From Acidimicrobiaceae bacterium (GTDB taxonomy: Bacteria > Actinomycetota > Acidimicrobiia > Acidimicrobiales > RAAP-2), in the NCBI GenBank assembly GCA_003152015.1, contig PLZF01000040.1:1-64000 (forward strand): a stretch of DNA of 64,000 nucleotides, in the 5' to 3' direction. A model generated the notes under the pieces. That model had not been told where the DNA came from and searched no databases. It saw only the letters and a program-made list of their open reading frames with translations. Numbering within the stretch: position 1 is the stretch's first letter; every line of letters starts with the position of its first letter. Below, in pieces: positions 1 through 64,000 of the stretch. The translations under genes were made by a program, and so were the position numbers.

Positions 1-117
1 CGGTGGGGTGGCCTCGTCGATCGGTTGAGCAGGAGCAACCGCAACGGACTCAATGGGAGGAACCTCGACCGGTTTGATCGGAACATCCTCCATCGGCTGA
101 TTCGACATATCGGTCAC
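1..117 (-). CDS. N-terminal fragment of an unidentified protein
   Basis: Only the first 39 codons lie in the window; the gene runs off the left edge. It begins with GTG at 117, preceded by AAGGAG six bases upstream, and this start overlaps the TGA of rodA (GTGA), so the two are probably translationally coupled. The visible residues are low-complexity and rich in Pro, Val, Glu and Ala. Such extensions occur on actinobacterial RNase E/G and several other proteins, so no function can be assigned. An in-frame ATG three codons later is an alternative start. Confidence 0.55.
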   Translation of the reverse strand, partial: MTDMSNQPMEDVPIKPVEVPPIESVAVAPAQPIDEATPP

Positions 118-1247
118 CGGCTACTCCTTGCATGCACGCTGACCGTGAGTCCGACTGCGGCGAAAAATACCACCGAGGCGGAGCCCCCGTAGGAAAGGAA
201 GGGAAGTGGGATGCCGGCTACCGGCATGATTCCCATATTCATGCCCACATTCTCGAACACCGAGAACACCAATAGGGCGAATACGCCCGCGCACAGGAGG
301 CGGCCGAAGGTGTCCCGGGCCAACTGGGCAGTCCGGAGTATCCGCCACACCACCACCCCGTAGAGCATCAACAGCAGACTCGAACCCACGAAACCCACCT
401 GTTCACCGACGGCGGAGAAGATGAAGTCGGTCTGCTGAAACGGGACATAGGAGAGGTTGGTCTGAGCGCCGCGGAACAAACCCTTCCCGAGCCAACCCCC
501 GGCACCAATGGCATCTTTTGCCTGGGTGACGTTGTAGGTGGCGGCCGAACTGGCGCCATTGGGATTGATGAAGCTGGTCAACCGTGCAATCTGATAGTGC
601 TGAAGCAGTCCCAACTGGAGAGCCACGATGATGATCAGGACTGCACCGACGATAACCATCACCAGGTATCGCCCCGGCATACCGGCCACCGCCAGCATCA
701 CCACCAGGATCACGCTGAGTACGATGCCGGTCCCGAGGTCAGGCTGCTTGATGATCAACAAAATCGGCACCCCGGCCAAAATCAGGAGTCGGACCAGATC
801 CCGAAATCCCAACCCGTCGCGACGGCGGGCGCAGTAGGTGGCCATGGCCACAACAATTGTCAAGGTGGCGAACTCCGACGGTTGTGCCTGAAACGGACCC
901 AACGAGAACCAACGCTGGGACCCCATTGCGCTGGACCCCAGGACGTACACCCCCATCAGCGCCAATAACGTGCCAACGTAGAGGACGGTGCTGAACTGCT
1001 CGAGACGCCGGTAATCGAACAGGGCCAGCACCACCATGACCACCAACCCGATGACCATAAAGATGGCCTGGCGCTTCAGGTAATAGTAGGGATCCACCCC
1101 AGCCAGCGCCAGCTTCCCCCGGGTGGCTGAGTAAATCATCACCACGCCGGTAACGGCCAAAAACAAGACCGTCCCCACCAGGACCACGTCGAACCGGGCA
1201 GTGATCTGGCGCGGCCGATGGCCGACGTGTGCAGGGACGTAATTCAC
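114..1247 (-). CDS. rodA: SEDS-family peptidoglycan glycosyltransferase, RodA/FtsW type
   Basis: Membrane glycosyltransferase that polymerises lipid II into glycan strands together with a class B penicillin-binding protein. The 377-residue product is almost entirely hydrophobic, with about ten membrane segments. It carries the SEDS signatures QQTDFIFSAVGEQ (around residue 275, with the invariant Asp) and GIPLPFLSYGGSA near the C-terminus. The GTG at 1247 was chosen because GGAG lies 7 bases upstream; longer readings run into aroE. It follows aroE by 22 bases and ends in a GTGA overlap with the next gene. RodA (elongation) and FtsW (division) cannot be separated by motif alone; the length and the lack of a dcw neighbourhood favour RodA. 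Confidence 0.88.
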   Translation of the reverse strand: MNYVPAHVGHRPRQITARFDVVLVGTVLFLAVTGVVMIYSATRGKLALAGVDPYYYLKRQAIFMVIGLVVMVVLALFDYRRLEQFSTVLYVGTLLALMGVYVLGSSAMGSQRWFSLGPFQAQPSEFATLTIVVAMATYCARRRDGLGFRDLVRLLILAGVPILLIIKQPDLGTGIVLSVILVVMLAVAGMPGRYLVMVIVGAVLIIIVALQLGLLQHYQIARLTSFINPNGASSAATYNVTQAKDAIGAGGWLGKGLFRGAQTNLSYVPFQQTDFIFSAVGEQVGFVGSSLLLMLYGVVVWRILRTAQLARDTFGRLLCAGVFALLVFSVFENVGMNMGIMPVAGIPLPFLSYGGSASVVFFAAVGLTVSVHARSSR

Positions 1248-1269
1248 CAGGGCGCTCCAAAATACAAGG

Positions 1270-2205
1270 TTACTCGGAGGTGAACTCTGAAATCGCCCGC
1301 CACATGGCATGTACAGGTGGCTCCTGGCCAGTCCACGTCTCGAGTTGGAGTGCTGCCTGGTGGACGAGCATGCCCAGGCCGTTCAGGACCTCGGCTCCAC
1401 GACTCCGGGCCACCTCCAGCCAAGGAGTGACAGCCGGGTGGTACACCAGATCCACCGCGACCTGACCCGGACCCAACAGCCCGGGGTCGAGAGCCCACGG
1501 ATCGAGCCGGTCCGGTTCTGGCAGCAAAGAATGGGCCAAAGAGCCCGCCGATGGCCCAGGCGGAGAGCCGATCCCCTGCATGCCGGCGGGTGTGGCGTTG
1601 ACAACCAGATCACACTGGCTGGCATCACCCGGATTGCCCACTCGGCCCACCGCGCCGGCCAAGGCAGCCGCGGCCACCGCCCGCTCTTCGGTCCGATTCA
1701 CCACCACCACTTCCGACGCTCCCGAATCCGCCAGTGCGGCAATGATCGACCTAGCCGCTCCCCCGGCCCCGACCACCAGACACCGACGTCCATCCGGGTC
1801 GAAATGACCCCCACGGCGCAGGGCGGCGACCAGACCCCGTCCATCCGTATTGTCACCCACCAAGAGCCCGTCGAGATTGGTCACACAGTTCACCGCGCCA
1901 AGACGCTCAGCAATCTCGGTCCGGCGGTCCACCAGAGCGGCGACAGTCTCCTTGTGGGGCATGGTCACCGACAGACCTCTGAACCCAAGGGCTCGCGCCC
2001 CGACGAGGGCTTCCGCCGCGCTCCCCTCGACGACCTGAAAGCCCAACGACACCCAATCCAGACCGAGGTGAGCGAAGGCCACGTTATGAAGGCGTGGAGA
2101 CAGCGAGTGGGCTACTGGGTCCCCAATCACTCCGACCACAGTGGTTGCGGCCGAGAGGTTCCGGTACGAGACAGGGTCGGGGCTCTCGGGGGTTATGGGG
2201 GTCAT
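1270..2205 (-). CDS. aroE: Shikimate dehydrogenase
   Basis: NADP-dependent reduction of 3-dehydroshikimate to shikimate in the cytoplasmic chorismate pathway. The protein has 311 residues. Visible motifs are the substrate-binding SLSPRLHN (about residues 34-41), TMPHKE with the catalytic Lys, NTDGRGLV with the catalytic Asp, and the nucleotide loop GAGGAARSI. The ATG at 2205 is preceded by a perfect AGGAGG, part of which is the TAG stop of mltG, so the two genes are tightly packed. The order ruvX-mltG-aroE is the usual one in actinobacteria. The family runs to about 270-300 residues; the extra length is a short N-terminal extension. Confidence 0.95.
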   Translation of the reverse strand: MTPITPESPDPVSYRNLSAATTVVGVIGDPVAHSLSPRLHNVAFAHLGLDWVSLGFQVVEGSAAEALVGARALGFRGLSVTMPHKETVAALVDRRTEIAERLGAVNCVTNLDGLLVGDNTDGRGLVAALRRGGHFDPDGRRCLVVGAGGAARSIIAALADSGASEVVVVNRTEERAVAAAALAGAVGRVGNPGDASQCDLVVNATPAGMQGIGSPPGPSAGSLAHSLLPEPDRLDPWALDPGLLGPGQVAVDLVYHPAVTPWLEVARSRGAEVLNGLGMLVHQAALQLETWTGQEPPVHAMWRAISEFTSE

Positions 2206-2212
2206 GGTCCTC

Positions 2213-3505
2213 CTACGAGAGCCCGCGTTTGGCGGCGACAGCTTGGTTCGCCAGTTGCTGGGCGTAGGTATCGGCAAAGGCCTCGGTCCCGTCGGATTCG
2301 ACCACCACAAAATACAGCCAAGCTCCGACTGGGGGATTCAGCGCAGCCTCCAGCGCCGCCGGCGCCGGGAAACAGATCGGCGTGGGGGTGAAGCCATTGT
2401 GGAGGTAGGTGTTGTACGTCGTCTGAAGTTTGAGGTCTTTGCTGGTCACCGGCCCCCCATCCCGGCCTTCCGAGTAGAGGACCGTCGAGTCCATCTGCAG
2501 GGGCATGTTCTTGGACAGGCGATTTAGGATGACCCGGGCGACTGGTCCCAGGTTCTTTTGGATGACCCCCTCCTTCTCGACAATGGAGGCCAAGGTGATC
2601 GCCTGATACGGGGTCAGCCCGAGCGCCCCGGCTCGCGATGAGAGGTTCGCACTGTTGGCCTGTTTGTCGAAACGGTCAATCATCTGGGTCAGCAACTGCG
2701 TGTTGGTCTCGCCAGGAAGAAGCTGATACCTCCCGGTGCCGAGCAGTCCATCGAGGCTGGTCACCCCCGCCGGTTGCCACGAAGAATGGAGAGAGTCCCC
2801 GGTGGCAAGTGCCTTGAACTTCGTCCCGTCGTGCCCGGGGATCTGGCCCACCCGGGTCGCCACTTCCGACACGGTGAACCCGGGCAACACCTCAAGATCG
2901 AAGACATTGGGTCCGTTGGCGAGCACGCTCTTGACGGTTCCGAAACTGTCGTTCTTGTTGAAGGCGTAGGACCCGGCAAAGACACCCGGATCCCCGTGCA
3001 CACTGATCCAGATCCGAAAGGCCAGAGAACTGTCGATGACTCCATCTTTTTGCAGGGTGCCCGCGAACGAACTGAGGCCCGCCCCTTTGGGCACCGCCAC
3101 GATCACTTGTGCACCCTTCGGCCCCGACGGGTTGGCTTCGCTGTTGAGCCAAAGGTAGCCACCCCCGATCACCACCAACCCAATCAACACAAAGAGCAAA
3201 CCCAGAATCCGAAACGGGTGATGGGCAAACAGGGACGGACGGTCCGTACCGGCATGTCTCCGATTGCCTGAACGTGCCGGATCGGTGGTGGCCTCGGATC
3301 CCGCTGCCACCGGATCGGAGGGGTCGAACGGGTTGGCCGGATCGATGCTGGCTGTGAACTGGGATGTCGGGACGGTCAGCGGATCGGGGCGGGTGCCGAA
3401 TCCCTCCGGAATGGAAAGCTCATCACGTTCACGTTCGGGAGGAGGATGATCGACACCTGTTGGCTGATGAGGTCGTCGGAAGTCTTCAGGGGGTTCGGGC
3501 GTCAT
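2213..3505 (-). CDS. mltG: Endolytic murein transglycosylase MltG (YceG-like)
   Basis: Cleaves nascent peptidoglycan strands at the membrane and so sets glycan chain length. The 430-residue product has a Pro/Asp-rich cytoplasmic N-terminus, one membrane segment at roughly residues 107-130, and a periplasmic YceG domain. The catalytic-glutamate signature LASIVEKEG is followed by VARVILNRL and a PLQMDSTVLY-type motif, as in characterised MltG. The start ATG at 3505 overlaps the ruvX TGA (ATGA) and has AAAGGA upstream. The disordered N-terminal extension of about 100 residues is long compared with E. coli MltG, but such extensions are common in actinobacteria. Confidence 0.93.
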   Translation of the reverse strand: MTPEPPEDFRRPHQPTGVDHPPPERERDELSIPEGFGTRPDPLTVPTSQFTASIDPANPFDPSDPVAAGSEATTDPARSGNRRHAGTDRPSLFAHHPFRILGLLFVLIGLVVIGGGYLWLNSEANPSGPKGAQVIVAVPKGAGLSSFAGTLQKDGVIDSSLAFRIWISVHGDPGVFAGSYAFNKNDSFGTVKSVLANGPNVFDLEVLPGFTVSEVATRVGQIPGHDGTKFKALATGDSLHSSWQPAGVTSLDGLLGTGRYQLLPGETNTQLLTQMIDRFDKQANSANLSSRAGALGLTPYQAITLASIVEKEGVIQKNLGPVARVILNRLSKNMPLQMDSTVLYSEGRDGGPVTSKDLKLQTTYNTYLHNGFTPTPICFPAPAALEAALNPPVGAWLYFVVVESDGTEAFADTYAQQLANQAVAAKRGLS

Positions 3506-3954
3506 TTGGATTCCTTTTGTGCTTCGAGCCACGCCTGCAACATCACTGTGGCCGCTGATCGGTCGATGACCTTGCGGCGGGCCCTGCCGCCTTTGCCTCC
3601 CGCCGCCAGCGATTGATGGGCTGTCACCGTGGTTAGACGCTCATCGAACAGCTCCACGTCGACCCCCCGGGGGACGAACAGGGCTCGGAGCGCTTCAGCT
3701 TCGGCCTCGGCTTCGACCGCCGCTCGACCGCGGGAACCATCCAGGGATAGGGGCAGTCCGACCACCACGACCCTTGCCTCCTCTTCGATCACCAGGTCGA
3801 TCAACGCACGACGATCGCGTTCGAGATCGCCGGACCGGACCACTGTTGTGCGCGGAGAGGCCAGTGTTCCACCCGAGTCGCTCACCGCCACACCGATCCG
3901 CCGGCTCCCCAGGTCGATGCCGACCGCTCGACCACGGGTCACCAACGTGACCAC
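3502..3954 (-). CDS. ruvX: Holliday-junction resolvase-like / pre-16S rRNA nuclease YqgF
   Basis: RNase H-fold protein of the YqgF/RuvX family, implicated in 16S rRNA 5' end maturation. The first strand GIDLGSRRIGVAVSD carries the first catalytic Asp, VVVGLPLSLDG follows, and DERLTTVTA is near the C-terminus. About 150 residues is the normal family length. The start is uncertain: GTG codons at 3990, 3954 and 3942 are all in frame and none has a strong ribosome-binding site; 3954 gives a typical N-terminus. An Ala/Glu-rich helix follows LDGS. It sits 52 bases after alaS and overlaps mltG by four bases. Confidence 0.88.
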   Translation of the reverse strand: MVTLVTRGRAVGIDLGSRRIGVAVSDSGGTLASPRTTVVRSGDLERDRRALIDLVIEEEARVVVVGLPLSLDGSRGRAAVEAEAEAEALRALFVPRGVDVELFDERLTTVTAHQSLAAGGKGGRARRKVIDRSAATVMLQAWLEAQKESK

Positions 3955-4006
3955 CGACCCGACCGCTCTGCCTTTCGCCGCTCCACGCACCGGGATCGTT
4001 CCACAG

Positions 4007-6637
4007 TTACCCACTCGCGAGGGCCCGGCGCGCCTCATCGAGTGCATCGTCAATTCCCGCTGGATTTTTGCCGCCGGCCACCGCCATCTCGGGCGAGCCT
4101 CCCCCACCGCCTCCCAACAATGGGGCGATGCGCTTGACCAGGTTACCGGCGTGCGCACCCGGGGCACCGTGCCCGTCTGGCCCGCCCGCGGGTTGAACGG
4201 GCACCGACACGGATACCGCTACCGCCGCTTTGGCACCGTCAGGGCTGCCCCCCAACACCACAGCCCGCAACCCTGCCGACTTGCGAGCGCTCTGGGCCAG
4301 GTCACGAAGCTCGTCGGGAACCAGGCCGTCCCGCCGGGCGACCACGATCCCGTCGACGGCGATGGCGGCCAACGAAGCGGCGTCGGCCTGCATCTCTCGA
4401 CTCCTCATCCGCTCGAGTGCCTTCTCGGCGGTGCGCTGTCGTTCCAGTAACCGTTCGATCGTCTCAGGAACATTCTCCGGTTCGGTACGCAGCAGCATTG
4501 CCGCCTCGGTCAACAGTCCCTCACGGGCCACGATCCGATCGAACGCCCCGGCGCCGGTCACCGCTTCGAGCCGCCTGGTATTGGATCCTATGGACGACTC
4601 GGATACCACCGTGATCGGTCCGATCATGCCCAGGGCTCCGACATGGGTCCCTCCGCACAATTCGATGGAGTGCTCCCCCGCCCGGACCACGCGGACCCGC
4701 TCGCCGTATTTGTCCCCGAAAAAAGCCAATGCCCCCATCGCTTCGGCCTCCGCTTTGGTGGTCTCGACCACTGTCACCTCAGCGTCGGTGAGGACGTCGG
4801 CGTTGGCCATGGATGCAACCGCTGTCAACTCCTCAGGAGCGACACTTCCGTGATGACTGAAATCGAAACGCAGGCGATCGGGAGCCACCATCGAGCCCTG
4901 CTGGCGGACGTGGTCACCCAACACATTGCGTAATGCCGCATGCAGGAGATGGGTGCCGGTGTGATTGCGCCGTATGGCATCACGGCGGGTGGCGTCGATG
5001 GTGGCCAGCGCATCCTGGCCGGCGATGACGTCGCCGGTGATGCGGACCCGATGAGCGGTAAGTCCGGGCAGCGCGGGGACGGTGTCGTACACGAGGGCGG
5101 TTCCGGTCGAGGTCACGATGGTGCCCGTGTCACCGACCTGACCCCCGCTCTCGGCGTAGAAGGGTGTCCGATCGAGGAAGACCTCCGCCTGCCCGGCATG
5201 GGCGGGGTCGGGATCGGCGAGAACGGCAATAATTCGGGCCGGAGCCGAGTAGCTGTCGGGTCGCTGCCCGATGAAGAGGGTCTGACCATCCGCATCCAGG
5301 ATCGACCGGTAGGCATCCTCGCCGGCCGCCGCCTTGCCACTTCGGGCCGCGGCCCGCGCTTGACGGCGTTGTTCGTCCATGGCGGCCTCGAACCCGACGA
5401 GGTCGACCGATACGCCGGCTTCCTCGGCGATCTCGACGGTGAGCTCCACCGGAAAGCCATAGGTGTCATGGAGCCTGAAGGCAATGTCCCCGGGGAGCGT
5501 CACCCCACCGGAAGACAGCTGGTCCTCGAGGATCGCCGTTCCTGTGGCCAGGGTACGCAGAAAGCCGTCTTCCTCCCGTGCCACCACATCGGAGATGAGA
5601 CGGTGACTCTCGGCCAGCGATGGGTACGCCCCTCCCAAGATGCTGATCGCCGCGTCCACCATTCGGGGTGCGAAGGGCTCATCGACGCCCAGTTGTCGCG
5701 CCCGCCGTACCGCTCGCCGAATGATCCGGCGGAGTACATATCCCCGTCCCTCGTTGGCGGGGAGCACCCCGTCAGCCACCAACATCGACATGGCCCGACC
5801 GTGATCAGCCAAAATCCGGAGTCCGATATCAATCTGCTCATCCCGACCGTAGATGTGACCGGTAATCGACTGGGCGGTCTCGATCATCGGAAGGAACAGA
5901 TCCGTGGCGAAAATCGAATCGACACCCTGCAGGATCAGAAGGATCCGCTCGAGTCCGGCGCCAGTATCAATGCTGGGTCGGGGTAGGGGCTCGATTGTGC
6001 TCGCGTCCCGGCGGTTGTACTGCATGAAGACGAGATTCCAAATCTCCACGAACCGCTCACTGCCGCCGTGAGCCGGGCCGCCCGGCTCGCCGTAGGTCGC
6101 GCCCATGTCGAAGTGGATCTCGGAACTCGGGCCACACGGACCGGTGTCACCCATCTTCCAGAAGTTGTCGTCGCCCATCCGCTGGATGCGGTCGGCCGGA
6201 ACCCCGATGGCATCGCGCCAGATCTGTTCGGCCTCGTCGTCACTCTCGTGGACAGTGATCCACAACCTGTCGCCATCCATCCCGAGAACTTCGGTGATGA
6301 ACTCCCAGGCATAGGGAATGGCCAGATCCTTGAAGTAATCCCCGAAGCTGAAGTTCCCCAACATCTCAAAGAAGGTGACGTGCCGGCGGGTGGTGCCGAC
6401 AATGTCGATATCGACTGTCCGGAAACACTTCTGGACCGAGGTGGCCCGGGACCACGGGGCCGTCTCATCCCCGACGAAGAAGGGCTTGAACGGCACCATG
6501 CCGGCGATGGTGAACAGAACCGACGGGTCGTGGGGAATCAGGCTGGCCGAAGGCACCGCAATGTGACCGCGTTCAGCGAAGAACCCGGTAAATGCTGAAC
6601 GAAGTTGGTCGGCGGTCATCACCGTGCCTGAGGTCAC
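4007..6637 (-). CDS. alaS: Alanyl-tRNA synthetase
   Basis: Charges tRNA-Ala and edits mischarged Ser/Gly. At 876 residues it has the full three-part architecture: class II catalytic core (N-terminal 450 residues), editing domain with HTGTHLLH and the zinc site CGGTHVG, and a C-terminal DHHA1 oligomerisation domain. HTGTHLLH replaces the commoner HTATHLLH, a conservative change that keeps both His. The GTG at 6637 lies 9 bases after AGGA; the ATG at 6619 (MTADQLRSAF) is equally plausible and resembles the usual N-terminus. Two small DUF948/DUF6167-like genes lie upstream, as in many actinobacteria. Confidence 0.96.
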   Translation of the reverse strand: MTSGTVMTADQLRSAFTGFFAERGHIAVPSASLIPHDPSVLFTIAGMVPFKPFFVGDETAPWSRATSVQKCFRTVDIDIVGTTRRHVTFFEMLGNFSFGDYFKDLAIPYAWEFITEVLGMDGDRLWITVHESDDEAEQIWRDAIGVPADRIQRMGDDNFWKMGDTGPCGPSSEIHFDMGATYGEPGGPAHGGSERFVEIWNLVFMQYNRRDASTIEPLPRPSIDTGAGLERILLILQGVDSIFATDLFLPMIETAQSITGHIYGRDEQIDIGLRILADHGRAMSMLVADGVLPANEGRGYVLRRIIRRAVRRARQLGVDEPFAPRMVDAAISILGGAYPSLAESHRLISDVVAREEDGFLRTLATGTAILEDQLSSGGVTLPGDIAFRLHDTYGFPVELTVEIAEEAGVSVDLVGFEAAMDEQRRQARAAARSGKAAAGEDAYRSILDADGQTLFIGQRPDSYSAPARIIAVLADPDPAHAGQAEVFLDRTPFYAESGGQVGDTGTIVTSTGTALVYDTVPALPGLTAHRVRITGDVIAGQDALATIDATRRDAIRRNHTGTHLLHAALRNVLGDHVRQQGSMVAPDRLRFDFSHHGSVAPEELTAVASMANADVLTDAEVTVVETTKAEAEAMGALAFFGDKYGERVRVVRAGEHSIELCGGTHVGALGMIGPITVVSESSIGSNTRRLEAVTGAGAFDRIVAREGLLTEAAMLLRTEPENVPETIERLLERQRTAEKALERMRSREMQADAASLAAIAVDGIVVARRDGLVPDELRDLAQSARKSAGLRAVVLGGSPDGAKAAVAVSVSVPVQPAGGPDGHGAPGAHAGNLVKRIAPLLGGGGGGSPEMAVAGGKNPAGIDDALDEARRALASG

Positions 6638-6648
6638 GACTTGGGATC

Positions 6649-7140
6649 CTAGTTGCCCAGGTGAGAGGGTGATTTTGTCGCCTCGGCCCGCTTCGGGCGA
6701 CGGATCCGGATCCCCGAGCGCCGTTGCGGACTCTCGATGAACCCTGGATTCCTATCCGGTCCGACGGGCATCACGGGCGCCGATTGCTGCATCGGGACCA
6801 ACGGGGGTGCATGTCCCGGTCCAGATTCGGTGGGCAATTCGCCACCTGCGTTCGGCTCGGTCCGATCGGGTGCGACACGTCGCTCGGCCAGTTCTTGCCA
6901 GAGGCGTTCCTCGTGTTGACGCATCTCGATCCGACCGGTGGAGACGGCGTCCCGAACCCGTTCGCTGGCTGTCTCAGCCATGTGGCGGGCCGACCTTCCA
7001 AGTTCGGCGGCCAGAGCATCGGGCTGCAAGCGATTGGCGGCGTCCTGCACAGTGCGACGAACTCGGCGCTCAACCCACAGCGTTGAGCCCGCACCCACAA
7101 CAGTTCCCATGGCCAGCCAGAACGGGCGTTTCGGCATCAT
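6649..7140 (-). CDS. DUF6167-like small protein
   Basis: A 163-residue protein of unknown function. The N-terminus (MMPKRPFWLAMGTVVGAG) contains a short hydrophobic stretch that may be a membrane anchor. A charged, helical, probably coiled-coil middle follows, then a Pro-rich basic C-terminus. The position between a DUF948 gene and alaS matches the conserved actinobacterial arrangement in which DUF6167 genes sit, and the FWL-G-VGAG start fits that family. Start ATG at 7140 comes one base after the stop of the preceding gene, implying coupling. The family assignment is from memory of synteny and N-terminal pattern only. Confidence 0.7.
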   Translation of the reverse strand: MMPKRPFWLAMGTVVGAGSTLWVERRVRRTVQDAANRLQPDALAAELGRSARHMAETASERVRDAVSTGRIEMRQHEERLWQELAERRVAPDRTEPNAGGELPTESGPGHAPPLVPMQQSAPVMPVGPDRNPGFIESPQRRSGIRIRRPKRAEATKSPSHLGN

Positions 7141-7141
7141 G

Positions 7142-7561
7142 TCAGCGGGCCTTCTTGCTGTGTTTTCCAGGTGGATTTGTGGTCGTCCTCGTGCCGGAAG
7201 GTCCGGGCGATCCCGACGTAAGCCGACGCATGCCGCCGGCGGCACCAGCCTTTGCCGCCAGCACCTTTACCACCGGGTTGGCGAATGCCCGGTACGCCAA
7301 CCGTGATGCCGAATCAACTGTCGAGTGCACTGATTCGGTGGACTCGAGGACCGCACCCACCCGTTCCATCTCCGTTGCCGCCTGGTCCACCACCCGGTGT
7401 GCCTCCGCCACTAGCGGCATCGTCTGACGGCGGAGGTCATCAGCCACATCTGCCAATTGACGTACCTGTCGACGCAACGAACGTATGGCGACAAGGAGGC
7501 CCACCACGGCCAGGATGCACGCGATGGCGGCGATGAGAACGGCAGTCTGACCCGCGGACAT
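7142..7561 (-). CDS. DUF948-family membrane-anchored coiled-coil protein
   Basis: A 139-residue protein with one N-terminal membrane segment (about residues 6-25) followed by a heptad-like helix (RSLRRQVRQLADVADDLRRQ) and a second helical region. The C-terminal tail is Gly/Pro/Thr-rich and basic. This is the typical layout of DUF948 proteins, whose function is unknown. It is the first gene of the block that continues into the DUF6167-like gene, alaS, ruvX, mltG and aroE. In other actinobacteria rarA usually lies immediately upstream; here about 3.2 kb of accessory DNA separates them. Confidence 0.75.
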   Translation of the reverse strand: MSAGQTAVLIAAIACILAVVGLLVAIRSLRRQVRQLADVADDLRRQTMPLVAEAHRVVDQAATEMERVGAVLESTESVHSTVDSASRLAYRAFANPVVKVLAAKAGAAGGMRRLTSGSPGPSGTRTTTNPPGKHSKKAR

Positions 7562-7573
7562 GATCCGTTCAGC

Positions 7574-7778
7574 TTAGAACCCCCCGCTCCTATCCCGGTT
7601 CGAACAGTTGCCTGCCGCCCCCGGGTCTCTGTCGGCGCCGAGATCAGGCTCTTGACCAAAGGGAGGGAGGGGTTCGAATCGCCATGTCGGGTGGTGGGGG
7701 TCGTGGTGGTCGTGGTGGTCGACCTTGGTGAGGATCCAGCCTTCGAAGGTCTTCAAGAAGTGGTGATGGTGGCAGAGA
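7574..7778 (-). pseudogene. HNH endonuclease (13E12/DUF222 type), 3' remnant
   Basis: Read on the minus strand, this stretch encodes LCHHHHFLKTFEGW followed by a His/Asp-rich run and WRFEPLPPFGQEPDLG. That is the end of the HNH nuclease motif and C-terminus of the 13E12-repeat/DUF222 endonucleases common in actinobacteria. No start codon or N-terminus is attached. The other half of the HNH motif lies at 8185-8326. The two halves share an 11-bp direct repeat and would rejoin in frame if 7779-8195 were removed. Confidence 0.7.
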
Positions 7779-7800
7779 TGAGTCAGAGACTGGCAAGTCG

Positions 7801-8124
7801 TTAATCAGACCCCTTGGAAGGGCTCATACCGTCGAGGTGGTCGAGGATGGCGGACAGAGCAAAGAGTCCGTATCCGAGGGCTAACGACATGAGTCCAGAG
7901 ATGAAGGAAAATGTTGCCATGGCGATGGGCCAGATGGTCGACCAGTCTCTGGCGTCTGGCCTGATGTGTTGGTCGTGATACCAGAGGATTGGGAAGACGA
8001 TGGAAGCGGCGACCATGAGGACCCCAAGGACCTCAAGAAGCTTGGCGCCTGTATTTGTGCTCTCTGCCAGTTTGTCGTACACGGTCCGCCTTTCGTAAGT
8101 TGCAGCCTGGGTTGAACTATTCAT
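7801..8124 (-). CDS. Small two-helix membrane protein of unknown function
   Basis: A 107-residue protein I do not recognise. A polar N-terminus (about 25 residues) is followed by two strongly hydrophobic segments, roughly residues 29-50 and 65-92, and a short charged C-terminus. Such a layout fits a small inner-membrane protein, for example a cargo or stress protein, but nothing identifies a role. There is no clear ribosome-binding site before the ATG at 8124, and the gene is composed differently from its neighbours. It lies wholly inside the insert that splits the HNH endonuclease gene. Confidence 0.55.
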   Translation of the reverse strand: MNSSTQAATYERRTVYDKLAESTNTGAKLLEVLGVLMVAASIVFPILWYHDQHIRPDARDWSTIWPIAMATFSFISGLMSLALGYGLFALSAILDHLDGMSPSKGSD

Positions 8125-8139
8125 CGGCTATTCGGGAGG

Positions 8140-8170
8140 TGCCCTTGATCGTCATCCGAGGTCAAGGGCA
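8140..8170. repeat. 9-bp perfect hairpin inside the small insertion
   Basis: TGCCCTTGA at 8140-8148 and TCAAGGGCA at 8162-8170 are perfect inverted repeats around a 13-base loop. The hairpin lies 15 bases upstream of the minus-strand ATG at 8124. It could be an operator, a 5' leader structure, or a terminator protecting the small gene from transcription of the host HNH gene. No T-run follows on either strand. Confidence 0.5.
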
Positions 8171-8184
8171 TTGTCTGCCGTCGA

Positions 8185-8326
8185 GGTGGCAGAGAAGGGC
8201 CAGATTGTCGATGGTGGTAGGCCCACCTTCGGCCATGGGGAGGATGTGGTCGATCTCGAGCCCGAAGCTCACCCCACATCCGGGCCGACCGCACCCCGGG
8301 CCGACGTACGTCGACGCCAAACCCAC
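8185..8326 (-). pseudogene. HNH endonuclease (13E12/DUF222 type), HNH-core remnant
   Basis: The minus strand reads CGRPGC, then LEIDHILPMAEGGPTTIDN and LALLCH: the zinc-binding Cys pair and the first part of the HNH active site. A TAG precedes it in frame, so the N-terminal DUF222 domain is missing. It abuts the truncated 3' end of the S53 peptidase gene: the reading frame passes from VGLAST (the last peptidase residues, read in the same frame) into this core. After LCH it meets the insertion and stops a few codons later. Confidence 0.7.
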
Positions 8327-8338
8327 CTACGTCGATGC
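8301..8338. repeat. Imperfect 17-bp direct repeat at the S53/HNH junction
   Basis: Positions 8301-8317 and 8322-8338 match at 14 of 17 bases (core tacgtcga). The repeat covers the stop codon of the S53 peptidase and the start of the HNH remnant. It marks the point where both genes are truncated and may be a recombination scar. Confidence 0.45.
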
Positions 8339-10669
8339 TAGGCCCACGATCGGCCGATTCAACGCCAACGCACCGGTAGAGCCGTAGAAACGGGCGTCGC
8401 CGAAGGAGAAGATGCCGCCGTCGGAACCCGCCAACCAGTAGCCATTTCCGTCGGCAGTCGGCGCGATGCCCACGATCGGGCGGTTGAGTGCCATCGAACC
8501 GGTGGAGCCATGGAAGCCGGCGTCGCCGAAGGAGAAGATGCCGCCGTCGGAGGCCACCAACCAGTAGCCGCCGGCATCGGGCGTGGACGCCATCCCCACG
8601 ATCGGGCGGTTGAGCGCCATCGAACCGGTGGAGCCATGGAAGCCGGCGTCGCCGAAGGAGAAGATGCCGCCGTCGGAGGCCACCAACCAGTAGCCGCCGT
8701 CGTCGGGTGTGGACGCCATCCCCACGATCGGGCGGTTGAGCGCCATCGAACCGGTAGAGCCGTAGAACCCGGCGTGGCCGAAGGAGAAGATGCCGCCGTC
8801 GGAGGCCGCCAGTCGGTAACCCGGAAGACCCTTGGTGCAGTTGGACGGTGTGGTCAGTTCAGACTGGAGGGCGGCGGCCACCGGCGATCCCCAGCCGCTG
8901 GCCAGGTCATAGCCCGATGTCGCCGGGTAATGCACGCTGGCAAGAGGGAACAGGTCGTTGTTTCCCGTGGTCACATCGTTGAACGCGGACCCGCCGCATG
9001 CATACAGGGAGGGGTTGACGAAACCCACAGATGACGGCTGACCCTGGTCGATCACGGTCAGTAGTGCCGCCCACAGCGGCGACGCCACGCTGGTGCCTCC
9101 TGCAACCCCCCATGCGCCCTGCCAGAAGTAGATGAATCCATGGCTGGGATCTGCCAAGGCGGAGACATCCGGAACCTCCCGACAGCTGGACCTTCCGACG
9201 GTGCCGCACTGCGATGTTGCGGGGGCAGCGCCCACTCCGGGACCGGACTGCCACACCGGTTGGGCGAAGTCGGACGATACGCCCCCTCCGCCGGCGCCGG
9301 TCCCAGCTCCCGAGTTCCACACCGTCTCGGTCGGAGTCGATCCCGCCGACTGCAGCGAGGTACCGCCCGCACCGGTGACGTAGGGCTGGTCCGCTGGATC
9401 GTCAACCTGGAGAGAGGTGTCGCGACCCACAATGACCGAAGGGTTGTAGCAGTCCGACGACCCGCCGTCCCCGGAGGCGGCCACGATGGTCTGACCCTGT
9501 GCCGCGGCCTGCGCAAACAGTGACGACTCGGTGGCCCGCTCTCCCGGATCCATCTGAGGTTCGCATATGCCCCAACTGGTCGTGATGACCTGGGTCGAAT
9601 CGTCAGCCACCATCCGGGCATAGAGATCGATGGGACCCGAACCCCCCTGCACGCCCGAATACACCAGGATGGATGCGCCCGGAGCAAAACCCAAGACATC
9701 CTCGATGTCGAGGGCCGCCTCTCCCCCCTCGGGTCCGGTGGCGCCGCCATCGACGTTCACCGACTGCACGCTGACACTGGTGCCGAAACAGTTTTGGTAG
9801 GCGGCGATGTCACTCGCGGTATACGGCTCGAGTTCGTAGATGCCCACCTTCTCGCCAATGCCGGTCCGGCCCTGACTGTAGAGAGCGGAGAAGCCGTAGG
9901 TGGTGGCCAACTGATCGGTGGTGTAGCCGCTTGGGTGAAGGGCGTTTGCCGCAGGACAAGCCGTCGGCCGGGCGTGAGCGCTCACCGCGTTGCCGCTGAC
10001 CTTGGGGGTCGACAGCGTGCCACCCGCTCCGCTGATCGACGACCCGCTGGAATCGATCCGTGAATGGTGCTGTACGACGGTGCTGAGACCGATGACTCCC
10101 TGCAGAGAGCTGGCCAGGGCGGCGGGTACAACCGGACTGGTGGTGTTGTTCCGGGCCACTCTCCCCGAGGGCAGGCGGGTATCGATGAGCGAGACACCCA
10201 GGGCCTGTTCCACTCGGCGGGTTGTGCCCGACACGGGAATCAACAGACCATCGGGCTCAGTGGCTCCCACCGAGAGGCCGGTGGTGGACAGCCAGGCCCG
10301 AACGGCCGCGATGGTTGCCGCCGTCGGCCCGAACATGGGGCCGAAGGCGCCGGGACTCAGGTAGTGCCGGAATCCAGGCGATCCCGGCGTGGAAACCTCA
10401 CGGATGAAGGCATCAAGAGCTGACTGGTCACGAGGCTTGAGCGAGATGTCCACCGACAGAGGGGCGTTGCCGTCAGTCGAGCCGATCACTGTTGACCCGG
10501 AGGGCAGGATGGGCGCCGGGGTCGCCAACTTGGCCATCGGGATCGACGCGCCGGTCCCTGATCCGGATGAAGACGCCGAGTCGGCCGGCTCCGAGGCGCC
10601 GAGGATGCCAACCACCACCAACGACACCACGCCAATTGCCGCCACTCTTCGCATCAATCCGTAATCCAT
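8327..10669 (-). CDS. Secreted S53 (sedolisin/kumamolisin) peptidase with C-terminal repeats
   Basis: Predicted extracellular acid serine-carboxyl peptidase of 780 residues. Order: signal peptide (about residues 1-32, MRRVAAIGVVSLVVVGILGA), pro-kumamolisin activation domain (about 60-205), and S53 catalytic domain. Visible catalytic features are GEAALDIED (the Glu and Asp spaced by four), AASGDGGSSDC with the third acidic residue, and GGTSVASP with the nucleophilic Ser. The final 165 residues are four copies of a 42-residue beta-rich unit (YWLVASDGGIFSFGDAGF type). The last copy stops abruptly at VGLAST, suggesting the repeat domain once extended further. Neighbours give no pathway; secretion and nutrient scavenging are inferred. 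Confidence 0.88.
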   Translation of the reverse strand: MDYGLMRRVAAIGVVSLVVVGILGASEPADSASSSGSGTGASIPMAKLATPAPILPSGSTVIGSTDGNAPLSVDISLKPRDQSALDAFIREVSTPGSPGFRHYLSPGAFGPMFGPTAATIAAVRAWLSTTGLSVGATEPDGLLIPVSGTTRRVEQALGVSLIDTRLPSGRVARNNTTSPVVPAALASSLQGVIGLSTVVQHHSRIDSSGSSISGAGGTLSTPKVSGNAVSAHARPTACPAANALHPSGYTTDQLATTYGFSALYSQGRTGIGEKVGIYELEPYTASDIAAYQNCFGTSVSVQSVNVDGGATGPEGGEAALDIEDVLGFAPGASILVYSGVQGGSGPIDLYARMVADDSTQVITTSWGICEPQMDPGERATESSLFAQAAAQGQTIVAASGDGGSSDCYNPSVIVGRDTSLQVDDPADQPYVTGAGGTSLQSAGSTPTETVWNSGAGTGAGGGGVSSDFAQPVWQSGPGVGAAPATSQCGTVGRSSCREVPDVSALADPSHGFIYFWQGAWGVAGGTSVASPLWAALLTVIDQGQPSSVGFVNPSLYACGGSAFNDVTTGNNDLFPLASVHYPATSGYDLASGWGSPVAAALQSELTTPSNCTKGLPGYRLAASDGGIFSFGHAGFYGSTGSMALNRPIVGMASTPDDGGYWLVASDGGIFSFGDAGFHGSTGSMALNRPIVGMASTPDAGGYWLVASDGGIFSFGDAGFHGSTGSMALNRPIVGIAPTADGNGYWLAGSDGGIFSFGDARFYGSTGALALNRPIVGLAST
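8330..8816. repeat. Four tandem 126-bp repeats in the S53 peptidase gene
   Basis: The 10-mer ggagaagatg recurs at 8405, 8531, 8657 and 8783, exactly 126 bp apart, and the units between are nearly identical. Each encodes a 42-residue module (SDGGIFSFGDAGF core). The low nucleotide divergence, especially between the two central units, points to recent unequal crossing-over or conversion. Confidence 0.9.
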
Positions 10670-10770
10670 GCGGGCCAGTCTGACCTAATTCCGGTCCGGG
10701 TATCGTCGCTGAGCCCCGCACCGGGCCCACCGCGTGGCCCGTTGCCACCCGGAGGATCACCCGAATGATC

Positions 10771-12075
10771 TCACGGATGCGAACCGGAGCCGTCGCCGCG
10801 CCACTGCCGGAGTCGATCAGCGACGACAGCCTCGTGGCCGCGGTCGCTTGGCTCGTAGTACACCGCCTCGCCCAGTTCGGCCGGGCGATACCGCTGGTCG
10901 GCCCACGCCCCCGGCTGGTCGTGGGGATAGACGTACCCCTCCCCGTGGCCAATGGAGGCGGCACTCCGATAGTGGGCATCTCGAAGGTGGGCAGGCACCT
11001 CTCCACGGGGACCCTCCCGCACATCACGTTGGGCTCGACCCAGGGCGATGGTGACCCGGTTCGACTTCGGTGCGCAGGCCAGGTGTACCACCGCCTGGGC
11101 CAAATTGAGCTGGGCCTCGGGCAGGCCCACGAATTCCACCGCTCTGGCGGCGGCATCGGCCACCACCAACGCCAACGGGTCTGCCTCGCCGATATCCTCG
11201 CTGGCCAGAATGACCAGGCGCCGAGCGATGAAGCGGGCATCCTCCCCCGCCTCCAGCATCCGGGCCAACCAGTACAGGCCGGCATCCGGATCAGAGCCGC
11301 GCACCGACTTGATGAACGCGCTGGCCTGGTCGTAGTGGTCATCCTCGCCATAGTGGTGCAGGCGAGAATGCCGGGCCCGCTCCACGTCGTCGATGGTCAC
11401 CGGGTGGGATCCGGCCAGCGCCAGCGCCACCTCCAGCGTCGTCAGCACCGCCCGGGCGTCACCATCTGCCAACCCCACCAGGGCAGCCACCGCATCGGGC
11501 TCGGCGGACGAGTCCTCGGCTGCACAACCTCGTGCCACCACCTCGGCCAGCTCATCATGGGACAGTGGCTCCAAACGCCACAGGGTGGAGCGCGACAGCA
11601 AGGGTGCGTTCATTTCGAAGAACGGGTTCTCGGTGGTGGCACCGATCAGGACCAACAGCCCTTCCTCCACCGAGGGAAGGAGGGCATCCTGTTGGGCGCG
11701 GTTGAACCGGTGCACTTCGTCGAGAAACAGAATGGTGCCGCGTCCCTGCTCGCCGAGGAGCCGCCGGGCTCCTTCGACCACCTCCCGTACGTCCTTGACT
11801 CCCGCGCTCACTGCCGAGAGGGGCACGAAATGCTTGGAGGTGGCGGTGGCCACCACCGAGGCCATGGTGGTCTTGCCGGTGCCGGGTGGGCCCCAGAGGA
11901 TGGCCGATGTCAGCCGGTCGGATTCAATGAGGACCCGCAGCGGGGCCCCGGGACCGATCAGATGCTGCTGGCCGACGATCTCGTCGAGGGTGCGGGGCCG
12001 AAGCCGGGCGGCCAGCGGAGCCCTGGCCTCCAATCGCTGTTCGGCGGCATCCGAGAACAGGTCGTCACCAGCCAC
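10771..12075 (-). CDS. rarA: Replication-associated recombination protein A (RarA/MgsA AAA+ ATPase)
   Basis: AAA+ ATPase that acts at stalled replication forks and interacts with SSB. The 434-residue protein has Walker A GPPGTGKTTMA, Walker B LFLDEVHRFN, sensor 1 GATTENP, and the C-terminal SADGDARAVL-like and clamp-loader-related region through GLPEAQLNLAQ. The start GTG at 12075 lies 10 bases after the aspS stop but has no obvious Shine-Dalgarno. Upstream codons would overlap aspS and lack family resemblance. In related genomes rarA is followed by the DUF948 gene; here the S53/HNH patch intervenes. Confidence 0.93.
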   Translation of the reverse strand: MAGDDLFSDAAEQRLEARAPLAARLRPRTLDEIVGQQHLIGPGAPLRVLIESDRLTSAILWGPPGTGKTTMASVVATATSKHFVPLSAVSAGVKDVREVVEGARRLLGEQGRGTILFLDEVHRFNRAQQDALLPSVEEGLLVLIGATTENPFFEMNAPLLSRSTLWRLEPLSHDELAEVVARGCAAEDSSAEPDAVAALVGLADGDARAVLTTLEVALALAGSHPVTIDDVERARHSRLHHYGEDDHYDQASAFIKSVRGSDPDAGLYWLARMLEAGEDARFIARRLVILASEDIGEADPLALVVADAAARAVEFVGLPEAQLNLAQAVVHLACAPKSNRVTIALGRAQRDVREGPRGEVPAHLRDAHYRSAASIGHGEGYVYPHDQPGAWADQRYRPAELGEAVYYEPSDRGHEAVVADRLRQWRGDGSGSHP

Positions 12076-12085
12076 GGGCGGACGA

Positions 12086-13858
12086 TCAGTCTTTCGCAGG
12101 GGCCGGGCGCAACCCGACCTCGGCGAGCAGCCCTGCCGCCAGAGGCTTGGGCGCACCGGTCATCGGGTCGGACCCCGACTGGGTTTTCGGAAAGGCGATC
12201 ACCTCGCGGATGCTCTCCTCGCCGGCGAAGATGGCCACCAACCGGTCGATGCCCACCGCGAAGCCGGCGTGGGGCGGTGCGCCGAAGCGGAATGCTCCCA
12301 GGAGGAACCCGAAACGTGACTCCGCCTCTTCGTCACTGATCCCGAGCACGGCAAACACCCGACTCTGGATATCGCCCCGGTGGATCCGGACACTGCCCGA
12401 ACCCAGCTCCCACCCGTTCAGGACCAGGTCGTAGGCCTGGGACCTCACCGACGCCGGATCGGACTCGAGCCGATCAAGATCATCGGGGTGGGGCATGGTG
12501 AAGGGGTGGTGGGCGGCTATCGGATTTCCGTCACCATCCACACCATCGAACATGGGGAAGTCGACCACCCACAGGTAGCGGGACGGTCCCTCGCTGACCG
12601 GGCGCCCACCGGTGTCGACACGGAGTTGGCCCAGCACCGTACACGCAAGCCGGTACTCATCGGCCACCACCAGCACCAGGTCACCGACGGCGGCGGCGGT
12701 TGCGGACAACAAGCCGGCCCGCTCGGGGTCCGAAAGGAAGCGGTCGAGGGGAGAGTCGAGGCCCGGGGTCGAGCCCTCTCCCCCACCATCGGTCACCCGA
12801 AACCACGCCAATCCCTTCGCCCCCAGCGCCTTGGCCCGGTCGGTGAGCTTGTCGAGCTTGGAGCGACCCAGGTCGGCACCGCCCTCGATCACCATGGCTT
12901 TGACGCACGGGGCGGCGAAGGCCTTCACCTCGGTGCCGTCGAAGACCGCCGACAAGTCGACCAACTCCATCCCGAAGCGGAGGTCGGGCTTGTCGGTGCC
13001 GTAGCGGTCGATGGCCTCGGCCCAGGTTATGTGCGGGATCGGGCTCGGCCTCTCTCCGGTGGCCACCTCCGCCGCGCTCAACACCGCCTCGGATACGAAG
13101 GCGAGCACATCCTCTTGGGAGACAAACGACGCCTCCACGTCGAGCTGGGAGAACTCAAACTGGCGGTCGGCACGCAGGTCCTCATCCCGCATGCACCGGG
13201 CGATCTGGTAGTACCTGTCGAATCCGGCCACCATCAACACCTGCTTGGCCAGCTGTGGGCTCTGGGGCAGCACGTAGAACGAACCGTGATGAAGTCGGCT
13301 CGGGACCACGAACTCGCGGGCGCCCTCGGGAGTGGGTGCCCACAACAGCGGAGTCTCGACCTCCACAAAACCTTGACGGTCCATGGACGCCCGTAGAGCG
13401 CCGTTGATCTTGGCCCGCAGACGCAGGTTCTCCTGCATCCGGGGGCGGCGGAGATCGACAAAACGGTTCTTCAGCCGGATGGTCTCATCTACCTCAACCC
13501 GGTCGTCCACCACAAAGGGTGGAGGCTCGGCGAAGCCCAATACCTCGACGGTGCAGTCTCCGATCTCCACCTCTCCGGTGGGGAGGTCGGGATTGACGGT
13601 GCCCTCGGGCCGGGGCCGGACCACCCCCTCGATGGCGATGACGTACTCGCTGCGGACGTCAACCGTGCCGGGAATCACGCACTGCACGATGCCGGTGTGG
13701 TCGCGGACGTCGACAAAGGCCAGGTATTCGCCGTGCTCACGACGTTTGGCCACCCATCCGCACACCCGTACCGTGGTCCCCACTTCGGCCGGCCCGATCC
13801 GTCCGCAGAGATGGGTGCGCATCGACGTGGCATCGAGCGATCCGGGGATGGCGGTCAT
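12086..13858 (-). CDS. aspS: Aspartyl-tRNA synthetase
   Basis: Class II synthetase charging tRNA-Asp. The 590-residue protein has an N-terminal OB-fold anticodon domain, motif 2 region RDEDLRADRQFEFSQLDVE, a GAD insertion domain typical of the bacterial type, and motif 3 FGAPPHAGFAVGIDRL. ATG at 13858 is preferred because AAAGGA precedes it by 8 bases. An in-frame ATG at 13891 overlaps the hisS stop (ATGA) and would add 11 residues. It is co-directional with hisS upstream and rarA downstream. Whether it is discriminating or also charges tRNA-Asn cannot be told from motifs here. Confidence 0.96.
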   Translation of the reverse strand: MTAIPGSLDATSMRTHLCGRIGPAEVGTTVRVCGWVAKRREHGEYLAFVDVRDHTGIVQCVIPGTVDVRSEYVIAIEGVVRPRPEGTVNPDLPTGEVEIGDCTVEVLGFAEPPPFVVDDRVEVDETIRLKNRFVDLRRPRMQENLRLRAKINGALRASMDRQGFVEVETPLLWAPTPEGAREFVVPSRLHHGSFYVLPQSPQLAKQVLMVAGFDRYYQIARCMRDEDLRADRQFEFSQLDVEASFVSQEDVLAFVSEAVLSAAEVATGERPSPIPHITWAEAIDRYGTDKPDLRFGMELVDLSAVFDGTEVKAFAAPCVKAMVIEGGADLGRSKLDKLTDRAKALGAKGLAWFRVTDGGGEGSTPGLDSPLDRFLSDPERAGLLSATAAAVGDLVLVVADEYRLACTVLGQLRVDTGGRPVSEGPSRYLWVVDFPMFDGVDGDGNPIAAHHPFTMPHPDDLDRLESDPASVRSQAYDLVLNGWELGSGSVRIHRGDIQSRVFAVLGISDEEAESRFGFLLGAFRFGAPPHAGFAVGIDRLVAIFAGEESIREVIAFPKTQSGSDPMTGAPKPLAAGLLAEVGLRPAPAKD

Positions 13859-13887
13859 GACGGTTCCTTTCGAAGGAGCGGTGTCGT

Positions 13888-15153
13888 TCATCGGGTGTCG
13901 CGCACCGCTCCGACAACATCGGCAACCGGCACGGTCTGTTGATCGCCAGGACTGCGCAGCGGTCGAAGCGACACAGTACCCGCCGCCACTTCGTCGGGGC
14001 CCACGATGACCGCCACCCGGGCGCCGGACCGGTCGGCCGACTTCAACTGGGATTTCATCGAACGGCTGTCGAAGGCACGGTCTGCCCGCAATCCGGCCCG
14101 CCGCAGAGCCGCGGTCACATCCCGGGCCACATCTCCTCCCGCCACATCGATGACAAAGGCATCGAGGGTGGGTGGGTCGACCGGAAACACCCCTTCGGCG
14201 TCACAGGCCAGAAGCAGACGTTCGATACCGATCCCGAAGCCGATACCCGGGGTAGCGGGGCCGCCCAGCATCTCCACCAACCCGTCGTAGCGACCGCCAC
14301 CCCCAATGCCGTTCTGGGCTGCCTCGAGAGCACCCGAGGCGAACTCGAAGGTGGTGCGGGTGTAGTAGTCGAAACCCCTGACCAGTCGGTTGTCGACTTG
14401 GAAGGGCACGCCCACCGCATCGAGGCCCGCCCGCACCCTGTCGAAATGGGCGGCACACTCGTCGCACAGATGGTCGACGAAGCGGGGGGCATCCGCAGTA
14501 GCGGCTCGGCATGCCTCTCGTTTGCAGTCGAGAACCCGCAATGGGTTGGTCTCGAGCCGTTGCTGGTGCTCAGGACAGAGCGCCTCCCGCCGGCCGGCCA
14601 AAAAGGGTTGGAGCTCGGCGATGAAGCCGGGTCGGCACATTTCGTCGCCCATGGAGTTGAGTTTGAGGTTGAAGTCGGATAATCCAGTCGAACGGAACAC
14701 CCCGTGGGCCAGGGCCACCACCTCGACGTCCAGGTCGGCATCGGTGGGGCCGATGGCCTCCACCCCGAGTTGATGATGCTGTCGGTAGCGGCCGGCCTGG
14801 GGTCGTTCGTACCGGAACGCCGGTGTGACATACCAGGCCTTCCACGGCAACGGAGGCCGGCGTTGCACAAATGCCCGCACCATGGGTGCGGTGCCCTCGG
14901 GTCGGAGCGCCAGCATCCGACCCCCCCGGTCCTCGAACTCGTACATCTCTTTCCCGACCACGTCGCTGCCCTCGCCGATCCCCCGGCGGAACACCCGGAC
15001 GTCCTCGAAGATAGGGGTGTGGGCCAGCCCGTATCCCGCCCGTTCCACCTGGTCGGCAAACAGGGCCACCAGGGCCTCCCACCGGGTCGACTCGGGCCAC
15101 AGGACATCGTGAGTTCCACTCGGGGCGCGCGCCACGGTGCCATCGCCGGCCAT
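13888..15153 (-). CDS. hisS: Histidyl-tRNA synthetase
   Basis: Class II synthetase of 421 residues, normal for bacterial HisRS. Motif 2 appears as PAFRYERPQAGRYRQHHQL, the histidine-specific signature as LVRGFDYYTRTTFE, and motif 3 as GIGFGIGIERL. A C-terminal anticodon-binding domain (about residues 330-421) includes SMKSQLKSADRSGARVAVI. A C-x13-C-x2-C-like cluster lies before the second histidine motif. The ATG at 15153 has GAGG six bases upstream and follows relA by seven bases. It overlaps the longer aspS reading by four bases. Confidence 0.95.
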   Translation of the reverse strand: MAGDGTVARAPSGTHDVLWPESTRWEALVALFADQVERAGYGLAHTPIFEDVRVFRRGIGEGSDVVGKEMYEFEDRGGRMLALRPEGTAPMVRAFVQRRPPLPWKAWYVTPAFRYERPQAGRYRQHHQLGVEAIGPTDADLDVEVVALAHGVFRSTGLSDFNLKLNSMGDEMCRPGFIAELQPFLAGRREALCPEHQQRLETNPLRVLDCKREACRAATADAPRFVDHLCDECAAHFDRVRAGLDAVGVPFQVDNRLVRGFDYYTRTTFEFASGALEAAQNGIGGGGRYDGLVEMLGGPATPGIGFGIGIERLLLACDAEGVFPVDPPTLDAFVIDVAGGDVARDVTAALRRAGLRADRAFDSRSMKSQLKSADRSGARVAVIVGPDEVAAGTVSLRPLRSPGDQQTVPVADVVGAVRDTR

Positions 15154-15160
15154 CGAACCC

Positions 15161-17690
15161 TCAGTCTTTCTTTCCGGGAAGGATGCGATAGGCGTCATAG
15201 ACGGCATCGAGGTGCCGGATCAGATTGAGCACCGACTCCAAATGGGTGGGATCGGCCAGTTCCACGTCGAACCGCATCCGGCTGATGCGGTCGGAATCCG
15301 TCTGGGTATTGGCACCCACGATGTTCAGGTGATGCTCGGAGACCACCCTTGTCACGTCACTCAGCAGACTCGAACGGTCGATGGCCACTACCTCGATGCT
15401 GGCGACGAAGACGCCCGAGGACCGGTGGTCCCACTCCACTTCGATGAGGCGCTCGCGTGACCGGGATGCCAGCGAGGCGGCATTGGCGCAGTCGGCCCGG
15501 TGCACCGATACCCCGCGGCCGCGGGTGACGAACCCGATGATCTGATCACCGGGCACCGGCGTGCAACATCGGGACAGCCGGACCATCAGGTCGTCGAGAC
15601 CCTCCACGTAGACCCCGACGGATGAGCCCCGACCGGCTCGCGGGGCCAAGGGCTGGCGGCGCGCGGTGACCGGTAGCTGTTCCTCGTAGACCCCTCCACG
15701 CAGGTCACGCAACAGGCGCTGCGCCACCGCCCGGGCCGAGATCCGGTTGTCGCCGATGGCGGTGTGAAGGGCATCGAGATCGGCGTAGTTCATGGTGGTC
15801 GCCAACTCGGAGAGCGCGTTATCGGAGGCCAGCTTCTGCACCGGCAGACCGTCCCGCCGCAGTTCCTTGATCAGCTCTTCCCGCCCGACCTCCTTGGCAT
15901 CCTCACGGCGCTCCCGGGAGAACCACTGGCGGATCTTCGAACGCGCCCTCGAAGATCCGACGATGTTCAGCCAGTCCCTCGAAGGTCCCGCCGTCAGCGC
16001 CTTGGAGGTGAAGATCTCGACGGTGTCGGCCGACGAGAGGCGGGTATCGAGGGGAACCAATCGCCCGTTGACCTTGGCACCTATACAGCGGTGGCCCACC
16101 TCGGTGTGGATGGCGTAGGCGAAGTCCACCGGGGTGGAGCTGGCGGTCAGGGCGATGACCTTGCCTTTGGGAGTGAAGACGTAAACCTCGTCCTCTTCGA
16201 GATCGAGCTTCAGCGCCTCGAGGAACTCAATGGGATCGGTCGTCTCCTTCTGGAAGTCGACGATCCGCTGCATCCACTCGACCTCCGAGGTGGTCGACGA
16301 GGTCTCCTTGGCCAGAGCCACCCGTTCGGCCCGCCGGTCCCGTTCGACCATCTCCGACCGCTGTGCATCAGTAATGCCCGATCCCGGGCGACCGGCCCCG
16401 TTGGCTTTGGCACCTTTCGGGCTCCTGAACCCCCGCACCCGCCTGCCGTCCTCGGTCCCACCGGGCCCATCGGACTTCCCGCCCCTGCCGCGACCGACTT
16501 TGCCTGTTTTGACTGTCTTGTTGGGCCTCCCGCTGTTGGACCGTTCGCCCGATCCGTCCCCCTGGGTGGCGTTCTCCTTGTACCCCCAGTGAGCGGCGAT
16601 GCCGTACTCGGCCCGGCGGTGCATCTCGTGGGTGCGGACCTGTACCTCGATGGGCTTGCCATCGAGCCCGATCACCGTGGTGTGCAGGGACTGGTAGAGG
16701 TTGAACTTGGGTGAGTTGATGTAGTCCTTGAAGCGTCCCCTGCACCGGGGCCCAGATGGCGTGGATGGCCCCCAACGCGGCCCAGCAGTCCTTTTCGCTC
16801 GTCACGACGACGCGGATGGCGACCAGGTCGTTGATGTCGTCGAACTCCTTGCCCCGGACGACCATCTTCTCGTAGATGCTCCACAGGTGCTTCGGGCGTC
16901 CGGTGACCTCGGCCGTGACCCCCGAAGCAGCGATCCGTTCACGGACGGCCACCAGGACCCGGGCGAGGTATTCGTTCCGCGATGGGGCGCGACTGGCCAC
17001 CATCTGTTCGATCTCGGCATACCGCTTGGGATGGAGGGTGGCAAAGGCCAGATCCTCGAGTTGCCACTTCACCTCCTGGATGCCGAGGCGATGAGCCAGG
17101 GGCGCGTAGATATCCATCGTCTCCTGGGCGGTCCGCCGCTGCTTCCATTCCGGCATCGCCGACAGGGTGCGCATGTTGTGCAGCCGATCGGCCAACTTGA
17201 TGATCAATACCCGCCAGTCGTTGGCCATGGCCACCAGCATTTTGCGAACCGTGGCAGCCTGTTGAGCCTCTTTGGAGTCGAACTGGAGGCGGTCGAGTTT
17301 GGTGACGCCGTCGACGATGGCGGCCACTGCGCTGCCGAAATTACCCTCGATCATGTCGGCGGTGACCCCGGTGTCCTCCACCGCGTCATGGAGGAGGGCG
17401 GCGGCCACCGTCTGGGCATCGAGGCCCAGGTCGGCGACAATTCCGGCTACCGCGATGGGATGGGTGATGTAGGGCTCGCCCGATCGCCGAAGCTGGCCGG
17501 CGTGGGCGGTGGTGGCGGATTCGGCGGCACGGACGATCATCGACGTATCCGCCCCGGGGTGACGCCGGAGAAATGCTTCGACTACCGGAACCACCAGGAT
17601 TGCCTCGGCTTCAGGCAGTGTCGACCCGGCCAGGAAGTCTTTTCCCTTGGTATCGATGCCCTCATGGGGCACGGGGGTAGCCAACGCCAT
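15161..17690 (-). CDS. relA: RelA/SpoT (p)ppGpp synthetase/hydrolase, interrupted by a frameshift
   Basis: Stringent-response enzyme. The upstream frame (from ATG 17690) gives the HD hydrolase domain ([22 protein letters not shown]) and the start of the synthetase ([12 protein letters not shown]). The downstream frame gives the rest of the synthetase ([13 protein letters not shown]), TGS ([13 protein letters not shown]) and a C-terminal ACT domain. The frames meet at [18 protein letters not shown], and one extra base (T at 16736 on the plus strand) explains the break. A Gly/Lys/Arg-rich stretch of about 75 residues separates synthetase from TGS, longer than usual. Either a sequencing error or a real loss of synthetase activity. 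Lies 40 bases after secF with no apt gene between. Confidence 0.85.
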
Positions 17691-17730
17691 AGCTACACGG
17701 TACCTGCCGTAGCCCGTAGATCAGGACGAT

Positions 17731-19227
17731 TCAGCGCCGTTTCCGGTTGCCGCCTTTGCCTTTCCCCTTTCGGGGACGGGGCGGTGGTCGATTGCCGCCG
17801 GGGCGGGAGGATCCGGAGCCAGGCCGGGTGCCACCGCCGGATGGGGTGGCCGTGCCGGATCCGGAGCGCGATCCGCTTCCCTTGGTCGACCCTGCCGATT
17901 TCGCAGCTGATTGGGGATTGGCACCGGTTGCCCGGGTGGTCTTGGCCCCACCGCCGGGTCGGATCACACCGGCAGTCTGCGGTCGGCTCCGACTTGCACC
18001 TTTTCCACCCGTGCTTGATGCAGCACCGGCCATGGCCGCCGCGGCTGCCGGGGTCAGAATGCCAATCCGATCGCCACGGGTTTCGAGACGTTGGCGAATC
18101 GTCCGGTAGCGGGGTTCGCGTTCCTTCATCAACGCCAGCAGTGGGGAGGCGATGAAGATGGACGAATAGGCCCCACTGGTGAGACCGATCACAAGGGCCA
18201 GGCCGAAGTTCCGAAGCGAGGTCGCACCCAGAAACACCGAACCGACCACCAACACCGAAAGCACCGGGACAATCGCCACCGCCGAGGTATTGATCGAACG
18301 GGCCAAGGTCTGGTTCATCGACAGGTTGACCATGTCGGAGTAGGAGATTCGACCGGAGGCGCCCAGACCCGTGGCGTTGTCCCGGATCCTGTCGAATACC
18401 ACCACCGTGTCGTAGAGAGAATAACCCAAGACGGTGAGTACGGCGATCACGGTGTCCGGAGTCACCTGAAACCCGAAGAGCGAATAGACCCCCACCGTGA
18501 CGAGGAGATCGTGGATCACCGCCACGATGGCTGCCACCGCCATCTTGAACTCGAAGCGGATCGAAATATAGACAGCCACCGCAATGAAGAAGAGGATCAA
18601 TGCTTCGATCGCCTTGTCGGTGACCTGTCCTCCCCAGGTCGGCCCCACGTCATCGACCGACACACTTCCCGACGGGAGATGGGCCGCCTGGGCCAATGCA
18701 TCCTGGACCTTGAACACCGTCGCCTGATGTTGGCTGGTGGTGAGTGAGTTGAGATCGGCCTGGACCTCGATCTCCCTCACGTGAGTAACCTGATTGGTCA
18801 ACGACACCACGATGGGCTGAGTGACCCCGGCCGCCTTGGCCACGCTGGTGGCTTGGGCCACCGTGAGCGATTGTGAGGTGACGGTCCACGAACTGCCACC
18901 CTTGAAGTCGATACCCAGGTTGAGTCCCCGAGTACCGAGTGAAACCAGCCCGGCCAGGATGACCAAGGCAGAGATGGCGAACCACCATTTGCGGTTGCCG
19001 ATGAAGTCGAACGACGTGCCACCGCGATAGAGCCGGACGAACGGGTTGGGGCCTTTGGTGCCTGATTCCTTCTCCGCCGCGTGCTCGAGCTCCTCATCGA
19101 AGGCTTCCTCGAGCTCTTCGGCCGCGACCTCCAGGTCGTCTTGGCCGGCGCCCTCGACGGAGTCCGCCGCGTCCTCGGGCACCGTTTCCTCTGCCCCGTC
19201 GTCGCCGCTGCGGCGGCGGGGAGTCAT
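17731..19227 (-). CDS. secF: Protein translocase subunit SecF
   Basis: Inner-membrane partner of SecD that uses the proton gradient to drive late steps of protein export. The 498-residue protein has an acidic N-terminal tail of about 70 residues. The SecF core follows, with six membrane segments, the first-domain motif LGIDFKGGSSW and LGYSLYDTVVVFDRIRDN. The last 110 or so residues form an unusually long, basic Gly/Ser/Arg/Lys-rich tail ending in KGKGKGGNRKRR. ATG at 19227 overlaps the secD TGA. Both tails should face the cytoplasm. The apt gene often found between secF and relA is absent. Confidence 0.94.
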   Translation of the reverse strand: MTPRRRSGDDGAEETVPEDAADSVEGAGQDDLEVAAEELEEAFDEELEHAAEKESGTKGPNPFVRLYRGGTSFDFIGNRKWWFAISALVILAGLVSLGTRGLNLGIDFKGGSSWTVTSQSLTVAQATSVAKAAGVTQPIVVSLTNQVTHVREIEVQADLNSLTTSQHQATVFKVQDALAQAAHLPSGSVSVDDVGPTWGGQVTDKAIEALILFFIAVAVYISIRFEFKMAVAAIVAVIHDLLVTVGVYSLFGFQVTPDTVIAVLTVLGYSLYDTVVVFDRIRDNATGLGASGRISYSDMVNLSMNQTLARSINTSAVAIVPVLSVLVVGSVFLGATSLRNFGLALVIGLTSGAYSSIFIASPLLALMKEREPRYRTIRQRLETRGDRIGILTPAAAAAMAGAASSTGGKGASRSRPQTAGVIRPGGGAKTTRATGANPQSAAKSAGSTKGSGSRSGSGTATPSGGGTRPGSGSSRPGGNRPPPRPRKGKGKGGNRKRR

Positions 19228-20747
19228 CGTCGATCCCCCGTCGTAACCCCGAGACCGGCGGCCACGCCCACCCCTCCGGCCTCAGTGGCGCCCCGGCTCC
19301 GGCCCAACAGGATGACGAACGGCTTGGTGAAGAAGTAGGTGACAATGATGTCGAGGATGGTCGACAGGCCAAGGAAGAGGGCGAACCCCTTCACCGATCC
19401 GATCGATACGAAGTAGAGGATGGCCGCGCCCAGCAGCGACACCGCGTCGGCGGCCAGTACTGTACGGAAGGCACTCTTGAAGCCCTTGTCCACGCTGGTA
19501 CGTACGGTTCTCCCGGAGCGGGTCTCGTCCTTTAATCGTTCGAAATAGACGATATAGGAGTCGACGGTAATGCCGACGGAGACGATCACACCGATAATGC
19601 CCGCCAGGTCGATGGTGGTACCGAGCCCCTGCCCCATGGTGGCAACGATCGCCCAGAGGAGGGCGGCGGTGACCAACAGTCCCGAGATGACCACCATGCC
19701 GAGCAAGCGGTAATAGAACATCATATAGAGCATGACGAGCGCCAGGCCGGCCAGGCCGGAGATCAAACCGGCTTGCAGTGAAGCCTTACCCAGGGTGGGT
19801 GAGACGGTCTGCACGTTGATCCGATCGAGCTTCACCGGAAGTGACCCGTAGTTCAGCTCGGTGGCCAAGGTCTTTGCCTGGTCCTGGGTAAAGCTGCCCG
19901 AGATCTGCACCTGACCATTGAACGAGGTGAACGCGGCCTGTGACGGTTGGGTGATGGGAGCGGAGATCACCTGGCCGTCGAGGTCAATGCCGATGATGGC
20001 GTGGAACTGTTGGCCGGACAGGGTGTCCCAGGCCGTCGAGCCGGGGCCGGTGAGCACGATGCTGACCGCCCACTGATTGCTGACCAACTGGGCTGATGCC
20101 GATTTCACCGCGGTACCGGTGAGCATGGCCGGTCCGAGCACGTACCGTCCGGTGCCCTGCGACGAGGACGTCCCCGGCAACAGCACAGTGGCGTTCTTGT
20201 CATCGCTGGTGGCGGGGGTGGATGGATAGGTGGCGAACTGAGGATCAACCGGGATGTTGTTGTTGCTGGTATAGCCATTCACATTGGATGAATCCGGCTT
20301 GACCGCCAGGTTGGTCGCTGTCAACGCCGAACTGGCCGCGCAGGTCGGAAGCGCCCCGGTGGTTGGCGCCGCGCCCTTCGCCACGGTTTCAGCCGGGGCG
20401 TAGCAACGTGCCGGTCGGAAGAAAAGCTGCGCGGTGTTGCCGAGGGTGGCCAGGACCTTCTGGGTGTTCTTCTCACCCGGGATGGAGACAGCGATCTCAT
20501 TCTTCCCCTGGCTACCGACGGTGGCACCACTGGTTCCGGCATTGACCCGGCTGTTGAGAATGGTGACCACCGTACTGAGCTGGTCGGAGGTGACCGGTGT
20601 GTGGGTCTTGTAAACCACCGCCAACCCGCCTTCGAGGTCGAGACCGAGCTTCGGCGACCATCCCGCGGCCACGGTGGATGCGAGCGCTATCACCGCGATC
20701 AGCACCAGACTCATCAAACTGGCCCATAGGGCGCGCTTGTTCTTCAT
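19224..20747 (-). CDS. secD: Protein translocase subunit SecD
   Basis: Large SecDF subunit with a big extracytoplasmic domain, 507 residues. One N-terminal membrane helix is followed by the P1 domain (including LGLDLEGGLAVVYKT) and five C-terminal membrane helices with VGITVDSYIVYFERLKDE, the SecD counterpart of the SecF motif. The P1 region contains Ser/Thr-rich linkers. The start ATG at 20747 is seven bases downstream of the yajC stop. The typical order yajC-secD-secF is kept, so a three-gene export-accessory operon is likely. Confidence 0.95.
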   Translation of the reverse strand: MKNKRALWASLMSLVLIAVIALASTVAAGWSPKLGLDLEGGLAVVYKTHTPVTSDQLSTVVTILNSRVNAGTSGATVGSQGKNEIAVSIPGEKNTQKVLATLGNTAQLFFRPARCYAPAETVAKGAAPTTGALPTCAASSALTATNLAVKPDSSNVNGYTSNNNIPVDPQFATYPSTPATSDDKNATVLLPGTSSSQGTGRYVLGPAMLTGTAVKSASAQLVSNQWAVSIVLTGPGSTAWDTLSGQQFHAIIGIDLDGQVISAPITQPSQAAFTSFNGQVQISGSFTQDQAKTLATELNYGSLPVKLDRINVQTVSPTLGKASLQAGLISGLAGLALVMLYMMFYYRLLGMVVISGLLVTAALLWAIVATMGQGLGTTIDLAGIIGVIVSVGITVDSYIVYFERLKDETRSGRTVRTSVDKGFKSAFRTVLAADAVSLLGAAILYFVSIGSVKGFALFLGLSTILDIIVTYFFTKPFVILLGRSRGATEAGGVGVAAGLGVTTGDRR

Positions 20748-20753
20748 CGCCGG

Positions 20754-21326
20754 TCAGGTTGACGTCTTGGGCCCATGGTCGTCGGGATCGTGATCCTTGG
20801 TTCCATCGTGCTCATCGCCGTCGTGCTGGTGGTCGTCCGCATCGTGCTCATCGCCGTCGTGCTGGTGGTCGTCCGCATCGTGCTCGTGCTCGTCGTGCTC
20901 GTGCTCGTCGTGCTCGTGCTCGTCCGCATCGTGCTCGTCGCCGTCGTGCTCGTGTTCGTCGCCGTCGTGCTCGTCGTGCTCGTCATCGGTGGGAACGTCG
21001 ACGCTGATTTTGCGGATGACGTACTGGCGCAGGACCACAAAGGATGCGCCCATGCTCGTTTCGAGGGTGACCCGGTCGCCGTCGATATCGATGATGTGCC
21101 CGATAATCCCACCGGCGGTGAGGACCTCGTCCCCGACTTCGAACTGATTGACCAGCTCACGCTGGTTCTTTGCCTTTTGGCGCTGAGGGCGGAGAATCAG
21201 AAAGTAGAACCCGGCGGCGACCACAATCAGGATCAACAACGTCGAACTCGATCCACTCGGCTTCTTGGCTGCCGCGGCGGCGAGGGTGGACAGGGGCGCG
21301 GACAGTGCCGCGAGGGCGGCCATCAT
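20754..21326 (-). CDS. yajC: Sec accessory subunit YajC with a histidine/acidic-rich tail
   Basis: Small partner of SecDF. One membrane helix (about residues 28-47), then the YajC core with FYFLILRPQRQKAKNQREL and EVGDEVLTAGGIIGHI. The core ends near residue 113. The remaining 75 or so residues are almost only Asp, Glu and His (about 19 His, as DEHEHD and DDHQHDGDEHD units), doubling the normal length of roughly 90-110. In the known topology this tail is cytoplasmic. Such composition can bind Zn, Ni or Co, or make electrostatic contacts; both are inference. Two ATG codons start the gene, and 21326 was kept. Confidence 0.9.
   Translation of the reverse strand: MMAALAALSAPLSTLAAAAAKKPSGSSSTLLILIVVAAGFYFLILRPQRQKAKNQRELVNQFEVGDEVLTAGGIIGHIIDIDGDRVTLETSMGASFVVLRQYVIRKISVDVPTDDEHDEHDGDEHEHDGDEHDADEHEHDEHEHDEHEHDADDHQHDGDEHDADDHQHDGDEHDGTKDHDPDDHGPKTST
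20790..21000. repeat. Degenerate short tandem repeats encoding the YajC His/Asp/Glu tail
   Basis: The plus strand shows recurring tcgtgctc, tcgtgctggtggtcgtccgca and catcgtgctcgtcg units. Two near-identical blocks of about 48 bp cover roughly 20813-20904. The array is in frame, has 3-bp-multiple periods, and encodes acidic/His units. Replication slippage probably makes its length variable between strains. Confidence 0.75.
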
Positions 21327-21406
21327 CGAGCGATCAGAAAAAGGAAGTTGGTGCTCACAGCGATGAGACTGTAGCGCAGGCCGTCGTCACCCTCATACCG
21401 CCCCAC

Positions 21407-22522
21407 TCACGGTCCCCATACTTCGGCGACCTCGGCCCGCAGCTGGGCGAATCGGCCCTGGCTGATTGAGGTGCGGGCCAGAGACATCAAATTGACCACA
21501 TAGGCCAGGTTGTGGATGCTCAGCAGGCGCCACGCTGTCGGCTCCCCTACCGCCAATAGGTGGCGAAGATAGCCCCGCGACCAGCGGGAGCAGGTACTAC
21601 AGCCACACGCTGTATCGAGGGGCCCGTCATCCCGGGCGTGGACGGCGTTCCGCAGGTTCAGCCGGCCGGTCGAGGTGAGCATCGATCCGTGACGAGCCAT
21701 GCGGGTGGGGGCCACGCAGTCGAATTGATCCACCCCCAGCCCGATTGCCTCGATCAGCCCGATCGGATCCCCGATTCCCATCAGGTAGCGAGGAGTGTCC
21801 CCCGGGAGCTCGGGGACGGTGACCGCCAGTGCCTCCAGCATCTCGGATCTGGGCTCACCCACCGACAGGCCGCCGATGCCGTACCCATCAAAATCGAGCT
21901 CGACGGTCCGCCGGGCGCTCTCGACCCGAAGCACGTGATCGGTACCACCCTGGACGATGCCGAACAGTGCCTGATTCTCGGGCCGGGCTTCGAGGCGGGC
22001 ATGGTGCTCCCGAGCCCGGGCTGCCCATGCTGCCGTCCTATCAACCGCCTGCCGCAGTACGTCTGGTGCAGCCGGGAGGGTGGCACAGACGTCGAGCACC
22101 ATCTGTATATCGGCTCCGATCAACCCTTGAGCCTCCACCGCCAGCTCGGGGGTCAGCCGGGCCCGCGACCCGTCGTAGATTGAAGTGAAGCTGACTCCGT
22201 CGTCGTCCACCGTCGGCACCAGCGAATGCACCTGATACCCACCCGAGTCGGTCAGGGTATGACCGTGCCATCCGGTGAACCGATGGAGCCCACCGAGTTC
22301 AGCCACCACGTCAACTCCGGGCCGGAGCATCAAATGGTAGGTATTGGCCAGCACCACGTCGGCTCCGAGTGCCTCGAGGTCGGCGCTGTCGAGCGCCTTG
22401 ACGGCACCTCGGGTACCCACGGGCATGAAAGTCGGTACCGGATAGGACCCCCGAGCGGTATGAACCGCTCCGGTGCGAGCCAACCCGTCGGTGGCGAACA
22501 CCTCCACCCGGATGGGCGTCAT
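21407..22522 (-). CDS. tgt: tRNA-guanine transglycosylase
   Basis: Exchanges guanine-34 of GUN tRNAs for preQ1 (bacterial type). The 371-residue protein has TDSGGYQVHSL, FGIVQGG, FDCVAPTRMARHG with the nucleophilic Asp, and the zinc site CGCSTCSRWSRGYLRHLL followed by a distal His. ATG at 22522 overlaps the queA TGA and has GAGGG upstream. The family usually has SGGFQVFSL, so Tyr and His substitutions here are mild variations. Together with queA it gives the last steps of queuosine formation; no preQ0 synthesis genes are in the window. Confidence 0.95.
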   Translation of the reverse strand: MTPIRVEVFATDGLARTGAVHTARGSYPVPTFMPVGTRGAVKALDSADLEALGADVVLANTYHLMLRPGVDVVAELGGLHRFTGWHGHTLTDSGGYQVHSLVPTVDDDGVSFTSIYDGSRARLTPELAVEAQGLIGADIQMVLDVCATLPAAPDVLRQAVDRTAAWAARAREHHARLEARPENQALFGIVQGGTDHVLRVESARRTVELDFDGYGIGGLSVGEPRSEMLEALAVTVPELPGDTPRYLMGIGDPIGLIEAIGLGVDQFDCVAPTRMARHGSMLTSTGRLNLRNAVHARDDGPLDTACGCSTCSRWSRGYLRHLLAVGEPTAWRLLSIHNLAYVVNLMSLARTSISQGRFAQLRAEVAEVWGP

Positions 22523-23604
22523 CGACCCTCTTCCACCAAGGCCACGGGCGTTCCCTTGGGTCCGACTCGCCCCAACACCATGGCATCCCCGAACGAGAGG
22601 AAACGGTACCCGTCGGCCAGGGCAACGGAATACAGATCGCGCCACTCCGATCCGCAGAACGCCTCGACCATAAGCAACAAGCTCGAGCGGGGCAGATGGA
22701 AGTTGGTCACCAACAAATCCACCACCCGAAAGGTGTGCTCGCCATGGATATACAGGTCAGTCCGGCCCGAAAGTCGTCCGGTACAGGCGGCCGACTCGAG
22801 GGCGCGGACTGCAGTGGTGCCCACCGCCACCACCCGCTCCGCGCTGGCACACGCGGCCAAGGTGGATGCCGGTACCCAGTAGCGCTCGGTGTGGATCACA
22901 TGCTCCGCGGGGGTTGACGCGGTGATCGGACGGAACGTATCGAGCCCGATAGCCAGGTCCACGGAGACCACGGTGGCCCCGGCATCCCGGCAAGCCTGGA
23001 GCAGTTCGGGCGTGAAGTGAAGGCCGGCGGTGGGCGCGGCAGTGGAGCGCTCCCCAGGGTCCTGGTCGTTTGCATACACGGTCTGGTAACGCTCGGGATC
23101 TGCGAGTCGTTGATGGATGTACGGCGGAAGTGGCATCGAGCCCGACCGCTCGATCACCGTTGGGTCGATGAGCCGAACCGACCGCCGGCTGTCATCCCCG
23201 GCGGCCAGCCGTCTGCCGATTTCGACCACCGGCTGACCTTGGTTCGCCTCGTGGAGCACCGTCCCCGGAGGGAGCCGCCGTCCTGGCCGAACCAGTGCCT
23301 CCCACGTCGACCGAGCAGGGTCAGTCGGTTCGAGGAGCAGCACTTCCGCCTCGCCCCCGGTGACCTTTTCCAGTTCCAACCGGGCGGCCAGAACCCGGGT
23401 GTCGTTCACCACCACCACGTCACCGGCCCGGAGGAGGGCGGGGAGATCGACCATGGAGGCGTGCTCCACCATCCCCGAGTTCGACACGCGCCCGGATACC
23501 AACATACGGGCCGAGCTGCGGGGCTCCACTGGCTCTTGGGCAATGGCAGCCTCGGGAAGTCCATAGTCGTAGGCACTCATGGGCACGAGATCAGAGGTGC
23601 CCAT
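22519..23604 (-). CDS. queA: S-adenosylmethionine:tRNA ribosyltransferase-isomerase
   Basis: Transfers the ribosyl moiety of SAM to preQ1 in tRNA, giving epoxyqueuosine. Visible family motifs are VVVNDTRVLAARL, PTAGLHFTPELL and NFHLPRSSLLLMVEAFCG. The product is about 361 residues from ATG 23604. The start is uncertain: in-frame ATGs at 23640, 23637, 23604 and 23580 all lack good ribosome-binding sites, and MSAYDYGLPEAAI from 23580 looks most like the family N-terminus. Overlaps tgt by four bases. Upstream, 72 bases separate it from ruvB. Confidence 0.93.
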   Translation of the reverse strand: MGTSDLVPMSAYDYGLPEAAIAQEPVEPRSSARMLVSGRVSNSGMVEHASMVDLPALLRAGDVVVVNDTRVLAARLELEKVTGGEAEVLLLEPTDPARSTWEALVRPGRRLPPGTVLHEANQGQPVVEIGRRLAAGDDSRRSVRLIDPTVIERSGSMPLPPYIHQRLADPERYQTVYANDQDPGERSTAAPTAGLHFTPELLQACRDAGATVVSVDLAIGLDTFRPITASTPAEHVIHTERYWVPASTLAACASAERVVAVGTTAVRALESAACTGRLSGRTDLYIHGEHTFRVVDLLVTNFHLPRSSLLLMVEAFCGSEWRDLYSVALADGYRFLSFGDAMVLGRVGPKGTPVALVEEGR

Positions 23605-23748
23605 GGATTCAGTTTCGTTCGACTCGTCTGCGCACATCATGGACATCGTCACAGACGCTATTTCGTAAACCACCATCGGCGCGAACCTGCCCGGTGCCGG
23701 GCACTCCCCGGATCCGCCCTACCCGCCGGAGGGGATCGGTCCGACGGT

Positions 23749-24870
23749 TCAGAGCAGGGTGGGATCTACCGGCGTCATACCCAGGTGGGCCCAGGCCCGG
23801 GGAGCCGCCATCCGACCCCGAGCCGTGCGTTGCAACAGACCCTGTTGCAACAGGTAGGGCTCGTAGGCATCTTCAATGGTGTTGGGCTCCTCACCGATGC
23901 ACTGGGCCAACGTGGTCAGACCCACCGGCCTCCCTTCAAATCGGCGGCACAACACATCAAGGATGGCCCGGTCCACTTTGTCGAGACCCAACTCGTCCAC
24001 CCCGAACAGTTCGAGGCCGGCGGTGGCGGACTCCGCGGTGATCTCCCCCGCGGCTCGCACTTCGACGAAGTCGCGAACCCGGCGCAACAAGCGGTTGGCG
24101 ATCCTCGGGGTGCCTCTCGACCGTTCGGCGATCTTCCGTGCCCCATCGGGGTCCACCGGGACACCGAGAATCCGGGCTGAGCGCAGCACGATGGACTGGA
24201 GCTCCTCGACATCGTAAAGATCGAGTCGCCCGACGAAGCCGAAACGGTCACGCAGCGGTCCGGTCACCAGCCCGGTACGGGTGGTGGCGCCGACAAGGGT
24301 GAACCTGGGCAGGTCGAGCCGAATGCTCCGGGCGGTCGGTCCCTTGCCGATGAGGATGTCGAGCTTGAAGTCCTCCATCGCCGGATAGAGGACCTCCTCG
24401 ACGGCACGAGGGAGACGGTGGATCTCGTCGATGAACAACACGTCACCCTCTTGCAGATCGGTCAACAGCGCAGCCAGGTCGCCGGCCCGCACCAATACCG
24501 GCCCAGCCGTGATCCGCAGTCCGACTCCCATCTCGGCGGCCACGATTCCCGAGAGTGATGTCTTCCCCAAGCCGGGAGGACCAGCAAAAAGTAGGTGGTC
24601 GACGGGTTGGCCACGTTTCCGGGCGGCTTCGATGACGATCTGGAGATGTTCGGTCAGCTGGCCCTGGCCCACGAATTCGGCCAACGTGTGTGGGCGGAGG
24701 CGGGCTTCGTCCATCTCCTCGGCCGGAGCCGCGGTGGGGTCCACGGTGCGCATTTCCGACCCGTCGGGAATGCCGGGCGTCCCGCCGTTCTCGGTGGAGA
24801 CCGCATCGCCGTCCTGGACGTCGCCATCCAGAATGTCGGCGAGCACCTCGCGTCGGGCATCTGGTGTCAA
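23749..24870 (-). CDS. ruvB: Holliday-junction branch-migration ATPase RuvB
   Basis: Hexameric AAA+ motor that moves Holliday junctions with RuvA. Of 373 residues, about the first 50 are an acidic extension. The core follows with [12 protein letters not shown], Walker [12 protein letters not shown], Walker [10 protein letters not shown], sensor GATTRTGLV, and the C-terminal winged helix ([13 protein letters not shown]). The start appears to be TTG at 24870, which overlaps the ruvA stop as TTGA and has GAGG five bases upstream, so coupling to ruvA is likely. Confidence 0.95.
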
Positions 24871-25463
24871 CGAGACCTCGCCAACTCACGAAGAGCCGTG
24901 CGCACCATTATCTCCACCGATCCATCGTCGGGCACCGCATCGAGCGCCTGTCGGATCTCGTCGATGCCGTACCCCAGTTCGACCAGCGCAGCCCGGACCT
25001 CGCCGCGTGCTGATCGCTCCTCACCAGAGGTCGTCGGGCCGTCGGCGCCCCACGTCGGAAGGTCCAACCGGGCCTTCAACTCGAGCAAGAGGCGGGCGGC
25101 GGTCTTCTTTCCCACCCCGGGAATGAGGCACAGGGTGTCGATGTCGTCTTCGAGGACGGCCGTCGACAACGATGCAGGAGACAACGACGACAGGATGGCC
25201 AAGGCCAAAGAGGGGCCCACGCCATGGGCACCCAGGAGGGCTTCGAAGCACCGACGCTCATCGGCGTGAGCGAAACCGAACAACACGATGGCGTCCTCAC
25301 GGACGTGGGTGTGAACGTGAAGAAAGACTTCCGAGCCCGTGGGCCCAAGGGTGCCGAAGATCGACGACGGCACGGAGGCCCGGTAGCCGACGCCCCCGAC
25401 TTCGATGATGACTTCACCCGGGAGCGGGCGGTCGATGAGTGTTCCCCTCAGTGATCCGATCAC
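24867..25463 (-). CDS. ruvA: Holliday-junction DNA helicase subunit RuvA
   Basis: Binds four-way junctions and loads RuvB. The 198-residue protein has the OB domain ([12 protein letters not shown] start), two helix-hairpin-helix motifs ([12 protein letters not shown] and [17 protein letters not shown]), and a C-terminal RuvB-binding domain ending [14 protein letters not shown] at 25463 overlaps the ruvC TGA and has a strong GGAGG seven bases upstream. A flexible acidic linker precedes the third domain. Confidence 0.95.
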
Positions 25464-25966
25464 GTAGGTCCTCCGGCCGCGGCAACCGCCCGGCGGAGCG
25501 GTTGGGTGGTCAGGTAACAGGCAGCCAGGGCCAGCGCATCCGCCACGTCGGGAGGGCGGGGCGGCTCCGACAGTCCCAGCACGGATGCCACCATGCGCTG
25601 CACCTGGTCCTTGGTCGCCCCGCCGTAGCCCACCAGAGCCTGTTTGACCTCATTGGAGGTGTACTGGGCCACCTCACACTCCGCTTCGGCGGCAGCCACC
25701 AATGCCACCCCCGCCGCCTGCCCTGTGGCCATGGCCGTGCGGGCGTTCACCTGAAAGAACACCCGTTCCACCACCACCGCCGTCGGTTTGTACTCCGCCA
25801 CCAGCGAACGGAGCTCGTCAGAGAGCACCCGCAACCGCTGGTGCAGGGGAACTGTCGGTGCGGTGGAGATGACCCCACCGGCCACCGCCACCATCTTCGA
25901 ACCCCGCCGGGTCACGATGCCATACCCGCACCGGGACAGGCCGGGGTCTATCCCCAGGACGAACAT
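25460..25966 (-). CDS. ruvC: Crossover junction endodeoxyribonuclease RuvC
   Basis: Resolves Holliday junctions by symmetric nicking. At 168 residues it has the normal length. Acidic catalytic residues appear in GIDPGLSRCGYG (Asp at position 7), VVVERVFFQVN (Glu) and PPDVADALALAACY (two Asp). ATG at 25966 has no Shine-Dalgarno but lies 7 bases after TACAGT, so it may be read from a leaderless transcript. It heads the ruvC-ruvA-ruvB set. Confidence 0.95.
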   Translation of the reverse strand: MFVLGIDPGLSRCGYGIVTRRGSKMVAVAGGVISTAPTVPLHQRLRVLSDELRSLVAEYKPTAVVVERVFFQVNARTAMATGQAAGVALVAAAEAECEVAQYTSNEVKQALVGYGGATKDQVQRMVASVLGLSEPPRPPDVADALALAACYLTTQPLRRAVAAAGGPT

Positions 25967-25973
25967 GCGTTCG

Positions 25974-25979
25974 ACTGTA
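25974..25979 (-). promoter_or_regulatory. Candidate -10 element for ruvC (leaderless)
   Basis: TACAGT on the minus strand is followed by exactly seven bases and the ruvC ATG. It matches the TANNNT consensus used by actinobacterial housekeeping sigma factors. A start site at or beside the ATG would give a leaderless mRNA. No clear -35 was found. Confidence 0.45.
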
Positions 25980-26026
25980 TCGTGGCCGAGGCGGCAACGT
26001 GCGGATAGCCCGGTCGACCTGGTCGC

Positions 26027-26776
26027 TTACTCCCCGTACGCCGCCATCACCGATTCGGCAATGTCGAAGTTGGCGTAGACATTCTGGACGTCGTCGTGGT
26101 CATCGAGCGCGTCGATGAGCCGCAACACCCGTTTGGCTTCTGACTCGTCGGATACTTCGACCGTCGTGGTCGGGACCATGGACAGCTCGGACGAGCCGGG
26201 TGACAACTCGGCGTCTTCGAGAGCCGAACGGACAGCCATCAGGTCGGTGGGCGAGCACGTGACGAGCCAATGCTCGCCCTCGTCGGCGAGGTCCTCGGCC
26301 CCCGCTTCCATGACCACCTCCAATACCCGGTCTTCCTCGAAGGTGCGGGGTACGGCCAGAACGCCTTTTCGCTCGAACTGCCAGCTCACCGCGCCGGGCT
26401 CGGCCATCGAGCCACCACTTTTGGAGAAGATGTTGCGTATCTCCGCGCCGGTGCGGTTCCGGTTGTCCGAGAGGCACTCCACGATCACCGCCACCCCGTC
26501 GGGGGCATAGCCCTCATAGGAGATCGACTCATACCGCACACCTTCGAGCTCGCCCGAACCCCGTTTGATGGCCCGTTCGATGGTGTCGATCGGAACCGAC
26601 GAGTCCCTGGCCTTGGCGTACATGGTCCGCAAGCCGGCGTTGGCGCTCATATCGCTTCCACCTTCGCGGGCAGCCACCTCCACCTGCCGGATGATCTTGG
26701 CGAAGACTTTGGCCCGGGCCGAGTCCTGTGCGCCCTTGCGGTACTTGGTGGTTGCCCATTTCGAGTGTCCCGACAT
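26027..26776 (-). CDS. yebC: YebC/PmpR-family translation/transcription factor
   Basis: Three-domain protein of 249 residues, full length for the family. It opens MSGHSKWATTKYRKGAQDSARAK-like, in which SGHSKWATTKYRK is the family hallmark, and contains SYEGYAPDGVAVIVECLSDN. The second half is acidic. YebC proteins were described as transcription regulators and more recently as relieving ribosome stalling at proline runs. Here it lies between pdxT and ruvC as in Mycobacterium. ATG at 26776 follows AAAGG-type sequence. Confidence 0.94.
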   Translation of the reverse strand: MSGHSKWATTKYRKGAQDSARAKVFAKIIRQVEVAAREGGSDMSANAGLRTMYAKARDSSVPIDTIERAIKRGSGELEGVRYESISYEGYAPDGVAVIVECLSDNRNRTGAEIRNIFSKSGGSMAEPGAVSWQFERKGVLAVPRTFEEDRVLEVVMEAGAEDLADEGEHWLVTCSPTDLMAVRSALEDAELSPGSSELSMVPTTTVEVSDESEAKRVLRLIDALDDHDDVQNVYANFDIAESVMAAYGE

Positions 26777-26782
26777 CGCCTA

Positions 26783-27406
26783 CTACCTTTCGCCTTTCGT
26801 CATGCCTACGAACAGTTGGTGTACTCGCCGGTCCTCTGTCAGCTCGGGATGGAACGCGGTCACCAGCACCGGACCCTGTTTACACACCACCGGGCGCCCA
26901 CCTCCTACATTCCGGACGTCCCCACCCGTATCGGCATGGTCGGGCAGCGTCGCCAGCACCTCGATGTCGGGGGACACAGCTTCCACCACCGGTGCTCGGA
27001 TGAATACAGCATGGACCGGAGGTCCCTCGATGCCGGCGACGTTGAGGTCACACTCGAAGGACGCCACCTGCCGGCCATACCCATTGCGGCGGAGGGTGAT
27101 ATCGATGACACCGAAGCGCCTCTGGTCTGGACGACCGTCGAGCACGGTCTCGGCCAACAGAATCATTCCGGCGCAGGTTCCAAAGACGGGCAGCCCATCG
27201 GTGAGGGCGGCGGCCAAGGGGTCGAGAAGCCCTGACGACTCGAGCAGCATCGACAATGTGGTCGACTCCCCTCCCGGGAGAATGATGCCGGCCAGGGCCA
27301 CCAGGTCTGCCGGCCCACTGACCAGGCGTCCGACCTCACCCAGGTCGGCCAGCGCGGCCATGTGCTCTCGAACATCACCCTGTAGTGCCAATACGCCGAT
27401 GGTCAT
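26783..27406 (-). CDS. pdxT: Pyridoxal 5'-phosphate synthase glutaminase subunit PdxT
   Basis: Supplies ammonia from glutamine to PdxS. The 207-residue class I amidotransferase shows LPGGESTT, the nucleophilic Cys in GTCAGMILL, and the His/Glu of the triad in TAFHPELTED. It lies 33 bases after pdxS and seven bases before yebC on the same strand. All catalytic residues are present. Confidence 0.95.
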   Translation of the reverse strand: MTIGVLALQGDVREHMAALADLGEVGRLVSGPADLVALAGIILPGGESTTLSMLLESSGLLDPLAAALTDGLPVFGTCAGMILLAETVLDGRPDQRRFGVIDITLRRNGYGRQVASFECDLNVAGIEGPPVHAVFIRAPVVEAVSPDIEVLATLPDHADTGGDVRNVGGGRPVVCKQGPVLVTAFHPELTEDRRVHQLFVGMTKGER

Positions 27407-27439
27407 CGGTCACCATCCTGGCGCCGCCAGGCGCCGCAA

Positions 27440-28357
27440 CTACCAACCACGCGCGGCTAGGCGGACATCGAGCGTATCGATCTCCTGACCCGCCATGGCG
27501 TCGCCCAGTCCGGTGGAGACCTTGGCCACCAGGTGGGCGTCCGCGTAGTGAGCCGTCGCCTCCACAATGGCCCGGGCCCGACGCTCCGGGTCGCTGCTCT
27601 TGAAGATCCCTGAGCCCACGAACACCGCTTCAGCGCCCAATTGCATGACCAGCGATGCATCAGCAGGGGTTGCGATTCCGCCGGCACAGAAGAGAGGAAC
27701 GGGCAGCCGGCCGGACCCCGCAATCTCTTGCACCAGACCAATGGGAGCGGCCAGCTGCTTGGCCCATCCGTACAACTCGGCCGAATCAGCCTGGGTGATC
27801 CGACGAATGTCACCGAGGATCGCCCGGAGGTGGCGAACCGCTTCGACTATGTTGCCCGTCCCGGCTTCTCCCTTGGAGCGGATGAGCGCGGCACCTTCGG
27901 AGATCCGACGAAGAGCCTCCCCGAGGTTGGTGGCGCCGCACACGAAGGGAACGTCGTAACTCCACTTGTCGATGTGATGGGCTTCGTCGGCCGGAGTCAG
28001 CACTTCACTCTCGTCCACATAGTCGACACCGAGGGCGGCCAGAACCTGTGCTTCGGCGAAATGGCCGATGCGGGCTTTGGCCATCACCGGCACCGTGACC
28101 GCGGCTTTGATCCCTTCGATCATGGCGGGGTCACTCATCCGGGCCACCCCTCCGTCGCGCCGGATATCCGCCGGCACCCGCTCCAACGCCATGACCGCCA
28201 CCGCGCCCGAGTCCTCGGCCAGCTTGGCCTGTTCGGCATCGACGACATCCATCACCACCCCACCGCGAAGCATGTCGGCCAGGCCGCGTTTGACGGTGAA
28301 TGTGCCGGTCGGACGGTTGCCCGTCGCCGACCGAGATTCAATCGGTGAGTCACCCAT
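27440..28357 (-). CDS. pdxS: Pyridoxal 5'-phosphate synthase subunit PdxS
   Basis: Makes PLP from ribose 5-phosphate, glyceraldehyde 3-phosphate and ammonia. The 305-residue TIM-barrel protein carries [19 protein letters not shown], the catalytic Lys regions MAKARIGHF and [10 protein letters not shown], and [17 protein letters not shown] at 28357 was chosen because it follows TACAAT by six bases (possible leaderless start) and matches the normal N-terminus. An upstream TTG-type extension is not needed. Forms an operon with pdxT. Confidence 0.96.
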
Positions 28358-28363
28358 ACCCCG

Positions 28364-28369
28364 ATTGTA
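28364..28369 (-). promoter_or_regulatory. Candidate -10 element for pdxS (leaderless)
   Basis: TACAAT on the minus strand, one base from the TATAAT consensus, then six bases (CGGGGT) and ATG. No Shine-Dalgarno is available for this ATG, which supports transcription starting at the start codon. No convincing -35 at 16-18 bp spacing. Confidence 0.5.
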
Positions 28370-28414
28370 CAGTCGCCGCCACAATGCCCGGGCAAAGTCC
28401 AGTGGGCCGAGAAG

Positions 28415-29251
28415 TCAGCCGAGCACGACCGAAAGCATCGAAATGGACCCTGCATCGATCCCGTCGACCGGAAAACGGATCTGGTCGTCCGGGGTGGCGG
28501 CGCCGAGTACATAGAGCAGGGGCAGATAGTGCTCTGGGGTGGGCACCGATTGGGCAGCGTCGAGTCCCAGTGCGGGTAGATCGACCAGGGATGATCCGTC
28601 ACCGGAATCGATCCGGCGCCGGACCTCGGCTTCGAAGCGAACCGCCCAATCAAACGGCGACACCTCGCCTCCGAGCCGGGCAACGTGGAGGTTGTGCACC
28701 ACGTTCCCGCTACCCAGTACGAGGACACCCTCGTCGCGCAACGTTCTCAGTGCCGTCCCAAGTCGGAGATGTACCTCGGCCGTTTGCCGACGGTCGATAC
28801 TGAGCTGCACCACCGGAATGTCTGCACCGGGATACAGGTGACGTAGTACCGACCACGTCCCGTGGTCCAGTCCCCATCGAGTGTCGGCTACCACCGGCGA
28901 CGGTACCGCCCCTGAATGGTCGATCAGGTGTTGCACCCGGTGGGCCAATGCAGGTGACCCCGGTGCCGGGTAGGAGACGTCGAACAACTCCTGGGGAAAG
29001 CCTCCGAAGTCATGGATGGTGCGGGGATGGGCCATCTCGGTCACCGCAGTTCCGGCCACGTACCAATGGGCCGAAATCGCCAGCACCGCTGTCGGGCGGG
29101 GCAGCTCCCGTCCAAGCTTGGCCCAGGCATCGGCATACCTGTTTGGCTCGATGGCGTACATGGGATTCCCATGGCCGATGAACACCACGGGCATCCGACC
29201 AGACAGCGCCGCTGACGGCGCCGTCTGGTCGGTGGGACCAGCCTCGCTCAT
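28415..29251 (-). CDS. LigB-type extradiol dioxygenase (YgiD/DOPA 4,5-dioxygenase family)
   Basis: A 278-residue metal-dependent ring-opening or related dioxygenase. Metal and catalytic His appear in FIGHGNPM, SAHWYV, HDFGGFPQELF, DHGTWSVLRHL and GSGNVVHNL, the usual YgiD arrangement. The true substrate is unknown: YgiD can act on L-DOPA in vitro, but many actinobacterial homologues are uncharacterised. ATG at 29251 overlaps the yceI stop (ATGA). Thus yceI and this gene form a two-gene operon divergent from marR, suggesting a response to phenolic or oxidative compounds. Confidence 0.88.
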   Translation of the reverse strand: MSEAGPTDQTAPSAALSGRMPVVFIGHGNPMYAIEPNRYADAWAKLGRELPRPTAVLAISAHWYVAGTAVTEMAHPRTIHDFGGFPQELFDVSYPAPGSPALAHRVQHLIDHSGAVPSPVVADTRWGLDHGTWSVLRHLYPGADIPVVQLSIDRRQTAEVHLRLGTALRTLRDEGVLVLGSGNVVHNLHVARLGGEVSPFDWAVRFEAEVRRRIDSGDGSSLVDLPALGLDAAQSVPTPEHYLPLLYVLGAATPDDQIRFPVDGIDAGSISMLSVVLG

Positions 29252-29829
29252 GCCTGGTATACGGCCTCGGCTTCGATCTCGATGGTCACTTTCTTCGCTA
29301 CCACCAGACCGCCAGCCTCCATCACGGCACCGAACGACACTTCGAAGTCGTCACGGTTGATCTCTGCGGTGGCGCTGAATCCGACCCGATGATTGCCGTA
29401 GGGATCCTTCACCACGCCTTCGAGGGAAGCGTCGAGCGTCACCGGCTTGGTGATTCCCCTGATCGTCAGATCGCCCGTCACCTTCCACTTGCCCTTTCCG
29501 GCCACCGCGATGCCCGTACTGACGTAGGTCCAGGTCGGGTGATTCTCCACATCGAAGAAATCGTTGGACTTCAGATGATTGTTACGAGTCTCGTCGCGGG
29601 TGTCGATGCTGGTGGCATCGATGGTCACCTTCAACGCAGACTGGGTGGGATCTTCGGCCACCTGCAGGGTTCCGTCAAACGACGTAAAGCGACCACGCAC
29701 CTTGGAGACGGCCATGTGCCTCACGGCGAATCCGACCTGGGTATGGGCCACATCCAACGTATAGGTGCCCACCGCCGGCAGTTCGACCCCGTCTACCGTC
29801 CTGCTGGTTACTTCATTCTCTACAGCCAT
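29248..29829 (-). CDS. YceI-family lipocalin-like protein
   Basis: A 193-residue beta-barrel protein of the isoprenoid-binding YceI family. Signatures are GTYTLDVAHTQVGFAVRHM, VRGRFTSFDGT, and the C-terminal VSFGAVMEAGGLVVAKKVTI. There is no signal peptide, so the product is predicted cytoplasmic, unlike periplasmic E. coli YceI. ATG at 29829 has AAGAAGAG upstream. Family members bind long isoprenoid lipids or quinones and are often stress-induced. The promoter region upstream contains inverted repeats that may bind the divergent MarR protein. Confidence 0.9.
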   Translation of the reverse strand: MAVENEVTSRTVDGVELPAVGTYTLDVAHTQVGFAVRHMAVSKVRGRFTSFDGTLQVAEDPTQSALKVTIDATSIDTRDETRNNHLKSNDFFDVENHPTWTYVSTGIAVAGKGKWKVTGDLTIRGITKPVTLDASLEGVVKDPYGNHRVGFSATAEINRDDFEVSFGAVMEAGGLVVAKKVTIEIEAEAVYQA

Positions 29830-29880
29830 GTGAACTCTTCTTTCTTGTTTCCGCTCGCCCGAGGACTCGTCGTCACAGGT

Positions 29881-29894
29881 ATTTGTCTGTGCAA
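29881..29894. promoter_or_regulatory. Shared 14-bp motif, yceI-side copy
   Basis: ATTTGTCTGTGCAA; the same motif with one change recurs at 30063-30076 next to marR. It contains TTTG-N6-CAAA-like arms typical of MarR sites. One copy beside each divergent transcript suggests a common regulator. Confidence 0.45.
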
Positions 29895-29923
29895 ACAACT
29901 ATAGCACCATCTAGTTGTTCACA
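29890..29923. promoter_or_regulatory. 34-bp inverted repeat (candidate MarR operator)
   Basis: TGCAAACAACTA (29890-29901) and TAGTTGTTCACA (29912-29923) are inverted repeats matching at 10 of 12 positions, with seven perfect inner bases each side of a 10-base spacer. The repeat spans the -10 and part of the -35 of the yceI promoter, an ideal site for repression. Confidence 0.55.
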
Positions 29924-29926
29924 CAA
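29898..29926 (-). promoter_or_regulatory. Sigma70-type promoter for yceI-ygiD
   Basis: On the minus strand, TTGTGT (29921-29926) and TATAGT (29898-29903) are separated by 17 bases. This is close to the -35/-10 consensus at optimal spacing and points toward yceI, leaving a leader of roughly 60 bases. It overlaps the large inverted repeat. Confidence 0.6.
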
Positions 29927-29970
29927 CATGTTTTCACTCCGTCGAGAAACCGGGGGTCAGCGACCACCGA

Positions 29971-30020
29971 CCCGACCCGACCTGGCCCGACCCGACCTGG
30001 CCCCAGATCCGAGATCCGAG
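29971..30020. repeat. 15-bp and 7-bp tandem duplications between yceI and marR
   Basis: cccgacccgacctgg occurs twice in a row (29971-29985, 29986-30000). It is followed by agatccg units (30005-30020). The stretch is non-coding and separates the two putative operator zones. Confidence 0.7.
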
Positions 30021-30062
30021 ATGGGTCAACGATGGGAGGTGACTCCGACTTCAACTCCTGAT

Positions 30063-30076
30063 ATTTGTCTCTGCAA
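30063..30076. promoter_or_regulatory. Shared 14-bp motif, marR-side copy
   Basis: ATTTGTCTCTGCAA matches the copy at 29881 at 13 of 14 positions. A second ATATTTGTC follows at 30077, repeating the one at 30061. The cluster lies 40-60 bases before the marR start, as expected for autoregulation. Confidence 0.45.
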
Positions 30077-30115
30077 TATTTGTCCCACTAACTACTTGTC
30101 AAATTCCGGTAGCAT

Positions 30116-30604
30116 GTGACCATGACGGCAGAACAGGCGTGGGGCGACGAGCGGCTGACCACGGTGGGGCTCCTCTTCGAGTCCACGACCGGACTGGGTC
30201 GGATCTTCGAACCGCAACTCTCTGCCGACAGCGGCCTTTCCCATCAGTCGTTCGACGTCCTCGTCCGGCTGGCCCGGACCCCCGGGTACCGACTCCGGAT
30301 GAGTGAACTGGCATCGCAAACGTCTCTCACTCCTAGCGGGCTCACTCGTTCTGTGGATCGGCTCGAGGAATCCGGCATGGTGTCACGGGAGTCGTGCCCG
30401 GACGATCGACGGGGGGCATTCGCAGTCCTCTCCGAACGGGGGCGGGCGGTGATGGATGAAGCCATCCCGCTCCACATCGCCCATATCGGCGAGGTGCTGA
30501 ACGGAGTCCTCACCCCCTCAGAAGAGCGAACCCTGTCCTCGTTGCTCCGGAAGATCCGCGATCACGTCCACACCGTGGAACAACCTGGCGGACTGGGCGA
30601 CTGA
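30116..30604 (+). CDS. MarR-family transcriptional regulator
   Basis: A 162-residue winged-helix regulator. The recognition region is RMSELASQTSLTPSGLTRSVDRLEESGMV, seen here in segments, followed by the wing RESCPDDRRGAFAVLSERG. The start is GTG 30116 or ATG 30122. It is divergent from yceI-ygiD with a 286-bp gap full of inverted and direct repeats, so the likely role is repression of that operon and itself, released by a phenolic or oxidant ligand (inference). A GC-rich hairpin follows the stop. Confidence 0.9.
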   Translation: MTMTAEQAWGDERLTTVGLLFESTTGLGRIFEPQLSADSGLSHQSFDVLVRLARTPGYRLRMSELASQTSLTPSGLTRSVDRLEESGMVSRESCPDDRRGAFAVLSERGRAVMDEAIPLHIAHIGEVLNGVLTPSEERTLSSLLRKIRDHVHTVEQPGGLGD

Positions 30605-30615
30605 GGGCACCGAAT

Positions 30616-30642
30616 CGGGGGATTGGGGCATCCCGACCCCCG
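30616..30642. terminator. GC-rich hairpin between convergent marR and M48 gene
   Basis: CGGGGG (30616-30621) pairs with CCCCCG (30637-30642), with an inner GGGG/TCCC pairing in the loop. It lies 12 bases after the marR stop and 36 bases from the end of the convergent M48 gene. There is no U-run, so terminator function is tentative. Confidence 0.35.
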
Positions 30643-30677
30643 CCGATCGGATCGAGGACCTTCCGCCCGGTGACCGG

Positions 30678-31868
30678 TCAGAGCAGCGCTAGAGCTGCCG
30701 CCCGTAGCCCGACATCATCGAGCTCACCGTCCACCACGCCTTCGCTGGTCGCTCCGGCCATCGGGTTGATCCAGAGCCATCGGGTGAGAGAGGAGATCCG
30801 TCCGCCCCCGGGGGGCCAGGGCGTGGAGCTTCCCGTCGATTCCGCCATCGTGCGAAGGGCGGATCCGAGGCCGGTCGGATAGCGGACCACTCCGACCGCC
30901 CGTTGGTCGGCCGAGAATTCCCGACCATGGCCCACCAGGGCGTGCACCATCGCCGCACCCGACGAAGAAACAAGGGCGAGAGGGGCAACCACCGCCACGG
31001 CAATTTCCGAGCGCACCGTGTCCTGTCGCTTGATGTGTACGAGTTCCTGGGCCACCACGCCCTCGAGTTCGACCAGACTCAGGCTCTCGTCGAGCCCCGA
31101 CGTCACAATCAACGACGCCCTCTGAGGATCGCGGCCTATCGCCAACGCGTTGAGCACCGGGCTGTCGACCACCAGCAATACCGGTCGGGGTAGACCCATC
31201 GTGGCGCACAGCCCGTCCACCACGTTGTGAAGTCGCGGGCGCTCCTCTTCATTGGAGGGACTGGCGCCCACGGCACGCACGACCATTCCCGGAGCCGTTC
31301 GCCAGATCCACCCTGCAATCACCAAGGTGACGACTACGAACACCCCGGCCCCGACCAAGGGAAGACCCAGCAGTACCACGATGAGGCCGACTATCCCGCC
31401 GATCACCAGAGCCGGAATTGTGCAGGCCAACGCTGCCCAACGGCGATTGGCGGAAATCGCCTGTCTCTCCTCGGCGCTCTCGGCGCTCTCGGCGGTGCGG
31501 ACCACCGCAGGCGCAGGATGCCGGGCCCTGTCGGTGTCCGGACGCGAGGATGCCGGGTTCCGTGCCGATTGCTTCGATCCATGGCGGTGACCTCCCCGGT
31601 TGCTTCCCTGAGGCCGTCCCTGGGGAGCCCGGCGCCGGTTTCCAGATTGCGAGCGCGGCCGATCGCCGCCGGGCATTCCCGCTCCACCGCCACCGTTGGT
31701 TCGGTTTGGATTCCTGTTCCGGTTGCGACTCCCTCCCCCGGAACCTCCGCCACCGTTCCCACCCTGGGACCGGGTAGGAGTCGCCGTTCGATGTTCCGGA
31801 ATGCCGAGGTTTGACGAATCGGACGAACTCGGCACCAATGCGGAAGGGAACTGGGGAGGCAGGCTCAT
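30678..31868 (-). CDS. M48-like membrane peptidase with altered zinc motif
   Basis: HtpX/M48-family protein of 396 residues. About 130 residues of Gly/Asn/Arg-rich disordered N-terminus are followed by two membrane helices (about 145-195) and an M48 domain with LNALAIGRDPQRASLIVTSGL. The zinc motif HEXXH reads VVAQELVHIKRQD: the first His is Gln (CAG). The catalytic Glu, second His and the distal ligand EFSADQ are retained. Activity is therefore doubtful; a scaffold or inactive homologue is possible. TACACT lies nine bases before the ATG. Confidence 0.8.
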   Translation of the reverse strand: MSLPPQFPSALVPSSSDSSNLGIPEHRTATPTRSQGGNGGGGSGGGSRNRNRNPNRTNGGGGAGMPGGDRPRSQSGNRRRAPQGRPQGSNRGGHRHGSKQSARNPASSRPDTDRARHPAPAVVRTAESAESAEERQAISANRRWAALACTIPALVIGGIVGLIVVLLGLPLVGAGVFVVVTLVIAGWIWRTAPGMVVRAVGASPSNEEERPRLHNVVDGLCATMGLPRPVLLVVDSPVLNALAIGRDPQRASLIVTSGLDESLSLVELEGVVAQELVHIKRQDTVRSEIAVAVVAPLALVSSSGAAMVHALVGHGREFSADQRAVGVVRYPTGLGSALRTMAESTGSSTPWPPGGGRISSLTRWLWINPMAGATSEGVVDGELDDVGLRAAALALL

Positions 31869-31890
31869 GACCAGTGCAGTGTACGGCTGC

Positions 31891-33099
31891 TTACCGAGTG
31901 GGTCGGACAGTTACCGACCAATAGAGCGTCTCGTACCGCTCAACCAGGCGCTTCATCGACCAACCCTCGGCTCTCGCCGACGCCGCCGCCAGCCGGTCAG
32001 GCCGCGGATCGAGTGCCGCTCCGGCCCCTCCGGCCTCACCGGGCGCCAGTGCGGATTCCAGCGCCTCGGCCAGTGCAAAACGATCGCCGGGTGGTACCAA
32101 GACCGCGTCGGCCCCCGCAGCATCTCGATAGCCATCGATATCGCTGGCCACCACCAGCGTGCGAGCCGCCATGGCCTCGAGGAGCACCATCCCGAACGAC
32201 TCTCCCCCCAGAGAAGGCGCGCACAGCACGTCGGCGGCGGCCAGCCTTTTCACCTTCTCCTCCTCGGAGAGAACCCCGAGCCAGTGCACGGTCGGCGACT
32301 CGGGGTACAAGCGGCGCAGCCACTCGGTCTCGGGCCCGTTGCCGGCAATCCATAAGATCGGGCTGTCGACGGAGGTGGCACCGACGGAGGTGGCAACAAC
32401 GGCACCCATTCTGCGTTCTGTTGCCTCGGCGCCGGTCAGGATTCCGAACCCGTCGAGCAGGACGCGCAACCCTTTGCGCTCTTCGTGCCGCCCGAGGAAC
32501 AAGATCGTGGGTCCTTGTTTGGGCCACCATTCAGCGTTCCGGAAACGGTCGATCTCCACGCCGTTGAACAGCACCTCATACTCGCCCCCTATCGCCTCCA
32601 CCGCCGTCTCGCGAGCCGCTTCCGAGACTGCACATCGGACCGCAAACCGTCGGGCCGCCAGCTTGGCCACCGGCCGGAGAGCCGAATAGAAGAAGCTGCC
32701 GCCGCTCCGGTGGAAGGTTGCTACCAATGGCGGGATGTCCCGAGCCACCAGTAGTCCGTAGGGCAGCCCGGGTGAAAACGGCTCGTGTACATGAACAACG
32801 TCAAACCGTCCCAACTGGAGAGCGCTGACTGCGTGGGCGACCGCCCTGGGGGACACTGACACCGGGGCCCGGGATCCGTTTGATGGAAGCGGCACCGACC
32901 GCCCCGATACCACCAGGTTGATATCGTCGGGAGCATCGGCCACGTTGTCGACGGGAGCGAACACGGTGACTTGGTGCCCACGCTCGTCAAGGACCCGGGC
33001 CAGGCCCACCACCTGCCCTTGGACGCCGCCTGGGCGGGACAGGCTGTAGGGACAGACCAGGGCGATGCGGAGTGTCGGCGATTGCTCCCCTTCCCTCAT
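31891..33099 (-). CDS. pimA: Phosphatidyl-myo-inositol mannosyltransferase (PimA type, GT4)
   Basis: Transfers the first mannose from GDP-mannose to phosphatidylinositol on the cytoplasmic membrane face. The 402-residue GT-B protein has the N-terminal SLSRPGGVQGQV glycine loop, VVHVHEPFSPGLP, and the C-terminal nucleotide-sugar site APSLGGESFGMVLLEAMA. ATG at 33099 overlaps the acyltransferase TGA. Directly downstream of acyltransferase and PIP synthase, as in Mycobacterium, which makes the PimA assignment firmer than the GT4 family alone. Confidence 0.9.
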   Translation of the reverse strand: MREGEQSPTLRIALVCPYSLSRPGGVQGQVVGLARVLDERGHQVTVFAPVDNVADAPDDINLVVSGRSVPLPSNGSRAPVSVSPRAVAHAVSALQLGRFDVVHVHEPFSPGLPYGLLVARDIPPLVATFHRSGGSFFYSALRPVAKLAARRFAVRCAVSEAARETAVEAIGGEYEVLFNGVEIDRFRNAEWWPKQGPTILFLGRHEERKGLRVLLDGFGILTGAEATERRMGAVVATSVGATSVDSPILWIAGNGPETEWLRRLYPESPTVHWLGVLSEEEKVKRLAAADVLCAPSLGGESFGMVLLEAMAARTLVVASDIDGYRDAAGADAVLVPPGDRFALAEALESALAPGEAGGAGAALDPRPDRLAAASARAEGWSMKRLVERYETLYWSVTVRPTR

Positions 33100-33992
33100 G
33101 GTTTCGTCGTCGGGCGGTCGACCGGCCACAGGGGTTGGAAGACATGCCACTGCTCGGGTGCCTGACGAATCAACCCTTCGAAACGGGTGGCGATCTCCTG
33201 GGTGATGCGTTGCACGTCGGAACGGAAGGAACCCGTCCGTTCGGTGTCGATGGGAGGCTGCACCAGAGCGAGATGGTCACGCCCCGGGCCGCTGTAGACG
33301 GCGGCGGTAAGGAGTGTGGCCCCTGTCCGCAGTGCCACGGAGGCCGGCCCGGCGGGCATGGTGGTGATTTCACCAAAAAACTCCACCTCAATGCCATTCT
33401 CCGTCAGGTCACGATCACAGAGGAGCCCGACCAGACCCCCTTGGCGCAGGGTGCGGAGAACGGCCCCACCCGAGTCGGGGCCAAGGGGCACGACCGTAAT
33501 CCCCATGGCGGCACGTTGGGCTACGAAGTAATCGAACAACTCCGGGGGTTCGATCCGTTCCGCCACCGCGGTCATCGGAAAGCCCTTGGCCGCGATGAAC
33601 GCCCCGCCGTACTCCCAACTGCCGACGTGGGGCAGGGCAACGACCACACCGTGACCTGCCGCCATTCCGTCCACCAAATGTTCGAACCCCTCGGTGACAA
33701 ACCGCTGCACCACCTCGGTCATCGGAGTACTCCCCAGCCGTGCCCCTTCCACCCAGTACCGGGCATAGGCACGGAACGCCCGTTTCGCCCACCGATCGAG
33801 GGATGCCTCGTCCACGTCTCCACCGAGGACCCGCCGGAGGTTGCGGGTGACCATGTCGCGGTGGTGGCGGCGCACAGAGAACATGACGTCGCCGATGGCC
33901 GCCGCCGCCGCCAAGGCTACCGGTTCGGGCAACGCACTCAGGGCGCGGCCCAGGTTCAAATAGAGATGGAAGACCAGCCGGCCCTTGTTCAC
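33096..33992 (-). CDS. Phosphatidylinositol mannoside acyltransferase (PatA-like)
   Basis: Lysophospholipid/lipid A-type acyltransferase of 298 residues. It contains the HX4E motif as LPHVGSWEYGG and a later GLLCDRDLTENGIEVEFFG. In mycobacteria the homologue at this locus acylates the mannose of PIM1/PIM2. GTG at 33992 is preceded by AGGAAA. It is flanked by PIP synthase and pimA, supporting the PIM role. Membrane association is peripheral through the N-terminal helix. Confidence 0.88.
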   Translation of the reverse strand: MNKGRLVFHLYLNLGRALSALPEPVALAAAAAIGDVMFSVRRHHRDMVTRNLRRVLGGDVDEASLDRWAKRAFRAYARYWVEGARLGSTPMTEVVQRFVTEGFEHLVDGMAAGHGVVVALPHVGSWEYGGAFIAAKGFPMTAVAERIEPPELFDYFVAQRAAMGITVVPLGPDSGGAVLRTLRQGGLVGLLCDRDLTENGIEVEFFGEITTMPAGPASVALRTGATLLTAAVYSGPGRDHLALVQPPIDTERTGSFRSDVQRITQEIATRFEGLIRQAPEQWHVFQPLWPVDRPTTKP

Positions 33993-34030
33993 CGTTTCCT
34001 ACCCCGAACCTGTCAGTTGACGAGGAAGGT

Positions 34031-34810
34031 TCAGCTACTGCGCCGGGCGGCGGCACGCTGGCGAATGCCCTGTCCTGCATGCCGTGCCCGCCACGTGCGA
34101 CCCGACCGACTGGACAGTTCGCCCTGCCGACGAGCCCGCCAACGGGATGGGGACCCGCTATTCCGGCGGCGTTCGCCCCGCATGGCGGTGCGGGTCCGAC
34201 GCGGGCGACGTACAGCCGACACCGACACAGGTGCTTCGGCCAGACGCCACACCCGGGCGAAGCGACCAATGGCGGTAACCATGGTGAGGGCGAGCATCAC
34301 CCACAGCACGGGGACCAGAAATGAAGCGGACAGGAGGCCGATGGCCAAGAGAATCATTCGCTCAGCCCGCTCCATCAGCCCACCCTTGGCCGAGATGCCC
34401 AACGATTCCGCCTTCGCCCTCTGATAGGAGACGAGCGAGGTGGCACCGAGCACTGCGAACGGAAGGAGCACCAGGTGCCCGGGATAGGTCGATACCAGAT
34501 ACCAGGCCACACCGCCCAGGAGCAATGCGTCCGCCACCCGGTCGGTGACCGAGTCGAAGAAGGCGCCTCGGACCGAAGAGGTTCCTGACGCCTTGGCCAC
34601 CGGACCATCCAGGAGGTCGTGAAGCCCGGTGAGGATAAGCAGCAGGATGCCCAGATGGAGATGGCCCGTGCCTATCGCCACCGCGGTGGCGGTTGCCGAA
34701 AGCAGACCTGTCGCCGTCAGAACGTCGGCAGTGACACCTAGCTGCTGCAACTTGCGACCAACCGGACCGGTTCCCCGGTCAACGGTGTCGCGCCAGCGGC
34801 CGTCGAACAT
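34031..34810 (-). CDS. pgsA1: CDP-alcohol phosphatidyltransferase, PIP synthase type
   Basis: Condenses CDP-diacylglycerol with inositol 3-phosphate to give phosphatidylinositol phosphate. The 259-residue protein has five to six membrane helices. The signature is spread over DLLDGPVAKASG and RGAFFDSVTDRVAD; the usual DGxxAR reads DGPVAK. ATG at 34810 has a perfect GGAGG seven bases upstream. The last 60 residues are a basic Arg/Ser/Gly-rich tail not needed for the family. The locus order matches M. tuberculosis pgsA1. The gene symbol rests on synteny. Confidence 0.87.
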   Translation of the reverse strand: MFDGRWRDTVDRGTGPVGRKLQQLGVTADVLTATGLLSATATAVAIGTGHLHLGILLLILTGLHDLLDGPVAKASGTSSVRGAFFDSVTDRVADALLLGGVAWYLVSTYPGHLVLLPFAVLGATSLVSYQRAKAESLGISAKGGLMERAERMILLAIGLLSASFLVPVLWVMLALTMVTAIGRFARVWRLAEAPVSVSAVRRPRRTRTAMRGERRRNSGSPSRWRARRQGELSSRSGRTWRARHAGQGIRQRAAARRSS

Positions 34811-34896
34811 GGCAATTCCTCCAGGGGTTTCCCTAACCTTACCATCTGCTTGCTTTAGTTGCGCGAATGGCATGCTCAAAGGTCCGACGCAAGCCA

Positions 34897-35448
34897 TCAG
34901 GCGGGCCATACGCCCCGGAGCCTTGCCCAACTGTCGGCCAGGGTCTCAGGCAAGACCCGGGCGCCGGCCACCGCCGTCATGAAGTTGGTATCCCCTGCCC
35001 ATCGCGGCACCGCGTGCAGATGGAGATGGCCTGGAATGCCTGCTCCGGCGGCCCGACCGAGGTTGGCCCCGATATTGACCCCCTCGGGAACGTAGGTTGC
35101 TTCGAGTGCGGCCACCCCGGCCCGAAGTGTCCCCCATAATTCGATGCCTTCGGCTTCGGTGAGATCCGCCATCGACCGGACGTGTCGGGATGGCATGACC
35201 AGCAGATGACCACTGGTATAGGGGTAGGCGTTGAGGACCGCGAAGGTGGTCTTCCCTCGCCAGAGCACGCAGTTCTCGTCCGAGGGAGGCCCGCTGGCCT
35301 CGATCCGGCAGAACACGCATCGGTTCGGATCATCGAGCGGGTGATCGACGAGCGTGTCCAGCTCTGTTTCGGTGCCGGCGTTGGCGGCACCGGGAATGGA
35401 GGATACGTACTCGGTGCGCCATCCGGCCCACAGATGTTCGAGACTCAC
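34897..35448 (-). CDS. HIT-family protein (Ap4A phosphorylase type)
   Basis: A 183-residue histidine-triad nucleotide hydrolase/phosphorylase. It shows the zinc-binding CVFCRI and the catalytic triad HLHLHAVPRW. In Mycobacterium the HIT gene between thrS and pgsA1 is an Ap4A phosphorylase; that role is inferred from position and the Cys pair. GTG at 35448 overlaps the thrS TGA, so coupled translation is likely. Confidence 0.9.
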   Translation of the reverse strand: MSLEHLWAGWRTEYVSSIPGAANAGTETELDTLVDHPLDDPNRCVFCRIEASGPPSDENCVLWRGKTTFAVLNAYPYTSGHLLVMPSRHVRSMADLTEAEGIELWGTLRAGVAALEATYVPEGVNIGANLGRAAGAGIPGHLHLHAVPRWAGDTNFMTAVAGARVLPETLADSWARLRGVWPA

Positions 35449-37457
35449 GCCCCGCCGCCCGGGACCGCGCCGGCCGCCTCGGGTGATCCCCGCTCGGCGA
35501 TCTCTTTAGCCAGACCATCGACGAACGACTCCATGAGAACCCCTCGTTCGGGTTGCTTTGATCCGCGTCGGTTCACCCCCACTGAACCGGCAGCCACATC
35601 GTCGTCCCCGACGACCAGGATGTAGGGAACCTTGGTCATCTTGGCGCGGCGGATCCTTGCCCCCAACGGTTCGTCGGGCCCGTCCAACGACACTCGGATG
35701 CCAAGGGAGCGAAGCCGGTCTTCCACTCCGTCGGCGTACGCCTGGTGGGCATCGCTCAACGGAAGCACCCGTACTTGTTCAGGTGACAACCACGTGGGCA
35801 GGGCGCCGGCGTAGTGCTCGAGGAGAATGGCGAAAAATCGCTCCACCGAACCAAACAGTGCACGATGGATCATGATCGGTCGGTGACGGCCGTTGTCGGT
35901 GCCGACGTACTCCATGTCGAAGCGTTGCGGTAACTGGAAGTCGAGTTGGATGGTGGACATCTGGTGGGTCCGACCAATGGCGTCGCGGGCCTGCACGGAG
36001 ATCTTCGGTCCATAGAACGCACCTCCGCCCTCGTCGAGGACCAGGTCCAAGTCCATCTTCTCGGCGGTGGAACGAAGGGCGTCGGTGGCCTCGTCCCACT
36101 CCTCCTCGGTGCCGACCGCCTTCCCCTCTGGCCGGGTCGACAACTCGAGGAAGAAGTCCCCGAGGCCGAAGTCGCGGAGCAGGGACAGCACGAAGGTGAG
36201 GGTGGTGAACAGCTCGGTCGTCATCTGTTCGCGGGTGCAGAAGATGTGGGCATCGTCCTGGGTCATCCCGCGGACCCGGGTCAACCCGTGCACCACCCCG
36301 GACTTCTCATAGCGGTAGACCGTCCCGAACTCGAACATCCGGATCGGTAGTTCACGGTACGACCGCTGTCGGCTCTTGAAGATCAGGATGTGAAATGGGC
36401 AGTTCATCGGCTTCAGGTAGTATTGCTGGCCGCCGTCCAGTTCCATCGGAGGGAAGATGCTGTCGGCGAACCAGTCGAGATGTCCCGACGTCTCGAACAG
36501 TTCGGCTTTGGAGATGTGGGGGGTGTAGACGAACTCGTAGCCGGCCACCACGTGCTGTTCGCGCGAGTACTCCTCCATCAGCCGGCGGACCGTCCCACCT
36601 TTGGGGTGGAACACGGGCAGACCCGAGCCGAGCTCTTCGGGAAACGAAAACAGGTCGAGCTCAGCCCCCAGTTTCCGGTGGTCGCGTCGTTCCGCCTCTT
36701 TCAGGCGATGAAGATATGCAGCCAGCGCCTTCTCCGATTCCCACGCCGTCCCGTAGATCCGCTGTAGCTGTTGGCGTTTCTCATCGCCCCGCCAATACGC
36801 TCCCGCCACCCGCATCAGGGTAAAGATGCCTAAACGACCGGTAGACGGGACGTGGGGTCCCCGGCACAGGTCGGTAAACACCGGCGAGTTCCAATACGTG
36901 GACACCTCGGGGGCGCTCTCATCCCCGGGAGCGGCGTCGATTTCATTGGCCCCGACCCCGACCGCTTCGATGATCTCGCGCTTGAATGGTTGGTCCTCGA
37001 AGAGGGACAGACCCTCTTGGATGCTGTGCTCGTGCCTGACGAACGGCTGATCCTCCTTCATGATCTCGCGCATGGTGGCCTCGATCCGTCCGAGGTCGTC
37101 GTCGCTGAAGTGGGCTCCGCCCGGTAGTTCGAAGTCGTAATAGAAGCCGTCCTCGATGACCGGCCCGATGGCGAAATAGGCGCCGGGCCACAGGCGTAAC
37201 ACCGCTTGGGCCAGCACGTGAGCCGTGGAGTGGCGGATCACATTCCGACCCGCATCCGACTCCGCCGTCACCACCGAAACCGTGGAGCCGTCGGGAATCT
37301 CGGCCGAGAGGTCTACCTCAGCACCATCGACGGTGGCTGCCACCGCCGCCTTGGCCAGGCGGGGTCCGATCGATTCCGCCAGGTCGAGGGCCGTGGTCCC
37401 TTCGACCAGCTCCTTGGTCGATCCATCAGGAAGCCGGACAGTGACGACGCCTGCCAT
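35445..37457 (-). CDS. thrS: Threonyl-tRNA synthetase
   Basis: Class II synthetase with all domains over 670 residues: N-terminal TGS (VTVRLPDGSTKELVEG), editing domain with HSTAHVLAQAV, and catalytic core. The zinc ligands are KPMNCPFHI (Cys), QDDAHIFC (His) and MIHRALFGS (His). A C-terminal anticodon domain completes it. ATG at 37457 was chosen for AGAGG upstream and the typical TGS start. A 56-base gap separates it from mshC. No T-box leader was visible. Confidence 0.96.
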   Translation of the reverse strand: MAGVVTVRLPDGSTKELVEGTTALDLAESIGPRLAKAAVAATVDGAEVDLSAEIPDGSTVSVVTAESDAGRNVIRHSTAHVLAQAVLRLWPGAYFAIGPVIEDGFYYDFELPGGAHFSDDDLGRIEATMREIMKEDQPFVRHEHSIQEGLSLFEDQPFKREIIEAVGVGANEIDAAPGDESAPEVSTYWNSPVFTDLCRGPHVPSTGRLGIFTLMRVAGAYWRGDEKRQQLQRIYGTAWESEKALAAYLHRLKEAERRDHRKLGAELDLFSFPEELGSGLPVFHPKGGTVRRLMEEYSREQHVVAGYEFVYTPHISKAELFETSGHLDWFADSIFPPMELDGGQQYYLKPMNCPFHILIFKSRQRSYRELPIRMFEFGTVYRYEKSGVVHGLTRVRGMTQDDAHIFCTREQMTTELFTTLTFVLSLLRDFGLGDFFLELSTRPEGKAVGTEEEWDEATDALRSTAEKMDLDLVLDEGGGAFYGPKISVQARDAIGRTHQMSTIQLDFQLPQRFDMEYVGTDNGRHRPIMIHRALFGSVERFFAILLEHYAGALPTWLSPEQVRVLPLSDAHQAYADGVEDRLRSLGIRVSLDGPDEPLGARIRRAKMTKVPYILVVGDDDVAAGSVGVNRRGSKQPERGVLMESFVDGLAKEIAERGSPEAAGAVPGGGA

Positions 37458-37513
37458 GGGATTACCTCTCTGCTCGGTAGTACATTTCCCCGCCACAATC
37501 CGAGCCGGGGGAT

Positions 37514-38674
37514 TTACAGCGTAACGCCTAGGAGCGCCGCCCCTCCGGCCACGCCACGGCCGGCGCGAGCCTCATCGTCGAGGGCCCGGAGCGCCCCAGG
37601 GGCATCGAGGTCGTCATCGAGGAAGTGACGGACCACCTCGAGCCCGGCATCGCCTGTTCGATCAGCCGGGGCACTGGCCTCCCGCCACCTCTCCAACCGG
37701 TCGGCGGCGGCGGGCATGTCACCGGGCGTCCACTCCCAGTCGGTCCGGTAGTGGTGGCCGAGGAGGGCGACTCGGACGGCGGCCGGTTCCCAGTTCTTGA
37801 GCAGGTCTCCCACGAAGACCAGGTTCCCGAGCGATTTCGACATCTTGGCTCCGTCCAGGCCTACCAATCCAACATGCAACCAGTGACGTACGAATGGACG
37901 ACCGGTCACCGCCTCCGACTGGGCGGTCTCGCATTCGTGGTGGGGAAAGATCAGATCGCGGCCGCCTCCGTGCACGTCGATCGTCTCCCCCAGTTCCCGG
38001 AGCGCGAGTGCGGAGCACTCGATGTGCCAGCCGGGTCGACCCGGCCCCCAGCGAGACTCCCACGACGGCTCATCGGGAAGCGCGGGCTGCCACAGGATGA
38101 AGTCGAGGGGGTGCCGTTTGTTGGGATCGTCGGGGTTGCCCCCGTTTTCGGCGGCCAGCGACAGCATGGTCTGCTCGTCGAAATGGCTCACCTTTCCGAA
38201 TTCGGAGAACGTAGTGACGTCGAAGTACACCGCCCCTCCGGCCTGGTAGGCGTGACCGGAGTCGAGCACCGATCCCACCAGGGTCAAGATGTCGGCGATG
38301 GCCGAGGTGGCCCGGGGCTCCGACCAGGCAGGGATCAGGCCCAGCGAGCCCATGTCGGCATCGAACTGGGCAATCTCTTCGGCGGCCAGATCGAGATAGT
38401 GGACACCCAGTTCTCGGGCCTTGCGCAAGATGTCGTCATCGACGTCGGTGACGTTGCGGACACAGCGGGTCTCGTGGCCCAGGTCGCGCAGACGCCGCTG
38501 GAGCACGTCAAAGGTCAGATAGACCTGAGCATGGCCGAGGTGAGCGGCGTCATACGGGGTGATCCCACATGAATACAGGGTGACCACCGGTCCCACATCA
38601 AGTGGCGCTACCTCGCCCCGGGCGGAGTCGTACAGTCGGATCACAGGTCGACTGTACGACTCAATGTTCCTCAT
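37514..38674 (-). CDS. mshC: MshC-type cysteine ligase (mycothiol synthesis)
   Basis: Class I cysteinyl-tRNA synthetase homologue of 386 residues. SCGITPYDAAHLGHAQVYL is the MshC form of the HIGH region (CysRS normally has CGPTVYDxxHIGHAR), and KMSKSLGN is intact. Zinc-ligand positions include ECSALAL and FPHHECE. It is therefore likely to ligate cysteine to GlcN-Ins rather than tRNA; the short C-terminus also fits MshC. ATG at 38674 overlaps npdG by 14 bases. A CysRS role cannot be excluded without phylogeny. Confidence 0.82.
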   Translation of the reverse strand: MRNIESYSRPVIRLYDSARGEVAPLDVGPVVTLYSCGITPYDAAHLGHAQVYLTFDVLQRRLRDLGHETRCVRNVTDVDDDILRKARELGVHYLDLAAEEIAQFDADMGSLGLIPAWSEPRATSAIADILTLVGSVLDSGHAYQAGGAVYFDVTTFSEFGKVSHFDEQTMLSLAAENGGNPDDPNKRHPLDFILWQPALPDEPSWESRWGPGRPGWHIECSALALRELGETIDVHGGGRDLIFPHHECETAQSEAVTGRPFVRHWLHVGLVGLDGAKMSKSLGNLVFVGDLLKNWEPAAVRVALLGHHYRTDWEWTPGDMPAAADRLERWREASAPADRTGDAGLEVVRHFLDDDLDAPGALRALDDEARAGRGVAGGAALLGVTL

Positions 38675-39320
38675 AGCCGGCCAGGCGCACTGTCGAATGC
38701 ACCTTGTGATGGATGTTCACCGTGATCAGAACGGCGGTGAATGCCTCGATAGGAGCGGCCTGCGACAAGGTGCCAGCGTCCACGCCGCGTAGCCCATCAA
38801 TACGGTCAACCAGTGCCTTTGTGGCTATGGAGGCCTCACGGTGATCCGAACACACAAGGACATCTGCCACCAGTGGTGTCGTCAGCTTCTCCATCTCCGA
38901 GGCCGGAAGGTGATGAAACGAAGCGGCTACCAATGACCCGGGCAACGCCGCCTGAATCGAAGCCGCCACCGACCCACGAGGTGGCACCAGGGCCAGGAAT
39001 TCCCGACCTTCTTTGATGAGGGCGTTGGCCATCGACACCACGACCTTGCCGACCAGCACGGCAGCCAGGGGTTTCACGGTGGGTACGGCTCCATCCCACG
39101 GCGTGGCCACCACCACCACGTCGCTGGCGGCCGCGTCCTCGTTCGATGCGCCCTCGACCGCGAGGTCATGGTCGGGCCATGCTCGGGTCAATTCCTCGGC
39201 CACCGCGGACGCCCGGTCCGCATCACGTGATCCGATGACCACCTGGGCGCCGCTGGCAGCTAAACGCACCGCCAAGCCGCGACCGGCGGGTCCCGTACCT
39301 CCGAGTATTCCCACACGCAT
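38661..39320 (-). CDS. npdG: NADPH-dependent F420 reductase (NpdG-like)
   Basis: Transfers hydride between NADPH and coenzyme F420. The 219-residue Rossmann protein begins MRVGILGGTGPAGRGLAVRL. It contains VVVVATPWDGAVPTVKPLA and SVAASIQAALPGSLVAASFHHLP, typical of F420:NADPH oxidoreductases. AAGG precedes the ATG. It supports F420 metabolism together with the Ddn-like gene at 50758. It overlaps mshC and is divergent from the enoyl reductase. Confidence 0.88.
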   Translation of the reverse strand: MRVGILGGTGPAGRGLAVRLAASGAQVVIGSRDADRASAVAEELTRAWPDHDLAVEGASNEDAAASDVVVVATPWDGAVPTVKPLAAVLVGKVVVSMANALIKEGREFLALVPPRGSVAASIQAALPGSLVAASFHHLPASEMEKLTTPLVADVLVCSDHREASIATKALVDRIDGLRGVDAGTLSQAAPIEAFTAVLITVNIHHKVHSTVRLAGYEEH

Positions 39321-39331
39321 GGCCCTTACCT

Positions 39332-39343
39332 TTGCACATGCAA
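39332..39343. promoter_or_regulatory. 12-bp palindrome between npdG and the enoyl reductase
   Basis: TTGCA-CA-TGCAA is a perfect inverted repeat with a two-base centre. It lies 12 bases before npdG and 43 bases before the divergent gene, so it could be an operator for either. No regulator gene is adjacent. Confidence 0.35.
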
Positions 39344-39386
39344 CCGATACTCCGGCACTGTCGGCGGACGATAACCTGACCGTCCC

Positions 39387-40175
39387 ATGGGACTGCTCGA
39401 CGGAAAACGAATCCTGGTGACCGGGGTACTGACTGACGCGTCGCTGGCTTTTGCGGTGGCTCGCAATGCCCAGAACGAGGGCGCCGAGGTGATCCTGAGC
39501 GGTGCCGGGCGGGGTCTCTCACTCACCCGACGCACGGCTCGGAAACTGGCGGTCGAGGCCGACGTGCTCGAGATCGACGTCACCGAGCCCGAGCAGTTGG
39601 CCGAAGCGGCCGCTGTCCTTACCACCAAGTGGGACCGCCTCGACGGGATTCTCCATGCCATCGGTTACGCACCGCCGGAATGTCTCGGCGGGGACATCTT
39701 TCAAGCGCAGTGGGAACAGGTACAGGTCGCTCTTCATGTTTCCACGTATTCTTTGAAGGCATTGGCCGAGGCGTTCCGTCCCTTGCTGGTTGCCGCCGGG
39801 GAGGGCGACCGACCGGGCGCATCCATCGTCGGGCTCGACTTCGACGCCACGGTGGCGTGGCCCGCCTACGACTGGATGGGTGTTTCCAAGGCGGCACTGG
39901 AGTCTCTCTCGCGCTACCTGGCCCGCGACCTCGGCCCCGACAAGGTTCGGGTGAACCTGGTCGCCGCCGGGCCGGTCAAGACACTGGCCGCCAAGTCGAT
40001 TCCCGGATTCAGCGCCTTCGAGGACACCTGGGCCGAGCGGGCCCCTCTCGGTTGGGACGTGCTCGACGCCGACGTGGTGGCTCGCGCCTGTGTCGCCCTC
40101 CTCTCCGATCTATTTCCCATGACCACCGGGGAGATGGTGCACGTCGACGGAGGAGTGCATGCCATCGGCGCCTGA
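39387..40175 (+). CDS. inhA: Enoyl-ACP reductase (FabI/InhA type)
   Basis: NADH-dependent reduction of enoyl-ACP in fatty acid elongation. The 262-residue SDR protein opens GLLDGKRILVTGVLTDASLA as in InhA, then has LHAIGYAPPECLGG and the catalytic YDWMGVSKAALE (Tyr-x6-Lys). The C-terminus GEMVHVDGGVHAIGA is typical. TAACCT lies nine bases before the ATG with no Shine-Dalgarno. FabI versus InhA is a matter of chain-length preference, which the sequence does not settle. Confidence 0.93.
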   Translation: MGLLDGKRILVTGVLTDASLAFAVARNAQNEGAEVILSGAGRGLSLTRRTARKLAVEADVLEIDVTEPEQLAEAAAVLTTKWDRLDGILHAIGYAPPECLGGDIFQAQWEQVQVALHVSTYSLKALAEAFRPLLVAAGEGDRPGASIVGLDFDATVAWPAYDWMGVSKAALESLSRYLARDLGPDKVRVNLVAAGPVKTLAAKSIPGFSAFEDTWAERAPLGWDVLDADVVARACVALLSDLFPMTTGEMVHVDGGVHAIGA

Positions 40176-40223
40176 GCTTCCCATCGGCCTAGCGCCGATC
40201 CCATCCCAAGGAGACCACCCACC

Positions 40224-40601
40224 ATGCTTTCCCCTGACCAACTCCGCAGCCGGATCACCGACTACGTCGACACCGTCAACTCGCGCGACGCCAAGGCCAT
40301 CGCCGCGCTGTTCACCGAAGATGCACGGCAGGCCGACCCTGCCTCCAACCCGCCCAGCATCGGTCGGGCCGCCATTACGGCATTCTTCGAGAGCAGCATC
40401 GGGGGAAGCGAATCGTGGACCTTCACGGCCAAGGCGGTCCACACCTGTGCGAACAAGGTGGCCATCGATTTCGAGATCGCCCTGGTGACCGGGGGTGCCT
40501 CCATGACCATCGACGGTATCGAGGTCTTTGACGTCAACGAAGACGGCCAGTTCATCTCGGCCGATGCCTACTGGGACGAATCCGACCTGAGTTTCGGTTA
40601 A
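40224..40601 (+). CDS. SnoaL/NTF2-like (ketosteroid isomerase-fold) protein
   Basis: A 125-residue alpha+beta cone protein. Pattern: SRITDYVDTVNSRDAKAIAALFTEDAR, read in pieces, then a pocket strand SESWTFTAKAVHT and the C-terminal FDVNEDGQFISADAYWD. Ketosteroid isomerases keep a catalytic Tyr/Asp pair; an Asp is present but the assignment is only to the fold. AAGGAG nine bases before the ATG. It follows the enoyl reductase by 48 bases and may be cotranscribed. Confidence 0.85.
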   Translation: MLSPDQLRSRITDYVDTVNSRDAKAIAALFTEDARQADPASNPPSIGRAAITAFFESSIGGSESWTFTAKAVHTCANKVAIDFEIALVTGGASMTIDGIEVFDVNEDGQFISADAYWDESDLSFG

Positions 40602-40622
40602 GGCACGGACCCTGGCTCCCCA

Positions 40623-40653
40623 CCGGTAGGCCGGAGAGCGCAGTCCCTACCGG
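40623..40653. terminator. 8-bp hairpin between SnoaL-like gene and cobL
   Basis: CCGGTAGG (40623-40630) and CCTACCGG (40646-40653) are perfect inverted repeats with a 15-base loop. It lies 22 bases after the SnoaL-like stop. There is no U-run, so it may be a terminator or an operator for cobL. Confidence 0.35.
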
Positions 40654-40671
40654 CGATACCATGCGTCCGAG

Positions 40672-42033
40672 ATGGAAACCGTCGACTCGAAGATGAGCAG
40701 CTCGTTGCCCATGCCTGATGCTGCCGTCGCAGAGTCGGGCGCTACGCCGACCCGCCCGCCCGGAATGGTGACGGTTGTCGGGTTGATGGGCCAACCCCGA
40801 CAGACCGTCGGCGTTGAAGGCCGCGCCGCCCTGGCTTCGGCCGAGTTGGTCCTGGGCGGGCGCCGAGAGCTCGAGAGCCTCCATGGTTTGGCCCTCGGCG
40901 CCGAGTCCGGAACTTCCGGTCAGGACATACCAACTGGCGAGATCGGGGATGACGCCGACGATGCTTGCCGCCGGGCTGCATCAGCATCCCGCGACGGCGT
41001 GGCGGTCTGCATGGTGGTATCGGGTGACCCCGGCTTCTTCGGCATCGTGGCTTCGCTGGTGCGGGTGGTTGACCGGCGGGACTTGCGGATCCTTCCGGCT
41101 CCATCGTCGGTGTCCTTGGCCTTCGCCCGGCTGGCCCTGCCGTGGGACGACGCCGCGGTGGTGTGCCCCCAGGGTGGACGGCTAAGCGACTCGATACGGG
41201 CCATCCGCTTGGCCCGGAAGGCCGCCGTCCTCACCTCACCGGCTTCACCCCCCGAGGCGGTGGGCCGGTCCCTGGTGGCGGCGCGTGCGGCCGTGGACAT
41301 GGTGGCGGTCTGCAGCCGCCTCGGTCATCCCGATGAATCGGTCACCATGGTCGGTCTCCACGAGTTGGCCACCGGCACCTGGGATCCCTTCTCGGTGGTG
41401 GTTCTCGTCGGGCCGGCCGGCCGGCCCATCGCCGGATGGGGAGGGGTCGATTCCAGCACCAAACCACTGGCCTGGGGTCTCCCCGACAACGCCTACGCCC
41501 ATCGCGACGGACTGGTCACCGAGGCGGAAGTCCGAGCGGTGGCATTGGGCAAACTGGCATTGCCTGCCGCCGGCGTGTTGTGGGATGTGGGGGCAGGAAG
41601 CGGAAGTGTGGCCGTCGAAGCCGCCGTCCTGTGTCCCGGGATCACCATCTTTGCCATCGAGGAGCGGGATCCGGACGTGATGCGTATCACCGCCAACGCG
41701 GCCAGTTTCGGTGCTGACGTCCGGGTCATCCGCGGCCATGCCCCTGAGGCATGCGAAGGACTCCCCGACCCGGACCGGGTGTTCGTCGGTGGTGGTGGGC
41801 TCGACGTCCTCGACTCGGCCCTGGCGCGACTGCGCCCGGGAGGGCGCATCGTCGCCACCTTCTCGGCTCTCGATCGGGCCACCGGAGCGGCCGATCGATT
41901 GGGCAACCTCACCCAGATCTCGACCAGCCGTGGTCATCCCTCTCCCGATGGCAGTTGGCAGCTGGCCGCCGCCGACCCGGTCTTTTTGGCCTGGGGGCCC
42001 GAAAGCCATGAGCACAGGGTGGCGAACGACTAG
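40672..42033 (+). CDS. cobL: Precorrin-6Y C5,15-methyltransferase (CbiE-CbiT fusion, CobL)
   Basis: Two-domain cobalamin enzyme of 453 residues. The N-terminal CbiE-type methyltransferase (about 30-235) has VVSGDPGFFGIVASLV and LPAPSSVSLAFARL. The C-terminal CbiT-type domain (about 255-445) has LWDVGAGSGSVAVEAA and VFVGGGGLD. It catalyses C5 and C15 methylation and decarboxylation of the precorrin. It stands alone here without other cob genes. The start is the ATG at 40672, nine bases after TACCAT; later ATG/GTG codons would trim a disordered leader. Confidence 0.93.
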   Translation: METVDSKMSSSLPMPDAAVAESGATPTRPPGMVTVVGLMGQPRQTVGVEGRAALASAELVLGGRRELESLHGLALGAESGTSGQDIPTGEIGDDADDACRRAASASRDGVAVCMVVSGDPGFFGIVASLVRVVDRRDLRILPAPSSVSLAFARLALPWDDAAVVCPQGGRLSDSIRAIRLARKAAVLTSPASPPEAVGRSLVAARAAVDMVAVCSRLGHPDESVTMVGLHELATGTWDPFSVVVLVGPAGRPIAGWGGVDSSTKPLAWGLPDNAYAHRDGLVTEAEVRAVALGKLALPAAGVLWDVGAGSGSVAVEAAVLCPGITIFAIEERDPDVMRITANAASFGADVRVIRGHAPEACEGLPDPDRVFVGGGGLDVLDSALARLRPGGRIVATFSALDRATGAADRLGNLTQISTSRGHPSPDGSWQLAAADPVFLAWGPESHEHRVAND

Positions 42034-42081
42034 CGCCGGGCTTCTCCGACCCGGCTGGGCCGAGCCGCGGCGACCGGGTCG

Positions 42082-43515
42082 CTACAGCTGCATGGCCTTC
42101 ACCTCGAGGAACTCCTCTAAGCCGAAGCTGCCGTACTCCCGTCCGTTGCCCGACTGCTTGTAGCCACCGAATGGGGCCAGCGGATTGAATCCACCGCCAT
42201 TCACTTCGACCTGGCCGGTCCTGAGCTGACGGGCAACCGCCTTGGCCCGCTCCGGGTCACCTGACCACACACCCCCCGCCAACCCGTACTCGGAGTCGTT
42301 GGCAATGTCGATGGCCTCTTCCTCGGTGCCGTAGGGGATGATCGAGAGCACGGGTCCGAAAATCTCGTCCCGGGCGATGGTCATATCCCGGGTCACACTG
42401 CTGAACACTGTGGGCCGAATGAAGAATCCCGCCGAAAGACCCTCGGGTGCCTCCACGCCACCGGTAAGGAGGGTTGCCCCTTCCCCCACCCCCTTGTCGA
42501 TGAAGTTACGAACCCGATCGCGCTGAGCGCCGGATACCAAGGGTCCAAGCCGACTGGATGGTTCGAACGGGTCACCGGGCGTAAACGCCTCGGCGGCGGC
42601 CACGGCCAGATCCTCCACCTCGGACAAGCGCTCCCGGGGAACCAGCATTCGGGTCAACGCGCTGCAGGTCTGTCCCGAGTTGAGGAAGCACTTGGCAACT
42701 CCGTCAGGAATGGCCTTGGCCAGATCCGCATCGTCGAGAATGACGTTGGCCGACTTTCCGCCCAACTCGAGGGCCACCCGCTTGACGGTGCCCGATGCCA
42801 CTTCAGAGACCCGCTTTCCCGCCCGGGTAGAGCCGGTGAACGACACCATGTCCACATCCGTGTGAGCGGCGATGGCTTCTCCCACCACCGGCCCGACACC
42901 GGTCACCAGGTTGAAGACTCCGGCAGGAAGGCCAATCTCTTCGAACACCTCAGCCAACACAAATGCATTCAGGGGGGCCACCTCGCTGGGCTTCAGCACC
43001 ACCGTGCAACCGGCGGCCAGCGCCGGCGCCACCTTGGCGGCGATCTGGTGCAACGGGTAGTTCCACGGCGTGATGGCGCCGACCACGCCAATCGGCTCGC
43101 GCACAATCAGAGAGTTGCCCACCGTCTGTTCCCAGGTGAAGTCAGCGGCAACCTGGGCCATGGAGCCGAAGGTCGTCATCGGCAGGCCCACCTGCACCAA
43201 CTGCGAGAGCATCAACGGCATGCCCACCTCGCGGGTAATGAGATGAGCCAGGTCGTCCATCCGGGTGGCCAACGCTTGCGAGACTTGAGTCAACAGTTCG
43301 GTCCGCTTCTTCACTGGCGTGGCCGACCAGGCCGGGAACGCCGCCCGTGCGGCCGCCACGGCCAGATCGACATCCTTGGTCGATCCCTCGGGGATGGATC
43401 CCATCACCTCTTCGGTGGTCGAGTCGATGACATCGATGGTGCCGGTTCCGGTGGAAGGTACCCACTCCCCTCCTATGTACAAGCGGTCACGGACAATCGG
43501 TTGCGAAGTACCCAC
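42082..43515 (-). CDS. NAD(P)-dependent aldehyde dehydrogenase
   Basis: ALDH-superfamily enzyme of 477 residues. The catalytic Cys is in [11 protein letters not shown], the general-base Glu in [10 protein letters not shown], the nucleotide site in [11 protein letters not shown], and the Asn in [11 protein letters not shown] at 43515 follows AAGGGGAT. Substrate unknown. It is divergent from a TetR regulator across a 157-bp gap with palindromes, so it is probably controlled by it. Confidence 0.92.
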
Positions 43516-43601
43516 GGTGATCCCCTTAGTAGAAGTGATGTCACCTCAGCATACGCGTGTTGGCCATGGGGCATTTCGGCCCCGGGGCCCGTCGGCCCAC
43601 A

Positions 43602-43630
43602 TTGCATAGTGGGCACTATATATGTAGTCT
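43602..43630 (+). promoter_or_regulatory. Promoter of the TetR regulator
   Basis: TTGCAT (43602-43607), 17 bases, TAGTCT (43625-43630). It overlaps the ATAGTG/CACTAT palindrome and leaves a leader of about 36 bases with AGAGGAG before the ATG at 43673. Confidence 0.45.
43606..43619. promoter_or_regulatory. Palindromic candidate TetR operator
   Basis: ATAGTG-GG-CACTAT is a perfect 14-bp inverted repeat. It is adjoined by ACTATATATGTAGT, a second imperfect dyad sharing its right arm. The site lies between divergent tetR and aldehyde dehydrogenase genes and within the predicted tetR promoter. Confidence 0.5.
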
Positions 43631-43672
43631 TCAGTATGTATCCGCCCCGCCCGGGGCGAGCAGAGGAGCGGA

Positions 43673-44341
43673 ATGGCCCAAACCCAAGGGGAGCGGAAGG
43701 CAGAGACCCGTGCGCGCCTGTTGGCCGCCGGGGCCGACCTATTCGCCGACCGCGGGATCGACGGGGTATCGGTAGATGCCGTCGCCGAGGCGGCGGGCCG
43801 AACCTCGGGTGCCGTCTACGCCCACTTCGGCAGCAAGCAGGGTCTCCTCCTGGCTGTGCTCGACGCGTGGAAGCAGTCGGTCCTCACGGTTCTGTTCGCC
43901 GAAGTCGCCATTACCGACTCCCCCCTCGGGCAGTTGGCTGCCGTGTGGGACAACATCGGCAACAATCCCGACACCGACTCGGATCGTTGGTCCCTCCTCG
44001 AACACGAGCTGTGGCAACGGGCCGCCCGCGACCCCGAGGTGGCCGACGCTCTTAGGGCCCGAAGTATCGAGTCCCGGGGCCGGAGCGCCCACGAGCTCTC
44101 ACGATGGGCGTCGACGATGAGCGTGCAGCCGGTCGCCGATCCCGACGATCTGGCCACGCTGGTCAAGGCACTCCTCACCGGTCTGGAGATGCAACGGCGG
44201 ATCGAACCCGCCTCGGTCAACTGCGACCTTGCCGTCAGGGGGCTGGCGGCGTTGATGGGAATGTCACCGGTACCCGGAGATTCCGATCGAACCACATCAC
44301 CGCGTCAACGCAACACCGTCACTCACGACACACCCGCCTAG
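43673..44341 (+). CDS. TetR-family transcriptional regulator
   Basis: A 222-residue regulator. The N-terminal helix-turn-helix covers TRARLLAAGADLFADRG, VSVDAVAEAAGRTSGAVYAH and FGSKQGLLLAVLD. The C-terminal ligand domain is unassigned. A strong AGAGGAG precedes the ATG. Its gene is divergent from the aldehyde dehydrogenase and 20 bases upstream of the nitronate monooxygenase, so it likely governs both. Confidence 0.92.
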   Translation: MAQTQGERKAETRARLLAAGADLFADRGIDGVSVDAVAEAAGRTSGAVYAHFGSKQGLLLAVLDAWKQSVLTVLFAEVAITDSPLGQLAAVWDNIGNNPDTDSDRWSLLEHELWQRAARDPEVADALRARSIESRGRSAHELSRWASTMSVQPVADPDDLATLVKALLTGLEMQRRIEPASVNCDLAVRGLAALMGMSPVPGDSDRTTSPRQRNTVTHDTPA

Positions 44342-44361
44342 AGAGAGGTAGCTGAACCACC

Positions 44362-45483
44362 ATGAATACCGAGATCCGCCAAAAGCTGGGCATCGAATTC
44401 CCGATCTTCGCATTCACTCACTGTCGCGACGTCGTGGCTGCCGTCTCCAATGCCGGAGGGATCGGCGTGCTCGGCGCCATCGGCTTCACTCCCGAGCAAC
44501 TCGAGGTGGAGCTCACGTGGATCGACGAGCACATCGGTGACCATCCCTACGGTGTCGACATCGTGATCCCTGCCAAGTACGAGGGCATGGACGAAATGGA
44601 TCCGGACAAACTCGAAGCTCAAATCCGTGGTCTGATCCCGGCTGAACACCGAGAGTTCGCCCTCAAGATCCTGGCCGACCACCACGTGCCGGAAATCCCC
44701 GAGGATGAGCGCCGGAGCAACGGCATGATCGGATGGACGGCGGCTCATGCGGCCGGATTGATCGAGGTGGCGCTTCGCCATCCGCAGGTGCGCCTCATCG
44801 CCAATGCCCTGGGCACACCCCCAGCCGACGTCATCGAAAAAGTCCAAGGCGCGGGTCTGATGATCGGTGCCCTGGCCGGGTCGGTCAAACACGCTCTCAA
44901 TCACAAGGCGGCCGGACTCGACTTCATCGTCTGTCAAGGATCCGAGGGTGGCGGCCACACCGGCGATGTCGGGAGCATCGTGTTGTGGCCCGAGGTCATC
45001 GACGCGGTGTCACCCATCCCCGTCCTGGCTGCCGGCGGTGTCGGCAGCGGGAGGCAGATGGCCGCGGCGTTGGCCCTCGGGGCCCAGGGCGTCTGGTCCG
45101 GCACCTTGTGGCTGACGGTGGAGGAAGCCGATATCCCGCCCAAACAAATGGAGACCTACCTGGCCGCCACCAGCCGGGATACTGTGCGTTCCCGCTCCTT
45201 CACCGGCAAGCCATGCCGGATGCTGAAGAACGATTGGACCGACGCGTGGGAGGCGGAAGAGACCCCGGACCCGTTGCCCATGCCGTTGCAGATGATGGTG
45301 GCCATCGAAGCCGTTTCCCGCGGTCACCGGTATCCCGAGCAGGCCCGCGACGTGAATTTCAATCCCTGCGGCCAGGTCATCGGACGAGCCACCGTCGTGC
45401 GTAAAGCCAGGGACGTGGTCTTCAGCATGGTCGAGGAGTACATCGAAGCGACGGACCGCATGCAAGCGGGTGTCACCGTCTGA
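44362..45483 (+). CDS. Nitronate monooxygenase / 2-nitropropane dioxygenase-family flavoprotein
   Basis: FMN TIM-barrel enzyme of 373 residues. It has AGGIGVLGAIGFTPEQL near the N-terminus, the His motif QGSEGGGHTGDVGS, and the phosphate-binding LAAGGVGSGRQMAAALALG. Family members oxidise alkyl nitronates; others are enoyl reductases in polyketide pathways. With the neighbouring aldehyde dehydrogenase a role in catabolism or detoxification is inferred. GAGAGGTAG precedes the ATG. Confidence 0.88.
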   Translation: MNTEIRQKLGIEFPIFAFTHCRDVVAAVSNAGGIGVLGAIGFTPEQLEVELTWIDEHIGDHPYGVDIVIPAKYEGMDEMDPDKLEAQIRGLIPAEHREFALKILADHHVPEIPEDERRSNGMIGWTAAHAAGLIEVALRHPQVRLIANALGTPPADVIEKVQGAGLMIGALAGSVKHALNHKAAGLDFIVCQGSEGGGHTGDVGSIVLWPEVIDAVSPIPVLAAGGVGSGRQMAAALALGAQGVWSGTLWLTVEEADIPPKQMETYLAATSRDTVRSRSFTGKPCRMLKNDWTDAWEAEETPDPLPMPLQMMVAIEAVSRGHRYPEQARDVNFNPCGQVIGRATVVRKARDVVFSMVEEYIEATDRMQAGVTV

Positions 45484-45573
45484 CTCCCAAGCCGATGACA
45501 GCTCACCCCAGCCTGTACGATGCGGAGGAAATGGGGCACCGACAACGGGGTTGACGGGGCAAGGGGGTCACCG

Positions 45574-46578
45574 ATGGCGACATTGCATGGATTCCCGATC
45601 CTGGTGACCGGGCGACGCTGGTGCGTGGTCGAGATGCCCGACTGCTGGGCGATCATGGATGGTCTCGACGCCGTTCCTCAGGCCGCATTCCGTTTTCAGA
45701 AGGATGACTCCGGATGGCGAGACGTGGTCGCACAACTCCAACGCACCGATGCTCCGACCCCGACCAACCCATCCATTGCGCCCGTCGCCACCGCGCCTTA
45801 CGTGCGGCAAGGTCGCCGACAGTTCTCACTGGCCCGGTTCGGGGTCTTCTTCAGCTCGATCATCCTCGGAGCATCGGCTCAGTTGCCCTGGGCGATCATC
45901 AAGGGCTCGGGCAGTGGCGGCGGCAACCCCTCAGACCTGCGCGGTGATCTGTTCAAGGTCCTGTCCGACGGATGGCGCAGCACTGTCGCATCGATCCTGG
46001 TCGGGTTGGCGGTCGTCTGCGCCCTCCAGGCCTTGGTTCTCCCTTTCACCCGCATCACGCTGATTTCGGGGGTGATCGGACTAATGGCCCTGGTGCCGGT
46101 GATCATCGGCATTACGCAGATCCACACGTTCGCCGGCCCGGGCCTCTCCCATCCCATGGTGTCGATCGGGTACGGGGTCTTCGTGGCGTTCGGCGGGTGC
46201 CTCCTGCTCATCATGGCGTGGGCAGTGTTTCCCACCAGGCCGAGACGGCAGCGGCAGAGCCCGGTCGGCATTCACCTCGAGGGTGGCGGAACCGTCCGGG
46301 CGGGCGCAGTCATGAAAGGTCTGACCCCCACCACCCCGGCTCCACCATCCAGGCCCAACAGGAATACCGCCGAGTTCGGTGGTCTCCCCACGCTGGGCGC
46401 AGCCCTGGCCCAGCTGGCCCAGCACGATCAACCCGTGGTGGTCGCAACCCCGGCGCCGGAACCTCGGGCGGCCTATCCGGCCGGGTGGTTTGCCGATTAC
46501 GCCGACCCGGCCCTGTTGCGCTATTGGGACGGCACCCAGTGGACCGAGCACACCCACCCGTCGAAGCCCGATCAGTGA
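45574..46578 (+). CDS. Four-helix membrane protein with C-terminal DUF2510 domain
   Basis: A 334-residue protein of unknown function. About 90 soluble residues come first, then four membrane helices (roughly residues 91-115, 140-165, 168-190, 205-230), a Pro-rich linker, and a C-terminal DUF2510 module (AGWFADYADPALLRYWDG). DUF2510 modules are found in many actinobacterial membrane proteins. ATG at 45574 has AAGGGGG upstream; a longer reading from 45520 is less likely. Convergent with the YbjQ-domain operon, ending 9 bases from it. Confidence 0.8.
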   Translation: MATLHGFPILVTGRRWCVVEMPDCWAIMDGLDAVPQAAFRFQKDDSGWRDVVAQLQRTDAPTPTNPSIAPVATAPYVRQGRRQFSLARFGVFFSSIILGASAQLPWAIIKGSGSGGGNPSDLRGDLFKVLSDGWRSTVASILVGLAVVCALQALVLPFTRITLISGVIGLMALVPVIIGITQIHTFAGPGLSHPMVSIGYGVFVAFGGCLLLIMAWAVFPTRPRRQRQSPVGIHLEGGGTVRAGAVMKGLTPTTPAPPSRPNRNTAEFGGLPTLGAALAQLAQHDQPVVVATPAPEPRAAYPAGWFADYADPALLRYWDGTQWTEHTHPSKPDQ

Positions 46579-46587
46579 GTCGTATCC

Positions 46588-47451
46588 CTAATTCCCTCGC
46601 AGCGCGGTGGCCTCGAACCCGGTCATGGGATCGTCCAGGGGGACCACCATCGACGGCTTGAGTGGGCGATGGTTCTCTGCAACCAGACGGACAGCTGTGC
46701 CCCAGGCTGCGAAGCCGACGGCGTGCCGGGCAAAATCCATCGGTCCCTCGGTGACTTTTACCTCCACCACCCCCGTTCCCCCCATGGTGATGGCTGAAGA
46801 CTGCATGCGTTCCATGGCCGATTCGCGGGCGGCATACATTGCTTCGGTGAAGTTGGTGAGCTCGACGTTCTGAGACTTCTGCTGCAGGGCTACCCCGATG
46901 GATCGACGGGGAGCGTAGACGAAGCTGGCGCCGACGGCCAGGCCCAAGGGTTGCCACCCCGACACGTGCAACAGGGTGAAGTCACGGGCAGAGAGATCCG
47001 ACACGAATACGTGGGCTGCATCCACTTGTTTGGCTCCGACCGGTCGCACCGCGGTTCCGAGCAACGTCACGTCAATATGGTGGCGATGGATCGAACGGTC
47101 GACCTGTACTCCGACCACACCATGACCCCCGGCCTTGGCGCACTCGCGGTGGATGCGGTCAATGGCCCCCTCAAACGCACGGGCATAGGCGGCGGACGCT
47201 GACGTGATCTCCCCCTGGCCCCAGTTCCAGACGCCCATGGGGACCGAATACAGGGAGACCCCGCAGACCAGCTCTATCGGCTCCCATCCGACGGAATGCA
47301 GAATCAACTCTTCATCGATGGAGAGGTCCGAGGTCATCGACTGCATCTTGGAAGGTTGCGGGTCGTGCAGAGTGCCAACCGCCCGCCGCAGTTCGGCCTT
47401 GATATCAACCGGGGTCGGAGGTGGGTCTCCGAGTTGTCTGCTGATGCTCAC
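46588..47451 (-). CDS. Tandem YbjQ-like (heavy-metal-binding fold) protein 3
   Basis: A 287-residue protein with two copies of a YbjQ/DUF74-like domain. Each copy has SDLS, a GxxPxGL-VxGxSxY strand, a long helix with ARESAMERM, and a GVVEVKV-type strand ending in GTAVR. GTG at 47451 overlaps the preceding stop (GTGA). The YbjQ family is annotated as heavy-metal-binding from the fold, without proven function. It is the last gene of a four-gene operon with two paralogues. Confidence 0.8.
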   Translation of the reverse strand: MSISRQLGDPPPTPVDIKAELRRAVGTLHDPQPSKMQSMTSDLSIDEELILHSVGWEPIELVCGVSLYSVPMGVWNWGQGEITSASAAYARAFEGAIDRIHRECAKAGGHGVVGVQVDRSIHRHHIDVTLLGTAVRPVGAKQVDAAHVFVSDLSARDFTLLHVSGWQPLGLAVGASFVYAPRRSIGVALQQKSQNVELTNFTEAMYAARESAMERMQSSAITMGGTGVVEVKVTEGPMDFARHAVGFAAWGTAVRLVAENHRPLKPSMVVPLDDPMTGFEATALRGN

Positions 47452-48347
47452 GACAGTCTCACCGTGGGATGGGGAACAGGCATCGGATCGAAGTCCTTGA
47501 ACCGTCTGACCCGGTTGCCCCGCAGAAGGCACTGAATCTCCTGGTCACCCTCACTCAGCTGGTGCTCAGAGACCACCAGCTCTGCACCATGGAGCGAGTC
47601 CCCCGCCATTTGGGCCCGCACGTGCTCACGGGCAATTTGGCGAGCCGCCATCTGGGCCGAGGCCACCTGGATGATCTCCGCCCCGGCCGGCTGCATGCCC
47701 CAGGTGGAGCTGGTCCCCTCCAAGAGGAATTCAGTCATGCAGTAGGCCCAGACCCGGACCGAGGAGACCGCGGCCGCCACCGAGATCGGCATGTACCCGG
47801 CTTCGATCAGCTTGGCCAGACGCTGGCCGGCCAAATAGGTGGTCCACGGTTGCCCCCCGGCCGGAGCCGGAGCATCCGTCACCTTCACCGCAGTACCCCG
47901 GAGGTGAAACTCGAGGACACCCAGATCCCCGAGGCGGTCGGCGGTGTCCACCACGCCCACCACGCCGTGTGCGCCGACGGCGGCGGCTTCTTTGAGCATG
48001 CGCGAGTAGGCGGTCCCGAACCCCTGGCCCCAGGCGTCCTCGATCCACGACTGCTCGTAATTCTGCCCCCAGCTCCGGTGCTCGTTGGAGACGAACCCGT
48101 GTGGGCACTGCCAGCTCTCCATGTAGCCGCCTTGGCCCCCACTGTAGGGAGATATGCCGCGGCGGTACGGAGAGTTGAGGCCGTACCACCCCCACTGCAT
48201 CACGCAGAATCCCTGCACATATCCCACCGGCTCGAGCCCCATCTGCAGACAGGCGGCGAAGTCGGGCACGGTGAGCCCCGACGTGAACGCCTGGCTGGCG
48301 AAACGCCGGTTGGCGGCCTCGGGAAGATCAGGCGCCGTTTCCGTCAT
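47448..48347 (-). CDS. Tandem YbjQ-like protein 2 with aromatic/Gly-rich insertion
   Basis: A 299-residue paralogue. The first YbjQ-like copy contains an unusual insertion rich in Tyr, Trp and Gly (around MQWGWYGLNSPYRRG and GGQGGYMESWQCPHG) with several Cys and His. The second copy has YMPISVAAAVSSVRVW and SEHQLSEGDQEIQCLLRG. ATG at 48347 shares one base with the previous stop (TGATG). Function unknown; the Cys/His could bind metal, but this is speculation. Confidence 0.75.
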   Translation of the reverse strand: MTETAPDLPEAANRRFASQAFTSGLTVPDFAACLQMGLEPVGYVQGFCVMQWGWYGLNSPYRRGISPYSGGQGGYMESWQCPHGFVSNEHRSWGQNYEQSWIEDAWGQGFGTAYSRMLKEAAAVGAHGVVGVVDTADRLGDLGVLEFHLRGTAVKVTDAPAPAGGQPWTTYLAGQRLAKLIEAGYMPISVAAAVSSVRVWAYCMTEFLLEGTSSTWGMQPAGAEIIQVASAQMAARQIAREHVRAQMAGDSLHGAELVVSEHQLSEGDQEIQCLLRGNRVRRFKDFDPMPVPHPTVRLS

Positions 48348-49144
48348 CAGTTGTCGAGCGAAATAATGGTGGTGGGGGTGGGCAGCGTCACGTCATTCGA
48401 CGTCTTGACCACCGCGGTTCCCAGGGAAAGGAACTCGATGGTGTGGCTCCCCCATTGGTGGGACTTTTCCTCCAGGCGAACACCGACGATGCCGGATGCT
48501 CCCAGTCGATCGGCTTCATCCTGCATGCGGGTCATGGCCAGTTCACGCGCCTCGTAGAGGGCCTGGGTGAAGTTGGGGAGCTCGATATTCTGGCCGGCCG
48601 ACCCCAGGGTCTGCCCCAGACCCCGGTGGGCGATGTGGTACACGCAGGTTCCCATCACCAGGCCCTGGGGGATATAGCCGGTCTGCATCAGGGTCCAGAA
48701 ATCCTGTCCCGACAGATCGGAGGTAAAGGGCTTGCCCAGTTTGTTGCGATGTGAGACGCCACTTTCGGCCTTGACCGCGGTTCCCACCGCGATGAACTCG
48801 GCGGCATCCTTGCCCCACTCGTAGTAGTTGACATCGAGCCGGACCCCCACCACCCCATCGGCTCCCAGCTCGGCCGCCTCTTCTTCCATGCGGGTCATGG
48901 CCAACTCACGGGCGTTGTACATCGCCTCGGTGAGTTTGGTGAGCTCTTGGCTCTGTCCCCACTTCCGGGTCTGAATTCCGGTGTGATAGATCGACGAGCC
49001 CATCACGAACCCGAGTGGATGGAATCCCACTTCCTTGATCAACAGGAACTCATTGACCGACAGGTCCGAGGTAAAAAGGCCATGCTCCAATTCCTCGAGG
49101 CGATGACTGGTGGCCTCGGGAAGTCCTTGGGGGTCGTCACTCAT
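48347..49144 (-). CDS. Tandem YbjQ-like protein 1
   Basis: A 265-residue protein and the clearest example of the duplicated domain. Copy 1 has TSDLSVNEFLLIKEVGFHPL and TEAMYNARELAMTRM; copy 2 has TSDLSGQDFWTLMQTGYIPQ and TQALYEARELAMTRM. Each ends in GVRL and GTAV strands. ATG at 49144 overlaps the upstream stop (ATGA) and has GAGGACAC before it. The high internal similarity points to a domain duplication before the gene triplication. Confidence 0.82.
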   Translation of the reverse strand: MSDDPQGLPEATSHRLEELEHGLFTSDLSVNEFLLIKEVGFHPLGFVMGSSIYHTGIQTRKWGQSQELTKLTEAMYNARELAMTRMEEEAAELGADGVVGVRLDVNYYEWGKDAAEFIAVGTAVKAESGVSHRNKLGKPFTSDLSGQDFWTLMQTGYIPQGLVMGTCVYHIAHRGLGQTLGSAGQNIELPNFTQALYEARELAMTRMQDEADRLGASGIVGVRLEEKSHQWGSHTIEFLSLGTAVVKTSNDVTLPTPTTIISLDN

Positions 49145-49542
49145 GTGTGTCCTCCGATGACGATGTTCTCGAGGGCCTGTCTGGCCGTTTGGCTGTGGGC
49201 CGCCTCCGCCTTGAGTGCCGCGAGGACCTTGGCGATCCACGCCTCCACGTCCACCTGATCGCTGCGAATGCGGATACCGCCGGAGGCGTGCCCGATGGTG
49301 CAGAGCAAGCCGGCACCGTCGACCACGGCGTCGAAGTGGTCGGTGCCCATGGAAATCTGAACAGATTTGATCTCATCCGTCTTCCGGAAACGCCCACCGC
49401 CACGCTCGACCCGCAGCCGATCACCCAAGGTGTCTCTCAGTTGATCGACCAACACCTTCAACAAGATGTGCACGTCGGTGAGGTCGGCACGCAGTGACGC
49501 CGCGGCCATCTCCAGGTCAAAAGAGTCATCCATACTGGTCAC
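49141..49542 (-). CDS. Small protein heading the YbjQ operon
   Basis: A 133-residue protein I do not recognise. The N-terminal half is helical (ASLRADLTDVHILLKVLVDQ). The second half is a mixed alpha/beta region with SVQISMGTDHFDAVVDGAG and ends IENIVIGG-like. No membrane segment. GTG at 49542 or ATG at 49533 starts it. Coupled by ATGA to the first YbjQ-like gene, so it should act with that set. Confidence 0.7.
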   Translation of the reverse strand: MTSMDDSFDLEMAAASLRADLTDVHILLKVLVDQLRDTLGDRLRVERGGGRFRKTDEIKSVQISMGTDHFDAVVDGAGLLCTIGHASGGIRIRSDQVDVEAWIAKVLAALKAEAAHSQTARQALENIVIGGHT

Positions 49543-49606
49543 TGACCGTCACCCTACCGCCCGGGTTGGTCTCCGGTACGGCGCGTCGGGGCCGGCCCCA
49601 GGCCGA

Positions 49607-50713
49607 CTACTTCCCGAAATCCCAGGTGTTCCCGGATTCATACTCGTGGAGGATGTTCTCGGCCATCAGGATCCTGTGGACCTCATCGGGCCCGTCAGCC
49701 AACCGAGCACCCTGGCCGCCAGATACACGCGACCCAAGGGCAGGTCGTTGCTCACCCTGGCACCTCCCCACACCTGAATGGCCCTGTCCACCACCCGATG
49801 GTAGGCGGCCGGCACAAACACCTTGATGGCGGAGATGGCGGTGCGAGCCTGAGGATCGTTGTCCGCCACTTTCTCGGCGGCATTGATGGTCATGAGGCGG
49901 GCCGCCTGGATATCCATGTAGTTATCGGCGATGAAGCCCTGAATGAACTGCTTGTCCTTCAACAGGCCACCGTGGACCTCACGGACCAGCGAGCGTTCGA
50001 CCATGAGGTCGAATGGCCGAAGATACCGATGCCGCGGATGATGTTCACCCCGGGTGTCTTGCTGGGCACGATGATCTGGGTCATCTGACCGGGTTTGCCG
50101 AGCTCACCAGTTGGGCAATTGGCTCGGCACATCACGATGAGGAAGTCAGCGGCAAAACCGTTCGAGGTAAGCCAATTGTGCTCGTTGATCACCCAGTCGT
50201 CGCCTTCCCGCACCGCCTCGGTGGTGAGCGAACGCGGATCGGAACCGGCGGCGTCGGGCTCAGCCATCGAAAAACCCGACTCCAACTGTCCATCGATCAA
50301 CGAAGCGACCAGGTGCGCTTCTGTTCTTCGGTGCCGTACTTCACCAGGATCCGCGCATTGCCGGAGTTGGGAGTGGCCACCCCGAACAGAGTGGCAGCCC
50401 CGGTGGCATAGGCCAGGACTTCATACATCTAGGCGAGTTGGAGAAAATCGAGTCCCATACCGCCGTATTCCGCCGGGGGGTGCGGGGCCCACAGACCGGC
50501 GTCACGTACGTTGGTCTTGACCTCCTCACGCAGACCTGCCGCCTAGCGCCTGATTTCGTCTCTCTCGTCATCACTCGCTGACCTGCCTTGGGTCGATCCC
50601 CATAGTTTCCCTTCATTGGGCAGCACGTCAGCGTTGATCAGGTCCGCGGCCCGGCGGCGGATGTCATTGATGCCGGCATCAACGCCGGCAATAGGTGAGA
50701 CATTGCTCGGCAT
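49607..50713 (-). pseudogene. Acyl-CoA dehydrogenase, decayed
   Basis: The minus strand starts at ATG 50713 (MPSNVSPIAGVDAGINDIRR) and follows an acyl-CoA dehydrogenase from end to end, but in pieces. In-frame TAG codons lie at 50543-50545 and 50429-50431. Frame changes occur near 50310, 50005 and 49700. Recognisable parts are GLWAPHPPAEYGGMG, SGFSMAEPDAAGSDPRSL, WVINEHNWLTSNG, AIQVWGGARVSNDLPLGR and the C-terminus ending WDFGK. Such genes normally feed electrons from acyl-CoA oxidation to ETF. Confidence 0.9.
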
Positions 50714-50757
50714 GTCAATCTGCTGAGTAGACGAACATGGTTACGGAGCAGCGGTCG

Positions 50758-51198
50758 TCAGGCGGAGTGCCGCTCGACGACAACAACGGGGATCTGACGG
50801 TCGGTCTTCTCCTGGTAGTCGGCATAGTCGGGATAGGCCTCGACGGCGCGGGCCCACCAGATCGCCTTTTCTTCGCCGGTCACCTCGCGGGCCACCATGT
50901 CCCATCCAGAAGGGCCGTCCTGGAGCTCCACCTCGGGATAGGCGAGCAGGTTGAAGTACCAGACCGGGTGCTTTGGGGCACCGCCCTGGGACGCCACCAA
51001 GGCATAGCTGCCGTCGTGCTCCACTCTCATCAGAGGTGTTTTGCGGATGTTGCCCGATTTCGCTCCCTTGGTGGTGAGCAAAATCACCGGCAGACCTCGC
51101 ATGGTGGTTCCCTCCGTGCCGCCGGACCCCTCGTACAACTCGACCTGGTCCCGGACCCATTGGGCGGGACTGGGCACGTAATTTCCGATGAGGGGCAT
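50758..51198 (-). CDS. Deazaflavin (F420)-dependent nitroreductase-family protein
   Basis: Ddn/FDOR-like split-barrel protein of 146 residues. [25 protein letters not shown] is the F420-binding segment (read in pieces). [21 protein letters not shown] is characteristic, and the C-terminus has [13 protein letters not shown]. Such enzymes reduce nitroaromatics, quinones or other substrates with F420H2. Divergent from tag. Consistent with npdG elsewhere in the window. Confidence 0.9.
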
Positions 51199-51260
51199 GC
51201 CGACCAGCTAACACCAGGGAGGGCTCCGCCAGCCAATCTGATGGATCGGAATCGAAGGGC

Positions 51261-51266
51261 TACATT
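51261..51266 (+). promoter_or_regulatory. Candidate -10 element for tag (leaderless)
   Basis: TACATT, then CCCACG, then the tag ATG. The six-base gap matches the pattern at pdxS, ppk2 and the gene at 53326. No Shine-Dalgarno precedes this ATG. Confidence 0.5.
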
Positions 51267-51272
51267 CCCACG

Positions 51273-51881
51273 ATGCCGGCCACACCTGAACCCGCTTGGG
51301 AGGACGATGGCCGGACCCGCTGTCATTGGGCCACCGGGCCGTGGTTGGCTCCGTATCACGACACCGAGTGGGGCGTCCCGGTCCACGACGACCGCCGACA
51401 TTTCGAACTGTTGGTACTAGAGGGTGCGCAAGCCGGGTTGAGTTGGCTCACCGTTCTCAAGCGCCGCCACGGATACCGGCAGGCGTTCGCCGATTTCGAC
51501 CCCGCGGTGGTGGCCCGCTTCTCCCCACGCAAGGTGGAAGAGCTTCTCGGCGACCCCGGCATCATCCGTCATCGCCAAAAAATCGAAGCAACCGTCGGGA
51601 ATGCCAACGCCCTGCTCCGGGTACAGGAAGAGATGGGCAGCTTCGATGCCTTTCTCCGGGGGTTCGTCGGTGGACGTCGGGTCATCAACCGGTGGACGTC
51701 GCCCAAACAGGTGCCCGCCTCGACCCCGCTTTCGGTGGCCCTCAGTGCCGACCTCCGACGGCGGGGTTTCCGCTTTGTCGGACCCACCATCTGTTACTCG
51801 TATCTGCAGGCGGCCGGGTTGGTGGTCGACCACCTCACCGGATGCTTCCGCTACCCCGAACTGATCGGCGGCGATGGGTAG
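51273..51881 (+). CDS. tag: DNA-3-methyladenine glycosylase I
   Basis: Excises 3-methyladenine from alkylated DNA. The 202-residue protein has RCHWATGPWLAPYHDTEWG, FELLVLEGAQAGLSW, and the C-terminal VVDHLTGCFRYPE; its His and Cys, with the N-terminal Cys and His, form the zinc snap of Tag. All expected residues are present. Monocistronic or followed by the small gene at 51979. Confidence 0.95.
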   Translation: MPATPEPAWEDDGRTRCHWATGPWLAPYHDTEWGVPVHDDRRHFELLVLEGAQAGLSWLTVLKRRHGYRQAFADFDPAVVARFSPRKVEELLGDPGIIRHRQKIEATVGNANALLRVQEEMGSFDAFLRGFVGGRRVINRWTSPKQVPASTPLSVALSADLRRRGFRFVGPTICYSYLQAAGLVVDHLTGCFRYPELIGGDG

Positions 51882-51978
51882 TCCGCCACGCGACTTTGCA
51901 TGGCCCACCGAGCGTTCGAAACGCCTTCACAAAGGGAGGTCCGGTCAGTTGGGATCTTCATCCACACGAGGAGCGGTC

Positions 51979-52224
51979 ATGTCGAGATATCAGCCTCAGG
52001 GTCATCTGGGGCGCTGGGTGACCCCACCGCCCCCCGGTTGGGGCCAATATCCCGTGCATCCAACGGCCGCCCATCCGAATCCGGTCGTCCTGGACCATGG
52101 CCTGACCATGTCGCCACTGCTGGCGGACAACGGGTACTGCGTCTACGCAATGGCCTACGGCCTCGACCCGGTTACCGGCCAACTGCTGGTCGGGGATCGC
52201 CACTGTGGGCGGACGCCCTGGTGA
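51979..52224 (+). CDS. Small hypothetical protein
   Basis: An 81-residue protein without recognised relatives. The N-terminus is Pro/Gly-rich (WVTPPPPGWGQYPVHP). The second half, LLADNGYCVYAMAYGLDP and GQLLVGDRHCGRTPW, has two Cys. ATG at 51979 has a good GAGGAG. A longer reading from 51874 would overlap tag and lacks support. Coding status is likely but not certain. Confidence 0.5.
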   Translation: MSRYQPQGHLGRWVTPPPPGWGQYPVHPTAAHPNPVVLDHGLTMSPLLADNGYCVYAMAYGLDPVTGQLLVGDRHCGRTPW

Positions 52225-52355
52225 TGGGCACCGGCTCTTCAGCGCAGGCATCTCCCGATCGGATCGTGGCGCTCACGCCGTGAGGTCGACCGCCGGTGAC
52301 CCCGATCCCGGGCTGACCCGCGACAATCGGGAATGCGTGATTGCCACGGTCGACC

Positions 52356-52361
52356 TACATT
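52356..52361 (+). promoter_or_regulatory. Candidate -10 element for ppk2 (leaderless)
   Basis: TACATT, then GAACAG, then GTG 52368. Same geometry as tag and pdxS. Confidence 0.45.
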
Positions 52362-52367
52362 GAACAG

Positions 52368-53174
52368 GTGACCAGCAAGGTGGTGAAGGCCCACCCACAA
52401 CTTGCGTCGATCCAATTGGGTGGACGGCTGTCTCGCGGGGAAGAAGAGGTGCAGCTGGCACGGGCTCAACGCCGGCTGGTGCATTTGCGGCTCATCAACG
52501 GTGGACAACTCAGCAACAAGCGGCTCGGCCCCCCGGTGTGCGTGATCTTTGAGGGATGGGATGCCTCCGGGAAAGGCGGCGTGATCAAGCGCCTGGTGGC
52601 GCCCCTCGATACGCGTCACGTGCGAGTCGCCCAGTTCAGCACACCGACGTCCGATGAGTTGCGGCACCACTTCATGTGGCGCTTCTCCCCCGCGCTCCCG
52701 GGATGGGGGGGCATGGCGATACTCGACAGGAGTTGGTACGGACGAGTGCTCGTCGAGCGGGTCGAGGGGTTGGCCACCGACGAGCAGTGGCGCCGGGCGT
52801 ACAAGGAAATTTCCGCCTATGAGCAATCCCTGGCCGTCGAGGGCATGGTCCTCGTCAAGCTGTGGCTTCACATCTCTCATGACGAACAAGGGAATCGGTT
52901 CCAGGCGCGTCAGGACAATCCCCTCAAAGCATGGAAGCTGACCGAGGAAGACTGGCGCAATCGGGAGAAACGTGCCGAGTACGAAGCCGCGGTCAACGAC
53001 ATGCTGGCCTCGACCGATCATGCCGATGCCCCGTGGGACGTGATCGATGCCGAACAAAAGCGGTTTGGCCGAGTATCAGCCCTGCAGACGATCGTCGGCC
53101 GGATCGAGGACGGTATGCGGCGATGGGGCATCGAGCCGCCGCCTTCGACGGGAGCCGAATACGACGATATGTAG
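52368..53174 (+). CDS. ppk2: Polyphosphate kinase 2 family protein
   Basis: Phosphorylates nucleotides from polyphosphate (PPK2 class I or related). The 268-residue single-domain protein has Walker A FEGWDASGKGGVIKRL, Walker B AILDRSWYGRVLVER, and KFRKFE-free lid region DDWRNREKRAEYEAAVNDML-like, seen as DWRNREKRAEYEAAVNDML. The class (AMP, ADP or GDP substrate) cannot be assigned by eye. GTG at 52368 is chosen; an upstream TTG at 52341 is less likely. Stands alone between the small gene and the beta-propeller protein. Confidence 0.92.
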   Translation: MTSKVVKAHPQLASIQLGGRLSRGEEEVQLARAQRRLVHLRLINGGQLSNKRLGPPVCVIFEGWDASGKGGVIKRLVAPLDTRHVRVAQFSTPTSDELRHHFMWRFSPALPGWGGMAILDRSWYGRVLVERVEGLATDEQWRRAYKEISAYEQSLAVEGMVLVKLWLHISHDEQGNRFQARQDNPLKAWKLTEEDWRNREKRAEYEAAVNDMLASTDHADAPWDVIDAEQKRFGRVSALQTIVGRIEDGMRRWGIEPPPSTGAEYDDM

Positions 53175-53313
53175 GCACGCATAGGGTGATATGGCGTCGC
53201 CGGTATGTCCTACAGCAAACAGCTGCGCTACGGCGGGCCCGCATGCTGAACCCGGCTCGCAGCCGGAAGTCATCCGACAGCTCTTTGCATCTTTCACACT
53301 CGCCAACCGTCGC

Positions 53314-53319
53314 TAGCCT
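53314..53319 (+). promoter_or_regulatory. Candidate -10 element for the beta-propeller gene (leaderless)
   Basis: TAGCCT, then GCGGCT, then ATG 53326. No Shine-Dalgarno is visible. Confidence 0.45.
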
Positions 53320-53325
53320 GCGGCT

Positions 53326-54918
53326 ATGGGAATGAGCGGGGAACGGGCCACCGGCGACCAGCCTGGCCCGGACGGGCGGAGCCACCTCCGACTCGGGGCA
53401 ACGCTGATCGCGCTGGTTGTCCCCGCGTTGATGATGTGGGCCTCGACCTCCGCCGTGGGTGGGGAGACGGCCCTGTCGGCCACTTCGTCCGGAGATCCCT
53501 CGTGGCCCGTCTACCACCAGAACGCGGCCGGCACCGGGGTGGCGGCGTCGGTGGCTGCCGTCGATACCGCCAGCCCGGCCTGGACCTCGCCCAGGCTCGA
53601 TGGTGCCCTCTTCGGCGAACCACTTATTTCTTCAGGACAGGTCTTTGTGGCCACGGAGAACGACACCGTCTATGCACTTTCGTCCTCCACCGGGGCGGTG
53701 CTTTGGTCGACCCACCTCGGCACCCCCGTGCCTTTGAGGTCGCTCCCCTGCGGCAACATCACCCCGACCGTGGGTATCACCGGCACCCCGGTCATCGACC
53801 AGGCCCGATCCGAGATCTTCGTGGTGGCCGACGAGCTGAGGAACGGAAACCCGACCCACATGCTTGTCGGTCTCGACACCACCTCGGGCCGCACTGAGAC
53901 GACCCAGGACGTGGACCCGGCCGGCTCCAAGCCGGCGGCGCTGTTGCAACGCACCGGACTGACGCTCGACGCCAACCGGGTGGTGTTCGGCTTTGGTGGC
54001 AACTACGGGGATTGCTCGATCTACCGAGGGTGGCTGGTGGGGGTAGATGAGGCCGGCGGTGCGCCGGTGGACTTCGCAGTTGATTCCGCCGCCGATGAGA
54101 GCCAGGGGGCGATCTGGATGGGTGGCGGAGCACCGGCGGTCGACAGCCGGGGCGATCTCTGGGTCGGTGTGGGCAACGGCTCGGTCACGTCGTCCGGGCA
54201 CCCGTACGACCACAGCGACTCCGTGCTCGAGTTGTCCTCCAGTCTTCAACTCCTCCAGTACTTCGCCCCCAGCACCTGGGCCTCGGACAATGCCAATGAC
54301 CTCGACCTCTCAATGGAGCCCGCCCTGTTGGCCAACGGTCAGGTGGTGGCGGCGGGCAAGTCGCGTGTCGCGTACCTCCTCAATGGCAACCGCCTCGGGG
54401 GTATCGGTGGGCAGGAGGCGACCGTGGGGTCGGTCTGCGGCGACGATGTGGACGGAGGAACCGCGGTAGTGGGGACGACTGTATTTTTGCCCTGCCTGGG
54501 CGGCATCGTGGCTGTGCAGGTGAGCGCTTCCCCCTGGTCGCTCCATGATCTTTGGCGATCCCGAACCGGTGGCGGCCCACCCATCGTGGCCGCGGGTTTG
54601 GTATGGACCATCGGACAGAACGGCGTGCTCTACGGGCTCGACCCGAGCACCGGCGCGGTGAAACAACAGGCATCAATCGGCGTGCCCACCAACCACTTTC
54701 CCACCCCAAGCACAGGGAATGGGGTCCTCGTCGCTACCTCTGCCAACCACGTCGTGGCCTTCGCCACTTCACCCACCAGCTCACCGACAACCGTGCATCG
54801 GCCGAACGGAGGCGAAATTCCAGCCGGTGCCATCGCTGGCATCGCGGTAGGTATGGGGATAGTCAGCGGGGCGACCGTTTGGCTTCTCCACAGGCGTCGA
54901 CGCAGCGGTCCAACCTGA
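53326..54918 (+). CDS. Membrane-anchored PQQ-like beta-propeller protein
   Basis: A 530-residue exported protein. An N-terminal hydrophobic segment (about 21-42) is followed by repeated PQQ-type blades (VYALSSSTGAVLWSTHLG, GVLYGLDPSTGAVKQQ, PALLANGQVVAAGKSRVAYL). Near the end are a Ser/Thr/Pro linker, one membrane helix (about 502-522) and a basic RRRR stop-transfer. The predicted form is an external propeller tethered to the membrane. No catalytic residues for quinoprotein dehydrogenases were identified, so a binding or assembly role is equally possible. Confidence 0.85.
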   Translation: MGMSGERATGDQPGPDGRSHLRLGATLIALVVPALMMWASTSAVGGETALSATSSGDPSWPVYHQNAAGTGVAASVAAVDTASPAWTSPRLDGALFGEPLISSGQVFVATENDTVYALSSSTGAVLWSTHLGTPVPLRSLPCGNITPTVGITGTPVIDQARSEIFVVADELRNGNPTHMLVGLDTTSGRTETTQDVDPAGSKPAALLQRTGLTLDANRVVFGFGGNYGDCSIYRGWLVGVDEAGGAPVDFAVDSAADESQGAIWMGGGAPAVDSRGDLWVGVGNGSVTSSGHPYDHSDSVLELSSSLQLLQYFAPSTWASDNANDLDLSMEPALLANGQVVAAGKSRVAYLLNGNRLGGIGGQEATVGSVCGDDVDGGTAVVGTTVFLPCLGGIVAVQVSASPWSLHDLWRSRTGGGPPIVAAGLVWTIGQNGVLYGLDPSTGAVKQQASIGVPTNHFPTPSTGNGVLVATSANHVVAFATSPTSSPTTVHRPNGGEIPAGAIAGIAVGMGIVSGATVWLLHRRRRSGPT

Positions 54919-55407
54919 ACCATCCACCGGGTCGGGTCGAACGAGGTTCTGTCTGACGAGCCAGGCCGAACCCACATTCGGTCGCTCTTAGCAAAACCTT
55001 AGTCGTCTCTCAGCTAAAGCCCTGCCTGGGGGCATAAAGAGTGGTCATGATCCATGGCCCTGACGCTGACAGTGCCGCTGGATTGAACTCGAACCGGTCG
55101 CTAGTGGGCACGGGATCTGAGCGTGCCTGACAGCCGGGTTGGCAAGAACCCGTATGACCTCCGCTCCGGAGATCACCGGAAGCACTGGGCTCACGCGGAA
55201 AGGCGCACGGTCGCGATGATCGGTGGTTCCACCTCTTCGGGGAGAACCTTGGGTTACACAAGACGAACCACTGCCGCATATTTCATCTGATGCATATGGT
55301 AGCGATCTGCAGATAGCGCCTGCGGGCAGGGATCCTCGTCTGCTCGTTGCTTCGTCGCAGGTGACGGGAAAGCTGCCACGTAGCACCATTCACATGCGGT
55401 CGATAGC
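54919..55407. other. 489-bp non-coding stretch at the start of the accessory zone
   Basis: No intact gene. It contains a 6-bp hairpin CGGGTT-ggcaag-AACCCG at 55135-55152 and the putative HicBA remnant on the minus strand. The left part (to about 55020) is AT-richer (TTAGCAAAACCTTAG). No repeat or RNA gene was recognised. Confidence 0.6.
55130..55256 (-). pseudogene. Possible HicB-HicA toxin-antitoxin remnant
   Basis: The minus strand reads EEVEPPIIATVRLSA and then stops with TGA, resembling a HicB C-terminus. Overlapping that stop as GTGA begins SPVLPVISGAEVIRVL, which matches the N-terminus of HicA toxins. Both lose similarity within about 20 codons. The order antitoxin then toxin with overlap fits some hicBA operons. 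Short matches, so low confidence. Confidence 0.3.
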
Positions 55408-55938
55408 TCAGGCGCTCAGCCGGGCGGCGTGAGCCGCCGCCAGAGCGAGGGCCAAGATGATGAGGGCGACGTACCAGCGCCCGGTCAACTTCGGGATACG
55501 CAACGGGCTGACCATGAGCACGGCCAGCACCACGCCGGCGGCGCTGAGGGCGACCCGGAAGGCGGCGGGACCGAGCGGCCCATCGAGGAGCATTACAGCC
55601 ACGAAGCTGATGATGGCCAGGTCGGTTGGCAAGCCGGTGTATGTACCCGAGGCTGCATCGAGGCCGTGGACGTTGAAGTAACCGAGTCGCATAGCCGTGG
55701 CCACCGCGAGCAGCATGGCCACGGGCACGTACGCAACCCGGAAGTGGCCATACGACAAGATCACAATGCCGAGGGCAGCCCCGGCCGACACCATGTCGGC
55801 CAGCGAGTCGAGGCTGGCCCCGAATGCACCCTGCTCACCGGTGCGCCCCGACGTACGCTTGGCCACCGGGCCGTCGACCACGTCGAAGACAAAGGCGCCC
55901 ACCAGGCTGATGGCGGCCCCCGCGTGCGCCCCCCGCAC
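55408..55938 (-). CDS. CDP-alcohol phosphatidyltransferase (PssA-like), 5' end unresolved
   Basis: Integral membrane enzyme that swaps CMP for an alcohol. The family signature is FDVVDGPVAKRTSG followed by FGASLDSLADMVSAG, close to bacterial phosphatidylserine synthase. Read from GTG 55938 it has 176 residues and lacks the first helix. The same frame stays open upstream and encodes LADVANLLTLAGLAASILA, a typical first helix, but without any ATG, GTG or TTG before it overlaps the upstream gene. A one-base deletion after ATG 56054 would restore a normal start. The substrate may be the CDP-alcohol made by the neighbour (inference). Confidence 0.75.
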   Translation of the reverse strand: MRGAHAGAAISLVGAFVFDVVDGPVAKRTSGRTGEQGAFGASLDSLADMVSAGAALGIVILSYGHFRVAYVPVAMLLAVATAMRLGYFNVHGLDAASGTYTGLPTDLAIISFVAVMLLDGPLGPAAFRVALSAAGVVLAVLMVSPLRIPKLTGRWYVALIILALALAAAHAARLSA

Positions 55939-56072
55939 GGCCAGCGTGATCGCCAGGATGCTGGCTGCAAGCCCGGCGAGGGTGAGCAGATTAGCGACGT
56001 CGGCGAGATGAGACAGGATGGTGGGAGGCGGCGAAGCGGTGTCTCCCCGCCCATCGGCGGCCGGTGATCGGC

Positions 56073-57962
56073 TCAGGGCCGGTCCAGCCCGAGCTGGGAC
56101 AGGGCGTCGACGAGCCGCCGGTTGTCGGCCGCCGTGCGCGACGCGATGCGCAGGTAGCGATCAGCCTCGGGCATTGTCTTCGACGCGCAGTCCTTGATCA
56201 GGATGCCGTGTTCGACGTACAGCCTTCGAGCCAGCGCCGGTCCCGTTAGACCAGGTGTGGTGATCTTACAGAATACGAAGTTGGCGTCGGGCCGGAAGGG
56301 AGCCAAGCCCGGCAACTCGCACAGCGCGTGGTAGAGCTCCTGGCAGGTGTCGCGCACCACCTCACAACTGGCTGCGAACTCGCTCCGATAGCGGCCCACA
56401 TGGCGCAGGAAGGACTCCGCCATGCCGTTCAGGTTCCAGATGGGCAGATGGGAACGAACGGCAGCCGCGAAGCGCTGGTCGGCAGTGAGGAGGTAGCCGA
56501 TGCGCAGGCCGGCGATGCCGAACACCTTGCTCATGCTCTTGATGATGACCAGGTTGGGGTGGCTGTCAACGTCGCCCTCGACGCTGGCCGTCCGCCCGGC
56601 ACGGGAGAACTCTATGAATGACTCGTCCACGATCAGCCGGCACCCGTGCTCCGCTAGGCGGCGGGCCAGTTCCAGGACTGCCTGACGGTCGACGGAGAGG
56701 GCCGTCGGGTTGTTGGGGGTGACGAGGACGGCGACATTGGAGCCCGCCCGCCTAGCCGATTCGGCAAAGACGTCGAGGTCGAGGTCGAAGGTCACCGGAT
56801 CGAGCGCCACCCGGTCGAGCTGCTCGGGCCGCAAGACGTTCTCGTACTCGTTGAAGGAGGGGACGGGGATCGTCATCTTCTCGATGAAGTGCTGGCCCAG
56901 CACTTTGATCAGCTCAGCGGCCCCGTTGCCGACGACGATGTTCGCCGGGTGGGTTGCCGTCCATTGGGCGACGAGGCGGTCGATCTCTATCTGACCAACC
57001 GGGTAATTGGTGACGATGTCGGGTAGCTCATCGCGGAGGACGTTGAGCATGGAGGGCGGAGGGAAGTACAGGTTGTACAAGTAGGAATGGTCAACGACGC
57101 CATAACGCCAGTGCGACCCATGCAGCGACTGGATGCGGTCGAACTGGTGTTCACGGCTCAGGAATATGAACTCGGCCATCTCGAGGTCGCGGTAATCGTC
57201 GAGCTCGTACCACCGGCTGGTCGACACGTCGACCGCGACGAGATCCGCTAACGAGCCGTCGGCCACGAGGTCGCGGAACACCGTCTCGTAGTAGGCCTGC
57301 ACGTTGCCGCTATCCACTTGGCGGCACAGTTCGGGCAAGATCTTGGTGCGCAGCGCCTCGGCCCGCAGCAGATAGATGTTGACCGTCTTCTGAGCATCAT
57401 TGCCGTTGAGGTGCCCGTCTAGCTCGGCGCCCAGGATGAAGGCAGTCACGAAGCCGCTGTCGTCGCGACACACGACGGTTCCCGAGAAGTTGGCGTTGTT
57501 AGGGGCCACGGCCATACTGCTGCCGATCTGCTCGCGCAGGCGCATCACAACGTCGCGGTCGAAGAGGACGTCGCCCTCGAGCAAGAGGATGTCCTCGTCG
57601 CAGTATTGGCGGGCGTCCCACAGCGAGCGAATGTTGTTGGTGGTGTCGAACAATGGGGCATCGACGTACTCGATATCGATCCCGGCGAAATTGTGTCCTA
57701 CCCTCCTGCGGACCTGGGCCGCTTCGTGGCCGACCACGATGATGGCTTCGGTCACCCCCGCGGAGGCCAGTACCCGCAGCGAGGAGAACAAGATCGGGAC
57801 CCCGTTCACCTCGACGAGGCACTTGGGTACGTCGGTAGTGAGGGGCCGCATGCGCTGGCCAAGGCCGGCGGCGAGGATGAGCGCTCGGCGTACGGGCAGC
57901 GACCCCGGGGAAACGTTCCCCGGGACGGGCTCCATCGCTCCAACCCCCACCGTCTGCGTCAC
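56073..57962 (-). CDS. LicC-like cytidylyltransferase fused to a PLP aminotransferase/decarboxylase
   Basis: A 629-residue fusion. The N-terminal nucleotidyltransferase (about 25-250) has LILAAGLGQRMRPLT, DVPKCLVEVNG, TTNNIRSLWDAR and DILLLEGDVLFD, a pattern of phosphocholine/phosphonate cytidylyltransferases (LicC, PntC). The C-terminal domain (about 280-629) is a fold-type I enzyme near HisC/CobD: VGNGAAELIKVLG, VTPNNPTALS, VDESFIEFS, and the PLP Lys in IKSMSKVFGIAGLRIGY. Inferred activity: make an amino-alcohol (or aminophosphonate) phosphate and activate it with CTP. GTG at 57962 has GGAGG six bases upstream. Adjacent CDP-alcohol transferase and methyltransferase fit a lipid head-group pathway. 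Confidence 0.82.
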   Translation of the reverse strand: MTQTVGVGAMEPVPGNVSPGSLPVRRALILAAGLGQRMRPLTTDVPKCLVEVNGVPILFSSLRVLASAGVTEAIIVVGHEAAQVRRRVGHNFAGIDIEYVDAPLFDTTNNIRSLWDARQYCDEDILLLEGDVLFDRDVVMRLREQIGSSMAVAPNNANFSGTVVCRDDSGFVTAFILGAELDGHLNGNDAQKTVNIYLLRAEALRTKILPELCRQVDSGNVQAYYETVFRDLVADGSLADLVAVDVSTSRWYELDDYRDLEMAEFIFLSREHQFDRIQSLHGSHWRYGVVDHSYLYNLYFPPPSMLNVLRDELPDIVTNYPVGQIEIDRLVAQWTATHPANIVVGNGAAELIKVLGQHFIEKMTIPVPSFNEYENVLRPEQLDRVALDPVTFDLDLDVFAESARRAGSNVAVLVTPNNPTALSVDRQAVLELARRLAEHGCRLIVDESFIEFSRAGRTASVEGDVDSHPNLVIIKSMSKVFGIAGLRIGYLLTADQRFAAAVRSHLPIWNLNGMAESFLRHVGRYRSEFAASCEVVRDTCQELYHALCELPGLAPFRPDANFVFCKITTPGLTGPALARRLYVEHGILIKDCASKTMPEADRYLRIASRTAADNRRLVDALSQLGLDRP

Positions 57963-58175
57963 TGCAAGCCTCCAGGCCTTTCGATGGCTGCGTTGTAGTC
58001 CGATGCGCAGCCAGGTGAATGACTCTCGAGGTACGGCCTAGAACCGTCAGCGTCGAAAGACGAGAGAACCTCTGTTGATGGCTCAGATCAAATGTAGCAT
58101 TTCTTGTGGACTTCACCCTGCGTTCGCAGACCGAGGGGCTGTGAGACCAGGTCATCAACGCTAGGATTGGCCCAG

Positions 58176-59018
58176 ATGTCGATTTGTCGAAGTGAGGGGC
58201 ACCGCCTCGACTACGAGCTGGTGCGTTCCTTCTGGGAGGAAGCTGCCCACGAGGCCGAATCGGCTTCGTACATGGCCCATGAGCAGGGCTTGCCCCGCGG
58301 CTGCGTCGAGCATCGCTTCGCGCTCGAGCGGGCGGTGGTCGACCGGTGGTTCGCCGGGCTGGGCCCCACCGCCTCGGTACTCGACGTCGGGTGCGGTGCC
58401 GGGGCGTGGACGGAGTTGTTCGCCCAGCGCTACGGGCGAGTCGTCGGGGTGGACGCAAGCGCCGGCATGCTGGCCGCAGCCCGGCGGCGCCTGGCCGGGC
58501 AGGGCAACGTCGAACTGGTGCGAGGGGATGCCCTAACTGTGGTCCTCAACGGCGAGTTCCAGGGCGTCCTGCTCGGGGGGCTGCTGATGTACCTCGATCG
58601 AGCCGACGCTGTGGCACTGCTCGTCCGCCTCGGCCAGCTGGCACCGAGGGGCCGAATCATCCTGCGCGAATCGGGGATTCGCTCCGGGGTAGAGGTGCAG
58701 ACAGGCACGTACCAGGTGGTGTACCGGTCACTGCAGGAGTACGAAGCCATGGCTGCCGAGGCCGCCCTGCGCGTCGTTGCTGTCGAGCGCAACCGGGGAT
58801 ACGCCCACATGGAGGTCACCGTTGCGCTGGTCAACTTGGCTCGGCGCTTGCCGCCATTCGCCCGGAGTGATGCGGCCGCAGTTGGTGGCCCGCTGTGGCG
58901 TTTCCTGCGGGCCACGGCGCCCGTCTCCCTCGAGCTGGTCCCCCGAGCCATCGAGGCCGTCGGCCTCGACTGGCCTCATCTGACCAACCACTTCCTTCTC
59001 CTCGAGGCGGGCCCGTGA
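58176..59018 (+). CDS. Class I SAM-dependent methyltransferase
   Basis: A 280-residue methyltransferase. SAM motif I is VLDVGCGAGAWTELFAQR, with VVGVDASAGML and VLLGGLLMYLDRADAV. The acceptor is unknown. It is divergent from the cytidylyltransferase fusion across 213 bp, so it may N-methylate an amino head group or its lipid (inference). ATG at 58176 lies eight bases after TAGGAT. The C-terminal third (LPPFARSDAAAVGGPLWRFL onward) is family-specific. Confidence 0.82.
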   Translation: MSICRSEGHRLDYELVRSFWEEAAHEAESASYMAHEQGLPRGCVEHRFALERAVVDRWFAGLGPTASVLDVGCGAGAWTELFAQRYGRVVGVDASAGMLAAARRRLAGQGNVELVRGDALTVVLNGEFQGVLLGGLLMYLDRADAVALLVRLGQLAPRGRIILRESGIRSGVEVQTGTYQVVYRSLQEYEAMAAEAALRVVAVERNRGYAHMEVTVALVNLARRLPPFARSDAAAVGGPLWRFLRATAPVSLELVPRAIEAVGLDWPHLTNHFLLLEAGP

Positions 59019-59340
59019 CTGACGGCCAGCGGCACCGTCCTCCAGGTGCGGCCGTAGCACCTCCTACCTGCGTCGGGCGAGGTCGCGCTGGTGCGGCGCT
59101 CAAGTTCGGCCCGCTTCGCCATAATTGCCTGGGCGGGTGGTCACGAAGCCGCTCGTTCCGCCGGCCCGTTCGGTCGCCCGGTAGGCCGTAGGCGGCAGCG
59201 CCGCTGTGCGCCGCTGTGCGCCGGCAAAAGCTCGGCGGTGACCGGATCTTCCGCGAGCCCTGATCGGTCGAGCGCGAAAGGTATCAGGGCACGGCCACTG
59301 ATGAGCAAGGTGGCGCCACCCTCTCTGTACGATGCCAGCC
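59019..59340 (+). other. 322-bp intergenic stretch
   Basis: No gene seen. It contains a 10-bp tandem cgccgctgtg at about 59207-59226. At the right end TACGAT (59328-59333) is followed by seven bases and the ATG at 59341, another leaderless-type promoter for the truncated gene that follows. Confidence 0.5.
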
Positions 59341-59484
59341 ATGCCGCAGGACCTGGGACAGCTCATCGACGAGATCACCGTCGATGCCTACAACGTCGAC
59401 GAGCAGCTGTCAGGATTCCGCCAGAGTCTGCCCGTTGTCGAACTACTCATGAGCTGTCGATGTTGGCGCGCTGTCCGCCAGTAG
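59341..59484 (+). pseudogene. Truncated small gene
   Basis: MPQDLGQLIDEITVDAYNVD and EQLSGFRQSLP look like the conserved start of an actinobacterial protein family seen in many genomes, but similarity ends after about 30 codons and TAG follows at 59482. The break coincides with a 12-bp inverted repeat. The family name is not recalled with confidence. Confidence 0.45.
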
Positions 59485-59491
59485 TTCGACA
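59436..59491. repeat. 12-bp perfect inverted repeat with 32-bp spacer
   Basis: TGTCGAACTACT (59436-59447) and AGTAGTTCGACA (59480-59491) are exact reverse complements. They lie at the point where the preceding small gene loses its reading sense. This may be an inversion or recombination scar, or a strong hairpin. Confidence 0.65.
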
Positions 59492-59615
59492 CCATCGATG
59501 TTCTTGGTGATCTGGCAGATGACTCAGTTGGAGTCCACCCCGGACATGGCTACATCGTCTGATAACTCGGGCTGTCGGCCTGTGAATGAAGCCCACCGCA
59601 TAGTAGGAAGTGAAC

Positions 59616-61028
59616 GTGAGGCAAAGGAGCTTGAAGAGAGCGCTACTCATTCCGATGGCGGTTGGGTGCATGGCGGTGCTGGTCTCGAGTTGCGGGTCCA
59701 GTTCGCCTACCAGGCCGCTGGGCGTCACGTGGATGCAGGGCTTCGCCGCTCCCGGGACCCCGGCCAAGTACGACAAGGTCGGCATCATCAAGGTTGGGCC
59801 GAGCAGCGCGAAGAACGTCTTGGTGCTGGAGCCGGGAACCTCCGCCGGCAGCGCCTACTTCGTGCCGCTCGCCAAGTGGATCGTCTCGAAATCCAGCGGC
59901 TGGCAGGTCTGGTCGGTCGAACGCCGGGAGAACCTGGTCGAGGACCAGTCGGAACTGAACCTCTTCAAAGAGCACAAGGCCACAGCGACGGAGTTGTACG
60001 ACTACTACCTCGGCTACCTGAAGGACCCGAGCATCAAGCACCACTCCCAGCTTGTCGCGAACTCGACGGTCGAGTTCGCGAAGCAATGGGGAATGAACGT
60101 CGCAGTCGAGGACCTGCATGGGGTGATCGAGGCCGCAAAGAAGCTCGGAGGCAAGGTCGTGCTAGGCGGCCACTCGCTCGGCGGATCGGTGGTCACGGCG
60201 TATGCCACTTGGGACTTCAATGGCCGCGCCGGAGCCAATGACCTGGCGGGCTTGGTCTACATCGACGGCGGCAGCAGCCCGAGCCCGGTGAGCACCCAGA
60301 CGGCGACCCAGGAATTGCAGTCGCTCGAAGCCCCGGGTGCCTCCCCCTGGCTGGCATTCGGCGGGATTTCCGCACCCTTCGCCGGATTGTTCAACGCCAC
60401 AGGATCGGCGTCTGCGCTCATAGACCCGAACGGGCCTTCACTGGGTCAGGTTTCGGGGCTTTTGCCAGCTGATCTGGTCCCCCCGGTTCGGGTCACCAAT
60501 GTCGGCCAGTATGGCTACTCGCTCAACGTGGGGACCTCGCCGTCGAGCTTGCTCGCGGCCCAGGCGCACGTCGGCCAAGGAATCGCGGCGTCCGGTCCGG
60601 TCCATGGCTGGAACGGCGCTGGAGCCCTCACGCCGATCAACCGCTTTGCGACGATGTTCTCGGGGGCAGGGATCGAGAACGTCGATGGCACCGAGTGGTA
60701 CTTCCCGCAGCGCTTGACTGACGACACAGGAGCGGTGGACAACGGAAATGCAAATCCGGCGCAAAGCGTGCTCAATGTCCACGCCACCATGGGTCACGAC
60801 CTCCCGAGGGGCCTGCTGATCTACGCCTTCGGGGCACGCCTGGGTGGGGCGGGGGTGCTCGAGGACGCAGGCATCCTGGCCGAGCAGTCGCACATTCCTA
60901 TGAGCAACCTGACGCTGGTCAACCGCCAGAGCACCTACGCTCACAACGACCCGGCCGGTGCCTACCCCAAAAACGTCTTCTTCGATCACCTCGTGCCGTT
61001 CCTGGAGAAGATCAACTCTCACGGTTAG
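59616..61028 (+). CDS. Lipoprotein alpha/beta-hydrolase
   Basis: A 470-residue exported protein with a lipobox (AVLVSSCGSS; Cys near residue 26). The nucleophile elbow is VLGGHSLGGSVVTAY (Ser), then VYIDGGSS. A long C-terminal part includes VNRQSTYAHNDPAGAYPKNV, where the His may complete the triad. Esterase or lipase activity is likely; the substrate is unknown. GTG at 59616 is preferred (AGGA seven bases upstream) over GTG at 59610. It appears intact in an otherwise decayed region. Confidence 0.82.
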   Translation: MRQRSLKRALLIPMAVGCMAVLVSSCGSSSPTRPLGVTWMQGFAAPGTPAKYDKVGIIKVGPSSAKNVLVLEPGTSAGSAYFVPLAKWIVSKSSGWQVWSVERRENLVEDQSELNLFKEHKATATELYDYYLGYLKDPSIKHHSQLVANSTVEFAKQWGMNVAVEDLHGVIEAAKKLGGKVVLGGHSLGGSVVTAYATWDFNGRAGANDLAGLVYIDGGSSPSPVSTQTATQELQSLEAPGASPWLAFGGISAPFAGLFNATGSASALIDPNGPSLGQVSGLLPADLVPPVRVTNVGQYGYSLNVGTSPSSLLAAQAHVGQGIAASGPVHGWNGAGALTPINRFATMFSGAGIENVDGTEWYFPQRLTDDTGAVDNGNANPAQSVLNVHATMGHDLPRGLLIYAFGARLGGAGVLEDAGILAEQSHIPMSNLTLVNRQSTYAHNDPAGAYPKNVFFDHLVPFLEKINSHG

Positions 61029-61061
61029 ATTTCGGTTCGGCTGGCCACATACGGCCAGGCA

Positions 61062-61845
61062 TCACCGCCGGTTGTTCAATTTGGGCTCACCGAGAGTCTG
61101 ATTGGGCAATTGTGTAGTTCCAGTCGCCGGGGAACTTGTGACGCCCGAACGGTGGTCGGCGGCACGCGCTGCGAAGGCCTCGTATGCATCCGCAAGCACG
61201 TCGACGAGGAACCCGAGCCACGGCCAGGGATCGTGGGCCCCGTCCTGCCATCCAGCGGTCGACGCGGCGAGTGCGTCGTCGTAGTCGTCGCGCCGTTCGT
61301 AGACGAGCCCTTCGAGCGAAACGTACCGACCGACGCCGTAGCCAGCCTCAGAGAGCAGCCGGGTGCCGAGGAGGCGGGAAAGCCGTCCGTTACCATCGAC
61401 GAAGGGGTGGATCGTGAGGAAGTCGAGCACGAACAGTCCGACGAGGAGCGCACGGTGGTGATGGTCAGCTCCCTGCTCGGTGCTATACCGATCGACGAGC
61501 TCGGACATGTAGAAGGGGTGTCCTGGTGCGAGACTGGAGTGAACCGGACACTCGACGTCCCATCCGCGTGTCGGTCCACGACGAGGTTGTCGACGGTCTT
61601 GGACTGTCCCCCGCCACCACCCGCGCGGCCGAAGAGGAGACGGTGGAGATGGAGGACGAGGCCCACGGAGAGATCGCCAGGATCATCCTGGAACAGGTAG
61701 TCGAGGGCGTCTCGATACCCCGCCAGCTCCTTCTCGCTGCGCACGCGGAGCCGCTGGTCGGCACCGCGGACGATTCGCTCGGCTCGTGCCTGCTCGACCA
61801 CGATCCCCTCGATGGCCGACGAGGCGATGACTGACCCCTTCTATG
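61062..61845 (-). pseudogene. Fic/DOC-family protein, frameshifted
   Basis: The minus strand gives a Fic protein in two frames. The upstream frame has VIASSAIEGIVVEQARAER-like inhibitory-helix/N-terminal sequence and LVLHLHRLLFGRAG, then VRFTPVSHQDTP. The downstream frame (from about 61508) has the active site HPFVDGNGRLSRLLG. A base is missing near 61515, in the CCCC run. A TAG precedes the N-terminal part in frame and no start is seen. An active copy would AMPylate target proteins. Confidence 0.8.
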
Positions 61846-61964
61846 CGAGTGCCCCGGTGGTCGACGACGACAACTTGGCAATTGGCGTCCGTCACTTCGT
61901 CCTCCGGTACCGAGTGGGCGTGGTTCTGGTGGATAGGGCAACCCGACACTCCGCACAGGTGCAC

Positions 61965-62208
61965 AGGTGGACTGGTTGCTTACCCAGGCCCTTGGTATGG
62001 CACCGGTGGTGAGTGGCGGCGTGGATGCCTGGTACGACGTGCAGAGTTCACCGACACTGAGGGAGCCGGATTCTTGACAGCAAAGCTCCGGGCCCGGTCA
62101 GACCACACGTGAACAGGGCCTTCAACGCATAGTCCTACGCGAAGGTTTTCGATGAGGCAACGATCGGTCCTCGCCGGAGGTATTGACTGAGGCAACGGGA
62201 TCGCTTCG
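61965..62208. other. Short intergenic stretch, no gene recognised
   Basis: About 240 bp between the Fic relic and the next pseudogene. It shows no recognisable domain on either strand. Repeated ATTGACTGAGGCAACG/GATGAGGCAACG words near 62155-62200 are the only structure seen. Confidence 0.4.
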
Positions 62209-62691
62209 GTGGCGCTGGGGGGCAATGCTTTCGTTCTCAAAGTGCGCGATTCGGCCTTCACCACCTTGTGCGGCCTGGCTTGCCTGGGATCACTCGCAGC
62301 CTCCCGACCCATGATGTTCTTCATCGGATGGACCCTCTCTGCCGGCGAAGATCCTGAAAAGGTTCGGGCCTTCAACCAGCTATGGGAACTTCCGAGCGGT
62401 GCCCGGGTCTTCAAGGTGATCACACTGACTTGGGGAGTGCGCCTCATTTGTGAGGCAGGCTGCGAGTGATCCTCGCGGTGGCCCTACCGACCGGGCCCGT
62501 TCCTCGCCGCCTCCCCCGTGCTGGGTGGCGTCTTCTATGGCGGCCTCTTCGCCTTCACAGTCTGGTACGGCAAGACGGTCCGGCGCCGGGTGGAGCCGGT
62601 CCATGGGGACGGTCTGTACCCGGTGGTGCGCAGCGGTAGGACAGCGCCGGTGGCGGTGCCAATCATGCTCGAGGATGCCTCGTTGCAGTAG
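62209..62691 (+). pseudogene. VC0807/DUF3159-like membrane protein, frameshifted
   Basis: The first frame has VRDSAFTTLCGLACLGSL, ASRPMMFFIGWTLSAGEDPE and LITLTWGVRLICEAG-like sequence. It breaks near 62460, continues as RVILAVALPTGP, and breaks again near 62500 into FLAASPVLGGVFYGGLFAFT and VWYGKTVRRRVEP. This order matches a common actinobacterial VC0807-type membrane protein. The N-terminal part is missing. Two frameshifts make function unlikely. Confidence 0.7.
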
Positions 62692-62815
62692 CGACACTGA
62701 TGCACTGACCTCTTGCACCGGGGGGCCCACTGACACAGCTGTCCCCGCTATCGTGCCCGGTTGGGATTTCCGGCACCTTCAGCGCGGGTCGGCCACGAAA
62801 CCGTCGGCGGCGGGC

Positions 62816-62821
62816 TACCCT
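62816..62821 (+). promoter_or_regulatory. Candidate -10 element for the SDR gene
   Basis: TACCCT, seven bases, then GTG 62829; the leaderless pattern again. The alternative start ATG 62856 lacks a ribosome-binding site. Confidence 0.4.
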
Positions 62822-62828
62822 GGCCGCC

Positions 62829-63629
62829 GTGGAGGGCAGACGTCGGCGAGCGGCCATGGACCATCGAGGCAAGGTGGCAGTCGTAACCGGGGCCTCCTCG
62901 GGACTCGGTCGCCGGCTGGCAGCGGACCTGGCCCGGGCCGGGGCGGTGGTCGTGGGGGTGGCCCGCCGCGAAGAGCGGCTGCGTGCGCTCGCCGAGGAGA
63001 TGCGCCGGAGCAGTCCGGACTCGGGCTACCGGGTCTGCGATCTTTCGGATGTCGCCGCCTTCGTCGACCTGCTGGAGCGGGTGGAGGAGGAGCACGACCG
63101 GGTCGACGTCCTGCTCAACATCGCCGGCGTCGGCGGGGTCATCCGCACCGAGCCGGTGACCGCTGAGTCCATCCGCGCGGTCATGGAGGTGAACTTCGTC
63201 GCCCCCTACGCGGGCATGCTGACCGTGCTGCCCGGCATGCGGCGGCGGCGCTTCGGGGCCATCGCTAATATGAGCTCCGACGACGCGCGGGCTCCAGGGC
63301 CGGGTGCCGGGGACTACTCCGCGAGCAAAGCGGCGCTGTCCGCGGCGACCGAGAGCCTGTCCTACGACGTGCGGCCGGATGGGGTCTTCCTCCACGTCGT
63401 CTACCCGGGGTGGGTGCCGACCGAGATGGGACTGGCGGCGGTGTCCGACGGCGGGCTGCGGATGCCGCCGCGCGCGGTCCGGCGCACCGAGGAGCAGGTG
63501 TCCTCACTCGTGCTGCGCCGGCTAGGTGACCCGAGGTTCGAAATCAATGCGGCCGCGCTACCGCTCGTCGCACCCATCATGCGGACTGTCGTCCCGTCCG
63601 CCTACCAGTGGATGCGGGCCAAGCAGTGA
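62829..63629 (+). CDS. Short-chain dehydrogenase/reductase
   Basis: Classical SDR of 266 residues. Nucleotide site VVTGASSGLGRRLA, NIAGVGG, catalytic MSSDD Ser, and YSASKAALSAATES with Tyr and Lys. PGWVPTEMG follows. The Arg-preferring N-terminal motif VARREERL suggests NADP(H). Substrate unknown. The GTG at 62829 or ATG at 62856 starts it. Intact among decayed neighbours. Confidence 0.9.
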   Translation: MEGRRRRAAMDHRGKVAVVTGASSGLGRRLAADLARAGAVVVGVARREERLRALAEEMRRSSPDSGYRVCDLSDVAAFVDLLERVEEEHDRVDVLLNIAGVGGVIRTEPVTAESIRAVMEVNFVAPYAGMLTVLPGMRRRRFGAIANMSSDDARAPGPGAGDYSASKAALSAATESLSYDVRPDGVFLHVVYPGWVPTEMGLAAVSDGGLRMPPRAVRRTEEQVSSLVLRRLGDPRFEINAAALPLVAPIMRTVVPSAYQWMRAKQ

Positions 63630-63633
63630 GGAT

Positions 63634-63790
63634 GCGGGGTATACAAATTCGACTTCGGCACATTGGAGATGGGTGAGCGGCTGTGGGTGAAGGGAACGAC
63701 GAACTCGCGCCCGATTGCGTTCGCCAGTGGCGAGGTCGTGGGCCGGACGAGTGACGCCTTGGCGCACGCTGGTTGTTGTCGCTGGTGTCA
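63634..63790 (+). pseudogene. Possible hotdog thioesterase C-terminal fragment
   Basis: The plus strand reads VYKFDFGTLEMGERLWVKG, then NSRPIAFASGEVVGRTSDALA. This resembles the last strands of PaaI-type hotdog thioesterases (IAFAEGEV pattern). No start or core is present. Weak match. Confidence 0.3.
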
Positions 63791-63858
63791 AGATGATCGT
63801 TGGCAACGAACGAGCGGATGACAGCTCAGGACGGCGCGGCGGCGGGTCTCGGGCTACG

Positions 63859-64000
63859 TCAGGCATCAAGGGCTTCGCTGAGCGTGGCTGCAAGTTCGGA
63901 GAGATCCACAGGACCCTTCAAGCGATCGATTCCGGTTGCGGAGAGACCGGACCAGACGAAGTTGGTGAGGTGGTCGACGAAGGTGGCGCGTGGCTCGGTG
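63859..64000 (-). CDS. C-terminal fragment of a TetR-family regulator
   Basis: The last 46 codons of a gene that enters from the right edge. ATFVDHLTNFVWSGLSATGI and a C-terminal DLSELAATLSEALDA resemble the end of TetR-type ligand domains. TGA at 63861-63859. The DNA-binding part is outside the window. Confidence 0.5.
   Translation of the reverse strand, partial: TEPRATFVDHLTNFVWSGLSATGIDRLKGPVDLSELAATLSEALDA

Follow-up and report, generated by a model that had tools for sequence, protein, structure and literature searches.

A three-gene cassette in a soil actinobacterium (MAG 94.3% complete) brings together a cytidylyltransferase fused to a PLP decarboxylase-like enzyme, a CDP-alcohol phosphatidyltransferase (PT) and a divergent methyltransferase (MT), and we consider it somewhat likelier than its alternatives taken together (probability about 0.55) that the cassette constitutes a phosphatidylserine-independent, Kennedy-like head-group route. 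The genes lie within a 64,000-nucleotide stretch of DNA, referred to here as the window. An initial annotation had read them as a candidate undescribed phospholipid or phosphonolipid head-group pathway; taken as a whole, that interpretation is partly supported by the analysis below.

A conserved gene trio

The three adjacent genes, described by the initial annotation at 55408-59018, were confirmed by Pfam and NCBIfam domains (Table 1). Their order is kept in loci L025-L032, with protein identities of 57-97% (the methyltransferase of L028 is cut by the contig end). The dN/dS values of 0.13-0.31 for each gene indicate that all three are under purifying selection and, together with the conserved order, argue that the trio is not a chance arrangement. 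In another actinobacterium (L084), the cytidylyltransferase, PLP enzyme, PT and MT are encoded by an unfused quartet in an operon, and among 395 genomes of the class, relatives of MT and PT are confined to two, those that carry the closest fusion, bearing out the co-occurrence of the trio in other genomes. In the sister lineages L079/L080, a LicD gene occupies the place of PT, a replacement that would imply a CDP-amino-alcohol as the product of the fusion.

Table 1. Features of the cassette, in positions of the window.
Feature	Position	Strand	Details	Basis
Fusion: cytidylyltransferase and PLP decarboxylase-like	56073..57962	-	Bifunctional, 629 aa; GTG start; GGAGG at 57969-57973	Pfam/NCBIfam, PDB sequence matches, tree, 8-locus conservation, start context
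LicC/PntC-type cytidylyltransferase domain	57153..57893	-	Residues ~24-270	Profile match, invariance
CobD/serine-O-phosphate-decarboxylase-like PLP domain	56091..57134	-	Residues ~277-624	Best PDB match 6oux, clade, alignment
CDP-alcohol phosphatidyltransferase (PT)	55408..56076	-	222 aa; probable CTG start	PF01066, NTGA overlap, catalytic-motif alignment, NCBIfam
CTGA stop/start overlap	56073..56076	-		NTGA at the same point in 8/8 loci compared
Divergent class I SAM methyltransferase (MT)	58176..59018	+		Pfam, alignment of 7, PDB matches, co-occurrence

The PT frame contains no ATG, GTG or TTG at its conserved N-terminus. A CTG at 56076 overlaps the fusion stop by 4 nt, and relatives carry CTGA, GTGA or TTGA at this point; the gene therefore most likely spans 55408-56076 rather than 55408-55938, and the fusion and PT are apparently translationally coupled via the overlap. 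The MT frame is open from a TTG at 58104, and conservation in an alignment of seven sequences favours the ATG at 58176 as the start.

Domain families and genome content

In the N-terminal half of the fusion, Pfam detected NTP_transf_3 over residues 27-155 (47.6 bits). PDB profile matches to LicC (93.8 bits) and PntC (80.4 bits) covered the full domain and exceeded those to sugar nucleotidyltransferases, the next match being partial (73.8 bits), so the earlier LicC/PntC-like assignment holds. The motif GLGQRMRPLTTDVPK includes R37 and K47, both invariant. With a PF12804-type cytidylyltransferase bearing a GXGxR...PK motif placed N-terminal to a CobD-like PLP domain, the protein has the FrbH-type architecture. 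The amine-contact positions are occupied by a Glu pair (E129/E226), the same as in Tde-PntC, where LicC carries Asp; this pair would suit a small primary amine as substrate. We also considered TNN (LicC-like, present in the window) versus TGS (PntC and PepM-linked rhizobial proteins) as a phosphate/phosphonate marker, and dropped it because the L085 fusion, from a PepM-bearing genome, also carries TNN.

The PLP half contains Aminotran_1_2 over residues 323-621 (106.6 bits, Pfam) and has 6oux as its best PDB match (132.5 bits), in agreement with the view that it belongs to class I/II and not to class V as in PntC fusions. The HisC part of the proposed "HisC/CobD-type" label did not hold: the best NCBIfam equivalog was CobD (TIGR01140, 185.8 bits, below its cutoff of 290.55), ahead of HisC (138.1 bits), and grouping with histidinol-phosphate aminotransferases was rejected (p-AU 0.00013). 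In the tree, the domain falls in a clade with the Sulfurospirillum serine-O-phosphate decarboxylase (6oux/L090; support 97/89.6), its nearest characterised relative, but this clade also includes PepM-linked members, so the grouping does not fix the substrate. Alignment identifies K479 as the Schiff-base lysine. An AlphaFold model of the fusion, built from 8 close sequences, had a pLDDT of 45 and was left unused.

PT matches CDP-OH_P_transf (PF01066; 40.4 bits versus a cutoff of 22) and carries the DxxDGxxA...GxxxDxxxD motif of the CDP-alcohol phosphatidyltransferase superfamily, with a spacer past the Ala that is longer than canonical. The description "PssA-like" proved loose, as the score against pssA (TIGR00473) was 69.5 bits, below the cutoff of 107, which leaves PT outside PssA. 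Among named families, PssA and archaetidylserine synthase come nearest; both are lipid enzymes that use a CDP-lipid and serine, not a CDP-alcohol and diacylglycerol. For MT, Pfam reported Methyltransf_25 in 58104-59018 (63.5 bits), and the top PDB sequence match was a plant phosphomethylethanolamine N-methyltransferase (PMT; 5wp5, 40.5 bits, SAM-binding region only). A fold search with the MT model (pLDDT 77.5) gave Z 19.6 for PMT (rmsd 2.8, 187 aligned) versus Z 20-21 for protein N-terminal methyltransferases; many class I N- and O-methyltransferases tie, and no substrate is singled out.

No PepM over the cutoff was found in the host genome (best 24.9 bits versus 319.55), making a phosphonate substrate for the fusion unlikely. 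The same genome yielded no phosphatidylserine decarboxylase (Psd), and none of its four CDP-alcohol transferases reached the pssA cutoff; thus no ordinary route to phosphatidylethanolamine was found. Psd is missing in 197 of 198 sampled Acidimicrobiia genomes, and we rejected its absence as a correlate of the cassette, since a class-wide absence yields no correlation.

Proposed pathway and competing readings

For the cassette, what follows on the substrate, the acceptor, the order of the steps and the target of methylation is inferred. The fusion would convert L-phosphoserine, a common metabolite, and CTP to CDP-ethanolamine by cytidylylation and PLP-dependent decarboxylation, probably in that order, by analogy with FrbH. 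PT would then take CDP-ethanolamine as donor of phosphoethanolamine and diacylglycerol as acceptor, so that phosphatidylethanolamine is formed; its use of these two substrates is suggested by the gene linkage and by the LicD replacement in L079/L080. MT would N-methylate the head group, either while it is still a phospho- or CDP-compound or once it is on the lipid. A wider proposal is more tentative, and we put it somewhat short of even odds: that the genes form a complete phosphatidylserine-independent route from phosphoserine to (N-methylated) phosphatidylethanolamine, and that the fusion is a portable CDP-ethanolamine synthase that, in other lineages, also supplies LicD glycan decoration, fosfocytocin-type antibiotics and the decoration genes of viral contigs.

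Should the proposal be correct, some bacteria devoid of Psd would follow a eukaryote-like logic and build ethanolamine-type lipids de novo, a single bifunctional enzyme taking the place of scavenging and of the kinase. Such a route would offer a testable origin of phosphatidylethanolamine or its methylated forms in Acidimicrobiia, and a single enzyme type would provide CDP-ethanolamine for lipids, glycans and antibiotics. To our knowledge, no Kennedy pathway from scratch is known in bacteria, and we found no bacterial phosphoserine-to-CDP-ethanolamine lipid route in the open PMC literature, whose coverage excludes most subscription papers.

CDP-ethanolamine might instead end in a non-lipid product, with PT using a sugar, polyol or other small molecule as acceptor, or with a secreted fosfocytocin-like nucleotide antibiotic being formed. 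Homologous fusions do occur in natural-product-like clusters, in Erwinia/Rahnella and on Priestia pBM700, where the cluster comprises an N-hydroxylase-like protein, an AAC(3)-like acetyltransferase, the fusion, PT and a DXR paralogue; soluble acceptors also exist among CDP-alcohol transferases, as in di-myo-inositol phosphate phosphate synthase. However, the neighbouring genes examined gave no recognisable N-hydroxylase, acetyltransferase, DXR paralogue or transporter, and the enzymes closest to PT, PssA and archaetidylserine synthase, belong to lipid synthesis, so we regard this outcome as unlikely. Quite unlikely in our estimation is a CobD-like decarboxylation of phosphothreonine or another phospho-amino acid, which would give an aminopropanol-like head group in place of ethanolamine: although threonine-phosphate decarboxylase is the top NCBIfam model, its cutoff is missed, and in the tree the domain sits with the serine-O-phosphate enzyme and apart from the CobD rows tested.

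The phosphonolipid half of the initial proposal is disfavoured. It would have phosphonoalanine, supplied by PepM and an aminotransferase, converted by the fusion to CMP-aminoethylphosphonate, which PT would transfer to lipid. Unfused relatives (37-41% identical) are found on rhizobial plasmids beside PepM and a CDP-alcohol transferase, with an adjacent aminotransferase in two of the three PepM-linked cases, so the family extends beyond phosphate esters; a PepM lies ~12 kb from the fusion in genome G503, and the Glu pair is that of the AEP-specific PntC. Yet PepM over the cutoff was absent from all trio genomes searched (G000, G001, G002, G008 and G417) and from the LicD-lineage genomes, and the PepM-model match in G000 is without the EDKxxxxxNS motif. 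An aminotransferase neighbouring the L079 locus, which shares only 24-27% identity with its PepM-linked counterparts, is not by itself a pointer to a phosphonate route. On this evidence the phosphonolipid reading is improbable here. That the genes are accidental neighbours (a HisC-like aminotransferase, a sugar nucleotidyltransferase and PssA) we find scarcely credible: automatic names in related records do include histidinol-phosphate transaminase, but HisC placement is rejected, LicC/PntC match best, the pssA cutoff is missed, linkage is conserved and co-occurrence is tight.

Comparison with known systems

All components of the cassette belong to known kinds. Its fusion architecture has a precedent in FrbH, a cytidylyltransferase-PLP decarboxylase fusion (PMC8976061), so this type of fusion is already described. 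In FR-900098 biosynthesis in Streptomyces rubellomurinus, FrbH cytidylylates and then decarboxylates 2-amino-4-phosphonobutyrate (PMC8976061); this substrate is the CH2 analogue (isostere) of phosphoserine (PMC10141581). Compared by description, both proteins have an N-terminal cytidylyltransferase and a C-terminal decarboxylase domain, but FrbH belongs to a PepM-dependent phosphonate antibiotic pathway, whereas no PepM was found in the host genome here and the fusion is accompanied by PT and MT; the likeness is one of architecture only.

The PntC-AEPT fusion (Tde1415, 6pd1) likewise joins a cytidylyltransferase to a PLP enzyme and has a Glu pair at the amine, but its PLP enzyme is a class V aminotransferase clustered with PepM, in contrast to the CobD-like class I/II domain here. 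The Sulfurospirillum enzyme of the shared PLP clade and Campylobacter Cj1436 perform phosphoserine to ethanolamine phosphate chemistry (PMC12409886); they are not fused to a cytidylyltransferase and serve norcobamide and capsule synthesis (Cj1436 being compared by its published description). PT is distantly similar to the first enzyme of the PssA and Psd route, of which the host genome has neither Psd nor a protein over the pssA cutoff. The CDP-choline (Kennedy) pathway of Treponema denticola (LicCA and CPT) combines, as the cassette does, a LicC-type cytidylyltransferase with a CDP-alcohol transferase, and makes phospholipid from a CDP-amino-alcohol and diacylglycerol. In that pathway LicA phosphorylates scavenged choline, whereas the cassette has a fused decarboxylase instead, which would permit de novo supply from phosphoserine.

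Organization and spread of the gene trio

The three adjacent genes described in the initial annotation were all present. Their contig measures 69 kb and belongs to a genome of 3.57 Mb with a completeness of 94.3%; the closest named relatives are Acidimicrobiaceae/Acidimicrobiales MAGs, which points to the class Acidimicrobiia. The conserved N-terminus of PT in the window contains no ATG, GTG or TTG. An NTG codon overlaps the fusion stop in 8 of 8 loci compared (CTGA in three, the window included, GTGA in three and TTGA in two), so that PT most likely starts at this codon and would be translationally coupled to the fusion.

Trio genes and a second CDP-alcohol transferase region in the window
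Feature	Position	Strand	Remarks
Fusion, 629 aa	56073-57962	-	N-terminal nucleotidyltransferase, C-terminal PLP domain
PT (CDP-alcohol phosphatidyltransferase)	most likely start 56076	-	after fusion
MT (class I methyltransferase)	58176-59018		divergent from fusion
Second CDP-alcohol transferase	34031-34930	-	archaetidylinositol-phosphate/phosphatidylinositol-phosphate synthase type
Glycosyltransferase-like ORF	31891-33150		near second CDP-alcohol transferase

MT, fusion and PT form a unit. One gene order recurs across the trio loci (L025-L032): MT points away from the fusion, and PT lies behind the fusion. The lowest identities are 61% for MT, 62% for the fusion and 57% for PT, and dN/dS is 0.13-0.31 for each gene. 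In another actinobacterium (L084), the cytidylyltransferase, PLP enzyme, PT and MT are four separate same-direction genes, 37-49% identical; the co-occurrence to which the initial annotation had looked was seen in both fused and unfused form. Among 395 genomes of the class searched, MT and PT relatives were found, at the thresholds used, only in the two genomes with the closest fusion, and this rare, patchy distribution suggests that the cassette moved horizontally. In one trio locus (L031:4993-6823, identical to L008 of genome G008), a frameshift or assembly error interrupts the fusion ORF at about residues 484-500; among the trio genomes, only G008 has a phosphatidylserine decarboxylase.

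Domains and proposed substrate of the fusion

Profile searches with the cytidylyltransferase domain ranked LicC at the top (93.8 bits) and PntC next (80.4), both spanning the full domain, followed by sugar enzymes matching its N-terminal part, which bears out the proposed LicC/PntC-like assignment. The amine-contacting positions, mapped by alignments, are glutamates (E129, E226); the contacts are E104 and E196 in AEP-specific Tde-PntC and Asp in choline-specific LicC (PMC6697681). Judged from these residues, the pair fits a small primary amine and cannot tell ethanolamine phosphate from aminoethylphosphonate. The best solved relative of the PLP domain is 6oux (132.5 bits), with CobD behind at 97.1; 6oux aligns from end to end with the Sulfurospirillum protein annotated as norcobamide serine-O-phosphate decarboxylase (878.7 bits). 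In the PLP tree, a branch with support 97/89.6 sets the family, together with the Sulfurospirillum enzyme, apart from the remaining sequences, and grouping with HisC, the alternative raised in the initial annotation, was rejected (p-AU 0.00013). PepM-linked rhizobial enzymes fall in the same clade, which by itself therefore leaves the substrate unfixed.

Phosphoserine is a near-universal metabolite. A phospholipid or a phosphonolipid pathway had been proposed; the trio linkage held, and the PepM search returned none over the curated cutoff in the trio genomes searched, a weak match in genome G000 being without the EDKxxxxxNS motif. FrbH, the fusion enzyme of FR-900098 biosynthesis, is the characterised protein nearest in architecture; in it, 2-amino-4-phosphonobutyrate is cytidylylated first and decarboxylated second (PMC8976061; PMC6697681); this compound is phosphoserine with the bridging oxygen replaced by CH2 (PMC10141581). 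By analogy, were an enzyme of the FrbH type to act on phosphoserine itself, the product would be CDP-ethanolamine, and the fusion would convert phosphoserine and CTP to this product. The narrower claim, that cytidylylation plus decarboxylation by the fusion yields a CDP-amino-alcohol, is quite probable.

Proposed lipid acceptor and head-group methylation

The genome encodes four CDP-alcohol transferases (PT, one cardiolipin-synthase/PgsA-like, one PgsA-like and one inositol-phosphate-type), none of which reached the pssA cutoff, and the PssA-like label previously given to PT is a loose one. The second transferase region in the window looks like ordinary actinobacterial inositol-lipid genes. 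No phosphatidylserine decarboxylase was found in the window genome; across the class, the enzyme is lacking from 197 of the 198 genomes searched, and the gap is thus not peculiar to genomes with the cassette.

LicD enzymes move phosphocholine from CDP-choline. Sister fusions, 61% identical (L079:2623-5425 and L080:7572-10392), are followed by a LicD-family gene, and no PT or MT relative was found beside them. LicD in the place of PT, together with its use of CDP-choline, argues that the fusion product is a CDP-amino-alcohol used by PT. We infer diacylglycerol as acceptor, to which PT would move the head group from CDP-ethanolamine, giving PE.

The best PDB sequence match of MT is a plant phosphomethylethanolamine N-methyltransferase, a modest 40.5 bits in the SAM-binding region, and the fold predicted for MT fits many N- and O-methyltransferases equally well. 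Methyltransferases, mostly of a different subgroup from MT, adjoin fusions in LicD clusters (L068, L091) and in a PepM-bearing genome (L085), and also lie near L083, which suggests methylation of the head group; MT would N-methylate it at the phospho-, CDP- or lipid stage. We assign the phosphoserine-to-PE reading as a whole a probability of about 0.55.

Related loci and known systems

Plasmid pBM700 of Priestia megaterium (L065:3552-11656, record 143159-151263) carries two ATP-grasp genes, lysine/ornithine-N-monooxygenase-like and AAC(3)-like acetyltransferase genes, an FrbH-type fusion, an unannotated CDP-alcohol transferase and a DXR paralogue; 29 kb of sequence there contains no annotated PepM. 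The cluster may direct synthesis of a fosfoxacin/fosfocytocin-type DXR inhibitor from phosphoserine, in which case the paralogue would provide self-protection; fosfoxacin occurs naturally as the phosphate congener of fosmidomycin (PMC9782300). Related clusters on Erwinia rhapontici and Rahnella sikkimica plasmids (L062:6722-17714 and L063) contain oxidoreductase-like, fusion, CDP-alcohol transferase, HAD, AAC(3)-like/HAD-IIIC, SDR, ATP-grasp and MFS genes. A 121-kb viral contig (IMGVR_UViG_3300023109_003600; L091:7998-11282) encodes a cytidylyltransferase-PLP fusion and, after it, a LicD-like protein (weak match) and a methyltransferase, a gene content that suggests virus-encoded phosphoethanolamine-type decoration; two further viral contigs (L092, L093) also carry the fusion. 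On rhizobial plasmids of root-nodule isolates (L059-L061), PepM is clustered with genes for a CobD-like enzyme, a CDP-alcohol transferase and a LicC-like cytidylyltransferase, and in L059 and L060 also for an aminotransferase; this unfused version probably represents a phosphonate counterpart, a phosphonoalanine-based phosphonolipid pathway.

The interpretation in the initial annotation is partly supported: the cytidylyltransferase/decarboxylase-type fusion and its linkage stand, and the architecture is not new. No description of the combination from phosphoserine through CDP-ethanolamine to lipid in bacteria was found among the open-access papers searched. Its components are each already known: the fusion architecture from FrbH, the lipid logic from the T. 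denticola CDP-choline pathway (PMC8590670, PMC6805115), and the decarboxylation chemistry from Sulfurospirillum, by annotation, and from Campylobacter Cj1436 (PMC12409886).
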